Positions 1-48,267 of a stretch of 48,267 bases of DNA are shown piece by piece. The stretch is from an uncultured bacterium (lineage in GTDB: Bacteria; Planctomycetota; Brocadiia; Brocadiales; Scalinduaceae), in assembly GCA_913055705.1 (NCBI GenBank), contig CAJXKT010000002.1:1-48267 (forward strand). The letters are read 5' to 3'. Every line of letters begins with the position of its first letter. Position 1 is the stretch's first letter. The translations under genes and the position numbers were made by a program. The notes beneath the pieces are model-generated. The model did no database searches. It was given only the letters and a program-made list of their open reading frames with translations, and was not told the origin of the DNA.

Positions 1-1427
1 AGTGTAGATAGGTGTCGTCCGCACTCTTGTAAGGCTAGTTTGACTTCTTTTTCAATTTCAGGATAATGTGCTATTGCCTCCTTGCTTTCTGATGTAAAGG
101 GAACCCAGACAGATGCGAGGTGTACCATAAGGAGCACTGGTCCTGATGGAAGCGCACCGGCAGATTGCTGTAGCCCATAATTTCTCCATGAAGTGCCCAT
201 TACAGATTCGGCAATAACACATGCTGACTGCTGGTATAGCAAGGGGACTCTATTGGCGAATCTTAGTAATCGAATTAATCCCTCTTCAGGCAAGTCTCCT
301 CCGTATGCCAGTCCAACTTCAATTTGAAAAGGGTTGCCTCTGTATACTGATGGAGGCCGTGTATTTGATGTGAAGAAATCTGCATTGATCTGTTTTTTGA
401 GGCCCTTGATAATGGATTCCTCGCCAATTGGAGAGATGCAATCTGTAGGGGGATTCATAATCTTTGTTAATTTGATAGCTTTGAAAAGGGCATCAGCTTC
501 CTGGACTGCGATTCTTGAAGGTCGGGCCTTTCCGTGTAAACCTGCTTTTTCACAAATTTCATTTGCGACTTTTGTGCTTACCCTGGAGAAATCATTAGTA
601 AGGCAGGAGCGGAGATTCTTTGCATTTGTGTCATGAAGCATCTTTATCAAGATTCCCAGCTCAATTCCATAGGGGTGGGGCTTTATTTCTTTCGGATCGG
701 CCGGTAACTCTTTTGACGCCCTGGGATACCTTGTTTCCTTATCTTCGGGGTTGATGTATGTTATATCAGTGTGTGGATTGGCGATGGATGTTTGTTCAAT
801 GTATCCGTCTACAGACTGCCGGCCTTTCTGGTATCTGGCTTCCAGCTCAATAACGACTTTTGTTCCTCTTTTGGAGTCGTAATCCACTATCTCGTCTTTG
901 ATAATACGTGGTTCATTCTTTTGTGTGTCTACGACGAGGCTGTAATGATGTGCTGGTTTTTTCGGTGATACCTTTGAGGTTATCAGTATCGGTTTACCGG
1001 TTGTTAGCTGACCATACATCCCTGCTGCTGATATTCCTATTCCCTGCTGACCTCTTGACATCTTAAGTCTATGGAACTTTGAACCGTATAGTAATTTGCC
1101 AAAAATCTTTGGTATCTGTGATTTTAAAATACCCGGGCCATTGTCTTCAATGGTAACCCTGAATCTGTCTTCCGTGTTTTTTACCTGATTTATCCTGACT
1201 TTAATATCAGGGAGAATTTTTGCTTCTTCACAGGCATCAAGTGAGTTGTCAATGCCTTCTTTAATAGTTGTGAGTAAGGCTTTTCTGGGGTTGTCGAATC
1301 CAAGTAAATGCCTGTTCTTTGTAAAAAATTCACTAACAGAAATCTCGCGTTGCTTTTTAGCAAGGTCATGAGCCGTAACCTTGTGTTCTGTTTCGGTCAG
1401 TTTTTTTCTTTTTTTTGAGGTTGCCAT
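1..1427 (-). CDS. top6B: DNA topoisomerase VI subunit B, 3' end cut by window edge
   Basis: This is the ATPase subunit of the type IIB topoisomerase, which with subunit A passes one duplex through another to relax or decatenate DNA. The frame is open from an ATG at 1427 down to base 1, giving 475 codons without a stop. GHKL ATPase motifs are visible: the N box around residues 57-65 (EGIDNSLDA), DNGPGI at 95-100 and SRGQQGIG at 124-131. These are followed by the topo VI B-type middle region ([20 protein letters not shown]). Known family members run about 530-700 residues, so the C-terminal part lies outside the window, as would a following subunit A gene if present. The start lies 15 bases after the archaemetzincin stop, suggesting co-transcription. 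Topo VI is typical of archaea and plants and scattered in bacteria. Confidence 0.9.
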
Positions 1428-1442
1428 TTCTGATAATTTCTT

Positions 1443-2093
1443 TTAATCGGTAATTGCCTTTTTTTCTTCCATGATTTTTTCACAATTACTGCAAGGCTTT
1501 GCTCCTTTATGATCTGTATCACTTAATATTTTTGATAAAAACATAACGCATTTGTTATTTGTACAATGGCGAAGTCCATATGTATGTCCCAGTTCATGAA
1601 CGGCTTCAATAATTATCCTTTTTCTAAACAGAGTAAGATCCTCCGGGAGATCGTAAAATTCCTGTCTAAGCCTTGTTAAGGAAATTACTGCCACCTTTTT
1701 CTTTATTTCTGCTTCTCCAAAAACGAATGTACGCTCAGGTACATATAAATCTACGTCTACTATTCCCAGTATCCTGTCATATCCTGTTAATCTTAATTTG
1801 TGTATTCGTTTCAGAATTTTTGTTGAATGATACTGTTTTTTCTGTTTGTGATATGCATAAGTTGGATCTTCTAATTGTCTGCCAATGTCTATTTTTACAT
1901 TAAACCTGTCTTCCAGTTCTTTTTGTGTGTAATGTAGAATTTCCCTGTCTATGGTTCCTATCGGGATGATACAAACTTTTTTTCTCATAGCGGTATTTGA
2001 TGCGTAGTTTGTTTTTGTGGCTGCATTTTCCATTAATAGTAACAGTGGTATTAGAATTGAAAGTGTTCTACAGCATTTTGGAACTGATATCAT
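1443..2093 (-). CDS. archaemetzincin-family zinc metalloprotease with signal peptide
   Basis: The 216-residue protein carries the complete archaemetzincin signature. The zinc-binding HELGHTYGLRH lies at residues 166-176. It is followed by four cysteines at 177, 182, 201 and 204 (HC-x4-C-x18-C-x2-C spacing), which in the family bind a second, structural zinc. The catalytic glutamate is E167. The first ~25 residues look like a signal peptide (basic KCCR, then a hydrophobic LSILIPLLLL stretch), so the enzyme is predicted to act outside the cytoplasm. That is unusual because described archaemetzincins are mostly cytosolic. A shorter start at M36 (MRKKVCIIPIG) would give a cytosolic form of normal length; upstream of neither ATG do I see a strong ribosome binding site. 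It is the first gene of a probable pair with top6B. The substrate is unknown. Confidence 0.85.
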   Translation of the reverse strand: MISVPKCCRTLSILIPLLLLMENAATKTNYASNTAMRKKVCIIPIGTIDREILHYTQKELEDRFNVKIDIGRQLEDPTYAYHKQKKQYHSTKILKRIHKLRLTGYDRILGIVDVDLYVPERTFVFGEAEIKKKVAVISLTRLRQEFYDLPEDLTLFRKRIIIEAVHELGHTYGLRHCTNNKCVMFLSKILSDTDHKGAKPCSNCEKIMEEKKAITD

Positions 2094-2153
2094 ATCTTGA
2101 CAAAGACAACCGTTACTTATTACTCCGGTTTGCCAGTAAAAAAATAGAGTTTT

Positions 2154-2170
2154 CTATCAATGGTTGATAG
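2154..2170. other. perfect 7-bp inverted repeat upstream of the archaemetzincin gene
   Basis: CTATCAA and TTGATAG are separated by three bases. The palindrome lies about 60 bases upstream of the archaemetzincin start, in a 209-base stretch (2094-2302) with no gene. It could be an operator or a small hairpin in the leader. It has no immediately adjacent U-tract on the minus strand, so it is not a convincing terminator. Confidence 0.3.
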
Positions 2171-2302
2171 ATTCACATGATATTGCGGTTTGCTTACTTT
2201 TTGAGTATGGAGGGTGGAGGAAAAACTGAAAAGCGTATTGGTTGGAGAGAGATCAATATTAAAATATATAATCTGTATTCCTGTCGGTACTAAATTTTAA
2301 AC

Positions 2303-2542
2303 TTACGATTCACCGTTTAAATTACTGTTTAAACCAGTGCCATGCGTTTTGATAATCTCAAGTGCCTGGTGGTTTGTAAAACCTTCTTTGCAGAGAGAGG
2401 CATAAAAATTATGCATAAGCTTTGCCATTGTCTTCTGCAAGTCCATACACTGCGGCAGTATTTCATTCAGGAACCGCAAACCTTGTTCTACCTCAATCTG
2501 TGCCATTAAATGTTTTAAATTGTCGTCTGCTTTGTCTTCCAC
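2303..2542 (-). CDS. small hypothetical protein, GTG start
   Basis: The 79-residue protein is soluble, predicted mostly helical, and rich in Leu, Met and charged residues. Its C-terminal part (NFYASLCKEGFTNHQALEIIKTHG) resembles the 'F-Y-x-L-x-x-E-G-F-T-x-x-Q-A-L-x-I-I' helix pair seen in many small phage and bacterial proteins of unknown function. I cannot assign a role. The start is a GTG only four bases after the stop of the 33-residue membrane peptide gene, so translation is probably coupled. Both would be read from the promoter at 2687-2714. Coding status is moderately supported by the tight spacing and natural amino acid composition. Confidence 0.5.
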   Translation of the reverse strand: MEDKADDNLKHLMAQIEVEQGLRFLNEILPQCMDLQKTMAKLMHNFYASLCKEGFTNHQALEIIKTHGTGLNSNLNGES

Positions 2543-2546
2543 TGTG

Positions 2547-2648
2547 TTATATAAACATTCTTACAAGTAAAAAATAGACCATCGTGATCAGCGTAATCAT
2601 GCTAAATTGAATCCATAAATGTCTAAATCCTTGTATTACTAATCGCAT
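2547..2648 (-). CDS. 33-residue single-span membrane peptide
   Basis: A strong ribosome binding site (AGGAGG) lies seven bases upstream of the ATG at 2648, and a good promoter is placed just ahead of it. The product is 33 residues, with a basic amphipathic head (MRLVIQGFRHLWIQ) and one hydrophobic span (FSMITLITMVYFLLV) ending in RMFI. A longer reading of this frame starting at 2819 is unlikely because the predicted promoter lies inside it and the strong ribosome binding site marks the internal ATG. The peptide is directly followed by the 79-residue gene. The function is unknown; size and topology are those of small membrane regulators or leader peptides. Confidence 0.5.
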   Translation of the reverse strand: MRLVIQGFRHLWIQFSMITLITMVYFLLVRMFI

Positions 2649-2686
2649 AGTTTTCCTCCTACCATATATTGTAGAGATTTGTAGGT

Positions 2687-2714
2687 ACTGTACAACATTT
2701 GCGTAAGAAGTCAA
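2687..2714 (-). promoter_or_regulatory. sigma70-type promoter for the two small genes
   Basis: On the minus strand a -35 box TTGACT (2709-2714) and a -10 box TACAGT (2687-2692) are separated by 16 bases. The ATG of the 33-residue gene follows about 40 bases downstream. Confidence 0.5.
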
Positions 2715-2967
2715 GTATTTTTTATAATATTTTTGGTTTGGGAAAAATTGACAAATATTAAAGTAACAAATTTCAACTATCTTGCCTGATTTCAGGGTTT
2801 TAGAGGGGTTTCGCCACATTTTAGCATTTTATTTTGCATCTTTTTAAACTGAAAAAAACATAAATAATTTTATCAATGTTTGATATGTTGATAAATATGG
2901 TTATCGTCTGTTATGGTGAGTACTTAGAAGTATTAATTGAGCAGGTTTTTGTATTTTTTATTTTTTA

Positions 2968-2995
2968 TTGACAATTTTCTAATTTAGTATATACT
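2968..2995 (+). promoter_or_regulatory. rRNA operon promoter
   Basis: A consensus -35 TTGACA (2968-2973) and a -10 TATACT (2990-2995) are separated by 16 bases, about 135 bases upstream of mature 16S rRNA. An AT-rich, T-run-rich stretch (2945-2967) just upstream resembles an UP element. Confidence 0.8.
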
Positions 2996-3004
2996 CGACG
3001 ATCC

Positions 3005-3017
3005 TGTTCATTGAAAA
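3005..3017 (+). promoter_or_regulatory. boxA-like antitermination site in the rRNA leader
   Basis: TGTTCATTGAAAA closely matches the boxA form of many bacterial rRNA leaders (TGTTCTTTGAAAA). It lies ten bases after the -10 box, where the Nus antitermination complex would load. nusA itself is in this window. Confidence 0.5.
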
Positions 3018-3042
3018 TTGACAACATAAAAGCGTAGGGTGT

Positions 3043-3058
3043 GTAACTTATAAGTTAC
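3043..3058. other. 16-bp perfect palindrome in the rRNA leader
   Basis: GTAACTTATAAGTTAC is a perfect palindrome between boxA and the 16S start. It could be a regulatory or processing element; its role is not evident from sequence. Confidence 0.4.
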
Positions 3059-3131
3059 TTTAGTAGTTACCGTTATGATTGGTGCTAAGAAAGTAGCGAG
3101 TGGTTAAAAAGCTTAAAGTGAGTTCGTAAAA

Positions 3132-4711
<1,580 letters not shown>

Positions 4712-4835
4712 TAAATCAAAATAGGTACATCCGACGTCTTTTATGTTGTTATTTGTTTTTTTGAGTGTTTGGGGGTGCTAAACCGACTAATAAGTATGCT
4801 ATAAGTTGTTTTTAAATAAGGCGGAAAGTGGTCCA

Positions 4836-4913
4836 GGGCCTATAGCTCAGTTGGTTTAGAGCGTTCCCCTGATAAGGGAAAGGTCAGTGGTTCGAATCCA
4901 CTTAGGCCCACCA
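4836..4913 (+). tRNA. tRNA-Ile(GAT)
   Basis: The cloverleaf is complete. The acceptor stem GGGCCTA pairs with TAGGCCC, the D-arm is AGCTCAGTTGG, and the anticodon stem TTCCC/GGGAA encloses loop CTGATAA with anticodon GAT. The T-arm contains GGTTCGAATCC. The 3' CCA (4911-4913) is encoded. It is the usual spacer tRNA between 16S and 23S. Confidence 0.95.
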
Positions 4914-4959
4914 TCCTCAGATCTATTTATAATAGTAAAGTGAATTGATGAATTTATCT

Positions 4960-5032
4960 GGGGGTGTAGCTCAACTGGGAGAGCGCTGCCCTTGCAAGGC
5001 AGAGGTTAGCGGTTCGATCCCGCTCATCTCCA
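4960..5032 (+). tRNA. tRNA-Ala(TGC)
   Basis: The acceptor stem GGGGGTG pairs with CATCTCC with two G-U wobbles. The anticodon stem CTGCC/GGCAG encloses CTTGCAA, anticodon TGC, and the T-loop is GGTTCGATCC. CCA is not encoded, unlike in the neighbouring tRNA-Ile. It is the second spacer tRNA of the operon. Confidence 0.95.
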
Positions 5033-5104
5033 TAATTCTTTTAATAAAGATAGTAGATGGTTTTTTGCTGTATTCATGTAAAGAAGTAAATGAATAGCAT
5101 TAAT

Positions 5105-5116
5105 TGTTCTTTGGCA
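5105..5116 (+). promoter_or_regulatory. boxA-like site before 23S rRNA
   Basis: TGTTCTTTGGCA resembles boxA (TGCTCTTTAACA) and sits about 45 bases before 23S, where many rRNA operons repeat the antitermination signal. Confidence 0.4.
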
Positions 5117-5158
5117 ATAAAAGCAATTTTGAAACGGTGTAACTACAATTAGAAATTT

Positions 5159-8197
<3,039 letters not shown>

Positions 8198-8237
8198 ATT
8201 ATAATTGTAACTATACTGTTAATAATTGCTAAGAATT

Positions 8238-8349
8238 CTCCAGTGACCATAGTAGAAATAAAAAACCCGTTCCCATTCCGATCACGGTAGTTAAGGTTTC
8301 TGCGCCGATGGTACTGTCTGACGATGGGAGAGTAGGTATTGCTGGGGGC
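8238..8349 (+). rRNA. rrf: 5S ribosomal RNA
   Basis: The conserved core (CCCGTTCCCATTCCGA, GCGCCGATGGTACT, GGGAGAGTAGGT) is present, and the terminal stem is formed by CTCCAG and CTGGGG. The gene follows 23S by about 40 bases and precedes the operon terminator. Ends are approximate. Confidence 0.93.
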
Positions 8350-8356
8350 TATAAAT

Positions 8357-8392
8357 AACCCGTCCCAGGAAGTTCTGGGATGGGTTTTTTTT
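8357..8392 (+). terminator. rho-independent terminator of the rRNA operon
   Basis: The stem AACCCGTCCCAG / CTGGGATGGGTT has a six-base loop and is followed by a run of eight or more T residues. Confidence 0.9.
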
Positions 8393-8472
8393 AATTGATT
8401 TCAATTAAGATATATGATGTGAGTAAAGTTTTTATAAGATTTGGATGTGATAAACATAAAGATTTTTTAAGG

Positions 8473-8499
8473 TTGTAATTATTAAGAAAATATTATAAT
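8473..8499 (+). promoter_or_regulatory. possible promoter upstream of fur
   Basis: TTGTAA (8473-8478) and TATAAT (8494-8499) are separated by 15 bases, a little shorter than optimal. They lie about 80 bases before the Fur-family gene in an AT-rich intergenic stretch where no gene is seen. Confidence 0.3.
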
Positions 8500-8580
8500 T
8501 TTATGTGGGTAAATAATACTGTCTTAAAAGTATATATTTAATTAGGCCAGTTTCTTTTTTCGTCATTTTGAATATTAGTT

Positions 8581-9018
8581 ATGTATATGAATGAAAGCGA
8601 GAAGGTGTTCTCAGATTACATTCAATCAAAGGGGCTAAAGTTTACACCCGAAAGGAAGGCTATACTAAACCACGTTTTTGAAAGTCACGGACACTTTGAA
8701 GCAGAAGAGTTGTTGATTGACATGAGAAAAAACAACAATAGGGTTTCAAAGGCAACAATTTACAGGACTCTTGCATTGTTAGTGAAGAGCGGTTTGCTTA
8801 GAGAGGTGATTTTCGGAGAAAAACATGCGCATTATGAACATGTTTATGGCCATGAACATCATGAACATCTCGTTTGTATTAAATGCGGTAAGATTATAGA
8901 GTTTACTGACGAAAGAATTGAGAAATATCAGGAGGAAATATGTTTGGAAAACAAGTTTAAAGCGGAATCACATCGATTTCAGATTATGGGTTATTGTGAA
9001 GACTGTGAAGAAGAATAA
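8581..9018 (+). CDS. fur: Fur-family metal-responsive transcriptional regulator
   Basis: The 145-residue protein has the Fur winged-helix domain (about residues 10-90, including TPERKAILNHVFESHGHFEAEEL and the recognition region VSKATIYRTLALLVKSGLL). The metal-binding dimerisation domain holds the histidine cluster HAHYEHVYGHEHHEHLVC. Two CxxC pairs (CIKC near 99-102 and CEDC near the C-terminus) would bind structural zinc. Family members repress iron, zinc or peroxide genes when metal-bound, and sequence alone does not say which. It is followed 27 bases later by L28, with gatC, gatA and gatB downstream, a housekeeping context rather than a metal-uptake one. A second possible ATG lies two codons in. 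Confidence 0.92.
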   Translation: MYMNESEKVFSDYIQSKGLKFTPERKAILNHVFESHGHFEAEELLIDMRKNNNRVSKATIYRTLALLVKSGLLREVIFGEKHAHYEHVYGHEHHEHLVCIKCGKIIEFTDERIEKYQEEICLENKFKAESHRFQIMGYCEDCEEE

Positions 9019-9045
9019 ATAATTTTTATAAAGAGGGAATCTGTT

Positions 9046-9276
9046 ATGGCACGTGAATGTGAAATATGTGGTAAGAAAACGGCTGTAGGATATAAATATG
9101 AACGTAGAGGTTTGCCAAAGAGAAAGGGTGGAGTTGGGCTAAAGATTACTGGTAAAACAAAAAGGAAATTTAAGGCAAATATACAAACTATAAGGGCAAA
9201 TATAAACGGAAGTATCAAAAAAATCAAAATCTGTACAAGATGCATAAATGCCGGTAAAGTGGTTAAAGTTGTATAA
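9046..9276 (+). CDS. rpmB: 50S ribosomal protein L28
   Basis: The 76-residue protein begins MARECEICGKK, the canonical L28 start, and has the basic central stretch (KITGKTKRKFKANIQ) and a C-terminal CTRC. The two CxxC pairs (CEIC near residues 5-8 and CTRC near 65-68) mark the zinc-binding form of the protein. An AAAGAGGG ribosome binding site precedes the ATG. It lies between fur and gatC in a co-directional run, so it is probably co-transcribed. Confidence 0.97.
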   Translation: MARECEICGKKTAVGYKYERRGLPKRKGGVGLKITGKTKRKFKANIQTIRANINGSIKKIKICTRCINAGKVVKVV

Positions 9277-9310
9277 ATGACTGGAAACTCTTGTTTTTTT
9301 CAGAGCAAAA

Positions 9311-9598
9311 ATGGATATTAGCGTAAAAGAGATTGAGCATATAGCTGACCTTTCAAGAATTACACTTACGGTAGATGAAAAAAATACATTTGCAAAACAG
9401 TTAACCAATATCCTTGGTTATATTGAAAAACTGAATGAACTGGATACAGATGAAGTCCAGCCAATGGCATACGCAACATTCCTAAAAAACGTTTTTCGAG
9501 AAGATAAGTTAAAATCTTCTTTCTCACGCCAGGAAATATTAGAACTTTCCCCTTCAAGCGCCAACGGTTTCTTTAAGGTGCCGAAGGTAATAGAATAA
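9311..9598 (+). CDS. gatC: aspartyl/glutamyl-tRNA amidotransferase subunit C
   Basis: The 95-residue protein is of normal GatC length and starts MDISVKEIEHIADLSRITL, the family's N-terminal helix. It then shows the linker region that wraps around GatA and GatB (NELDTDEVQPMAY) and the C-terminal PSSANGFFKVPKVIE. GatC stabilises the GatAB complex that converts Glu-tRNA(Gln) and/or Asp-tRNA(Asn) to the amidated forms. gatA and gatB follow, completing the set. Confidence 0.95.
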   Translation: MDISVKEIEHIADLSRITLTVDEKNTFAKQLTNILGYIEKLNELDTDEVQPMAYATFLKNVFREDKLKSSFSRQEILELSPSSANGFFKVPKVIE

Positions 9599-9713
9599 AG
9601 TTTCTGATCTGTTGCTAGTACTCATTTTCTTCCTGCAATAAACTTCTTGATAAGTATTTCATTTTTGAACAATCATAAGTCGTTAAATATAGTGACATTT
9701 TGGAGTATTTATT

Positions 9714-11180
9714 TTGTTATCTCACGAACTAAGTGCAAATCAAATTAAAGAAAAGATAATTAAAAGGGAAATTACTGCTCAAGAGGTAATTGAAGAGCTT
9801 TTTGAGTGGATAAATCTCAAGGAACCTTTAATTAAGGCTTATCTTTGTTTAGACAGGGATGGTGCTTTCTTAAAGGCAAAAGAGGTTGACAAGAAGCTTG
9901 ATAATGGTGATAAAGTTGGTTTGCTGGCAGGCGTTCCTGTTGCCTTAAAAGATAATATTTGTACAGTGGATATAAAAACAACATGTGCATCAAAGATACT
10001 GGAGGACTTTATTCCTCCGTATGATGCTTTTGTTGTTAAAAGAATTAAAGAGGAAGATGCAATAATAATTGGTAAGACTAATCTGGATGAATTTGCAATG
10101 GGTTCTTCAAATGAAAACTCTGCATTTCATGTTACACGAAATCCATGGAATACTGATTGTATTCCCGGAGGTTCTGGTGGTGGCTCTGCAGCAGCAGTAA
10201 CAGCAGATACGGTTTTTATGGCTTTAGGGTCGGATACAGGTGGTTCTGTCAGGCAGCCATCGGCGTTTTGTGGGAATGTTGGTTGCAAGCCTACATATGG
10301 AAGGGTATCTCGTTACGGATTGGTTGCTTTTGCATCTTCATTAGACCAGATTGGTTCTGTTACGAAAGATGTTTATGATGCGGCATTACTGTTGCAAGTT
10401 GTTTCTGGTCATGATGGTTTTGACTCAACAAGCGCTACTGTGGGAGTTCCAGATTATATATCGGATATTAATAACGTAGACGGTAATCTGAAAATAGGAG
10501 TTCCAAAGGAGTTTTTTGGTGAAGGTCTTAATTCAGAGGTTGGAAGCGCCGTAATGAATGCATTGGAGATCTATAAAAAAAATGGTGCAGAGTTGATTGA
10601 TCTATCTCTTCCTCATTGTGGATATGCAGTCGCTACTTATTATATTATAGCGACTGCCGAGGCCAGCTCAAATCTGGCAAGGTATGATGGTGTACGGTAC
10701 GGGCATAGAAGTCAATTAAGTGAAGACAATATAATTGATATGTATAGCAGGGTACGTGCTGAAGGGTTTGGAAGTGAAGTTAAAAGGAGAATATTGTTAG
10801 GTAATTACGTTTTGAGTTCCGGTTTTTATGAGGATTACTACTTAAAGGCCTCTAAGGTGAGAAATCTGATAAGAAATGATTTTGAAGATGCTTTTAAAAA
10901 AGTAGATTGTATTATTTCTCCTACTTGTCCTACGCCGGCTTTTAGGATAGGGGAGAAAATTACTGATCCACTGCAAATGTATTTATCAGATATTTATACA
11001 ATTCCCGCTAATCTTGTAGGGATACCGGGTATTTCAGTTCCTTGTGGTTTTACAAATACTGGGTTACCCATTGGCATGCAAATTCTGGGTAAACATTTTG
11101 ACGAGAGGAAAATTTTAAAGGTGGCAAAATTATTCGAAAATGGAACCGATTTTCATTTAAAGAAACCGGAACTAAATTGA
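9714..11180 (+). CDS. gatA: aspartyl/glutamyl-tRNA amidotransferase subunit A
   Basis: The 488-residue amidase-signature enzyme releases ammonia from glutamine for transamidation of mischarged tRNA. The Ser-cisSer-Lys triad is visible: the lysine in VALKDNI (about residue 80), the glycine/serine-rich GGSGGGSAAAV block (about 152-162) and the nucleophile region GSDTGGSVRQPS (about 173-184). The translated start is a TTG at 9714 preceded by TGGAG; no ATG fits better, since the homologous N-terminus (LSHELSANQIKEKI) begins immediately. About 115 bases separate it from gatC, with no clear terminator between. Confidence 0.95.
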   Translation: MLSHELSANQIKEKIIKREITAQEVIEELFEWINLKEPLIKAYLCLDRDGAFLKAKEVDKKLDNGDKVGLLAGVPVALKDNICTVDIKTTCASKILEDFIPPYDAFVVKRIKEEDAIIIGKTNLDEFAMGSSNENSAFHVTRNPWNTDCIPGGSGGGSAAAVTADTVFMALGSDTGGSVRQPSAFCGNVGCKPTYGRVSRYGLVAFASSLDQIGSVTKDVYDAALLLQVVSGHDGFDSTSATVGVPDYISDINNVDGNLKIGVPKEFFGEGLNSEVGSAVMNALEIYKKNGAELIDLSLPHCGYAVATYYIIATAEASSNLARYDGVRYGHRSQLSEDNIIDMYSRVRAEGFGSEVKRRILLGNYVLSSGFYEDYYLKASKVRNLIRNDFEDAFKKVDCIISPTCPTPAFRIGEKITDPLQMYLSDIYTIPANLVGIPGISVPCGFTNTGLPIGMQILGKHFDERKILKVAKLFENGTDFHLKKPELN

Positions 11181-11192
11181 CAGGATTAGTTG

Positions 11193-12635
11193 ATGAAATA
11201 TGAAGTAGTGATGGGATTGGAGACTCACGCAGAATTAGATACCGAATCCAAGCTTTTTTGTGGGTGTAGTACTAAGTTTGGTTCTGAGCCAAATACACAG
11301 ACATGTCCTGTCTGCTTAGGCTTGCCGGGAGTTCTGCCGGTGATGAATAAAAAGGCGTTTGAGCATTCATTAAAGGCGGCCCTTTCTTTGAGTTGCGAGA
11401 TAAGTGAATTTACCAATTTTGATAGAAAGAGTTATTATTATCCTGATTTACCTAAAAACTATCAAACTTCACAAAACTATTTTAACATCGGCAATAACGG
11501 CTACGTAGATATAGTCGTAAAGGGAAAAGAGAAAAGAATCGATATACACAACGTACATTTGGAAGAGGAGGCTGGTAAACTTGTTCATCCGGAAACATCA
11601 GGTGCAAATTACAGTTTAGTTGACTTTAACAGGGCAGGTGTGCCACTCTTAGAGATAGTGACTCAGCCGGATATGAGAAGTGTTGAAGAAGTGGAAAGTT
11701 ATATGCAGACACTCAGGAATATATTGCTTTACATAGGTGTGTCAGACTGTAAGATGCAGGAGGGTTCTTTAAGGTTTGAGGCGAGTATATCTTTACGTGA
11801 AGAGGGTTCAAATGTTCTTGGCAACAGGGTAGAAATTAAAAATCTTAATTCTATGAAGGCTGTCTTAAAAGTGATTGCATATGAAATATCCAGGCAAAGC
11901 AGTTTACTCGATAAGGGTGAGGACGTGTTAATGGAAACAAGATTATGGGATGATGTTGACTCTGTGAGCAGGCGGATGCGTTCAAAAGAAGAGGCGCATG
12001 ACTACAGGTACTTTCCCGAGCCGGATTTAGTTCCTGTCTGGATTGATCAGGAATGGATCGATGAAACCAGGACAACAATCCCGGAGCTTCCTGTCAGCAA
12101 GCGTCAGAGATTTGTGAATGAATATACTATTTCTGACTACGATGCAGGTATTTTGACGGACGATAAGCTTCTTGCAGACTATTTTGAGGAATGTGTGGGC
12201 TTGTCTCAGGATTCTCCAAAAGAGCTAAGTAACTGGATTATTAATGATGTACTTCGGGAACTAAACGAACGAAAAACAAATGTGCAGGATTTTATTGTTT
12301 CACCAAAAATGCTGGTTGATTTAGTTAAGATCAAGCCAGCTATAGGCAGTTCAATCGCCAAAGACGTCTTTGTTGAAATGATAAATACAGGTAAAACCGC
12401 TCCATCTATAGTTAAGGAGAAAAGTTTAACACAGATGGGCGATGTAAGTGAGCTTAATGATATTGTAGCAAAAGTTATAGATGAGAATCCTAAAGCGGCA
12501 GAGGATTACGGCAAAGGTAAAAAAAGCGCTTTAACCTTTTTGATAGGTCAAACTATGAAAGTTACCAAAGGCAAAGCGAACCCCAAGATTTTAACAGAGA
12601 TTTTTAAGGAAAAATTATCCGCCGGCTCAAAGTAA
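11193..12635 (+). CDS. gatB: aspartyl/glutamyl-tRNA amidotransferase subunit B
   Basis: The 480-residue GatB performs the kinase and transamidation steps on Glu-tRNA(Gln)/Asp-tRNA(Asn). The N-terminal catalytic cradle has YEVVMGLETHAEL, FCGCST and CPVCLGLPGVLPV, the last two supplying zinc-binding cysteines, then KSYYYPDLPKNYQTSQ and the RAGVPLLEIVTQPD block. The C-terminal YqeY-like tail domain (about 330-480) is present. I chose the ATG at 11193; a TTG one codon earlier is also possible. The gene begins 12 bases after gatA. Confidence 0.95.
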   Translation: MKYEVVMGLETHAELDTESKLFCGCSTKFGSEPNTQTCPVCLGLPGVLPVMNKKAFEHSLKAALSLSCEISEFTNFDRKSYYYPDLPKNYQTSQNYFNIGNNGYVDIVVKGKEKRIDIHNVHLEEEAGKLVHPETSGANYSLVDFNRAGVPLLEIVTQPDMRSVEEVESYMQTLRNILLYIGVSDCKMQEGSLRFEASISLREEGSNVLGNRVEIKNLNSMKAVLKVIAYEISRQSSLLDKGEDVLMETRLWDDVDSVSRRMRSKEEAHDYRYFPEPDLVPVWIDQEWIDETRTTIPELPVSKRQRFVNEYTISDYDAGILTDDKLLADYFEECVGLSQDSPKELSNWIINDVLRELNERKTNVQDFIVSPKMLVDLVKIKPAIGSSIAKDVFVEMINTGKTAPSIVKEKSLTQMGDVSELNDIVAKVIDENPKAAEDYGKGKKSALTFLIGQTMKVTKGKANPKILTEIFKEKLSAGSK

Positions 12636-12648
12636 ACCTTATAAAATA

Positions 12649-12840
12649 CTATGCGTCTTTTGCTTGAATGGTTTTTCTGTTATTTCCTTTAGCTCTTGCT
12701 GCTGCTTTATCGATTAATCCATAAACAGCATTGCTTAATTCACCAATGAATTCTCCAGACGTATTACATTTTTTACTTTTTACATACTCTCTAACTTTGC
12801 TAGCAACGACAAGTACTTCTTTACCCTTTTTCTTTGCCAT
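12649..12840 (-). CDS. small bacterial histone-fold protein
   Basis: The 63-residue basic protein has the layout of a singlet histone fold. A lysine-rich head (MAKKKGKE) is followed by helix 1 (about 8-20, VLVVASKVREYVKS), a long helix 2 (about 26-52, SGEFIGELSNAVYGLIDKAAARAK) and a short helix 3. Helix 3 carries the RKTIQAKDA motif, which matches the archaeal histone signature GRKTIKAEDI. Archaeal histones are about 66-70 residues; related bacterial singlet histones such as the one described in Bdellovibrio are about 60. The predicted role is DNA binding or nucleoid organisation. The gene has its own strong promoter (12883-12910), an AAGGAGAG ribosome binding site, and converges with gatB. 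Fold assignment is by motif reading, not by search. Confidence 0.75.
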   Translation of the reverse strand: MAKKKGKEVLVVASKVREYVKSKKCNTSGEFIGELSNAVYGLIDKAAARAKGNNRKTIQAKDA

Positions 12841-12882
12841 TTTTCTCTCCTTAAAAGTTATATAGGTTTAAAGGTCTTCGGG

Positions 12883-12910
12883 ATAGTACCAAAAAAGCTA
12901 AATATGTCAA
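12883..12910 (-). promoter_or_regulatory. promoter of the histone-fold gene
   Basis: On the minus strand the consensus -35 TTGACA (12905-12910) and -10 TACTAT (12883-12888) are 16 bases apart. The start codon lies about 43 bases downstream. The near-consensus boxes fit high expression. Confidence 0.65.
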
Positions 12911-12955
12911 GCGCTTTTCTTGTAAATAAATTAAGAAAAAAATTCGTTGAAAGTT

Positions 12956-14086
12956 ATGAATATTCGAGAAGAAATATTATCAGGTGTCAATAAGATTGTA
13001 ATTAAGGTCGGAACCCGTGTACTCACAAATGAGGATGGCTTCCTGGATAAGCATCAGATTAAAGAATTCTCGAAGCAGGTTATTAAGCTTCGTTCCAATG
13101 GCTATAGTGTGGTTGTTGTAAGTTCCGGTTCGGTCGGGGCAGGTATCAGTGCATTGGGCTTCCAGAAAAGGCCAAACATCCTTCCTGAACTTCAGGCTGC
13201 AGCTGCAATCGGGCAGGGGAAATTAATAGAGATTTATAACGAATGTTTTAAAAAGCATGGATATCATGCCGCACAAATACTCCTTACAAGACAGGATTTC
13301 GAAGACCGTCAGAGATATTTAAATACATGTAATACATTGCATTCATTGCTAAATTTTAAGACTATTCCAATTATTAACGAGAATGATACTATATCAGTGG
13401 AAGAAATAACTTTTGGGGATAACGATATCCTGTCTGCACTGGTTACAAACCTGTTACGTGCTGATTTGCTGATACTCTTGTCTTCTGTAGATGGATTATA
13501 TACCACTCCTCCAGTCTCCGGCAAAAGTTGCAGCGTTTTGTCAGTTGTGAATTCAATTTCTGATGATATTAAAAAACTTGTATTTAAACAAAAGACCAAA
13601 GAAGGTATTGGGGGCATGGAGAGCAAACTTGAGGCTGCCGGTATTGCTACTGGTTCGGGTGAAACAGTGATAATCGCTAATGGGAGGCAGTCAGACGTTT
13701 TGTCAAAAATAATGAACTATGACAATGTGGGTACATTGTTTCTTCCATATAAGAAAAAGATTACAAGCCGTAAACGATGGATCGGTTTTACTGTAAGGCC
13801 CAAAGGGAAGATTTATATAGATGATGGTGCGTTGAATGCCTTGCTAAAGAGAGGTAAAAGCTTATTACCATCAGGCGTAGTAAAGGTTGATGGCAATTTT
13901 ATAAAGGGTGATATTGTTTCAATACTTAGCGTCAATGAAAACAGGGAGACAGCCAGGGGCCTTATGAACTATTCTTCCGGAGAGGTCCAGAAAATAAAAG
14001 GGCTTCGTTCTTCGTCGATAAAGAAAACGCTTGGCTATAAACCATATGATGAGATAATACATCGCGACAACATGGTTTTGTTATAA
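12956..14086 (+). CDS. proB: glutamate 5-kinase
   Basis: ProB phosphorylates L-glutamate as the first step of proline synthesis. The N-terminal amino acid kinase domain (about residues 8-260) shows KIVIKVGTRVLTN, VVVVSSGSVGAG, the PIINENDTIS substrate loop and FGDNDILSALV. A C-terminal PUA domain (about 280-370) begins after ITSRKRWIGF. The length of 376 is close to the family's usual ~370. I chose the ATG at 12956; a TTG at 12947 adds three residues. Neither has a strong ribosome binding site. proA is not in the window, and the gene converges with pyrF. Confidence 0.93.
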   Translation: MNIREEILSGVNKIVIKVGTRVLTNEDGFLDKHQIKEFSKQVIKLRSNGYSVVVVSSGSVGAGISALGFQKRPNILPELQAAAAIGQGKLIEIYNECFKKHGYHAAQILLTRQDFEDRQRYLNTCNTLHSLLNFKTIPIINENDTISVEEITFGDNDILSALVTNLLRADLLILLSSVDGLYTTPPVSGKSCSVLSVVNSISDDIKKLVFKQKTKEGIGGMESKLEAAGIATGSGETVIIANGRQSDVLSKIMNYDNVGTLFLPYKKKITSRKRWIGFTVRPKGKIYIDDGALNALLKRGKSLLPSGVVKVDGNFIKGDIVSILSVNENRETARGLMNYSSGEVQKIKGLRSSSIKKTLGYKPYDEIIHRDNMVLL

Positions 14087-14096
14087 TTGTTCCAGT

Positions 14097-15052
14097 TTAT
14101 GATTTCTTTTTTCTGATTTTCCCTGTTACTTCTTTCAGATCGTTATTCATTCTTATAACCGCTTCCTCAACTGCACATTCCCAGTGTTTAGTTCCGTATT
14201 TCTCCTTCCAGGGAGAAAGGTTATAAGCATAGGTTATTCCCCTGGAAGAGTTTACTATTGCGCCGTAACCATTGGGATTAAAACACTTTGCAATGTTTTT
14301 TAAGCTGGCGCGCTGCGCACCAAATCCGGGAACAAGGAAGTATGTGTTAGGCATAATACTCCTGAGATTGTTAGTAATTCTTGGATTTGTTGACGCAACC
14401 ACAGCTCCAATAGGGCTGTAGCCACTTTTATCTATTAAATCTTTTCCCAATTTGTTTACCTGGTTTGCAACCGTTTGATAGATAGTTTTGTTGTTGCATT
14501 TTAAATCCTGGATTTCTTTAGATGAGGGGTTGGAGGTTTTGACAAGGACAAATACTCCTTTACCATTCTTTCTGGCCAGTTTAATGAAAGGCAGGACGCT
14601 GTCTGTCCCCAGGAAGGGGTTGACAGTGACGGCATCTACTTCAAAAGAGTTTTCCCTCGAATCATTGGATTTAAGAATGCCGAGATGTGCATTGGCGTAG
14701 GCTTCTGCGGTGTGAGGGACGTCTCCCCTTTTTATATCTCCAATGACTATCAGGTTTTTTTTTTAGCGTATTTAATTGTGTCGGAATACGCTCTAAGCCC
14801 CCAGGGTCCGAGCATTTCATAAAAAGCAATTTGGAGTTTTACGATTCCTACGTGTTTGTGAATTATATTTATTATCTGTTTGTTAAAGTCGAGAACTGTC
14901 CTGGCGGCATTATTCAGGCTGTCTCCTCTTTTTCTAAAAGCAGCTTTTCTTATTTCTAAAGGTATATATTCCAGTTGTGGGTCAAGCCCCACAACAGAAC
15001 AACTGTCCTTTTCATCAATGGTTGTTATTAGTTGATTTATAAAACTTTTCAT
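14097..15052 (-). CDS. pyrF: orotidine 5'-phosphate decarboxylase (type 2), interrupted by a frameshift in an A10 run
   Basis: The enzyme decarboxylates OMP to UMP in pyrimidine synthesis. The first 100 codons (15052 down to about 14753) carry SCSVVGLDPQLEYIP and VGIVKLQIAFYEMLGPWG, then reach a stop just after ten A residues (coding strand). Adding one A or removing two restores the frame. It then continues NLIVIGDIKRGDVPHTAEAY, with the catalytic DIKRGD, the VNPFLG strand, and on to the C-terminal YFLVPGFGAQ phosphate-binding loop and VNSSRGITYAY, ending at 14097. The restored length of about 318 fits the long type-2 subfamily. The break may be a homopolymer sequencing error, transcriptional slippage or a true mutation; all catalytic motifs are intact, which favours the first two. 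Confidence 0.85.
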
Positions 15053-15083
15053 AAATGCCTGAAGGCCTGGTTAAAATAGAGAA

Positions 15084-15647
15084 TTAGTAGTCCAAAAAGT
15101 TTTTAATTAATCCCGAACCTTGTACCGTCAGGAAAGATTCGGGATGAAACTGTACTCCTTCTAAAGGGAATTCTTTGTGCCTTATGCCCATTATTTCGTC
15201 TTTATCTGCAAATGCTGTTATTTCGAAGGAATCCGGCAGTGTTTCATTTTTTATGATAAGAGAATGATAACGAGTGGCTTCAAAAGGGTTGGTTAATCCC
15301 TGAAATATTGTTTTGTTATCGTGGTGTATCATAGATGTTTTGCCGTGCATTATCCTTCTTGCCCGCATAATTTCAGCTCCGAATGTAGATGCAATGCATT
15401 GGTGTCCCAGGCAAACACCTAATATTGGTATTTTTCCTGCAAAATTCTCAATTACAGTGTTAGATATGCCCCCTTCTTTTGGGGTGCATGGCCCAGGAGA
15501 AATAATTATGTGACTTGGTTTTTTATTTTCAATCTCCGAAATAGAAATCTTATCATTTCTGGCTACTTCTATGCTTGTACCGAAAGCTCCTATCTGCTGT
15601 ACGAGATTGTAGGTAAAAGAATCATAGTTATCTATTAGTAATACCAA
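15084..15647 (-). CDS. anthranilate / aminodeoxychorismate synthase glutaminase subunit
   Basis: The 187-residue class I glutamine amidotransferase supplies ammonia to a chorismate-using partner (TrpE or PabB). It begins VLLIDNYDSFTYNLVQ, has the oxyanion and strand region IIISPGPCTPKEGG, the nucleophile cysteine in GVCLGHQCIA (about residue 78) and the catalytic His/Glu in QFHPESFLT. TrpG and PabA cannot be told apart from sequence alone; no trpE, pabB or other trp gene is adjacent. It is the upstream gene of a likely pair with pyrF, separated by about 30 bases. Confidence 0.93.
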   Translation of the reverse strand: MVLLIDNYDSFTYNLVQQIGAFGTSIEVARNDKISISEIENKKPSHIIISPGPCTPKEGGISNTVIENFAGKIPILGVCLGHQCIASTFGAEIMRARRIMHGKTSMIHHDNKTIFQGLTNPFEATRYHSLIIKNETLPDSFEITAFADKDEIMGIRHKEFPLEGVQFHPESFLTVQGSGLIKNFLDY

Positions 15648-15824
15648 TTTATGATTGTATTGATTTTATTGTTATAGAAATGAAAAAAATATGTGTTTTT
15701 TTGTAATTCTTTGTGCTAATAAAGGGCAGATTTAGTCTATCAGAAAAAAAGATTATGTCAAATACTTATCTTAATAAATTGCCTTGTAGAAACTACTTAG
15801 AGAAACCAGGAAACAAAAATGCGC

Positions 15825-15852
15825 TTGACAATAAAGCATTTCTTGTTATTAT
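15825..15852 (+). promoter_or_regulatory. promoter of the nusA-infB operon
   Basis: TTGACA (15825-15830) and TATTAT (15847-15852) are 16 bases apart in the 457-base gap before nusA. This implies a leader RNA of roughly 240 bases before the nusA ATG. Confidence 0.6.
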
Positions 15853-16052
15853 CAAACTTTAGGAAGATAGAAGTAGTTTACTTTTAAGACCTTAGAAAAG
15901 TTTGGTTATAACTGTACAGCCTTGAGTAAGTTCCTAACGCGTTTAATAACTTTATCTTATGTTATTTGGGTTGATGAAAATTCGATGAAAGATCTTAATT
16001 GAAGTAAGCACAAGTGGTCCTCGAATAATTGGAGCTGTTCAGGTTGTTACAG

Positions 16053-16083
16053 AAAAAGTGGGAGTTTGCCCGCTTTTTTTTTT
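16053..16083 (+). terminator. intrinsic terminator/attenuator in the nusA leader
   Basis: A ten-pair stem (AAAAAGTGGG with CCCGCTTTTT, one G-U) closes a six-base loop and runs into an unbroken T tract ending at 16083. This is 21 bases before the nusA start codon and downstream of the operon promoter, so every nusA transcript must read through it. Similar hairpins precede rimP-nusA operons in other bacteria, where attenuation or NusA feedback is suspected. No gene is seen between 15648 and this element. Confidence 0.75.
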
Positions 16084-16104
16084 AGAGCAATAGAAGGATG
16101 TAAA

Positions 16105-17154
16105 ATGGATAAAGAAAGCTTATTAAGGCTAGTAGACATATTACATAAAGACAAAGATATCGACAAGGACATTGTGTTCCAGGGTATTGAAACTGCTCTG
16201 GAATCTGCCGCGAGAAAACATCTGAAAACCAGCGAGCCGATTTCGATTAATATTGACAGGGAAACAGGAGAGATTGCGGCAATGCAGGGGGAGCAGGAAA
16301 TAGACCTTTCCGAACTGGGAAGAATAAATGCTCAGACTGCCAAACAAGTGATAATTCAGAAGATTAAGGAAGCAGAAAGGGATGTTATTTATGATGAATA
16401 TGTAGACAGAAAAGGCACAATTGTAAGTGGTATGGTTCAACGTTTTGAAGGGCCAACTATAATTATAAATCTTGGCAAGACTGAAGGATATCTTCCAAAA
16501 TCAGAGCAAATTAGCAACGAATATCATCGTTCAGGTGAAAGGGTAAGATGTATTGTTACAGAAGTGAAAAAGGTGGGTCATAGAGTTAAAATCTTACTTT
16601 CGAGGACCCATTCCAATTTTGTAAGACAGCTTTTTGAGCTGGAAGTACCGGAAATACCTGAGAAGATTGTTGAAATAAAAGGTTTGGTAAGGGAGGCCGG
16701 CTATAGGACTAAGATTGCCGTATTTTCGGAAGAACCAAACGTGGATTGTGTAGGTGCATGTGTGGGTGTAAGAGGGACAAGAATTAAGAACATTGTAGAT
16801 GAATTGAACGGAGAGAAGATAGATATTATTCGTTGGGATGATGATTTGGAAGTTTTTGTACCTAACACTCTTAAACCTGCAGAAGTTACGGGGATTTTGC
16901 TATCACCAGAAAATAATGTTGCAACTGTAGTGGTTCCGGACGATCAGCTTTCATTGGCTATAGGTAAAAGAGGGCAGAATGTAAGACTTGCGTCAAAATT
17001 GGCAGGTTGGGATATCGATATAATCACAGAAGAAGAGTTGGAACGTGAACGTGAGCGTGAGGAGACCGGTGCCACAACTGAGGAGGAAGCCGAAGGGGAA
17101 GCCGAGGGGGCAATGTTAAATGAAGATTCAGGTGACAAAGAGATCGAAAAATAG
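16105..17154 (+). CDS. nusA: transcription termination/antitermination factor NusA
   Basis: The 349-residue RNA polymerase-binding factor modulates pausing, termination and rRNA antitermination. Domains in order are the N-terminal RNAP-binding domain (about 1-125), the S1 domain (about 130-200, with RKGTIVSGMVQRFEGPTIII) and two KH domains (about 205-330, including GVRGTRIKNIVDELNGEKIDI and LAIGKRGQNVRLASKL). A highly acidic tail (about 315-349) rich in Glu follows. The ATG at 16105 has a GAAGGA ribosome binding site. An in-frame upstream start at 16066 would fall inside the terminator hairpin and is rejected. The gene heads the operon directly; rimP, usually upstream, is absent. Confidence 0.95.
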   Translation: MDKESLLRLVDILHKDKDIDKDIVFQGIETALESAARKHLKTSEPISINIDRETGEIAAMQGEQEIDLSELGRINAQTAKQVIIQKIKEAERDVIYDEYVDRKGTIVSGMVQRFEGPTIIINLGKTEGYLPKSEQISNEYHRSGERVRCIVTEVKKVGHRVKILLSRTHSNFVRQLFELEVPEIPEKIVEIKGLVREAGYRTKIAVFSEEPNVDCVGACVGVRGTRIKNIVDELNGEKIDIIRWDDDLEVFVPNTLKPAEVTGILLSPENNVATVVVPDDQLSLAIGKRGQNVRLASKLAGWDIDIITEEELEREREREETGATTEEEAEGEAEGAMLNEDSGDKEIEK

Positions 17155-17192
17155 ACATTAGTAAAGAATGCCGCAAGGAGTCTTTTTTTGTT

Positions 17193-19418
17193 ATGGTAAG
17201 AATAAATAAACTGGCAAAAGATTTGGGTTTCAAAAACAGCTTTTTAATAGAAAAGTGTCAGGAGTATGGTTTTGTAAATATTAAACACCATGCAAATGCT
17301 CTGACAGATGAACAGGTAGACCTGTTGCGTAATAAGCTGGTAAAAGGGGCAGAACAAGACGTTGCTGTTAAAGAGAAACCAGTAACTCCTAAGGCTAAAA
17401 AGGCAAGTGCCAAAAAGGCAAGCGCTGAAAAGAAAGATGAAGGTTCCGTAAAGACAGTTTCTAAGGAAACGGAATCAACCGTACGGAGGCGAATCCCGCT
17501 CTGGAAACAAAAGGCTAGAGAAGAATTAATCAAGGGGAGATGGAAAGAGGTAACAAAGGTTTCGCAACAAAAGAGACCCAGAAGATTTGATAAACGTACA
17601 AAAGAAGTAGTATCTAAAGAAAAAGTCTCTGTACAACCGACAGAAAGGGAAGAAAAGGTCACGATAGAGTTGCCTGCTACAGTTAAAGATGTGTCAGCGG
17701 CTTTGGGCGTAAAAGCCGGAGATATAATATCAAAGCTACTGATTGGCCATAATATTTTTGCTACTATAAATCAAGCTTTAGATGGTGAGCTCATTGAAAT
17801 GATAGGTATTGAGTATGGTGTTGAGGTTGAGCTGAAACAGGCAAAAGAAGATGAAGAAGAGTTCTCACTTGAAGAGGAGGTTGACAGAGTAGAAGATTTA
17901 ATGCCAAGAGCTCCAATAGTAACATTTCTTGGCCATGTAGACCATGGAAAAACTTCTCTGCTCGATAGTATTAGAAAGACGGATATCGCAGCTTCTGAAT
18001 CCGGTGGGATTACGCAACACATAGGTGCCTACCGAGTTGAAACAAATGGGAAATCTGTTGTTTTCCTGGACACTCCGGGGCACGAAGCTTTTACCGCTAT
18101 GAGGGCAAGGGGGGCAAATGCTACAGACCTGGTTGTGTTGGTAGTTGCTGCTGATGATGGAGTAATGCCGCAAACAGAAGAAGCTATTAACCATGCACGT
18201 GCGGCTAATGTACCTATTGTAGTAGCTATTAATAAGGTAGATAAACCAGAGTCAAATGTGCAAAAGGTAAAGCAACAGCTGGCAGCTTTGGAGTTGAACC
18301 CTGAAGAATGGGGCGGGAAGGTTCAAATGATAGAAACCTCTGTTGTTACAAAAATGGGACTTGATGCTCTTCTGGATGGGTTATTATTGGAAGCGGAGGT
18401 ATTAGAGCTAAAGGCTGTTTTCAAGAAACCGGCCAAGGGTATAGTGCTGGAGGCACATGTACATGAAGGTAGGGGTGTTATTGCAAACCTATTAGTGAGA
18501 GAGGGTACACTGCGGCATGGTGATATTATCCTGTGTGGTCAGGCATTTGGCAGGGTGAGAGCGATATATAATGATCATGGAAAAGTGATAAAGGAAGCCG
18601 AATCGTCAACGCCAGTTGCGATATCAGGGTTGTCAACCTGCCCGGAGGCAGGCGATAAATTTTACGTTATTAAGGATATTCAAAAGGCCAGAGAGATTGC
18701 GGCGAAAAGAGAAAGAAAGATTCGAGAAGTGTCTCTGTCCGGCCGTCAACATGTTACATTGGATAATCTGTATCAAAAGATAGAAGATGGGCAAGTTAAA
18801 GAGATTAATATAATCTTAAAAGCTGATTTTAAAGGTTCTGTAGAGGTACTTAAGAAATCACTGGAAAAAATTTCGACTAATGAAGTCAGGACTAAAATCT
18901 TACATAGTGGTGTTGGTGGGATCACAGAAACTGATATCCTGCTCGCGGATGCTTCTGATGCAGTAGTGATTGGTTTCCACGTTGTTCCTGAAGATAAGGC
19001 GAGGACCCTTGCTGAAGCGTGTGGGGTGGATGTGAGATTATATAAAGTTATATATGATGCTACTAACGATATTAAAGATGCTTTAGAGGGAATGTTGACT
19101 CCTGATAAAGTTGAACAAATTCTTGGCAATGTTGAGGTAAGAAAGGTCTTTAAGGTGTCGAAGATAGGCAATATTGCCGGCTGTTATGTGAAAAGTGGCA
19201 AGGTATTGCGCAATTCTCTGGTAAGGCTGATACGAGACAGCGTAGTTTTATACGAAGGTAAAATTGCTACATTAAGAATTGTAAAGGACGACGCAAAAGA
19301 AGTAAAGGCCGGGTATGAATGTGGTATTAAGATTGCGGGCTTTGATGATATAAAAGTAGATGACGTAATAGAGTCATATGAAATTCAGCATGTTGCACGT
19401 ACCTTGACTAAGGAATGA
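17193..19418 (+). CDS. infB: translation initiation factor IF-2
   Basis: The 741-residue GTPase brings initiator tRNA to the 30S subunit. It has an N-terminal IF2_N helix domain (about 1-50) and a Lys/Ala/Glu-rich linker (about 55-155). A second IF2_N-like segment (about 155-230) precedes the G domain (about 240-410), where [17 protein letters not shown] and NKVDKPE are visible, and then the beta-barrel and C-terminal domains. The length is on the short side for IF-2 because the linker is compact. It starts 38 bases after nusA. Confidence 0.97.
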
Positions 19419-19458
19419 CTCCCGCAGGATATTAGTTAAAATTCTGAGAAGAATTATC

Positions 19459-19740
19459 ATGGTTGTAGGAATATTAAGCATTAAAGTTGTAATGAGAAGT
19501 TCACATTCTTTAAAAGACAAACGGCGTATAATTAAAAGCTTAAAAGACAGGACCAGGAACAAGTTCAATGTTTCGGTTTCTGAAATAGAAGATCAAAATA
19601 ATCACAAGTGCTCAAAGATTGGTGTGGCAATGGTGGGAACAGACAGACAATATGTTAATAGTAAATTGTCGTCAATTATAAGCTCCTTCCGTTTCTTTCC
19701 ACAGGCAGAGTTAGTTGATTACGAACTAGACTTGATTTAG
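19459..19740 (+). CDS. YlxP-like DUF503 protein
   Basis: The 93-residue protein begins MVVGILSIKVVMRSSHSLKDKRRIIKSL, the DUF503 hallmark, followed by RNKFNVSVSEIEDQN and a C-terminal strand. DUF503 proteins are typically encoded between infB and rbfA, exactly as here, and are linked to ribosome assembly, although the biochemical role is not settled. It is one base-scale gap from rbfA (12 bases), so tightly co-transcribed. Confidence 0.88.
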   Translation: MVVGILSIKVVMRSSHSLKDKRRIIKSLKDRTRNKFNVSVSEIEDQNNHKCSKIGVAMVGTDRQYVNSKLSSIISSFRFFPQAELVDYELDLI

Positions 19741-19752
19741 TTATACAGGGCC

Positions 19753-20100
19753 ATGACGAGAAGATTGGAAAAGGTTAAGGGAGTTATTGAGCAAGAGATC
19801 AGTAAGATTATTTTGTATCGGTTGCAAGATCCCAGGATAGATTTGGTAACAGTAACAAGAGTAGAGCCTTCTCCTGATCTTAGAATGGCAAAGGTATATG
19901 TTTCAATCCCGTGTGATGAGCGATCACAACAAAAAACTCTAGATGCCCTGAAACATGCAAAGGGATTTATACAGTCTGAAATGGCCTCAAATTTAAAACT
20001 GAAAAACACGCCGTCTTTGACTTTTTATCTGGATGAGTCAAAAAAGAAGAGTAGCCATATTTTACAATTAATAGAAAAAGCAGTAACCGAAGATAAATAA
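19753..20100 (+). CDS. rbfA: 30S ribosome-binding factor RbfA
   Basis: The 115-residue protein matures the 5' end of 16S rRNA in the 30S subunit. It has the family's start ([19 protein letters not shown]), the central [26 protein letters not shown] strand pair and the C-terminal [15 protein letters not shown]. Its length is normal. It sits in the classic infB-ylxP-rbfA order. Confidence 0.96.
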
Positions 20101-20128
20101 AATTGCAGAAAACAGAGGCCGGAAAATT

Positions 20129-21001
20129 ATGAAGAAGTTGAGTTTTGGTTTACCAAAAGGAAGCTTGCAGGAATCTACAATTGGTATGATGAAGAATGCG
20201 GGTTACAGGGTTCATGTAAGCAGCAGATCATACTATCCGTCGATTGATGACGATGAGATGTCGGTAAGGTTAATCCGTCCGCAGGACATGGCTCGCTATG
20301 TTGAGAAAGGGATTATAGACTCTGGCCTTACAGGGCAGGACTGGGTGGAAGAGGCCGGTGCTGATGTTAGATGTGTGGAGAAACTGGTCTATGCAAAGCA
20401 GCAGTTAACAAAAGTTCGTTGGGTACTTGCTGCTCCAGAGGACTCACCTATTAAATCAGTGGAAGATCTTCAAGGAAAGAGAATATCGACTGAACTGGTA
20501 AATGTTACTAAAAGATATCTTGAGGAGAAGGGTATTCAAGCTGAGGTTGAATTTTCACATGGTGCTACAGAGGCAAAGACTCCGGACCTTGTTGATGCAA
20601 TTGTAGAGTTGACAGAAACCGGTAGTAGTTTAAGAGCTAACAACCTTCGCATTATTGATACTGTAACAGAATCTGCCACCGTCTTCATTTCCAACCACAA
20701 GTCTTGGGAAGATCCGTGGAAAAGGAAGAAGATAGAGAATCTGGCAATATTATTTCATGGAGCCATCATTGCACGTGACAAAGTTGGCTTGAAAATGAAT
20801 ATTTCAAATGAGGGGCTGGATACCTTATTAGAGAAATTACCTGCTTTGCGAACTCCTACTATTTCTCAGCTTTCAGGGGATGCAGGGTATGCTATAGAAA
20901 CAATACTGGACGAGTCAGTGGTTAGAAACATTATTCCTGAACTGAAACGGGTTGGTGCGGAAGGAATAATTGAATACCCACTCAATAAGGTTATACTTTA
21001 G
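20129..21001 (+). CDS. hisG: ATP phosphoribosyltransferase, long form
   Basis: HisG joins ATP and PRPP in the first, feedback-controlled step of histidine synthesis. The 290-residue length and the C-terminal ACT-like domain (about 215-290, with [17 protein letters not shown]) mark the long, HisZ-independent form inhibited by histidine. The catalytic lobes show FGLPKGSLQ at the start, [10 protein letters not shown], and the PRPP loop region [16 protein letters not shown]. It starts 28 bases after rbfA, so a histidine gene rides on the translation operon. No other his gene is present. Confidence 0.95.
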
Positions 21002-21134
21002 TTATGCTCAAAATCCTTGTTCTGTTTACAGAAGCTCTGCTATTACATAGATAATAATCGGTAATTCTAAAACTTGTGAAGGAGTATTATATCCTGTCTT
21101 TCATAAGAAAAGCACACACCTATTGAGGCATAGC

Positions 21135-22727
21135 ATGTCGAGAACAAAAACTATAGTTTTATTGTCTTTTGTATTCATTTTTGCATTCCTTTGTGAAACA
21201 ACTTCAGCCGAATCCCGCAAAGACAGTGAAAACAACTTTTTGCTGCATAATGATACAGAGGCTTATATGAATTTCTGTACGGGATTTTATCTAATGTTGG
21301 ATCATCGTTGGGAAGAGGCAATAGTGTTTTTTGAGAAAACATTACAGTCAAATCCAAATGCTGAAAGAATACACAATTATTTAGCTACTTGCTTCTTTCA
21401 GTCGAACAAAAAGGAAAAAGCTTTGCTTCATATTGAAAAAATCGCACGATTAAAACCTGATGATTTCAGTATTCATTATACACTTGGAAATATATATGCA
21501 AGTGAAGGTAATGGAAAAAGAGCTATTTCAGAATACGAACGTGCTAACTCTTCCGTAATGGATGGAGTTGACAAGGTCTTTGTGTCTGACATGCTGCATC
21601 GCCTGGCAAATAGTTATATGGAAAATGGTGACACAGAAAATGCAACGAATGCATATAAGAAGATACTTGATCTAGAATTGACAGATGAGCCTGTCAAAAT
21701 CCACTACAAGCTTGGCCAGATATATGCTGATGCAAAGAAAATGGATGAAGCAATAAAAGAGTTTATCAAGGCCAGGGAAGCTAGCCCTCATTCTGAGCCT
21801 ATAATTTTTTATCTTGCTTTGTGTTACGAGGAGTTGGAAGATTACGATAATGCAATTGCTACATTAGAATCTTTTATTGAATATGATCCTGATGTCTGGC
21901 TTATGCGCATTAATTTGTCAAATATTTATGATAAGGTAAAACAATATGAGAAAGCAGAGTTAGAGAGAGAAAAGGCCTTTGTAATATTGAAAGAGAGTGT
22001 AAACAAAGGAAGTAAAAGCTTGAGGGAGTATACTACGTTAAGCCAAATATACCAGAGGAGGGGTGAAGACAGGGAAGCGATTTATACTCTGAGAACTGCA
22101 ATTTCGAGTGTGATAAAAGAAGATGAAGAGGCACTGAAGGGAGTTCGTTTTATGCTGGCTAACATATATTATGAGATGAATGATCATAAGCATGTAGTAA
22201 ATGAATTAGAGAAGGTTTTACAGATAGATCCTGATTACCATCAGGCAAGTAACTTTCTAGGTTATTTCTTTGTTGAAAAAGGCGAACAGTTAGACGAGGC
22301 CTTAGGTTTGATAGAAAAGGCTTTAAGTATAGAGCCTGAAAATGGTGCATATCTTGATAGTTTAGGTTGGGCATATTATAAATTGGCAGATGAAGATGAC
22401 GATGAAAAGATAACGTTAGCATTGCAAAAACTTAACAAGGCATCGGAATATGCTGAAGACCCGGAAATTATGGGACATATTGGAGATGTGTATTATTCTC
22501 TCGGTTATTGGGAGAGAGCACAGGGCCAATGGGAGGCAGCCTTAAAGTTATGGGAAAAATCTACAGCAGAGGCATCTCCACTTTTAAAGCATAAAACTGC
22601 CCGTGAGATAAAAGCCAGAAAAGTGATTCAGAATAAACTAGAAAAGCTTCAACATCTGATGATGGTTGAGAGTACAATGGAGAGGCTGAAATCAGGTGAA
22701 AGGGTTGTTCGTAATCATACTAACTAA
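21135..22727 (+). CDS. secreted TPR-repeat protein
   Basis: The 530-residue protein has an N-terminal signal peptide (about residues 1-27, SRTKTIVLLSFVFIFAFLCETTSAES). It then has about ten tetratricopeptide repeats spread over the rest, for example WEEAIVFFEKTLQSNPNAERIHNYLATCF split across two helices, MDEAIKEFIKARE and LDEALGLIEKALSIEPENGAYLDSLGWAYYK. A charged helical C-terminus follows. TPR arrays are protein-binding scaffolds; the partner is unknown. I chose the ATG at 21135, which has GAGG at proper spacing and begins the signal peptide. It lies between hisG and yebC on the same strand. Confidence 0.85.
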   Translation: MSRTKTIVLLSFVFIFAFLCETTSAESRKDSENNFLLHNDTEAYMNFCTGFYLMLDHRWEEAIVFFEKTLQSNPNAERIHNYLATCFFQSNKKEKALLHIEKIARLKPDDFSIHYTLGNIYASEGNGKRAISEYERANSSVMDGVDKVFVSDMLHRLANSYMENGDTENATNAYKKILDLELTDEPVKIHYKLGQIYADAKKMDEAIKEFIKAREASPHSEPIIFYLALCYEELEDYDNAIATLESFIEYDPDVWLMRINLSNIYDKVKQYEKAELEREKAFVILKESVNKGSKSLREYTTLSQIYQRRGEDREAIYTLRTAISSVIKEDEEALKGVRFMLANIYYEMNDHKHVVNELEKVLQIDPDYHQASNFLGYFFVEKGEQLDEALGLIEKALSIEPENGAYLDSLGWAYYKLADEDDDEKITLALQKLNKASEYAEDPEIMGHIGDVYYSLGYWERAQGQWEAALKLWEKSTAEASPLLKHKTAREIKARKVIQNKLEKLQHLMMVESTMERLKSGERVVRNHTN

Positions 22728-22765
22728 CAAGAGAAGCTAGTATAAAGAATGGAAGATAGAGAATA

Positions 22766-23512
22766 ATGTCAGGACACTCCAAGTGGTCAACTATAAAACA
22801 TAAGAAGGGCGCTGCGGATGCAAAGAGGGGGAAGATATTTTCCAAACTTGCAAAAGCCATTACTTCTGCCGCGAGGCAGGGTGGCGGTGACCCTGAAATG
22901 AATTTAAAATTGCAGTATGCTATTGATAAAGCGAAATCTGAGAATATGCCCAAGGACAATATTGAACGTGCAGTACTTAAGGGCACAGGAGCATCAAGTG
23001 GAGATGCCGTACTTCATGAATGCCTTTATGAAGGCTATGGTCCTGGCGGTGTTGCAATTTTGGTAGAGATATTAACTGACAACAAGAATAGGACTGCAGC
23101 AGAAATAAGGAAGATATTTGAAAGATCTGGAGGGAATCTTGGAGAGTCCGGTTGTGTTTCATGGATGTTTCAGAAGAAAGGATTGATAAGTGTCAATATT
23201 AACGAGATAGACGAGGATAAGTTGATGACACTTGTCCTTGATGCAGGATGTGAAGATTTGCAAACAATAGATGAAATGTATCAGATTGACTGTGATACAA
23301 AGGATTTTAATAATGTTAGAAAGGTGTTACAAGATGAGGGTGTTAATATAGAGTTAGCTGAGATTAGTTGGGTTTCCAGCACTTATATCGAATTGGATGA
23401 GGCAAAGGGCAAAAGCGTTATTTCTCTAATGGAAAAATTGGAGAATCAGGATGATGTTCAAAATGTTTATGCTAATTTTACACTTCCGAAAGACTTGTTA
23501 GCCAAATTATAA
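22766..23512 (+). CDS. yebC: YebC/TACO1-family protein
   Basis: The 248-residue protein begins MSGHSKWSTIKHKKGAADAKR, the family hallmark, with the following FSKLAKAITSAARQGGGDPE. The normal three-domain length is present. The family includes DNA-binding regulators and, by newer work, factors that help ribosomes translate proline-rich stretches, like mitochondrial TACO1. Which role applies here is not readable from sequence. It ends a co-directional run and converges with ftsH. Confidence 0.95.
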   Translation: MSGHSKWSTIKHKKGAADAKRGKIFSKLAKAITSAARQGGGDPEMNLKLQYAIDKAKSENMPKDNIERAVLKGTGASSGDAVLHECLYEGYGPGGVAILVEILTDNKNRTAAEIRKIFERSGGNLGESGCVSWMFQKKGLISVNINEIDEDKLMTLVLDAGCEDLQTIDEMYQIDCDTKDFNNVRKVLQDEGVNIELAEISWVSSTYIELDEAKGKSVISLMEKLENQDDVQNVYANFTLPKDLLAKL

Positions 23513-23537
23513 GTTTCCAGAGAAGCTGAAAACTTAT
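23509..23537. terminator. weak bidirectional hairpin between yebC and ftsH
   Basis: ATAAGTTT (23509-23516) and AAACTTAT (23530-23537) can pair around a 13-base loop, overlapping the ends of both convergent genes. The stem is AT-rich and lacks a proper T tract, so termination is only a possibility. Confidence 0.3.
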
Positions 23538-25453
23538 TCAGATTGGCGAGGTTCCTCCTCTGCTACTAAATCATCTTTTTCAGATTTCCCTTCTTTTTCC
23601 TCTTTAATGTTTAGTAGCTCAAGGATTTTGTCGGCTTCCAACACTTCCTCTTCTTCAAGCCTCTTGGCAAGGAGATCCAGCTTGCCTCTGTTTTTTTCAA
23701 TCAGAGACTTGGTTTTAGCGTAAGAGTCTTTGATTATTGTTGATACTTCTGAATCAATCTCTATTGCTGTTTTCTCGCTGAACTCTTTTTCCTGGACCAG
23801 GTCATGCCCAAGAAAGACATTTCCCTGTTGTCTTCCAAATGTTTGCGGGCCAAGCGTTTTACTCATTCCAAATTTACATACATAATTTCGAGCTAATTTT
23901 GTTACTCTTTCAAGATCGTTTTGCGCACCGGTAGAGAACTCATTAAAGGCTATTTCTTCAGCAGCACGGCCGGCAAGAAGGACGCATAAAGTATCTAATA
24001 TTTCAGATTCTTTGGTTAAATATTTGTCTTCGGTAGGAAGCTGTAATGTGTAGCCAAGTGCTGCAGCACCCCTTGCTATAATCGATACCTTGTGTACCGG
24101 ATCGGTATTAGGCAATATTGCAGCTACCAATGTATGGCCAGATTCGTGATATGCCACTATGCTCTTTTCCTCATCACTTATTACCCTGCTTTTTCTTTCA
24201 GGACCCGCAATAACTCTTTCTATTGATTCTTCAAGTTCCTCCATTTCGACAAATTTCTTATCACGTCGAGCAGCAAGTAACGCCGCCTCATTAATAACAT
24301 TTGCCAGGTCAGCACCTGAGAAACCGGGAGTCCGTTTTGCTATTGTATTAAGGTTGCCATTCGGTTCTACTTTAACGCCTTTTGCGTGTACCTTTAAGAT
24401 AGCTTCTCTTCCTACTAGATCAGGTCTGTCTACAGTTACTTGCCTGTCAAATCTTCCCGGACGAAGCAATGCAAAATCTAAGACATCAGGTCTGTTTGTT
24501 GCTGCGATGATAATTACGCCGCTATTTGAAGAGAAACCATCCATCTCAGCTAATAGCTGGTTAAGTGTTTGTTCTCGTTCATCATGGCCACCACCTAAAC
24601 CTGCGCCACGTTGCCTTCCTACACTATCTAGTTCGTCGATAAATACTATGCAAGGAGCTTTTTGCTTAGCCTGTTCAAACATATCACGTACTCTTGCAGC
24701 TCCCATTCCAACAAACATTTCAACAAAATCAGACCCGCTTATTGAGAAAAAGGGTACTCCTGATTCACCTGCAACCGCTTTTGCCAGAAGTGTTTTTCCG
24801 GTTCCCGGCGGTCCTACGAGTAAAACACCTTTTGGAATCTTGCCGCCAAGTTTCTGGAATTTTTGTGGGTACTTTAAGAATTCTATTATTTCTTGTAGTT
24901 CTTCCTTCGCTTCTTCACAGCCTGCTACATCGGCAAAAGTAGTTTTCTTTGCATCTTCCTCTGCATATAATTTAATCTTTGCCTTTCCGAATGACATAAA
25001 AGGGTTTCCCATTCCGCCAATTCTCTTTGATATGAAAAACCAAGCTATACCAATGATCGCGAATGGGAAAATCCACCACATTAACATATTCCTGAGAAAG
25101 TTGTTCTCTACTTCACCCTTGAACTGAACGTTTTTTGCTTCTAATTCATTAACTAATTCGATGTCTTGTACCGGAACAGTTACAAAAGCAACAGGTTTGT
25201 TATTTCCAGATGATGGATCTTCATAGTGACCCCTGATTATTTTTTCTCCTATAGAGCAGTCAACTATCTTTCCCTCACTTACATACTCTCTGAATTGGCT
25301 GTAAGTGATTTCACCGGCTTTAGGTGACATAAACATCTGTATGATATATAGAACCACAAGAAAAAGGAGAAGATATCCTATTGAGAAACCGGTCTTCTTT
25401 GTTTTCGAGTTCTTGGATAGTTTTCCAGGTGATTTTTTGTCTGTTTTTTTCAT
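23534..25453 (-). CDS. ftsH: ATP-dependent zinc metalloprotease FtsH
   Basis: The 639-residue membrane-anchored AAA+ protease degrades misfolded membrane and short-lived soluble proteins. It has two N-terminal membrane spans (about 24-43 and 123-142) flanking a periplasmic domain. The AAA module has Walker A GPPGTGKT, Walker [13 protein letters not shown] and the second region of homology ([18 protein letters not shown]). The protease domain carries the zinc motif HESGH and the third ligand region. The C-terminal tail is strongly acidic. The start is supported by a consensus promoter at 25524-25552. Anammox planctomycetes often have several ftsH copies; this window shows one. Confidence 0.97.
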
Positions 25454-25523
25454 TTAATTGCTACTGGAATAAGTGTTCATGTTATGATCTATAAAAATAT
25501 ATTACATAAAGACATGAACCCCG

Positions 25524-25552
25524 ATTATATGATAATACTATTATGAAGTCAA
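25524..25552 (-). promoter_or_regulatory. ftsH promoter
   Basis: On the minus strand TTGACT (25547-25552) and a perfect TATAAT (25524-25529) are separated by 17 bases, about 70 bases before the ftsH ATG. The remainder of the 342-base gap (25454-25795) shows no gene. Confidence 0.7.
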
Positions 25553-25795
25553 AGCAATAAATGTTATTGATGTGTCGTTGATGCTTAAGAACAGCAAAAA
25601 TTCTTTGTTAGAGAATTTCGGAGGGTATATTCTAAACTATTTAAGGGTTGTTTTTAATACTGCTTACAAATTTCAAGCGATAAAAGTGTCTTTCATTTGG
25701 CAAATAGTTATCAAGAACAAGATATTATTCTGATTCATCCTTCCTCATGCTCTCTGCCCTTACCTGTCTTCATTTCATGGTTTCGGGTTTTCTGA

Positions 25796-26920
25796 TTAAA
25801 ACTTTTTAAGTAATTTCTTCTTTTTGTATTCATAATCTTCGTCAGTTATGAAACCTTCATCTCTCAATTCCAGATACTCAGCCAGAATCTCTTTAATCTT
25901 TTTCCCCTTTTCCCCTTCGTCATTCTTTTCCAGAAGGTCTCTTTTCTTGTGCTCGTAATCTGTATCATTGATAAAACCACCATCTTTTAGTTTGCGAAGC
26001 TCATTAAATTTGCTTTTTATACTCTTTTCTTGTTTACTACCTAAAATTGTTGCTTTTCTGGTTTCATAATCTTCATTGTTAATAAGCCCGGTAGTTTCTA
26101 ATTCCTTCAGTTCCATGAGTTGATCTTTAATACTCATTCTTGGCTGTACACCTTTATAATGGCTACCTGAAATAATTTCTCCGGAACCGGTAGTTTTAGG
26201 TTCTTCTTGTTTAACACCGGGTGCTACTTTCTTTTCGTGCTCTTCTTTTTTGGCAAAAGCATCTTTTTCAAAATCAATTATTAACCAATTATCATGTCCT
26301 TTCTTAAGTCGTTGACCCGAGTGAATGCTTATTTCCCAGAGGGGGGTTTTTTTTATACTAAATGGATCAACAAATGCTGTACTTACAACAGAATCAAATG
26401 TCTTGTCCCTGCCCTTGCCCATTATGGCTTCATATTGGATTCTTGAGAAAATAACATTTAATTTATCACCGGAAATAAATAACCCAAATATGGTATACAC
26501 GTCTGACTTAACAAGCATTTTTGCCTTTGTATAATGCGAATTTACCAATATGTATTGCGATGGAGATGCCCTTGTGAAAGCATCTTCTATATGGGATGTT
26601 AATTTCACTAATTCACTTTCATGAAATACATACTGTTCTTTACTCCAACCTTTTAAGCCCTTTTCTTTAAAATAAATGGACGAGAGCACACTTGCCAGCA
26701 TGTCCTTTTTTAAATATTGTGGATGATCAAGTAATGTCTTTAGGGCTCCTTTTGTACTCTTTAATTCTTCAAGCTTTATGTATGTCTTACCTTGATTAAA
26801 TACATTGTCAAATGGGTCTTGAACTTGACCCTTCCGGAAAAAAGAATTAGAGTTTGTACAACTAATTGCTCCAGATAAAACAACAAATAACGAAATAAGC
26901 CTTATTCTCTTACACCACAT
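25796..26920 (-). CDS. lipoprotein with three C-terminal SHOCT-like repeats
   Basis: The 374-residue protein has a lipoprotein signal (RLISLFVVLSGAISC, cysteine near residue 21). A globular middle (about 25-245) with no family I recognise follows. The C-terminal third has three tandem helical units of about 35 residues, each shaped L-x-x-L-x-x-x-G-x-I/F-x-x-x-D-Y-E-x-K-K: KELETTGLINNEDYETRK, RKLKDGGFINDTDYEHKK and LELRDEGFITDEDYEYKK. These match the SHOCT (short C-terminal) motif, usually found once at the end of a protein. A linker rich in Lys/Glu (about 230-265) joins the parts. It is transcribed toward ftsH; its own upstream gap is large. The function is unknown; membrane anchoring plus an oligomerisation-type tail is the inference. 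Confidence 0.75.
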   Translation of the reverse strand: MWCKRIRLISLFVVLSGAISCTNSNSFFRKGQVQDPFDNVFNQGKTYIKLEELKSTKGALKTLLDHPQYLKKDMLASVLSSIYFKEKGLKGWSKEQYVFHESELVKLTSHIEDAFTRASPSQYILVNSHYTKAKMLVKSDVYTIFGLFISGDKLNVIFSRIQYEAIMGKGRDKTFDSVVSTAFVDPFSIKKTPLWEISIHSGQRLKKGHDNWLIIDFEKDAFAKKEEHEKKVAPGVKQEEPKTTGSGEIISGSHYKGVQPRMSIKDQLMELKELETTGLINNEDYETRKATILGSKQEKSIKSKFNELRKLKDGGFINDTDYEHKKRDLLEKNDEGEKGKKIKEILAEYLELRDEGFITDEDYEYKKKKLLKKF

Positions 26921-27836
26921 TATTATTTCCTAGATTGAGTAATTAAATATAACTGTAGCCGCAGGCTGGCCTGCCCACGTTCTTTGTACCATCTTCACTT
27001 TATCAAGATCCCTTAATCTTTAGTAATTGCGCCCGCAATTGTAATGGTATCCAAGTGAAACATATTACTATTTTATTGAAAAGAAGCAAGATAGTTCATA
27101 TATTTATTGCCTTTGTAAAATAGACTAAATTTATACAAATCCATCATTTGACTGAGTATACGCCTGTGCGGTATGAAATCCAGTAGATTGTGTATTAACA
27201 ATGAGGGGGGTTATAACGCTCAAGTAAATACCAAAATCAATAGGAAAGATGAATTCTGTCCTCCACCCGGTTGCCTTTAATGTAAACTCACAAGACCTCA
27301 TTCGAGCTATCCAGCTTCCTGCATACTGGCAATAATGCTTTGAATGAACTGGCTTCTTATAGAGTCCTTTTTTCTAATATATAGAGCCATTGCTCTATTT
27401 GCAAGATGCTTCACTTTGTGTACATGTGTAATCATTATCTTACAAATATGTATATATATGTGAATATATGTTTAATAGTGGTTGACATGCTGGAGAATTG
27501 TGTTATGGTTCCTCCAGATACAAGTAGCGTATACACCCATATGTGTCTTGCCTTGGAGTATGCAGTACTGACTTAAGTTTGCATGGATGCCATATTACGA
27601 CTGTGGCGGATCCAGTTCTTGGCAAAGCTTAATCATTTAATTTTGATGTGACGTTACAAATAACACAGCAAAGTGATATAAGGAAAGCTCTCTCAGTTCT
27701 AGAAGTAAGTATACATAACTATTTCGAGTTTTGCTGTTGCAGCTATAAATAAATTTCTTGGAGGGAGGTAAGAGTTCGGCGGTTTAGATCAAATACAAGC
27801 TATTTTTTATACTACCATTTATAAGGAGGGTAAGCT
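26921..27836. other. 916-base intergenic region between divergent lipoprotein and porin genes
   Basis: No convincing reading frame or RNA gene is seen on either strand. The stretch is AT-rich with a TATATG-like run near 27445-27475. It includes a promoter-like pair at 27482-27509 and an AAGGAGG ribosome binding site just before the porin. This leaves a leader of about 320 bases ahead of the nitrogen cluster, enough to hold regulatory structure, though I recognise no known riboswitch. Confidence 0.5.
27482..27509 (+). promoter_or_regulatory. candidate promoter for the porin/urea cluster
   Basis: TTGACA (27482-27487) and TATGGT (27504-27509) are 16 bases apart. The -35 is consensus and the -10 imperfect. 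No sigma54-type GG-N10-GC element was found, which might otherwise be expected for nitrogen genes. Confidence 0.4.
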
Positions 27837-29096
27837 ATGAAAAAAGTGATAATGACGTTGGTTATCGCGTTTAGTGTAGTGTTCTTGTGTAACGCAAAAG
27901 TTGGGTTTACACAAGAAGGAATGGAACAAAGGTTGGACTATTTAGAAACCAGGATTAGTGAAATTACTACGACCCAGGAGGATAACAAAAGCACTTTAGA
28001 TTCATTAAAGGGGCTTAAAGACAAAGTTTCGCTTGGTTTTGGTCTGCGTACGCAGTTTTCAATGACAGAGGATGCGGCAGGTACCAAAAACGATCAGGTA
28101 AGTGGCGGAAGAAGTTGGGATAAAAATTTTGATGTTACAAACATGCGTATGTACATGGGTGCCAAAATTACCGACCAGATAACTACGACATTTAATACAG
28201 AAATATATAATGATGATGGAGAAGATACAGTGCGCTTGTTGGATGCTTTTGCGGAGTATACGTGGAGCGACAAACATCACATACGTTTTGGAAGGCATCT
28301 GCCGGCCAGCGACCGTTATAATCTTGACGGGCCGTACTATCAGAACGCTTATGACTTTCCAGGTCCGGGAATATCCGCATATCCTTTCAAGGATACCGGC
28401 CGTGTTGAAGGAATATCTTATTGGGGGCAGCTCGACGGTGGAAAATTCAAGTATCAGTTCTCAGCGGCTGAAGGTAAAGAAACTGCAGGTGGGCCCAATG
28501 ATGATCCAGACCATTTGTTGACTTCAGGTCGTTTGACGTTGTGTTTATGGGAAAAAGAACCCGGTTATTACAATAGTAGCGCTTTCTACGGCGCGAAAGA
28601 TGTGTTTACTATAGGTTTAGTGGGGGTTCACCAGTCAGATGCTGCAGGTACCGCTGCGGCACCGACCGATTATAGAGCTTGGAATGTCGATGTCCTGATT
28701 GAAAAAACCTTTAATTGGGGCACTATAGACATAGAGGCTGCCTATTTTGATTATAATTGCGGGGACACCTCCGGTGGCACAGGGACTCTTGGTGGCGCTG
28801 GTCAAGCTTGGGAGGCTGGGCTAAGTTACCTGTTTCCTGAAAAAATGAATTTATTTTGGGTTGAGGGGCAACTGCAACCAATTTCCCGTTATGTCTCATA
28901 TGATCCTACCGACGCAGATACAGCCAATCAATGGTCTCGTTCAAAACTGGAATTGGGTTTTAATTACATCATACAGCCTTATAACGCAAAGGTTTCCTTG
29001 ATGTGGTCCAATGAACACCTTGGTTCTACCGGCGGTGAAGCTGATTGGAACGAAGATCGGCAATCAGTGAAACTCGGGATGCAATTTCAGCACTAA
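27837..29096 (+). CDS. outer-membrane porin with N-terminal coiled coil
   Basis: The 419-residue protein has a signal peptide (about 1-25) and a short coiled coil (about 28-62, MEQRLDYLETRISEITTTQ). A beta-rich barrel follows, with alternating aromatic strands and an ending strand SVKLGMQFQH that closes on an aromatic/His terminus typical of outer-membrane proteins. The layout resembles phosphate-selective OprO/OprP-type porins and the abundant coiled-coil porins of planctomycetes. Its position directly before urtA suggests that it admits urea or other small nitrogen compounds, but specificity cannot be read. A strong AAGGAGG site precedes the ATG. Confidence 0.75.
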   Translation: MKKVIMTLVIAFSVVFLCNAKVGFTQEGMEQRLDYLETRISEITTTQEDNKSTLDSLKGLKDKVSLGFGLRTQFSMTEDAAGTKNDQVSGGRSWDKNFDVTNMRMYMGAKITDQITTTFNTEIYNDDGEDTVRLLDAFAEYTWSDKHHIRFGRHLPASDRYNLDGPYYQNAYDFPGPGISAYPFKDTGRVEGISYWGQLDGGKFKYQFSAAEGKETAGGPNDDPDHLLTSGRLTLCLWEKEPGYYNSSAFYGAKDVFTIGLVGVHQSDAAGTAAAPTDYRAWNVDVLIEKTFNWGTIDIEAAYFDYNCGDTSGGTGTLGGAGQAWEAGLSYLFPEKMNLFWVEGQLQPISRYVSYDPTDADTANQWSRSKLELGFNYIIQPYNAKVSLMWSNEHLGSTGGEADWNEDRQSVKLGMQFQH

Positions 29097-29186
29097 AAGT
29101 TGTATGTGAACCATTCAACATGGGGTAGTGTTTAACGGATAACATTGTCGACTCACAAGAAAGGAGGTTTTTTTTACTATCATAAT

Positions 29187-29206
29187 TTTAGTTTTATCAA
29201 ACTAAA
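29187..29206. promoter_or_regulatory. 8-bp inverted repeat ahead of urtA
   Basis: TTTAGTTT and AAACTAAA flank a TATC loop, ending about ten bases before the urtA ribosome binding site (AAAGGAG). It could be an operator or a leader hairpin; the position would allow it to influence urtA translation. Confidence 0.35.
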
Positions 29207-29228
29207 GTGAAAGAGAAAGGAGAAGCAA

Positions 29229-30608
29229 ATGCATCAAAAAAGTAAAAAAAGCATTTTTGGTTGGAGTAAGCGCTGTGCAGTTATTACCGTTGCAGTTGCC
29301 ATGATTATGTTTGTTGGGTTACAGGCTGCCAAAGCAGGGGAAATTGATCCCTCCAAGCCACCTATTAAGGTTGGGGTAATGCATTCTTTGAGCGGTACCA
29401 TGGCAATAAGTGAAGTTGCTATTAAAGACGTGGTAGTAATGGCAATTGAAGAGATTAATGCTGCTGGTGGTCTTTTAGGTGGAAGAGAGGTTGTTCCAAT
29501 CATAGAAGATCCTGCCTCAGACTGGCCTACATTTGCAGAAAAGTCCAAGAAACTTATACTTAAAGACAAGGTATGCTCTGTTTTCGGTTGCTGGACTTCC
29601 GCAAGCAGGAAAGCATGTCTACCGGTATTTGAAAAATATAACCATTTATTGTGGTATCCTGTTCAGTATGAAGGAAATGAGTGTTCCAAGAATGTAATTT
29701 ATTCAGGAGCCGCACCAAATCAACAGACAGGTCCTGCAGTGACGTGGCTTTTAAAACAGGGCAAGAAAAGGTTTTATCTGTTGGGTTCGGATTATATATT
29801 CCCAAGGACTACAAACATGATTATCAGGGGACAACTTGAGGAAGAGGGTGGTGTTTTAGTGGCGGAGGAATATACTCCACTTGGGCATATGGAATATTCT
29901 ACTGTTGTGAATAAGATTAAACAGGCAAAACCTGATGTTATATTCAGTACAATCAACGGCGACAGCAATGTGGCATTTTTCAAACAATTGAAAGCAGCCG
30001 GTATTTCGGCTAGAGACATTCCTGTTATGTCGGTGAGTATTGCTGAAGAGGAAGTTCGAGGTATTGGTGGTGATAACGTGGCAGGTCATTATGCCGTGTG
30101 GAATTATTTCATGAGTCAAGATAACCCGGTGAATGATGTTTTTGTGGAAAATTATCAGAATCGTTTTGGGAAGGATCGCGTCACGGATGACCCAATTGAG
30201 GCACAATATATTAACGTAAAGGTATGGGCCATGGCAGTAGAAAAGGCCGGCTCTGATGATGTAAATGCCATACGTGAGGCTGCAAGAGGACTGGAATATC
30301 TGGCACCCGAGGGACCTGTACGGCTTGATGCCGAGAATCATCATTATTGGAAAGTTGTGCAGATTGGCAAGCATTTGAAGAATGGTCAGTTCAAGGTTGT
30401 ATGGAGTACACCTGGTCCTGTACGTGCTATGCCTTGGAGCAGGTTCACTGATCCAGACAAAGATTGTGTTCAATCCAAAGGTGGAACAATTACTATAGCC
30501 GAAGGTGAGAGAGGTGCTGACTATGAAGAAATGACTCCGGCTGATATGGCTAGAATTAGTAGTGGTGGGGCCGCTGCCTCAGGTTGCGAGGCACCCTGCT
30601 GCAATTAG
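29229..30608 (+). CDS. urtA: urea ABC transporter, substrate-binding protein
   Basis: The 459-residue periplasmic protein captures urea for the UrtBCDE importer. It has a signal peptide (about 1-36, ending AAKAG) and the type I periplasmic-binding fold of the branched-chain amino acid/amide group. Characteristic blocks include KVGVMHSLSGTMAISE, DPASDWPTFAEK, CWTSASRKACLPVFEKYNHLLWYPVQYEG, FYLLGSDYIFPRTTN and HMEYSTVVNKI. These match UrtA closely. It is slightly longer than the usual ~420 because of a C-terminal extension ending GCEAPCCN, with three cysteines of unknown role. It is followed by a hairpin and repeat region before urtB. Confidence 0.93.
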   Translation: MHQKSKKSIFGWSKRCAVITVAVAMIMFVGLQAAKAGEIDPSKPPIKVGVMHSLSGTMAISEVAIKDVVVMAIEEINAAGGLLGGREVVPIIEDPASDWPTFAEKSKKLILKDKVCSVFGCWTSASRKACLPVFEKYNHLLWYPVQYEGNECSKNVIYSGAAPNQQTGPAVTWLLKQGKKRFYLLGSDYIFPRTTNMIIRGQLEEEGGVLVAEEYTPLGHMEYSTVVNKIKQAKPDVIFSTINGDSNVAFFKQLKAAGISARDIPVMSVSIAEEEVRGIGGDNVAGHYAVWNYFMSQDNPVNDVFVENYQNRFGKDRVTDDPIEAQYINVKVWAMAVEKAGSDDVNAIREAARGLEYLAPEGPVRLDAENHHYWKVVQIGKHLKNGQFKVVWSTPGPVRAMPWSRFTDPDKDCVQSKGGTITIAEGERGADYEEMTPADMARISSGGAAASGCEAPCCN

Positions 30609-30743
30609 AAAGCAGAGTGGAGAGACTGGAAAAATGGATGAATAGTTTTAAGTCAAAATAACTGGCTAATAATTTTTCTCATGTAAAATTTAGTCAGATT
30701 CATTTTTCAGTTAGAGTTTTTAATAAATCATTTTGTAATTCTT

Positions 30744-31312
30744 GAGGCGGAAGGCTCATTAACATTTTAATGAGTCTTCCGCTATCAGTTAGAAGATAAG
30801 CATAAGAAATCTTCGAAGTTGTAAGACTATATTTCCCTCCCGAGTACAAATTTTCTCATCATCACATTTCTAACAATTGTGACGGTTTTTGAGTTAATCT
30901 GAGGGGAGAAGGCTCATTAATATTTTGAAGATTAATTATTAATAGGGCAGGGTTAGATGCTTTCACATTTAACCGGAAACAACCTTAATATCTTTAAAGG
31001 TTAATAATGAGTCTTCCGCTCCAAGTTAATAGATTAGCATAAAAAGGAATCTTCATAGTTGTAATACAATATTTCTCTCTCGAGTACAATCACTTCTTAC
31101 ATTGTTTTCCCAAAATGAAAACTGTTTTTGGGTTATCAGAGAGGGGGGGGGGGAGGAGATTCATTGATCCATTAATTAATATCTTTGAAGATTAAATAAA
31201 TCCAAGGACAAATAAAAGACCCTCACCATTTGACCTGGAACAACCTTAATACCTATAAAAGGTTAATAATGAGTTTCCCGCCCTCAGTTAAATAATTGCC
31301 ATAAAAATCTTT
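30744..31312. repeat. three degenerate copies of a palindromic repeat between urtA and urtB
   Basis: The 987-base gap after urtA holds three related units starting near 30744, 30901 and 31141. Each begins GAGG...AAGGCTCATTAA or a decayed form and has a matching right arm ATGAGTCTTCCGC or GAGTTTCCCGC. A shared tail containing ATAAxxAATCTTC, GTTGTAA, ATATTT and CGAGTACAA follows. The tail marker CGAGTACAA recurs at 30841 and 31081, 240 bases apart. Units 2 and 3 carry an extra ~90-base interior, including ACAACCTTAATA and AAAGGTTAATAATGAGT, between the two arms. No reading frame is present. It looks like an amplified non-coding palindromic element (MITE-like or structured RNA). Confidence 0.7.
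30747..30782 (+). terminator. long perfect-type hairpin downstream of urtA
   Basis: A 16-pair stem (GCGGAAGGCTCATTAA with TTAATGAGTCTTCCGC, one G-U) closes on a four-base CATT loop. No T tract follows, so it may serve as a 3' stabilising hairpin that keeps urtA message above urtBCDE rather than as a true terminator. It is the core of the first repeat unit. Confidence 0.55.
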
Positions 31313-31595
31313 TACCGTTTAATCCTGTACTGGTATATGCAAAAAATATCATTAAAGAGTTGATTTTATCTTATGCTGTATAGTTCAAAGGGTTTGTTTA
31401 TATGTTCATTAACGAGCATAGTATTGTATATTTTAAAAATTGGTCTAATTATACTATTTTCAGAAAATAATGTTGTATAATTGCAGTTGAAATGTATACT
31501 GAAACTTTCTGCAATTTTGAAGACGTTAATAGGCAATGTATATGTGGTTATTTAATATTTATAAAAGCGAGAACAATTTTTTATATCATTTATGT

Positions 31596-33194
31596 ATGAA
31601 GTTCTCTAAGAAAATAGCAGTTTTAATGCTTATTATTTCTGCATTAGTTTTAGCTCAAGTGGCTTTTTCAGAAGCCGCATCTAAAGACAATGTAGATAGG
31701 TTTATTTCAATGCTGTCAGATGAGGATAAAGGCGTTAGGGAAAGTGCCGTCAGGGAACTTGGAAACCTTGAAGATCCTTCAGTCCTTGAGGCGTTGAATG
31801 ACTTATGGAATGAAGAGATGGAAGACGAGGTAGTTTTCGCCATAGAAATCGCGGTTAGTAAACTCCAGTTATTAGATATAGATAAAGCAGTGAGGATGAA
31901 TGGCGCAGAGGGATTGGGTGAAAAGGCTGGTACGCGTACTGCAGTGGATGCTACGGTAGGTGAGATAGAGGGAGCCTCTCTTTTTAAACAGCTCATGGTA
32001 GATGATCAGGAGATGATGGTTATCATTACCGTGCTGGAGAAGGCCTTGGCCATAGAAAAAGAGAAGAAAGTAAAAAAAGCGATTACTATAGCTATTCAGA
32101 GGTATAAACTATCAGACAGAGATTCGGATGTCCGTAAAAAAGCCGCTGAATTCTTTGGTGAACTGGCACATCCTGATACCGTTATGTTCTTAGGAAGGGC
32201 ATTGGAAAGTGAACAGGACGAAGAAGTAAGTGCTTTCATAAAAGATGCAGTAAGTAAGACAGAATGGAACGACCAGGTCGCTATTACACTCAAGCAGCTA
32301 TTTAACGGTATCACCATCAGCTCACAATATCTCCTTATTGCTCTTGGCCTTGCAATTACCTTTGGAGTAATGGGTGTCATTAATCTTGCCCATGGTGAGT
32401 TTCTGATGTTAGGGTGTTATGTTGCCCTGGTGGCACAGGGTATTTTTGCAAGTTTCTTTCAGCCTGTTTTAGGGCTCTATTGGGCACTGGCTATACCATT
32501 ATCTTTTATTTTTACAGCGGGTTTGGGATATGCGTTAGAACGTTCTGTTATTCGCTTCTTGTATAAACGACCTCTCGATACCCTGTTGGCGACATGGGGT
32601 GTCAGCCTGCTTCTTCAACAGGCGATAAGAAATTACTTTGGTGCTAATAATATTGATGTACCAAGTCCAAGCTGGCTTCTAGGGGGCGTTGAAGTCCTTG
32701 TCGGATTGTATTTGCCTTACAAGAGATTGTATATAATTGGTTTTACGATTTGTGTTGTTGCTGCCATATACTGGTTATTTTATCGAACTCGTTTTGGGTT
32801 AAAGATAAGGGCGGTAATGCAAAATCGCGAGATGGCAGATTGTTTGGGTATTTCCACCCAGAGAGTAAATGCCTTTACGTTTGCGCTGGGTTCAGGGTTG
32901 GCAGGCCTTGCTGGTTGTAATATGAGTTTATTAAGTTCTGTAGGTCCCACTACCGGCCAGAATTATATTGTAGATTGTTTCATGGTAGTAGTGCTGGGTG
33001 GTGTTGGTAAAATTGTTGGTACTATAGCAGGAGCATTTGGTTTGGGTGAAACCAATGCGATACTTGAATTTTTTACAACGGCAAATAAAGGCAAGGCTTT
33101 GACGTTTATCGCTGTTATTATATTTTTGCGTTTTAGACCAACGGGATTATCAGCATCAAAGGGGCGTGAAGACGTGAGGCTTGAAACGCATTAG
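31596..33194 (+). CDS. urtB: urea ABC transporter permease UrtB with periplasmic HEAT-like extension
   Basis: The 532-residue permease has a signal-type first span (about 1-25, MKFSKKIAVLMLIISALVLA). A ~210-residue extracytoplasmic segment follows, made of HEAT-like helical repeats (VDRFISMLSDEDKGVRESAVRELGNL split into two helices, and SDVRKKAAEFFGELAHPDTV). The LivH-type permease core (about 240-525) then has eight or so spans and the EAA-like loop region. The extension is known from many UrtB proteins. I chose the ATG at 31596 because it begins the signal sequence; an upstream ATG at 31536 adds 20 residues. Neither has a strong ribosome binding site. Confidence 0.9.
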   Translation: MKFSKKIAVLMLIISALVLAQVAFSEAASKDNVDRFISMLSDEDKGVRESAVRELGNLEDPSVLEALNDLWNEEMEDEVVFAIEIAVSKLQLLDIDKAVRMNGAEGLGEKAGTRTAVDATVGEIEGASLFKQLMVDDQEMMVIITVLEKALAIEKEKKVKKAITIAIQRYKLSDRDSDVRKKAAEFFGELAHPDTVMFLGRALESEQDEEVSAFIKDAVSKTEWNDQVAITLKQLFNGITISSQYLLIALGLAITFGVMGVINLAHGEFLMLGCYVALVAQGIFASFFQPVLGLYWALAIPLSFIFTAGLGYALERSVIRFLYKRPLDTLLATWGVSLLLQQAIRNYFGANNIDVPSPSWLLGGVEVLVGLYLPYKRLYIIGFTICVVAAIYWLFYRTRFGLKIRAVMQNREMADCLGISTQRVNAFTFALGSGLAGLAGCNMSLLSSVGPTTGQNYIVDCFMVVVLGGVGKIVGTIAGAFGLGETNAILEFFTTANKGKALTFIAVIIFLRFRPTGLSASKGREDVRLETH

Positions 33195-33277
33195 TGAAGA
33201 TTGGTTTATGTCCACATGCTTTTTTCAATAAAAGATTTGGGTAATTGAGGATATGAACATTTGTGGAAAAATGTAAT

Positions 33278-34453
33278 ATGAATAATAAAAAGGTTGGCGG
33301 CATAAACGAATGGATTATAGCAGGGATTGTACTCTCTATATTTCTGATAGTAATCCCTTTGCTTAATAAACTCCCTGGTGAAGATTCATGGCTTCGGATA
33401 AGTGAATTTCGTATAAACCTGTTAGGGAAGTTTTTGGCATTTGCTATCCTGGCTATGGGATTAAACCTTGCCTGGGGATATACGGGTATCTTAAGTCTTG
33501 GGCAGGGTGTATATTTTGGACTTGGTGGATACTGTATGGCCATGTACCTGTTGCTTAAGGTAGGTGCCTCAGGCCATTACGGAAGTGCGTTACCTGACTT
33601 TATGGTGTGGAATCAAATTACAGAACTTCCCTGGTTCTGGAAACCGTTTAATTATGCATGGGTAGCTATACCATGTGTTATCCTCGTTCCAATGGCGCTT
33701 GCAGCAGGATTCGGATACCTTCTATTTAGAAGCCGTGTCAGGGGTGTATATTTCGCCATTGTAAGTCAGGCGCTGGCCCTCGTACTTGCTATTACGCTGG
33801 TTGGCAATCAACCTTATACGGGTGGAACAAACGGGCTAAATGATTTCAGAACTATTTTTGGATTTCCACTCAGGGGGCCTGATTTGCCAAAAACTGAATT
33901 TGGTCTTTATATGGCATCAGTAATTATATTGTTTGGGGTCTACTTAATATGCCGTTGGATAACCCGTTCTAAACTTGGAAGGGTACTGAGGGCAATCCGT
34001 GACGATGAAAACCGGGTACGGTTTTCCGGCTATGACGTTGCAAATTTCAAAATTTTTATTTTTGCAGTAGCTGCTGGTATGGCTGGTATCAGTGGGGCGC
34101 TGTTTGTTCCACAAGTGGGAATTATATCTCCTTCTAATGTTGGTGTTGTTCCTTCTATTGAGATGGTGTTATGGGTCGCTGTTGGCGGGAAAGGAACTCT
34201 TGCAGGTCCTTTATTAGGAGCACTTATCGTAAATTATGCAAAAACTATATTTAGTGAATTATATCCCGGTATATGGCTTTACTTTTTGGGTGCATTGTTT
34301 CTTTGTGTGGTTGTGCTTTTTCCCAAAGGTGCAATTGGGATCGTAGGTCAGATAAAGAATTTATATTCAAAAAAACCAAAACATACTGAACGAAAGAAAA
34401 CCAACATTATGGAAAGAACAAAAACTGAGGAGAGATCGATTAAAGAAGGATGA
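33278..34453 (+). CDS. urtC: urea ABC transporter permease UrtC
   Basis: The ~391-residue LivM-type permease pairs with UrtB to form the membrane channel. It shows about ten membrane spans, with family blocks FLAFAILAMGLNLAWGYTGIL, SLGQGVYFGLGGYCMAMYL, GFGYLLFRSRVRGVYFAI and VGNQPYTGGTNGLNDF. A cytoplasmic coupling loop (GRVLRAIRDDENRVRFSGYDV) and a basic, lysine-rich C-terminus (KKPKHTERKKTN) are present. I chose the ATG at 33278; a GTG at 33263 would add five residues. Confidence 0.93.
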   Translation: MNNKKVGGINEWIIAGIVLSIFLIVIPLLNKLPGEDSWLRISEFRINLLGKFLAFAILAMGLNLAWGYTGILSLGQGVYFGLGGYCMAMYLLLKVGASGHYGSALPDFMVWNQITELPWFWKPFNYAWVAIPCVILVPMALAAGFGYLLFRSRVRGVYFAIVSQALALVLAITLVGNQPYTGGTNGLNDFRTIFGFPLRGPDLPKTEFGLYMASVIILFGVYLICRWITRSKLGRVLRAIRDDENRVRFSGYDVANFKIFIFAVAAGMAGISGALFVPQVGIISPSNVGVVPSIEMVLWVAVGGKGTLAGPLLGALIVNYAKTIFSELYPGIWLYFLGALFLCVVVLFPKGAIGIVGQIKNLYSKKPKHTERKKTNIMERTKTEERSIKEG

Positions 34454-34473
34454 TTAACTGAAGAGAGTGAATT

Positions 34474-35229
34474 ATGCGCAAAGAAACGATTTTGTACGTG
34501 GAGGGTGTGACAGTCAGTTTCGATGGTTTTCTGGCATTGAAGGAATTGAGTTTCTATATGGATTATGGTGAACTTCGTGCTATGATAGGCCCAAATGGGG
34601 CTGGAAAGTCGACAATGCTGGATGTGATTTGTGGTAAGACAAGAGCTACTAAAGGACGAGTGATCTTCGGAAAGAACGATACAAACATTACAAAAATGCT
34701 TGAACAGGATATTGTAAAAGCCGGAATAGGTAGAAAATTCCAGAATCCCTCTATTTTTTCAAATCTTACAGTGTTTGAAAATTTTGAATTATCTCTGCGC
34801 AAAAAAACAAAAGGTGTATTTTACACATTGCTTACGAGAAAAACTGCGAAAGATCGTGAGAAAATATATTCAGTTTTAGAAACTGTTGGGCTGGTTGATA
34901 AGGCCGATGTAATGGCGGGTTCGCTTTCCCATGGAGAAAAGCAGCGGGTTGAGATTGGTATGGTTGTAGCTCAAGACCCGGAATTAGTACTATTGGACGA
35001 ACCTGTTGCCGGCATGTCCGTTAAGGAAACAGAAAGCACAGCAGAACTCATACTGTCGATTTCCAAGAACCACACTGTCCTTGTGATAGATCACGATATG
35101 GATTTTATTAAATCAATAGCACAAAAGGTGACTGTCCTACATGATGGTATGGTCTTATGTGAAGGGACAATGGATGAAGTGCAAAAAGACGAACGGGTCA
35201 TAGAGAAGTATTTAGGGAGGGAAAAATAG
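34474..35229 (+). CDS. urtD: urea ABC transporter ATP-binding protein UrtD
   Basis: The 251-residue LivG-type ATPase has Walker A GPNGAGKST (about 38-46), signature SLSHGEKQRVEIG (about 150-162), Walker B LVLLDEPVAGM and the switch histidine in VLVIDHDMDFI. It powers urea import together with UrtE. It starts 20 bases after urtC and ends three bases before urtE, indicating tight co-expression. Confidence 0.95.
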   Translation: MRKETILYVEGVTVSFDGFLALKELSFYMDYGELRAMIGPNGAGKSTMLDVICGKTRATKGRVIFGKNDTNITKMLEQDIVKAGIGRKFQNPSIFSNLTVFENFELSLRKKTKGVFYTLLTRKTAKDREKIYSVLETVGLVDKADVMAGSLSHGEKQRVEIGMVVAQDPELVLLDEPVAGMSVKETESTAELILSISKNHTVLVIDHDMDFIKSIAQKVTVLHDGMVLCEGTMDEVQKDERVIEKYLGREK

Positions 35230-35232
35230 ATA

Positions 35233-35934
35233 ATGTTTATGTTAAACATTGAAGATCTTAATGTCTTTTATGGGCAAAGTCATATCCTTTTTGATGTAAG
35301 TATGAAGGTTAAGCCGGGAGAGACTGCTTGCTTGCTTGGTCGAAATGGTGTGGGAAAGACAACGTTGCTAAAGGGGGTTATGGGGCTTCTTCCGGCCAGT
35401 AAAGGGAAAATTTATTTAGACGATAATGATGTTACTAAAACATCACCTGCTCAAAGGGCCAAATTAGGCATGGGATATGTACCTCAAGGACGTGACATAT
35501 TTCCTCAACTTACTGTGCAAGAAAATCTTTTGGTGGCATTAGAAGCCAGGAGAGATAATATTCGTAAGATACCTGATGTAGTCTTTGAATTATTTCCTGT
35601 GTTGAAAGAATTTCTGGACAGAAGAGGTGGTGATCTGAGCGGAGGGCAACAGCAGCAACTGGCCATTGGACGAGCCCTGGCCCTGGACCCAAAACTTTTA
35701 ATACTGGATGAACCTACAGAAGGGATTCAGCCCTCGATTATTTTGGAGATCGAAGATATTATTCAACGCATAAAAAAAATGTCAGATATAGCTATTTTGA
35801 TGGTGGAACAATACCTGGAATTTGCATGGCGTGTTGCTGATGACTATTACATCATGGCCAAGGGTTCTATCATCGAAAGTGGACGTACTAAAGACGTACC
35901 TTTAGAGAATGTGCAAAAACATATAACGATATAA
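35233..35934 (+). CDS. urtE: urea ABC transporter ATP-binding protein UrtE
   Basis: The 233-residue LivF-type ATPase has Walker A GRNGVGKTT (about 36-44), the UrtE/LivF block MGYVPQGRDIFPQLTVQENL and signature DLSGGQQQQLAIGRAL. Walker B is LLILDEPTEGIQPS, and the switch histidine position in VEQYLEFA is replaced by Gln, as in other UrtE/LivF proteins. The start is ATG at 35233; a second ATG two codons later is equally possible. It completes the five-gene urea importer. Confidence 0.95.
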   Translation: MFMLNIEDLNVFYGQSHILFDVSMKVKPGETACLLGRNGVGKTTLLKGVMGLLPASKGKIYLDDNDVTKTSPAQRAKLGMGYVPQGRDIFPQLTVQENLLVALEARRDNIRKIPDVVFELFPVLKEFLDRRGGDLSGGQQQQLAIGRALALDPKLLILDEPTEGIQPSIILEIEDIIQRIKKMSDIAILMVEQYLEFAWRVADDYYIMAKGSIIESGRTKDVPLENVQKHITI

Positions 35935-36005
35935 CTTAATGAGTAAAGCACATTTTCTTTCTTTGCTATTTACGGACCTGAAAGTTTAGGAGGTCATATA
36001 GGAAT

Positions 36006-37748
36006 ATGGAAATACAAATTACTGCGGATACCTTGTGGGTTCTCATTGCAGCAGTACTCATTTTCCTGATGGGGTTGGGTTTTGCTTGTGTAGAAAGCGG
36101 TTTTACCCGTACCAAGAATTGCGTAAATGTTCTTTCAAAGAACTTTATAGTTGTTGCGGTGGCAACAATTGCATTCTGGTTTTTCGGCTTTGGACTTATG
36201 TTTGGTGATGGCAATCCCCTTTTTGGATTAAAAGGAGTTATGTTTATGAGTGGAGGGGATAATAGCCCTTCGACTGGAGATAATTATAAGGGAGTATATT
36301 CGGCACTTGGTTGGGTTGGTATTCCTTTAGCGGCAAAATTTTTCTTTCACATGAAATTTGCGATGGTTGCCGCAAGTATCATCTCTGGTGCTGTTGCGGA
36401 GCGTATTAAATACAGTGCGTTTATAATATTTTCATTCTTAATGGTTGCTTTCGTGTATCCGGTTGTTGGACATTGGGTTTGGGCTAATGGGTGGCTGGCT
36501 GCAAAAGGGATGTTTGATTTTGCCGGATCAACAGTTGTTCATTCAGTTGGAGGATGGGCGGCATTATCCGGTGTTCTGCTTTTAGGACCTCGTATGGGGA
36601 AATACAATCCGGACGGTTCCATTACAACAATCCCCGGACACAACATGCCCTTGGCATTAATTGGTGTATTTGCCTTGTGGATAGGCTGGTTTGGTTTTAA
36701 TGTTGGAAGTACAATGTCTGCCAATCCGGGATTAATTGCACACATAGCTCTTACTACAAATATGGGAGCATGTACTGGTATCCTGGGGGCTACAATGGCA
36801 TCCTGGATTATTTTAAGAAAACCCGGTTTAGGAATGACGCTTAACGGTTGTTTAGGTGGGCTTGTTGCTATAACCGCATCATGTGCAGTTGTGAGTGTTG
36901 CCAGCGCTGCCATTATAGGATTTATTGCAGGATGGTTAGTGGTATTATCAGTTATGTTCTTTGATAAAATGAGGATAGACGACCCTGCAGGGGCTTTGTC
37001 CGTACATCTGGTTAACGGTGTCTTTGGTACGTTATGTGTGGGGCTCTTTGCGGAGGGACAATATTTGCCTCAAAGCGTTGGAAATGGACTATTTTTTGGC
37101 GGAGGAGGTTCTTTGTTAGGTACACAGTTTATGGGTGTGTGGGCTGTTGCTTTGTTTGCTTTTCTATTTTCAGGCATTTTCTGGCTTATGCTGAAATATA
37201 CAATTGGAATTCGCGTTGATATCAGTACTGAATTAGAAGGTCTTGATATCGGAGAGCACAACAATGTAGCGTATCCCGATTTTGTAATTAGGCGAGCGGG
37301 TGATACATTCGTTTCTACGTCAAAAGTCTTGGTAGGCGGTGTGGCGGGCATTCCACAAGAAAAAACACCTCTGCCTATAAAGCTTATCCCGAAAGGTAGA
37401 TCCCCAGTTCAAAAAATCGAAGCTATTGTCCGTCCGGAAAGACTTCCGTTTGTAAAAAGTGCCCTGGAAGAAGCAGGTTGTCCTGGCATTACGATAGCTC
37501 AGATAGACGGTCATGGAATGGAAAAAGGTGTTACACAACAATGGAGAGGAGGACGGTACAAAGTAGACCTCCTGCCGAAGATGAAGATTGAGATTCTTGC
37601 CGAAAAAGCGGATGTTGATAAGTTTGTGAATGTAATTGTTCAGTCGGCTCAAACCGGTTCTTTTGGTGATGGACTGGTATTTGTTTGTGATACAAATGGT
37701 ATTATTAATATTAGAACTGGTGAAGAGGGTTCCTCCGAAATAGATTAA
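36006..37748 (+). CDS. amt: ammonium transporter fused to a C-terminal PII domain
   Basis: The 580-residue protein has an Amt channel (about 1-410, eleven spans). The twin pore histidines are in STVVHSVGGWAAL and LSVHLVNGVFGTL, and the vestibule region is SGAVAERIKYSAF. A linker follows, then a full PII (GlnB/GlnK) domain from about residue 468 to 580 (VQKIEAIVRPERL through NIRTGEE). The PII part aligns without gaps to E. coli GlnB. T-loop Tyr51 is kept (residue 518), but the ligand residues Arg38, Gln39, Lys90 and Arg101 are replaced by Met, Glu, Leu and Asn. Free PII normally blocks Amt by inserting its T-loop, so a tethered PII would be a built-in gate or sensor. It follows urtE and precedes the urease genes. 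Confidence 0.92.
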   Translation: MEIQITADTLWVLIAAVLIFLMGLGFACVESGFTRTKNCVNVLSKNFIVVAVATIAFWFFGFGLMFGDGNPLFGLKGVMFMSGGDNSPSTGDNYKGVYSALGWVGIPLAAKFFFHMKFAMVAASIISGAVAERIKYSAFIIFSFLMVAFVYPVVGHWVWANGWLAAKGMFDFAGSTVVHSVGGWAALSGVLLLGPRMGKYNPDGSITTIPGHNMPLALIGVFALWIGWFGFNVGSTMSANPGLIAHIALTTNMGACTGILGATMASWIILRKPGLGMTLNGCLGGLVAITASCAVVSVASAAIIGFIAGWLVVLSVMFFDKMRIDDPAGALSVHLVNGVFGTLCVGLFAEGQYLPQSVGNGLFFGGGGSLLGTQFMGVWAVALFAFLFSGIFWLMLKYTIGIRVDISTELEGLDIGEHNNVAYPDFVIRRAGDTFVSTSKVLVGGVAGIPQEKTPLPIKLIPKGRSPVQKIEAIVRPERLPFVKSALEEAGCPGITIAQIDGHGMEKGVTQQWRGGRYKVDLLPKMKIEILAEKADVDKFVNVIVQSAQTGSFGDGLVFVCDTNGIINIRTGEEGSSEID

Positions 37749-37772
37749 CCAGGAATTATTCAAATCTATCTG

Positions 37773-38963
37773 ATGAAGTTCTATACTATTTTGTACGTAG
37801 TGATAGTTAGTACATTTATTTCCAGTTGTGTTTTTTCTGATGATTTTCAATCCTACCATTTATTAAAAGAAAGTGGATCAGGTATAAGTAGCCATGATGT
37901 AAAATACGAAGAAAAAATTATAACCCAAGTAAAGAATTCAAAATCATTAGTAGAAAGCCAACCTGATATTTTCTTTGAAGAGCCAGTCTACAATTTTGGT
38001 AAAGTTTATAAAAATGTAGATGTGGAGCATTTCTTCATGTTTGAAAATCGTGGAACAGAAGATTTAATAATTGAAAACATAAAGGCTTCGTGTGGTTGTA
38101 TTGTATCTGAAGCAACTACATCTAAAGTGCTTCCGGGAATGTCTGAGGGTATTGTTGCGATCCTTAAAGGTATTCCTGATACAGGTGCCATATCCAAAAA
38201 CATAAAAATATATTCAAATGATCCGGACACCCCTGTTTACACTCTCAAACTGTCAGGAGAGATAATCGAAGATATTACAATAAATACGCGGCAGATAAGT
38301 TTTGGGTATGTTCCTAAGGGTAAAAAAGTAGAAGTGGGAATAGATGTCAAACCACGTCCTGGATTCAAATTAGAAATAAAAAATGTGATATCAACGAATT
38401 CTGATATTAGTATTAAGTACAAGAAAGATGAAAAGGAGAACGAACATGTTGTTGCGGCGACATTAAAAGATACTGCTACGGTTGGGGTTCTGACGGGTAA
38501 TATTCAAATACTTACAAATAGCGAGAGGCAAAACCGGGTGATTATTCCATTTTCTGGAGAGGTACTCGGAGATATTCGCATATACCCATCGCATTTATAT
38601 TTTGGCGTAATCAAGAAAGATAATAAATGTGTAAAATCGGTATTTATTACCTTGTTAAAAGAAAATATCAGGGTTGATAGAATTGAAGTCCAACCTGATT
38701 TTCTAACTTCAGAAATCATAACGGACCCTCGAATGAATATCGATGAAGAAGAATACGTAACCCTGCATTCAAACTTTTGGGAAGCTTCCACAGATTTTTC
38801 TCAAAAGAATATTCTTGAAAAAAAAGGCAGACCCCTTAGAATTCTAACCAGGATAAATGGAAATGCACCGGTTGGGGAAATAGAAGGCGTATTAAAGGTG
38901 TATACTAATAGTAAAATACAACCGATTATTAATATTCCGGTATCTGCCGAGATAATCGATTAA
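37773..38963 (+). CDS. lipoprotein with DUF1573-type Ig-like domains
   Basis: The 396-residue protein has a lipoprotein-type signal with cysteine near residue 19 (STFISSC). A DUF1573-like domain (about 67-170) follows, with EEPVYNFGKVYKNVDVEHFFMFENRG broken by a short turn, ASCGCIVSEA and LKGIPDTGAISKNIKIYSNDPDTP. Two further beta-sandwich repeats with the same 'FG.V..G..V' and 'TNS..QP.I.IPVSAEI' style run to the end. Planctomycetes carry many such surface or periplasmic proteins of unknown function. It lies 24 bases after amt and 39 before ureA, within the cluster, so a link to nitrogen use is possible but unproven. Confidence 0.8.
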   Translation: MKFYTILYVVIVSTFISSCVFSDDFQSYHLLKESGSGISSHDVKYEEKIITQVKNSKSLVESQPDIFFEEPVYNFGKVYKNVDVEHFFMFENRGTEDLIIENIKASCGCIVSEATTSKVLPGMSEGIVAILKGIPDTGAISKNIKIYSNDPDTPVYTLKLSGEIIEDITINTRQISFGYVPKGKKVEVGIDVKPRPGFKLEIKNVISTNSDISIKYKKDEKENEHVVAATLKDTATVGVLTGNIQILTNSERQNRVIIPFSGEVLGDIRIYPSHLYFGVIKKDNKCVKSVFITLLKENIRVDRIEVQPDFLTSEIITDPRMNIDEEEYVTLHSNFWEASTDFSQKNILEKKGRPLRILTRINGNAPVGEIEGVLKVYTNSKIQPIINIPVSAEIID

Positions 38964-39002
38964 TTGTTATAAGGAATAATTGAGAAGGGAGATTGTTTTG
39001 TA

Positions 39003-39305
39003 ATGATGTTATCACCGCGTGAGATTGATAAGATGCTTATTTATTCTGTAGCAGATTTAGCCAGAAAGCGAATGTCACGTGGCTTGAAGCTGAACTATTC
39101 GGAAGCGATTGCGGTGATTACAGAGACTATTCTTGAGGGAGCAAGGGATGGTAACAGTGTTGCTGATTTAATGCAATTAGGGAAAAAGGTACTAAAGAGA
39201 GAAGATGTAATGCCCCGTGTGCCGGAGATGGTTCATCTGGTACAGGTAGAATGTACATTTCCTGATGGAACAAAACTAGTCTCCTGCCACGATCCTATTA
39301 TATAA
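39003..39305 (+). CDS. ureA: urease subunit gamma
   Basis: The 100-residue protein begins [22 protein letters not shown] after a possible extra Met and carries [21 protein letters not shown] and [14 protein letters not shown], all family hallmarks. It is the small gamma subunit of the nickel enzyme that hydrolyses urea to ammonium and carbonic acid. The separate gamma, beta and alpha genes are the usual bacterial arrangement. Two tandem ATG codons (39003, 39006) make the start ambiguous by one residue. Confidence 0.97.
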
Positions 39306-39393
39306 ATTAAACTTCATCACTTTGTATTTAAAAATAGCCTTAGAAATACCGGAAATTGACAGGTCAAGATAAAGTTTTTGACGTGGAGGAAAT

Positions 39394-39765
39394 ATGAGTG
39401 AAACTGTTGAATATATTGTCGGACATGATCCAATAGAAATTAATGCTGGACGGGTTACTCTTGGAATGTCGGTAAGAAATACAGGAGATCGTCCAATTCA
39501 GGTAGGTTCTCACTTTCATTTTTTTGAGACTAACAAGGCGCTTGATTTTGACAGAAGAAAGTCATTTGGAATGAGGTTAAATATACCCGCAGGAACCTCT
39601 ATTCGCTTTGAGCCTGGCGACGAGAAGATGGTCGAGTTGGTTCAACTGGGGGGCAAAAGAGTGGTCATGGGATTAAACGGTTTGGTAAATGGAAGTACTT
39701 CTGAAAAGGGTGCATTGGAAGCTGCATTGAAAAAAGCAAAAGAATTGGGTTTCAAGGGTGCTTGA
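39394..39765 (+). CDS. ureB: urease subunit beta
   Basis: The 123-residue protein shows the beta-subunit core [29 protein letters not shown], written here as the [17 protein letters not shown] motif, then [23 protein letters not shown] and GFNG-like [15 protein letters not shown] ribosome binding site precedes the ATG. Its C-terminal extension (about 105-123) is slightly longer than minimal beta subunits. It lies 88 bases after ureA. Confidence 0.96.
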
Positions 39766-39805
39766 ATCCATGGTTATCTAAAGGAAATATTAAGAGGTTT
39801 TTCTT

Positions 39806-41521
39806 ATGGCAGATTTAACAAGAAAGCAATATGCGGATTTATACGGACCCTCGGTAGGTGATAAATTCAAGTTGGCAGATACTGAATTAGTATGTGAAAT
39901 AGAAAAAGATTATCGTGTGCCGGGCGAAGAAGTTGTTTTTGGCGGAGGAAAAACTATACGGGAAGGAATGGGACAAAGTACCCAAACCAATAAAAATGGA
40001 GCATTAGACCTTGTTATAACTAACGTAATTATTATTGATCCGGTCCAGGGAGTAGTAATAGGAGATGTTGGAGTCAAAGATGGTAAGATTACAGGTATAG
40101 GAAAGGCGGGTAATCCGGATATTATGAGCGGTGTTCACCCAGACCTTATTATAGGGCCTGGAACGGAAGTAATTGCAGGTGAGCATCTCATCGCAACTGC
40201 AGGTGGAATAGACAGTCATATCCACATGATATGTCCACAGCAGGTTTACGATGCTTTGTCAAATGGAATAACGACATTCATAGGCGGCGGAACAGGACCA
40301 GCCGATGGAACAAGGGCCACCACGTGTACTCCGGGCCCATGGAATATCCAGAAGATGATTCTGGCTTGTGAAGGGTTACCCATTAACTGGGGTTTTAAAG
40401 GAAAGGGAAACAGTGCTGTACCAGAACCGTTAATTGAACAATTAGAGGCAGGTGCCTGTGGACTAAAAGATCACGAAGACTGGGGTACAACACCTGCGGT
40501 ATTAGACCAGAGTTTATCAGTGGCCGATAAATATGATGTTCAAGTGTCAATTCATACTGACACATTGAATGAAGCAGGATTTGTGGAGGATTCATCTAAA
40601 GCCATCGATGGTAGAACAGTTCATACTTATCATACTGAGGGTGCGGGCGGAGGACATGCTCCAGATATTATGCGCCTGGCTGGCGAAAAGAATGTACTGC
40701 CATCATCAACAAATCCAACAAGACCTTACACAGTAAACACACTGGATGAACATCTCGATATGTTAATGGTCTGCCATCATCTTAACCCTTCAATTCCGGA
40801 GGATGTGTCCTTTGCAGAAAGTCGTATTCGTGCAGAGACAATAGCCGCAGAGGATGTGCTTCATGATCTTGGGATATTGAGCATGTATAGTTCAGATTCT
40901 CAGGCAATGGGAAGAGTTGGAGAAAATTTCATTAAGGCTATGCAAACTGCCGATAAGATGAAAAAGCAAAGGGGAAAGTTAGAAGAGGATGAACCGGGAA
41001 ATGACAACTTCAGGGTTCTTCGTTACATTGCCAAATGTAACTTGAATCATGCAATTACGGAAGGTTTTGAGCATATATTAGGTTCGATAGAAACCGGAAA
41101 AATGGCTGATATTGTTCTTTGGCCTATTGCCTTTTTTGGGGCAAAGCCAAAGATGGTGATTAAGGGTGGGTTCGTGAATTGGGCCTTAATGGGAGATTCA
41201 AATGCCTCCATTCCAACACCGGAGCCAGTCATTTATCGTCCGATGTTTGGGGCTTTCGGAGGCGCGATGCATGAGACAAAGCTGACTTTACTTTCAAAAA
41301 CAGCTGTGGAACTAGGTGTTCCTGAGAAAATTGGTATGCAGGGTGGATACGTTGCAGTTGAGAATTGTAGAGGGTTAACAAAAGCCCATATGGTAAGAAA
41401 TGATGTAGCTCCAAAAATAGAGATTGATCCTGAAACATATCAGGTAAAGATTGATGGAAATATTGCTACTTGTGAGCCGGCAAAAGAATTAGCGCTGACA
41501 CAGCTTTATTTTATGGTGTAA
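39806..41521 (+). CDS. ureC: urease subunit alpha (catalytic)
   Basis: The 571-residue catalytic subunit retains every active-site element. These are the nickel histidines in [11 protein letters not shown], the carbamylated lysine in [12 protein letters not shown], the histidines in [10 protein letters not shown] and [15 protein letters not shown], the mobile-flap motif MVCHHL and the nickel aspartate in [11 protein letters not shown]. The length is the normal ~570. It is therefore predicted fully active once UreDEFG insert nickel. An AAGAGG site precedes the ATG. Confidence 0.98.
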
Positions 41522-41537
41522 AGGAAAAGGAGATTTC

Positions 41538-41870
41538 TTGAACATTAGACATGTAGTGGAGGCGTCAAACGTTGATGATAAAGGTTATGTGTTAGATTCC
41601 TCCGAGGTAAAGCACGGTGTTGTCAGAGCGGGTAAGATATGGTCCTTGTCTGGTTTTATTGATCCCAGAACTCATCTAAACCTTGATTTTGTGGATCATC
41701 GGGTAACCGGATGTATTATTGCAAGTAGATTTATTAAACATGCTCCTGTAGAAATAAAGCAGGATGGATTTGTTTTTGCACACGTTAAGGAAGAAAGTTG
41801 CAAACACCTTGGATTCGTAGATATTGATGCACGAAGGATTGAATGGATGAAAAGGTGCCAGGTAAAATGA
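41538..41870 (+). CDS. unrecognised 110-residue protein between ureC and ureE
   Basis: Translation starts at a TTG preceded by AAAGGAG at ideal spacing, 16 bases after ureC, so it is surely part of the operon. The protein is soluble with no signal peptide or membrane span. It appears beta-rich with a conserved-looking core (GIIASRF-like CIIASRFIKHAPVEIK, GFVFAHVKEESCKHLGFVDID). It has two cysteines and several histidines (H5, H26, H47, H54, H69, H82, H90) that could bind metal. I do not recognise a family. A 351-base gap follows before ureE. A urease accessory or assembly role is inferred from position only. Confidence 0.7.
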   Translation: MNIRHVVEASNVDDKGYVLDSSEVKHGVVRAGKIWSLSGFIDPRTHLNLDFVDHRVTGCIIASRFIKHAPVEIKQDGFVFAHVKEESCKHLGFVDIDARRIEWMKRCQVK

Positions 41871-42221
41871 GGCTGATAACAAAACATATTGAAAATATTT
41901 AGAATATTTATTGAGAGTTTAACTCACACCCATTCTTTTCTATATGCTAGCCTTCATATCACAGTTCTGTGATTCGTATTTTTTCATAAACGTTCTAAAA
42001 TAACCTTTCTGGTAATGGAACGCCTCCAAAACTCAGCTCAAGAATAGACATCGTAGCAAAATGACCCTCTTTATAGTTGATATATAGGGCTCAAAGAACA
42101 AAGCAATTTGCCTTTTGCTCATGGAAAAGGTAAAATGATAACGAGTTTTTTTCTGATAGAGGAATATCTACTAAAGATATTTATTTTTTGATTACTAGAA
42201 ACTACAGGGCAGAGAACTAAC
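41871..42221. other. 351-base gap between the unknown gene and ureE
   Basis: No reading frame or RNA gene is seen. Near the end, AATATCT (42163-42169) and AGATATT (42175-42181) form a small hairpin followed by TATTTTTT. This could be a weak terminator or attenuator separating ureABC from the accessory genes. Confidence 0.4.
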
Positions 42222-42776
42222 ATGCTGATTATTAACGAAATATTGGGAAATATTAATACAGATGTGAAGTGGGAAAAACTTTATAGTGAGCCTGGTGGTA
42301 AAGGTTATGTACAAACTGTAATGTTTAAACGTAAAGAATCAGAAAGGTCCCGGTTGTATAAGAAATTGCCGGGATTTGACCAGGAGATAGGGATAAATCT
42401 CAAAAGGGGTGCCATATTGTGCGATGGAGATGTTCTATATTATGAAAAGGGTGAGAAGATGTTAGTGGTAAAGATTGAAGCAGAGGAGATGATGGTACTT
42501 CATTTTGCAGAAAAATTCCATGATGACAAGATGCTTGAGTTAGCCGTTAAGTTGGGACATGCGATTGGTAATCAACACTGGCAAATAAAGGTTGCTGGAG
42601 GAAAGATATATGTTCCGATAGTGATCGACAAAAAAGTAATGGAATCAGTCATGAAAACGCATAATATTCAAGGCGTAAAATATTGTTTTGAGGAAGTGGT
42701 GGAGGAACAGATATCTGATAGGAAGTCTGGGTTCTCTCACGACTCGTTACATGGCCACCATCAGCACAAACATTAA
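42222..42776 (+). CDS. ureE: urease accessory protein UreE (nickel metallochaperone)
   Basis: The 184-residue protein has the N-terminal peptide-binding domain with LKRGAILCDGDVLYYEKGEKMLVV. The C-terminal metal-binding domain contains LGHAIGNQHWQIKV and KIYVPIVIDKKVMESVM. The tail ends SHDSLHGHHQHKH, a short histidine-rich nickel-binding stretch. UreE delivers nickel to the UreDFG-urease complex. Confidence 0.93.
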   Translation: MLIINEILGNINTDVKWEKLYSEPGGKGYVQTVMFKRKESERSRLYKKLPGFDQEIGINLKRGAILCDGDVLYYEKGEKMLVVKIEAEEMMVLHFAEKFHDDKMLELAVKLGHAIGNQHWQIKVAGGKIYVPIVIDKKVMESVMKTHNIQGVKYCFEEVVEEQISDRKSGFSHDSLHGHHQHKH

Positions 42777-42787
42777 GGAAAGGATAC

Positions 42788-43534
42788 TTGGTAGTGAGTA
42801 ATAATGGCAATGAAATACCGTTAAGATGTGATGTGCCTGAATCCCGTTTAAGATCTTTTGCAAATGCACTTCAGATATCTGATACATTCTTTCCAGTGGG
42901 CATGTTTAACTTCTCTCATGGTTTGGAATCGTATGTTCAGGAGGAGATGGTGAAGAATGCAGATGATATTTTCGTTTTACTTGATGACATTCTTTCCCAT
43001 CAAATTGCTCCTGCTGATTGTGTTGCATTGGCCAACGGTTACAGGGCGGCTGAACAGTCTGATTTAAATACCATTTTGTTGCTAGATGAAATGCTTTATG
43101 CTATGAAGCTATCATTTGAAAACAGGGAATGTTCTGTGAAGACAGGGAAGTGCCTACTGACTAATATCCTTTTAATAGCTCCAGATAACTTAATCATACG
43201 TGATTTTAACGAAAAAGTCTGTGCGGGGGCCAGTCCTGGAAACTATGCAGTTGTATTAGGTTTAAGCGGGTATTTACTGGAGATAGCGTGCACTGAGGTG
43301 ATGATGATAGAGCTGTATTCATTTTGTGTTAGTTTTGTTAGTGCGGCAATGAAGCTTGTTAAAATTGATCACTATACGGCAGTAAAGATAATCAATGATC
43401 TGCAACCTTTATTAGTTGATCTTATAAAAAAGCATATACATAAAGTACCGGACGAAATGTATTCCTGCGCACCTTTAGTAGATATTATGTCCATAAGGCA
43501 TGAACAGGCAACTGTCCGAATGTTTTTGAGCTGA
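42788..43534 (+). CDS. ureF: urease accessory protein UreF
   Basis: The ~248-residue all-helical protein has LQISDTFFPVGMFNFSHGLESYVQE, given here as ISDTFFPVGMFNFSHGLES, the UreF hallmark. Later helices include ASPGNYAVVLGLSGYLLEI and the C-terminal PLVDIMSIRHEQATVRMFLS, both typical. It bridges UreD and UreG during nickel insertion. The start is a TTG at 42788 after AAAGGA; a GTG at 42794 is an alternative. It begins 11 bases after ureE. Confidence 0.93.
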   Translation: MVVSNNGNEIPLRCDVPESRLRSFANALQISDTFFPVGMFNFSHGLESYVQEEMVKNADDIFVLLDDILSHQIAPADCVALANGYRAAEQSDLNTILLLDEMLYAMKLSFENRECSVKTGKCLLTNILLIAPDNLIIRDFNEKVCAGASPGNYAVVLGLSGYLLEIACTEVMMIELYSFCVSFVSAAMKLVKIDHYTAVKIINDLQPLLVDLIKKHIHKVPDEMYSCAPLVDIMSIRHEQATVRMFLS

Positions 43535-43659
43535 TCTACAATGTTTTTATAGATACTAAGTGAACATCTATGTTTGCAATGTTGTCTTAAGATTATGTCT
43601 TCAACTAGAAGATTTTAGACTGATAAATTAAAGCTGGATTTCTAAAGAAAGGAGCATTA

Positions 43660-44280
43660 ATGGAAAACAAGATTCCACGAGTTGGGGTGGGAGGACCTGT
43701 CGGTTCAGGCAAAACAGCACTTATTGAAGCGGTAGTACCTGTATTGGTGAAGAATGGATACGATCCAATTATCCTGACCAATGATATTGTTACAAAGGAA
43801 GATGCTGAACATGTAAAGGGAACGCTACAGGATGTTATTTCGACTGATCGTGTTCTGGGTGTTGAGACAGGAGGGTGCCCTCATACAGCTGTGAGAGAGG
43901 ATCCGAGTATGAATCTGATTGCCGTAGAGGAAATGGAAAAGAAGTTCCCGGATTCTCATATACTTTTTGTTGAAACTGGAGGGGACAATCTGACACTCAC
44001 ATTCAATTCCGCGTTAGTAGATTATTACATTTATGTGATTGATGTGGCTGCTGGCGAAAAGATTCCCCGCAAAAATGGCCCTGCTATTACCCAATCTGAT
44101 CTACTGATTATTAATAAGATTGATCTGGCTTCATTTGTAAATGCTGATTTAAAAATAATGGAGCGTGATACTAAGTTAATGAGAAAAGACAAACCTTTTA
44201 TCTTTACTAATTGTCATACCAAAGAAGGAATAGACGCTGTATACCAGTTAATAAAAAAAGAGGTACTATTTGAAGATTAA
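43660..44280 (+). CDS. ureG: urease accessory GTPase UreG
   Basis: The 206-residue SIMIBI GTPase has the P-loop GGPVGSGKTALIEA (about 9-22), ILTNDIVTKEDAEHVK, the metal-binding CPH motif in ETGGCPHTAVREDPS and the guanine-specificity motif INKIDLA. GTP hydrolysis by UreG drives nickel insertion. An AAAGGAG site precedes the ATG. It follows ureF by 125 bases. Confidence 0.97.
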   Translation: MENKIPRVGVGGPVGSGKTALIEAVVPVLVKNGYDPIILTNDIVTKEDAEHVKGTLQDVISTDRVLGVETGGCPHTAVREDPSMNLIAVEEMEKKFPDSHILFVETGGDNLTLTFNSALVDYYIYVIDVAAGEKIPRKNGPAITQSDLLIINKIDLASFVNADLKIMERDTKLMRKDKPFIFTNCHTKEGIDAVYQLIKKEVLFED

Positions 44281-44292
44281 TATTCACATAAA

Positions 44293-45231
44293 ATGCTAAA
44301 ACATAGCGTTGTTGATTCGCACGATTACTATACTCCTGTAAATATTCCATCAGAATTTAGCCAGTATGATCTGGAAGTTCCAGTACTCAATATTGGCAAT
44401 GCAGGTAAAGTCGGATTGCTGGCCTTGGCCCTGGAAAATAGAGAGGGAAAGACGACACTTGTAGAGAATTATCATAAGGTTCCATTACAAGTTCAAAAAG
44501 CTCTTTATATTGATGAGAATATGCCTCATATGCCTTATATATATATTATGAGCCCGAGTGGTGGAATACTGCAGGGTGATAGGCTGAGGATAGACATACA
44601 TGGCTATGAGGACACAACTTTTCACATTACGACCCAGGCTGCAACTAAGATTTACCGTATGGAGAAGAATTATGCAACTCAGGTTTTGAATATTACCCTG
44701 GATAAGGGATCATATGCAGAATTTTTACCTGATATGATTATACCTTATAGAGATTCTCGCTTTTATCAAGAAGTTAATCTAAAAATTCACGAGGATGCAA
44801 CCTGTCTTTATAGTGAAATATTGCTGCCGGGACGTGTAACTTATGGAGAGTCATTTCTCTATGGAATATTTTATTCGCGTTTTCAGGCAACTGATCTATC
44901 GGGAAATTATAGATGTTTAGATAATATGGTTTTTTCGCCAAAGGCAAGTAATCCCAGGTCGTGTGGTATTCTGGATAATTGGGAGATTGTCGCGAACATT
45001 TATTTGCTAACCAGGAAAGTAGAAAGTAAAATGTTGAATACCGAAATAGAAAGAGCTGTACAAAAGGCTGATAATATATATTTGGCGTCCACGGTACTTC
45101 CTCATTCGGATGGCATTATTATCCGAATATTGGGTAGAAAATCAAATGATGTTGAACTTGTTTGCAAGCAAATATGGAATATTATCCGAATGAAATTACA
45201 TGGAAAGCCTGCCCCAGACTTAAGGAAATAA
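44293..45231 (+). CDS. ureD: urease accessory protein UreD
   Basis: The 312-residue protein has the UreD blocks MSPSGGILQGDRLRIDI, THITTQAATKIYRME-like FHITTQAATKIYRME, YAEFLPDMIIPYRDSRFYQE and EILLPGRVTYGESFLYG. It binds urease directly and is thought to channel nickel. It starts 12 bases after ureG. All four accessory proteins (D, E, F, G) are therefore present; no ureJ/hupE nickel permease is seen in the window. Confidence 0.94.
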   Translation: MLKHSVVDSHDYYTPVNIPSEFSQYDLEVPVLNIGNAGKVGLLALALENREGKTTLVENYHKVPLQVQKALYIDENMPHMPYIYIMSPSGGILQGDRLRIDIHGYEDTTFHITTQAATKIYRMEKNYATQVLNITLDKGSYAEFLPDMIIPYRDSRFYQEVNLKIHEDATCLYSEILLPGRVTYGESFLYGIFYSRFQATDLSGNYRCLDNMVFSPKASNPRSCGILDNWEIVANIYLLTRKVESKMLNTEIERAVQKADNIYLASTVLPHSDGIIIRILGRKSNDVELVCKQIWNIIRMKLHGKPAPDLRK

Positions 45232-45272
45232 TAAACTATGTTAAAATTTAAGTATTATATTGAGAAAAATCA

Positions 45273-46844
45273 ATGACAGAACAGAACCCAGGTAATATAC
45301 AGGCACAAGGAGCAGAAAATGCTGCCCTCGAAAATAATTGCGCTGCAGTTTTGTCTGTAGCTGATACTGTACGGACTACACTAGGGCCAAAAGGATTGGA
45401 CAAATTACTCGTGGATGAATTAGGTAACCGTTTTATTACAAACGATGGTGCAACAATAATGCTATCGATCAAAACGGTTCATCCTGTGGCAAAATTGGTT
45501 GTTGAAATTGCAGACAGGCAAGAAACGAAGGTGGGAGATGGCACGACCACTGCCGTTGTATTGGCTGCAGAAATGATAAAGGAGGGCAAAAGACTGATTG
45601 CTGATGTGGGCATTCATCCTACATTGGTTGTGAGTGGTATAGAGCTGGGGATTCAACGTTCTATTGAGCTTTTCAAACAGAAGGCTGTAAAGATTAACAT
45701 GAAAGATGCTAGTCTTGCTCAAGTGATTTCAACGGCAGCCGGAAGTAGAATGGATGGAAACCAGGTTGTCTCTTTGGTTAGTGAAGCCCTTAACATTCTT
45801 AAAAATCCAAAGGAAAAAAAGGAAATGGTGGATTTGAAAAAAAGTATATTTCTAATTAATAACCCTGTGCTGGAAGACATGGTTTTTGATGGAATAGTTA
45901 TTCAAAGGCAGTTCTTTGATCAACAGATACCTGATAAGATGGAAAATGTTAAGGCGATTCTTCTTAAAATAGACTTGAAGGAGATTAAAGAATCATTGGT
46001 CAAAGAGGTGAGAAACTATGACGAAATCGTGCGGATGAAAGAAAGTCAAACAAAAGTGACAAAAGAGATTTCTGATAGCATCTGTAAGACTGGTGCAGGT
46101 ATTGTATTTGTATCTTCTGTCCATGCGGATGAACAACTCTTATCCAACCTTCTTGAAAAGAATATTATGCTGATACATGTTTCTAACGAAGAACTTCTTA
46201 ATATTGCAAATGCTTTAGACGTACAAGTGGTCAGGAGAAAAGAGGATATGGGGAAAATCTCAGCTGGTACTTTTAAGAGTGTATACTACGATGAAGAGAA
46301 AGGGTTATTCTTCTTAGAGAATCATGGACAGCGAAAAATGGTGACGATTATTATCAGTGGTGTTACAAAAGTGACATCTCAGGAGCGATGGCGTGCTGTG
46401 AAGGATGGTATTTCAGCAGCGCAGTCTGCTTTGACTGAGGGTATTGTTGCAGGAGGGGGAGCAGTAGAGCTTTACATCAGTGAGAGATTGAAAGAGGAAA
46501 ACTTGAATAGTGGAGTAGATTCTATGGGTATTGAAGTGGTTGCACATGCCCTTTCCAGTATTATGCGTCAAATACTTACAAATGCAGGCTTCAATGGTTC
46601 CGAAAAAATGGCTGAGATCAAAAATAAATCCGGAGAATATGGCATTGATATTAATACGGGGAAGGAAGAAAACATGTTTGAGGCCGGCGTTGTTGATTCA
46701 GCAGGGATTAAGATTAATGCCCTAAAATCGGCGGCTGAAATTGTCAAGGCTGTTTTACGTATTGACCGTATATTAATTGCCCATTCCCCACATAATGCAG
46801 TTGTCGGAAAGTCTTCAAACGAAACAATCCTCAAAGATAAATAA
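45273..46844 (+). CDS. group II/III (thermosome-like) chaperonin
   Basis: The 523-residue protein is an archaeal/eukaryotic-type chaperonin rather than GroEL. Motifs are TLGPKGLDKLLVDELG (about 36-51), ITNDGATI (about 55-62), HPVAKLVVE and GDGTTTAVVLA (about 88-98, ATP site). A group II-like apical domain (about 200-370), VAGGGAVELYISERL (about 395-410) and the C-terminal SAAEIVKAVLRIDRIL follow. The catalytic Asp near residue 385 (VKDGISAA) is kept. The EGIVAGGG wording is GroEL-like, and the tail lacks GGM repeats. Bacterial homologues (Carboxydothermus and relatives) are called group III and usually sit near dnaK. Here it starts 41 bases after ureD, as the apparent last gene of the urease operon. 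Confidence 0.9.
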   Translation: MTEQNPGNIQAQGAENAALENNCAAVLSVADTVRTTLGPKGLDKLLVDELGNRFITNDGATIMLSIKTVHPVAKLVVEIADRQETKVGDGTTTAVVLAAEMIKEGKRLIADVGIHPTLVVSGIELGIQRSIELFKQKAVKINMKDASLAQVISTAAGSRMDGNQVVSLVSEALNILKNPKEKKEMVDLKKSIFLINNPVLEDMVFDGIVIQRQFFDQQIPDKMENVKAILLKIDLKEIKESLVKEVRNYDEIVRMKESQTKVTKEISDSICKTGAGIVFVSSVHADEQLLSNLLEKNIMLIHVSNEELLNIANALDVQVVRRKEDMGKISAGTFKSVYYDEEKGLFFLENHGQRKMVTIIISGVTKVTSQERWRAVKDGISAAQSALTEGIVAGGGAVELYISERLKEENLNSGVDSMGIEVVAHALSSIMRQILTNAGFNGSEKMAEIKNKSGEYGIDINTGKEENMFEAGVVDSAGIKINALKSAAEIVKAVLRIDRILIAHSPHNAVVGKSSNETILKDK

Positions 46845-46934
46845 TAGAGATTTCATTATTTGGTATGTTATTTAACTTATGCTATTAGTTATAGAAGCTA
46901 AATACGCACTTCCTTCCCAATCTGCATATTATTC

Positions 46935-47069
46935 CAGGAAAAAGAAACTATTGAGAAAATAAGTAAGAGTGAAATAAAGATAGGAATTGAGGCTCCAGGG
47001 GACGTAACCATTAACAGAGAAGAAGTTCCGAAGGAAGATTTCATGACACAAGCAGGCAATAGAGATTGA
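46935..47069 (+). pseudogene. CsrA-like remnant
   Basis: In one frame the peptide KETIEKISKSEIKIGIEA followed by PGDVTINREEV strongly resembles the RNA regulator CsrA. In CsrA, a 'GE.I.IG' start is followed by 'VRIGIEAP.DV.V.REEV'. The start codon, the first strand and about ten residues before ISKSEIKIGIEAP are missing, and the frame ends soon after in unrelated sequence. It is therefore a truncated, internally deleted copy, not a working gene. It directly abuts a TPR remnant. Confidence 0.5.
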
Positions 47070-47133
47070 CCCTGATTTTGCAGAGGCTCATTATAATCTC
47101 GGTGTTGCCCATACAAGAAAGGAAGATAAAGGT
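47050..47133 (+). pseudogene. single tetratricopeptide-repeat remnant
   Basis: In a frame different from the CsrA remnant, KQAIEIDPDFAEAHYNLG followed by VAHTRKEDKG is a textbook TPR unit, but it starts after a stop codon and runs straight into the next gene's start. It is the debris of a larger TPR protein, disrupted at the point where the flavoprotein gene begins. Confidence 0.6.
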
Positions 47134-47812
47134 GAAAGTACTGGGAGTATCTGGGTCACCAATCAAGAACAGCAATACGGACCGCGCACTCAAAGCGGTG
47201 CTGGATGCGACGGGATGTGAAACTGAGTGCGTCAAACTAATGGACTACACTATCGAGCCTTGCCGGGCCTGTCTGGGGTGCGTCAAGACCAATACATGCG
47301 TCATTAAAGATGATGGCATTGCGTTAACGGAAAAGGCAAAGGCGGCCGACGCCTTAGTCATAGCTGGGTTCACCCCCTATTCGACGATCGACTCACGAAC
47401 AAAGGCGTTCATCGAACGTCTCTACCCTCTACGCCATACGCATGGCTTCATGGCCGGCAAACCGGGTGGTGCGGTCATTACCTTTGCTGCGCCGGAGGAG
47501 AATGATATGCTCCCCCCCGCAGGCCAAATGGGGATCAATGCCGTTCAGTTTTACATGATGGAAGAGGGTATGAACTTTGTGGGTGCCGTAAAGATCCAGG
47601 GGAATGTCCCCTGCGTAAAATGTGTGTATGGCGACGAGTGCAAGATGTCTGGTATTCCGATGCTATACGGGCCAGACGCTACTGTGGATTCAGTTGGCAT
47701 CAAGTCGTTCGAGGAACAGCCCGTCGCCGTTGAAGCGGCCAGGGAACTCGGACACAAGATCGCTGAGGCTCTGGGGACGGCTAACAAAGCCATCGACAGC
47801 CACGAGAAATAG
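47132..47812 (+). CDS. flavodoxin-fold NAD(P)H-dependent FMN reductase / iron-sulfur flavoprotein-like
   Basis: The ~226-residue protein begins KVLGVSGSPIKNSNTDRAL, the FMN-phosphate loop of the NADPH-dependent FMN reductase family. It then has CRACLGCVKTNTCVIKDDGI, a cysteine cluster like that of iron-sulfur flavoproteins. A second cysteine group (PCVKCVYGDEC) follows. The start is a GTG at 47132 with GGAAG upstream; the frame is open further upstream but that part overlaps the TPR debris. The gene is visibly richer in G and C than its surroundings, suggesting recent transfer. Substrate and partner are unknown. Confidence 0.85.
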   Translation: MKVLGVSGSPIKNSNTDRALKAVLDATGCETECVKLMDYTIEPCRACLGCVKTNTCVIKDDGIALTEKAKAADALVIAGFTPYSTIDSRTKAFIERLYPLRHTHGFMAGKPGGAVITFAAPEENDMLPPAGQMGINAVQFYMMEEGMNFVGAVKIQGNVPCVKCVYGDECKMSGIPMLYGPDATVDSVGIKSFEEQPVAVEAARELGHKIAEALGTANKAIDSHEK

Positions 47813-48073
47813 TTCACCGCTACGCTCTGCGCCATTTCTCGCACGTAATGGCAGACGTTATAGATAAAATTGAGGGATAGGGTAGCTCCCGATAAGGTCA
47901 TTACCTTGATGGCTTTCCCTTAATTTCACTTATAAGGGTTATCTGAAGGGGATGGCGCATGCCAACAGAAGAACAAATCAAAAAACCCTTGCCTTCATAT
48001 CTCGTAGGTTTATAATCCAGAAACATAGCCATTTTCATATTATTCTAATCGTCTAACATGGGGAATATATGAA

Positions 48074-48184
48074 ATGAGTAAAATTACCGCTGGTAAGCTC
48101 AGTAAGATTCTCAAAGAGCATAAAAGATGGTTTGAGAATGAGGACGAAGGAGAGAAAGCCGCGTTATTTAAAAGGAGTTTTCAT
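48074..48184 (+). pseudogene. truncated N-terminus resembling a pentapeptide-repeat protein
   Basis: The reading SKITAGKLSKILKEHKRWF then ENEDEGEKAALFKRSF resembles the capping head (L-x-x-I-L-x-x-H-x-x-W-L...G-x-x-A-x-L) that precedes pentapeptide repeats. No repeats follow; the frame instead runs into the ribosome binding site and start of the next gene. It is probably a broken gene; assignment is tentative. Confidence 0.4.
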
Positions 48185-48267
48185 ATGAAATACATTTTCA
48201 GTATTAATTGCAATTATCCTCAGTGGATGTTACACCAGCCAGAATTATTCAGGTAGCTATTCTAGAC
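48185..48267 (+). pseudogene. lipoprotein gene start, frameshifted and cut by the window edge
   Basis: An AAAGGAG site precedes ATG AAA TAC at 48185. Removing one T from the TTTT run a few codons in yields MKYISVLIAIILSGCYTSQ, a perfect lipoprotein signal with lipobox LSGC, continuing open to the end of the window. As written, the frame instead ends at 48256. The break is either a sequencing error or a real mutation. Confidence 0.5.

Follow-up and report, generated by a model that had tools for sequence, protein, structure and literature searches.

A lid-bearing chaperonin encoded with urease genes in anammox bacteria and ammonia-oxidising archaea (AOA)

The chaperonin gene cpn, found in a urease operon on a 48,267-nucleotide stretch of anammox planctomycete DNA (the window), is genetically linked to urease genes in both Bacteria and Archaea, with the small gene ureX as a constant companion. 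It encodes a lid-bearing chaperonin subunit of the group II/III type with conserved ATPase residues. Judged by its sequence and gene neighbourhoods, it is probably a dedicated, ATP-driven urease-assembly chaperonin.

Results

The urease operon and its last gene

The operon genes were called with family models and ureX by synteny, which gave the order ureABC-X-EFGD-cpn (Table 1). The placement of cpn as the final gene of the operon, made in the preliminary description, was thus confirmed, as was the gap of 41 bp separating it from ureD on a common strand. No terminator-like sites were detected between ureD and cpn in a sequence scan, and promoter-like sites occurred there at chance level only. 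The genes for an ammonium transporter and a DUF1573 protein upstream of ureA kept their positions in the corresponding loci L037 and L038.

Table 1. Features of the window and of archaeal urease loci
Feature	Coordinates	Strand	Basis or remark
Ammonium transporter fused to C-terminal P-II domain	36006..37748	+	upstream; position kept in L037, L038
DUF1573 protein between amt and ureA	37773..38963	+	upstream; position kept in L037, L038
ureA, urease gamma	39003..39305	+	NCBIfam PRK13241, over cut-off
ureB, urease beta	39394..39765	+	NCBIfam PRK13203, over cut-off
ureC, urease alpha, catalytic	39806..41521	+	TIGR01792, over cut-off; 92% to L037
ureX, 110-aa companion of cpn	41538..41870	+	alignment with AOA homologues; synteny
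ureE, His-rich C-terminus (GFSHDSLHGHHQHKH)	42222..42776	+	UreE_C over Pfam cut-off; tail read from sequence
ureF	42788..43534	+	Pfam UreF, 101 bits
ureG, GTPase	43660..44280	+	TIGR00101, over cut-off
ureD	44293..45231	+	Pfam UreD, 157 bits
cpn, urease-linked chaperonin with lid	45273..46844	+	523 aa, ATG start, no GGM tail
His-tailed paralogue in AOA urease loci L112-L151, e.g. L124	12596-14305	+
His-tailed paralogue, e.g. L112	5758-7497	-

Downstream of cpn (window 46845-47070), an SSS-type transporter gene was broken after 18 codons at ~46932, and the window past this point contained unrelated coding remnants, one of them CsrA-like by eye. A contig filed under a Neomarinimicrobiota MAG (L036, PBZW01000045.1) matched the window at 99% identity along 8.2 kb and departed from it at the identical base (~46932), which marks either an assembly junction or a real rearrangement; L036 is probably a misbinned anammox contig. 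Positions 31536-33194 of the window encoded a UrtB-like permease of the branched-chain type whose N-terminus contained HEAT repeats.

Identity of the chaperonin

The reading frame of cpn is intact, and its product matched Pfam Cpn60_TCP1 with 347 bits. Among the NCBIfam models, those of thermosomes scored best (~280 bits, with ~169 for the GroEL models), all of these scores being under the curated cut-offs. The motifs GDGTT, NDGAT and HPVAKLVVE, previously noticed as marks of a group II/III chaperonin, were all found in the protein, and reading and alignment of the C-terminus bore out the lack of a GGM tail. The EGIVAGGG segment, proposed earlier as a GroEL-like mark, turned out not to be GroEL-specific, as group III chaperonins have SGVLPGGG at the equivalent place. 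The retained ATPase residues comprised LGPKG, NDGAT, GDGTT and the Asp that corresponds to D393 of KS-1. The lid segment aligned with the KS-1 lid and was two residues shorter, whereas GroEL had a gap there. A weak AlphaFold model (pLDDT 54.7) contained helices 235-244 and 249-272 in the lid region, and the best Foldseek match of this low-confidence model was the group II chaperonin of M. maripaludis.

The built-in lid, NDGAT, GDGTT and the best NCBIfam and Foldseek matches liken cpn to the group II (archaeal thermosome) chaperonins, from which it differs in the absent GGM tail, in its position outside the sampled thermosome clade and in a nucleotide-sensing loop ~3 residues shorter (loop biology after PMC5635000). 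The position of the group II Lys165 is occupied by Arg in the anammox proteins and by Lys in the AOA members. With the Firmicutes group III chaperonin of C. hydrogenoformans (5X9U/5X9V, PMC5635000) cpn shares an archaeal-like character in a bacterial host, the lid, the Arg at the gamma-phosphate-sensing position and an xGVLPGGG-like stretch that lacks the extra residue of group II. The loop deletion of cpn is, however, only intermediate, and in place of the dnaK operon regarded as typical of group III (PMC5635000), the gene resides in a urease operon in 5/5 anammox genomes. The protein cannot be called a canonical thermosome, nor is it a clear member of group III.

In chaperonin trees, which were limited by long stems, left out CCT and included one natural group III sequence, the urease chaperonins grouped into a single clade (100/100), its anammox and AOA halves being reciprocally monophyletic. 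The phylogeny proposed in the preliminary description as a check placed cpn outside GroEL, the GroEL branch splitting off at 100/100, and cpn as an ordinary GroEL was rejected. The origin of cpn by duplication of an AOA thermosome was rejected as well, since it fell outside the 100/100 clade of sampled archaeal thermosomes. The best tree joined the urease-chaperonin clade to thermosomes (94/81), and the grouping of cpn with the single natural group III sequence, from C. hydrogenoformans, was not rejected (AU p=0.215).

Relatives in anammox genomes

Among 62 genomes of the order searched, orthologues of 74-87% identity were present in four others (G057, G059, G044 and G019; loci L007-L010), G059 being the Scalindua sediminis contig (L037) and G019 a Brocadia sp. 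(L038). In 4/4 of these genomes cpn directly followed ureD. A survey of neighbourhoods in related genomes had been suggested beforehand, and the homologues indeed adjoined urease genes, both here and in AOA clusters. Complete urease clusters with cpn were carried by G059 and G019. The G044 assembly contained cpn but no ureABC, its contig ending in ureF, and neither ureABC nor ureX was found in the G057 assembly. In the latter, ureEFGD-cpn came right after an unrelated gene, for a 605-aa NO-reductase-like membrane protein (L076, G057:C15:1-12000). An anammox ureABC of a different lineage, without cpn, was noted in G020 (L075, G020:C147:9000-24000). The end of its ureC was disrupted and accessory genes were absent nearby, so this possibly decaying locus is unsuitable as a cpn-less control.

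In all four orthologue-bearing genomes a sodium:solute-symporter-like gene lay directly 3' of cpn, which would fit a chaperonin serving another product of the cluster, such as the SSS-type transporter or UreX. This is highly improbable: membrane transporters are poor chaperonin clients, and in the window cpn is intact beside a broken transporter gene, even if that junction may be a misassembly.

Relatives in AOA genomes

A scan of genome contigs with the cpn protein sequence alone returned 29 loci, of which all but three close ones lay on AOA or AOA-like contigs (40-48% identity; AOA loci L039-L064). Where enough flank was available, the order was ureA-B-C-cpn-ureX-E-F-G-D, with the exception of L062 (JASHSN010000037.1), a contig of a Nitrososphaeraceae MAG that ends inside a type-1 cpn and whose 2.4 kb upstream of that gene contain no ureC. 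Orthologues adjacent to ureD in four more anammox genomes and homologues in AOA urease clusters argue that the linkage is not due to chance. The position of cpn differs, being last in anammox and after ureC in AOA, but the set of genes is kept, which argues against a frozen neighbourhood. The survey of bacteria was incomplete: the query of the contig scan consisted of short peptide patterns taken from a single protein, and the whole-genome samples comprised Planctomycetota, Nitrospirota and the AOA phylum only.

In the AOA order sample, a strong ureC match was observed in 86/260 genomes, and 22/80 fetched AOA urease loci had the complete type-1 order. UreX and type-1 cpn co-occurred in these loci, the exceptions being short contigs, of which L148 and L157 end inside cpn and L175, itself rearranged or broken, carries UreX. 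The AOA with a type-1 cpn possessed canonical thermosomes too.

An Hsp60 homologue (arCOG01257) was described in 2018 in the urease loci of Nitrosocaldus and Nitrososphaerales, with a proposed urease-stabilising role; no such homologue was reported for Nitrosopumilales (PMC5797428). The type-1 clusters found here match that description. The window cpn resembles the AOA Hsp60 in its location in a urease cluster, in the common 100/100 clade and in the role proposed; unlike it, the window gene is bacterial and stands last rather than after ureC, and the two proteins are 44-48% identical.

The companion protein UreX

The AOA homologues of UreX showed 42-49% identity and adjoined cpn. In their alignment with the window protein the residues R4, H5, E8, N11, D20, H26, D42, H46, N48, D50, H54 and C59 were invariant. 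UreX had no confident match in Pfam and none in NCBIfam, and its modelled fold (pLDDT 74.6) had no match in the PDB.

UreX was encoded in 3/392 Planctomycetota genomes, all three of them anammox with cpn, in 9/398 genomes of the AOA phylum, in 42/260 of the AOA order (35 of the 42 being ureC-positive) and in 1/256 Nitrospirota genomes. The 'Nitrospirae' MAG contig L055 (VBOG01000040.1) carried an AOA urease cluster and is probably misbinned because its cpn was 98% identical to that of Nitrososphaeraceae L054. Within the searched sets UreX is confined to AOA and anammox, bar one likely misbinned contig. No UreX was found in virus and plasmid sequences. Chaperonin relatives with 25-47% identity were seen on IMG/VR contigs (L240-L258).

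A second, His-tailed chaperonin beside other AOA ureases

The other AOA ureases, those without UreX, often had a different, divergent thermosome paralogue beside them, scoring ~490 bits against PF00118 in comparison with ~630 for canonical thermosomes. Its C-terminus is a conserved His-rich tail (THTHxDGTxHSHxGGxKxHDHFDxLGKxQRPxHHYY), plausibly a candidate set of nickel or zinc ligands. In many genomes the gene and ureC were 2.5-6.7 kb apart; in others the distance was greater or the two lay on different contigs. The paralogue was detected in 54/260 AOA-order genomes, 45 of the 54 being ureC-positive, with 41 ureC-positive genomes without the tail; the association of tail and ureC gave a Fisher p=7e-18, overstated since species are non-independent. 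A shared origin of the window-type cpn and the His-tailed paralogue was rejected (AU p=1.8e-5). The association of a separate second chaperonin with urease points to repeated recruitment.

Eighteen ureC-positive genomes of the AOA order sample had neither UreX nor the His tail. Contig-truncated cases among them include G920 and G965, and at least nine urease-positive AOA had ordinary thermosomes only (G985, G989, G506, G538, G586, G616, G735, G810 and G982). As several urease-positive AOA do without either chaperonin, such a partner is not obligatory.

The His-rich tail of this unrelated chaperonin and the invariant His, Asp and Cys positions of UreX would also suit a cpn whose main task is not polypeptide folding but the storage or insertion of nickel, with UreX binding metal as its partner. 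This is quite unlikely, as the window cpn contains just 8 His among its 523 residues and lacks a His tail, metal binding by cpn or UreX is putative, and a His-tailed UreE is already encoded in the operon.

History of the chaperonin and of the enzyme

The UreC and UreG trees placed the AOA type-1 ureases with the AOA type-2 ureases. A joint clade of anammox and AOA type-1 sequences was rejected for both UreC (p=0.005) and UreG (p=0.002, AU tests), which leaves a transfer of the whole cluster between AOA and anammox unsupported; for UreD the same clade gave AU p=0.145. These trees were quick and had few outgroups. A careful UreC tree also rejected the joint clade (p=0.002), with three type-1 rows only. 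Accordingly, the window UreC and UreG do not group as sisters of those in the AOA Hsp60 system, and the chaperonin and UreX appear to have a history apart from the enzyme and to have moved separately from it.

Discussion

That cpn serves urease, as suggested in the preliminary description, is the most economical reading, supported by its non-GroEL position in the trees and by homologues beside urease genes. It may act in the folding or nickel-loading of UreC. Like the chaperonins of groups II and III, it would assemble as an eight-fold double ring closed by the built-in lid, and, driven by ATP, it would enclose a freshly synthesised urease subunit. The likeliest client would be UreC, a metal-dependent TIM barrel of ~61 kDa, which cpn may hold in a foldable, assembly-competent state until UreAB joins; nickel would then be inserted by UreDFG with UreE. 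UreX, with its invariant His, Asp and Cys, is proposed to bring the client or the metal to cpn. General folding would be left to the four ordinary GroELs of the cell. Against a dedicated chaperonin speaks the fact that most bacterial ureases have no such partner.

The client-binding part of the protein bears on this proposal. The window and AOA chaperonins were 64% identical in the N-terminal equatorial part and 30% identical in the apical domain, whereas the apical domain of an AOA generalist thermosome was 66% identical to those of other archaeal thermosomes, which fits specialisation of the part that binds clients. Such fast apical divergence is hard to reconcile with a general or stress chaperonin merely co-regulated with urease (under ammonia and pH stress from ureolysis) and having other main clients. 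The conserved ATPase machinery, the usual promiscuity of chaperonins and the L062 contig, with no urease genes in its visible flank, would agree with such a role. It is nevertheless unlikely, given that the genome already encodes four GroELs, that cpn-bearing AOA own canonical thermosomes and that urease clusters house nearly all members of the clade.

The dedicated urease-assembly role leaves room for a broader, tentative picture. Prokaryotes may possess client-dedicated chaperonins: those devoted to urease would constitute a deep lineage that belongs to neither canonical group I nor canonical group II and that travelled, together with UreX, as one unit between archaea of the nitrogen cycle and anammox bacteria. 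The AOA may have separately evolved the His-tailed thermosome for the same job, possibly loading nickel inside the folding chamber.

The linkage of a chaperonin to urease is of a known kind, having been published for AOA; in the parts of that account consulted, ureX is not treated (PMC5797428). The same paper cites a Haemophilus influenzae GroEL located close to urease and a urease-associated Hsp60 of Helicobacter pylori; those are group I chaperonins without a lid, unlike the lid-bearing window cpn of unrelated origin. Apparently new are the anammox members, the conserved companion UreX, the 100/100 clade outside GroEL and the sampled thermosomes, its discordance with the UreC and UreG trees, and the independently derived His-tailed AOA thermosome paralogue beside or near other ureases. 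Literature searches returned no paper on an anammox urease chaperonin or on a His-tailed thermosome with urease. Two papers on anammox urease (PMC7768721, PMC11104535) concluded on the basis of UreC that its origin is separate and, in the text searched, made no mention of a chaperonin. The presence of cpn and UreX in both AOA and anammox qualifies this UreC-based picture.

Chaperonins are regarded as generalists. If the proposed role is true, a chaperonin gene kept in the operon of one enzyme across two domains, together with a second case that arose independently, would open client specialisation to direct tests. Urease maturation, for which UreDEFG alone are usually described, would also gain a step in hosts that convert urea to ammonium in the marine and soil nitrogen cycles.
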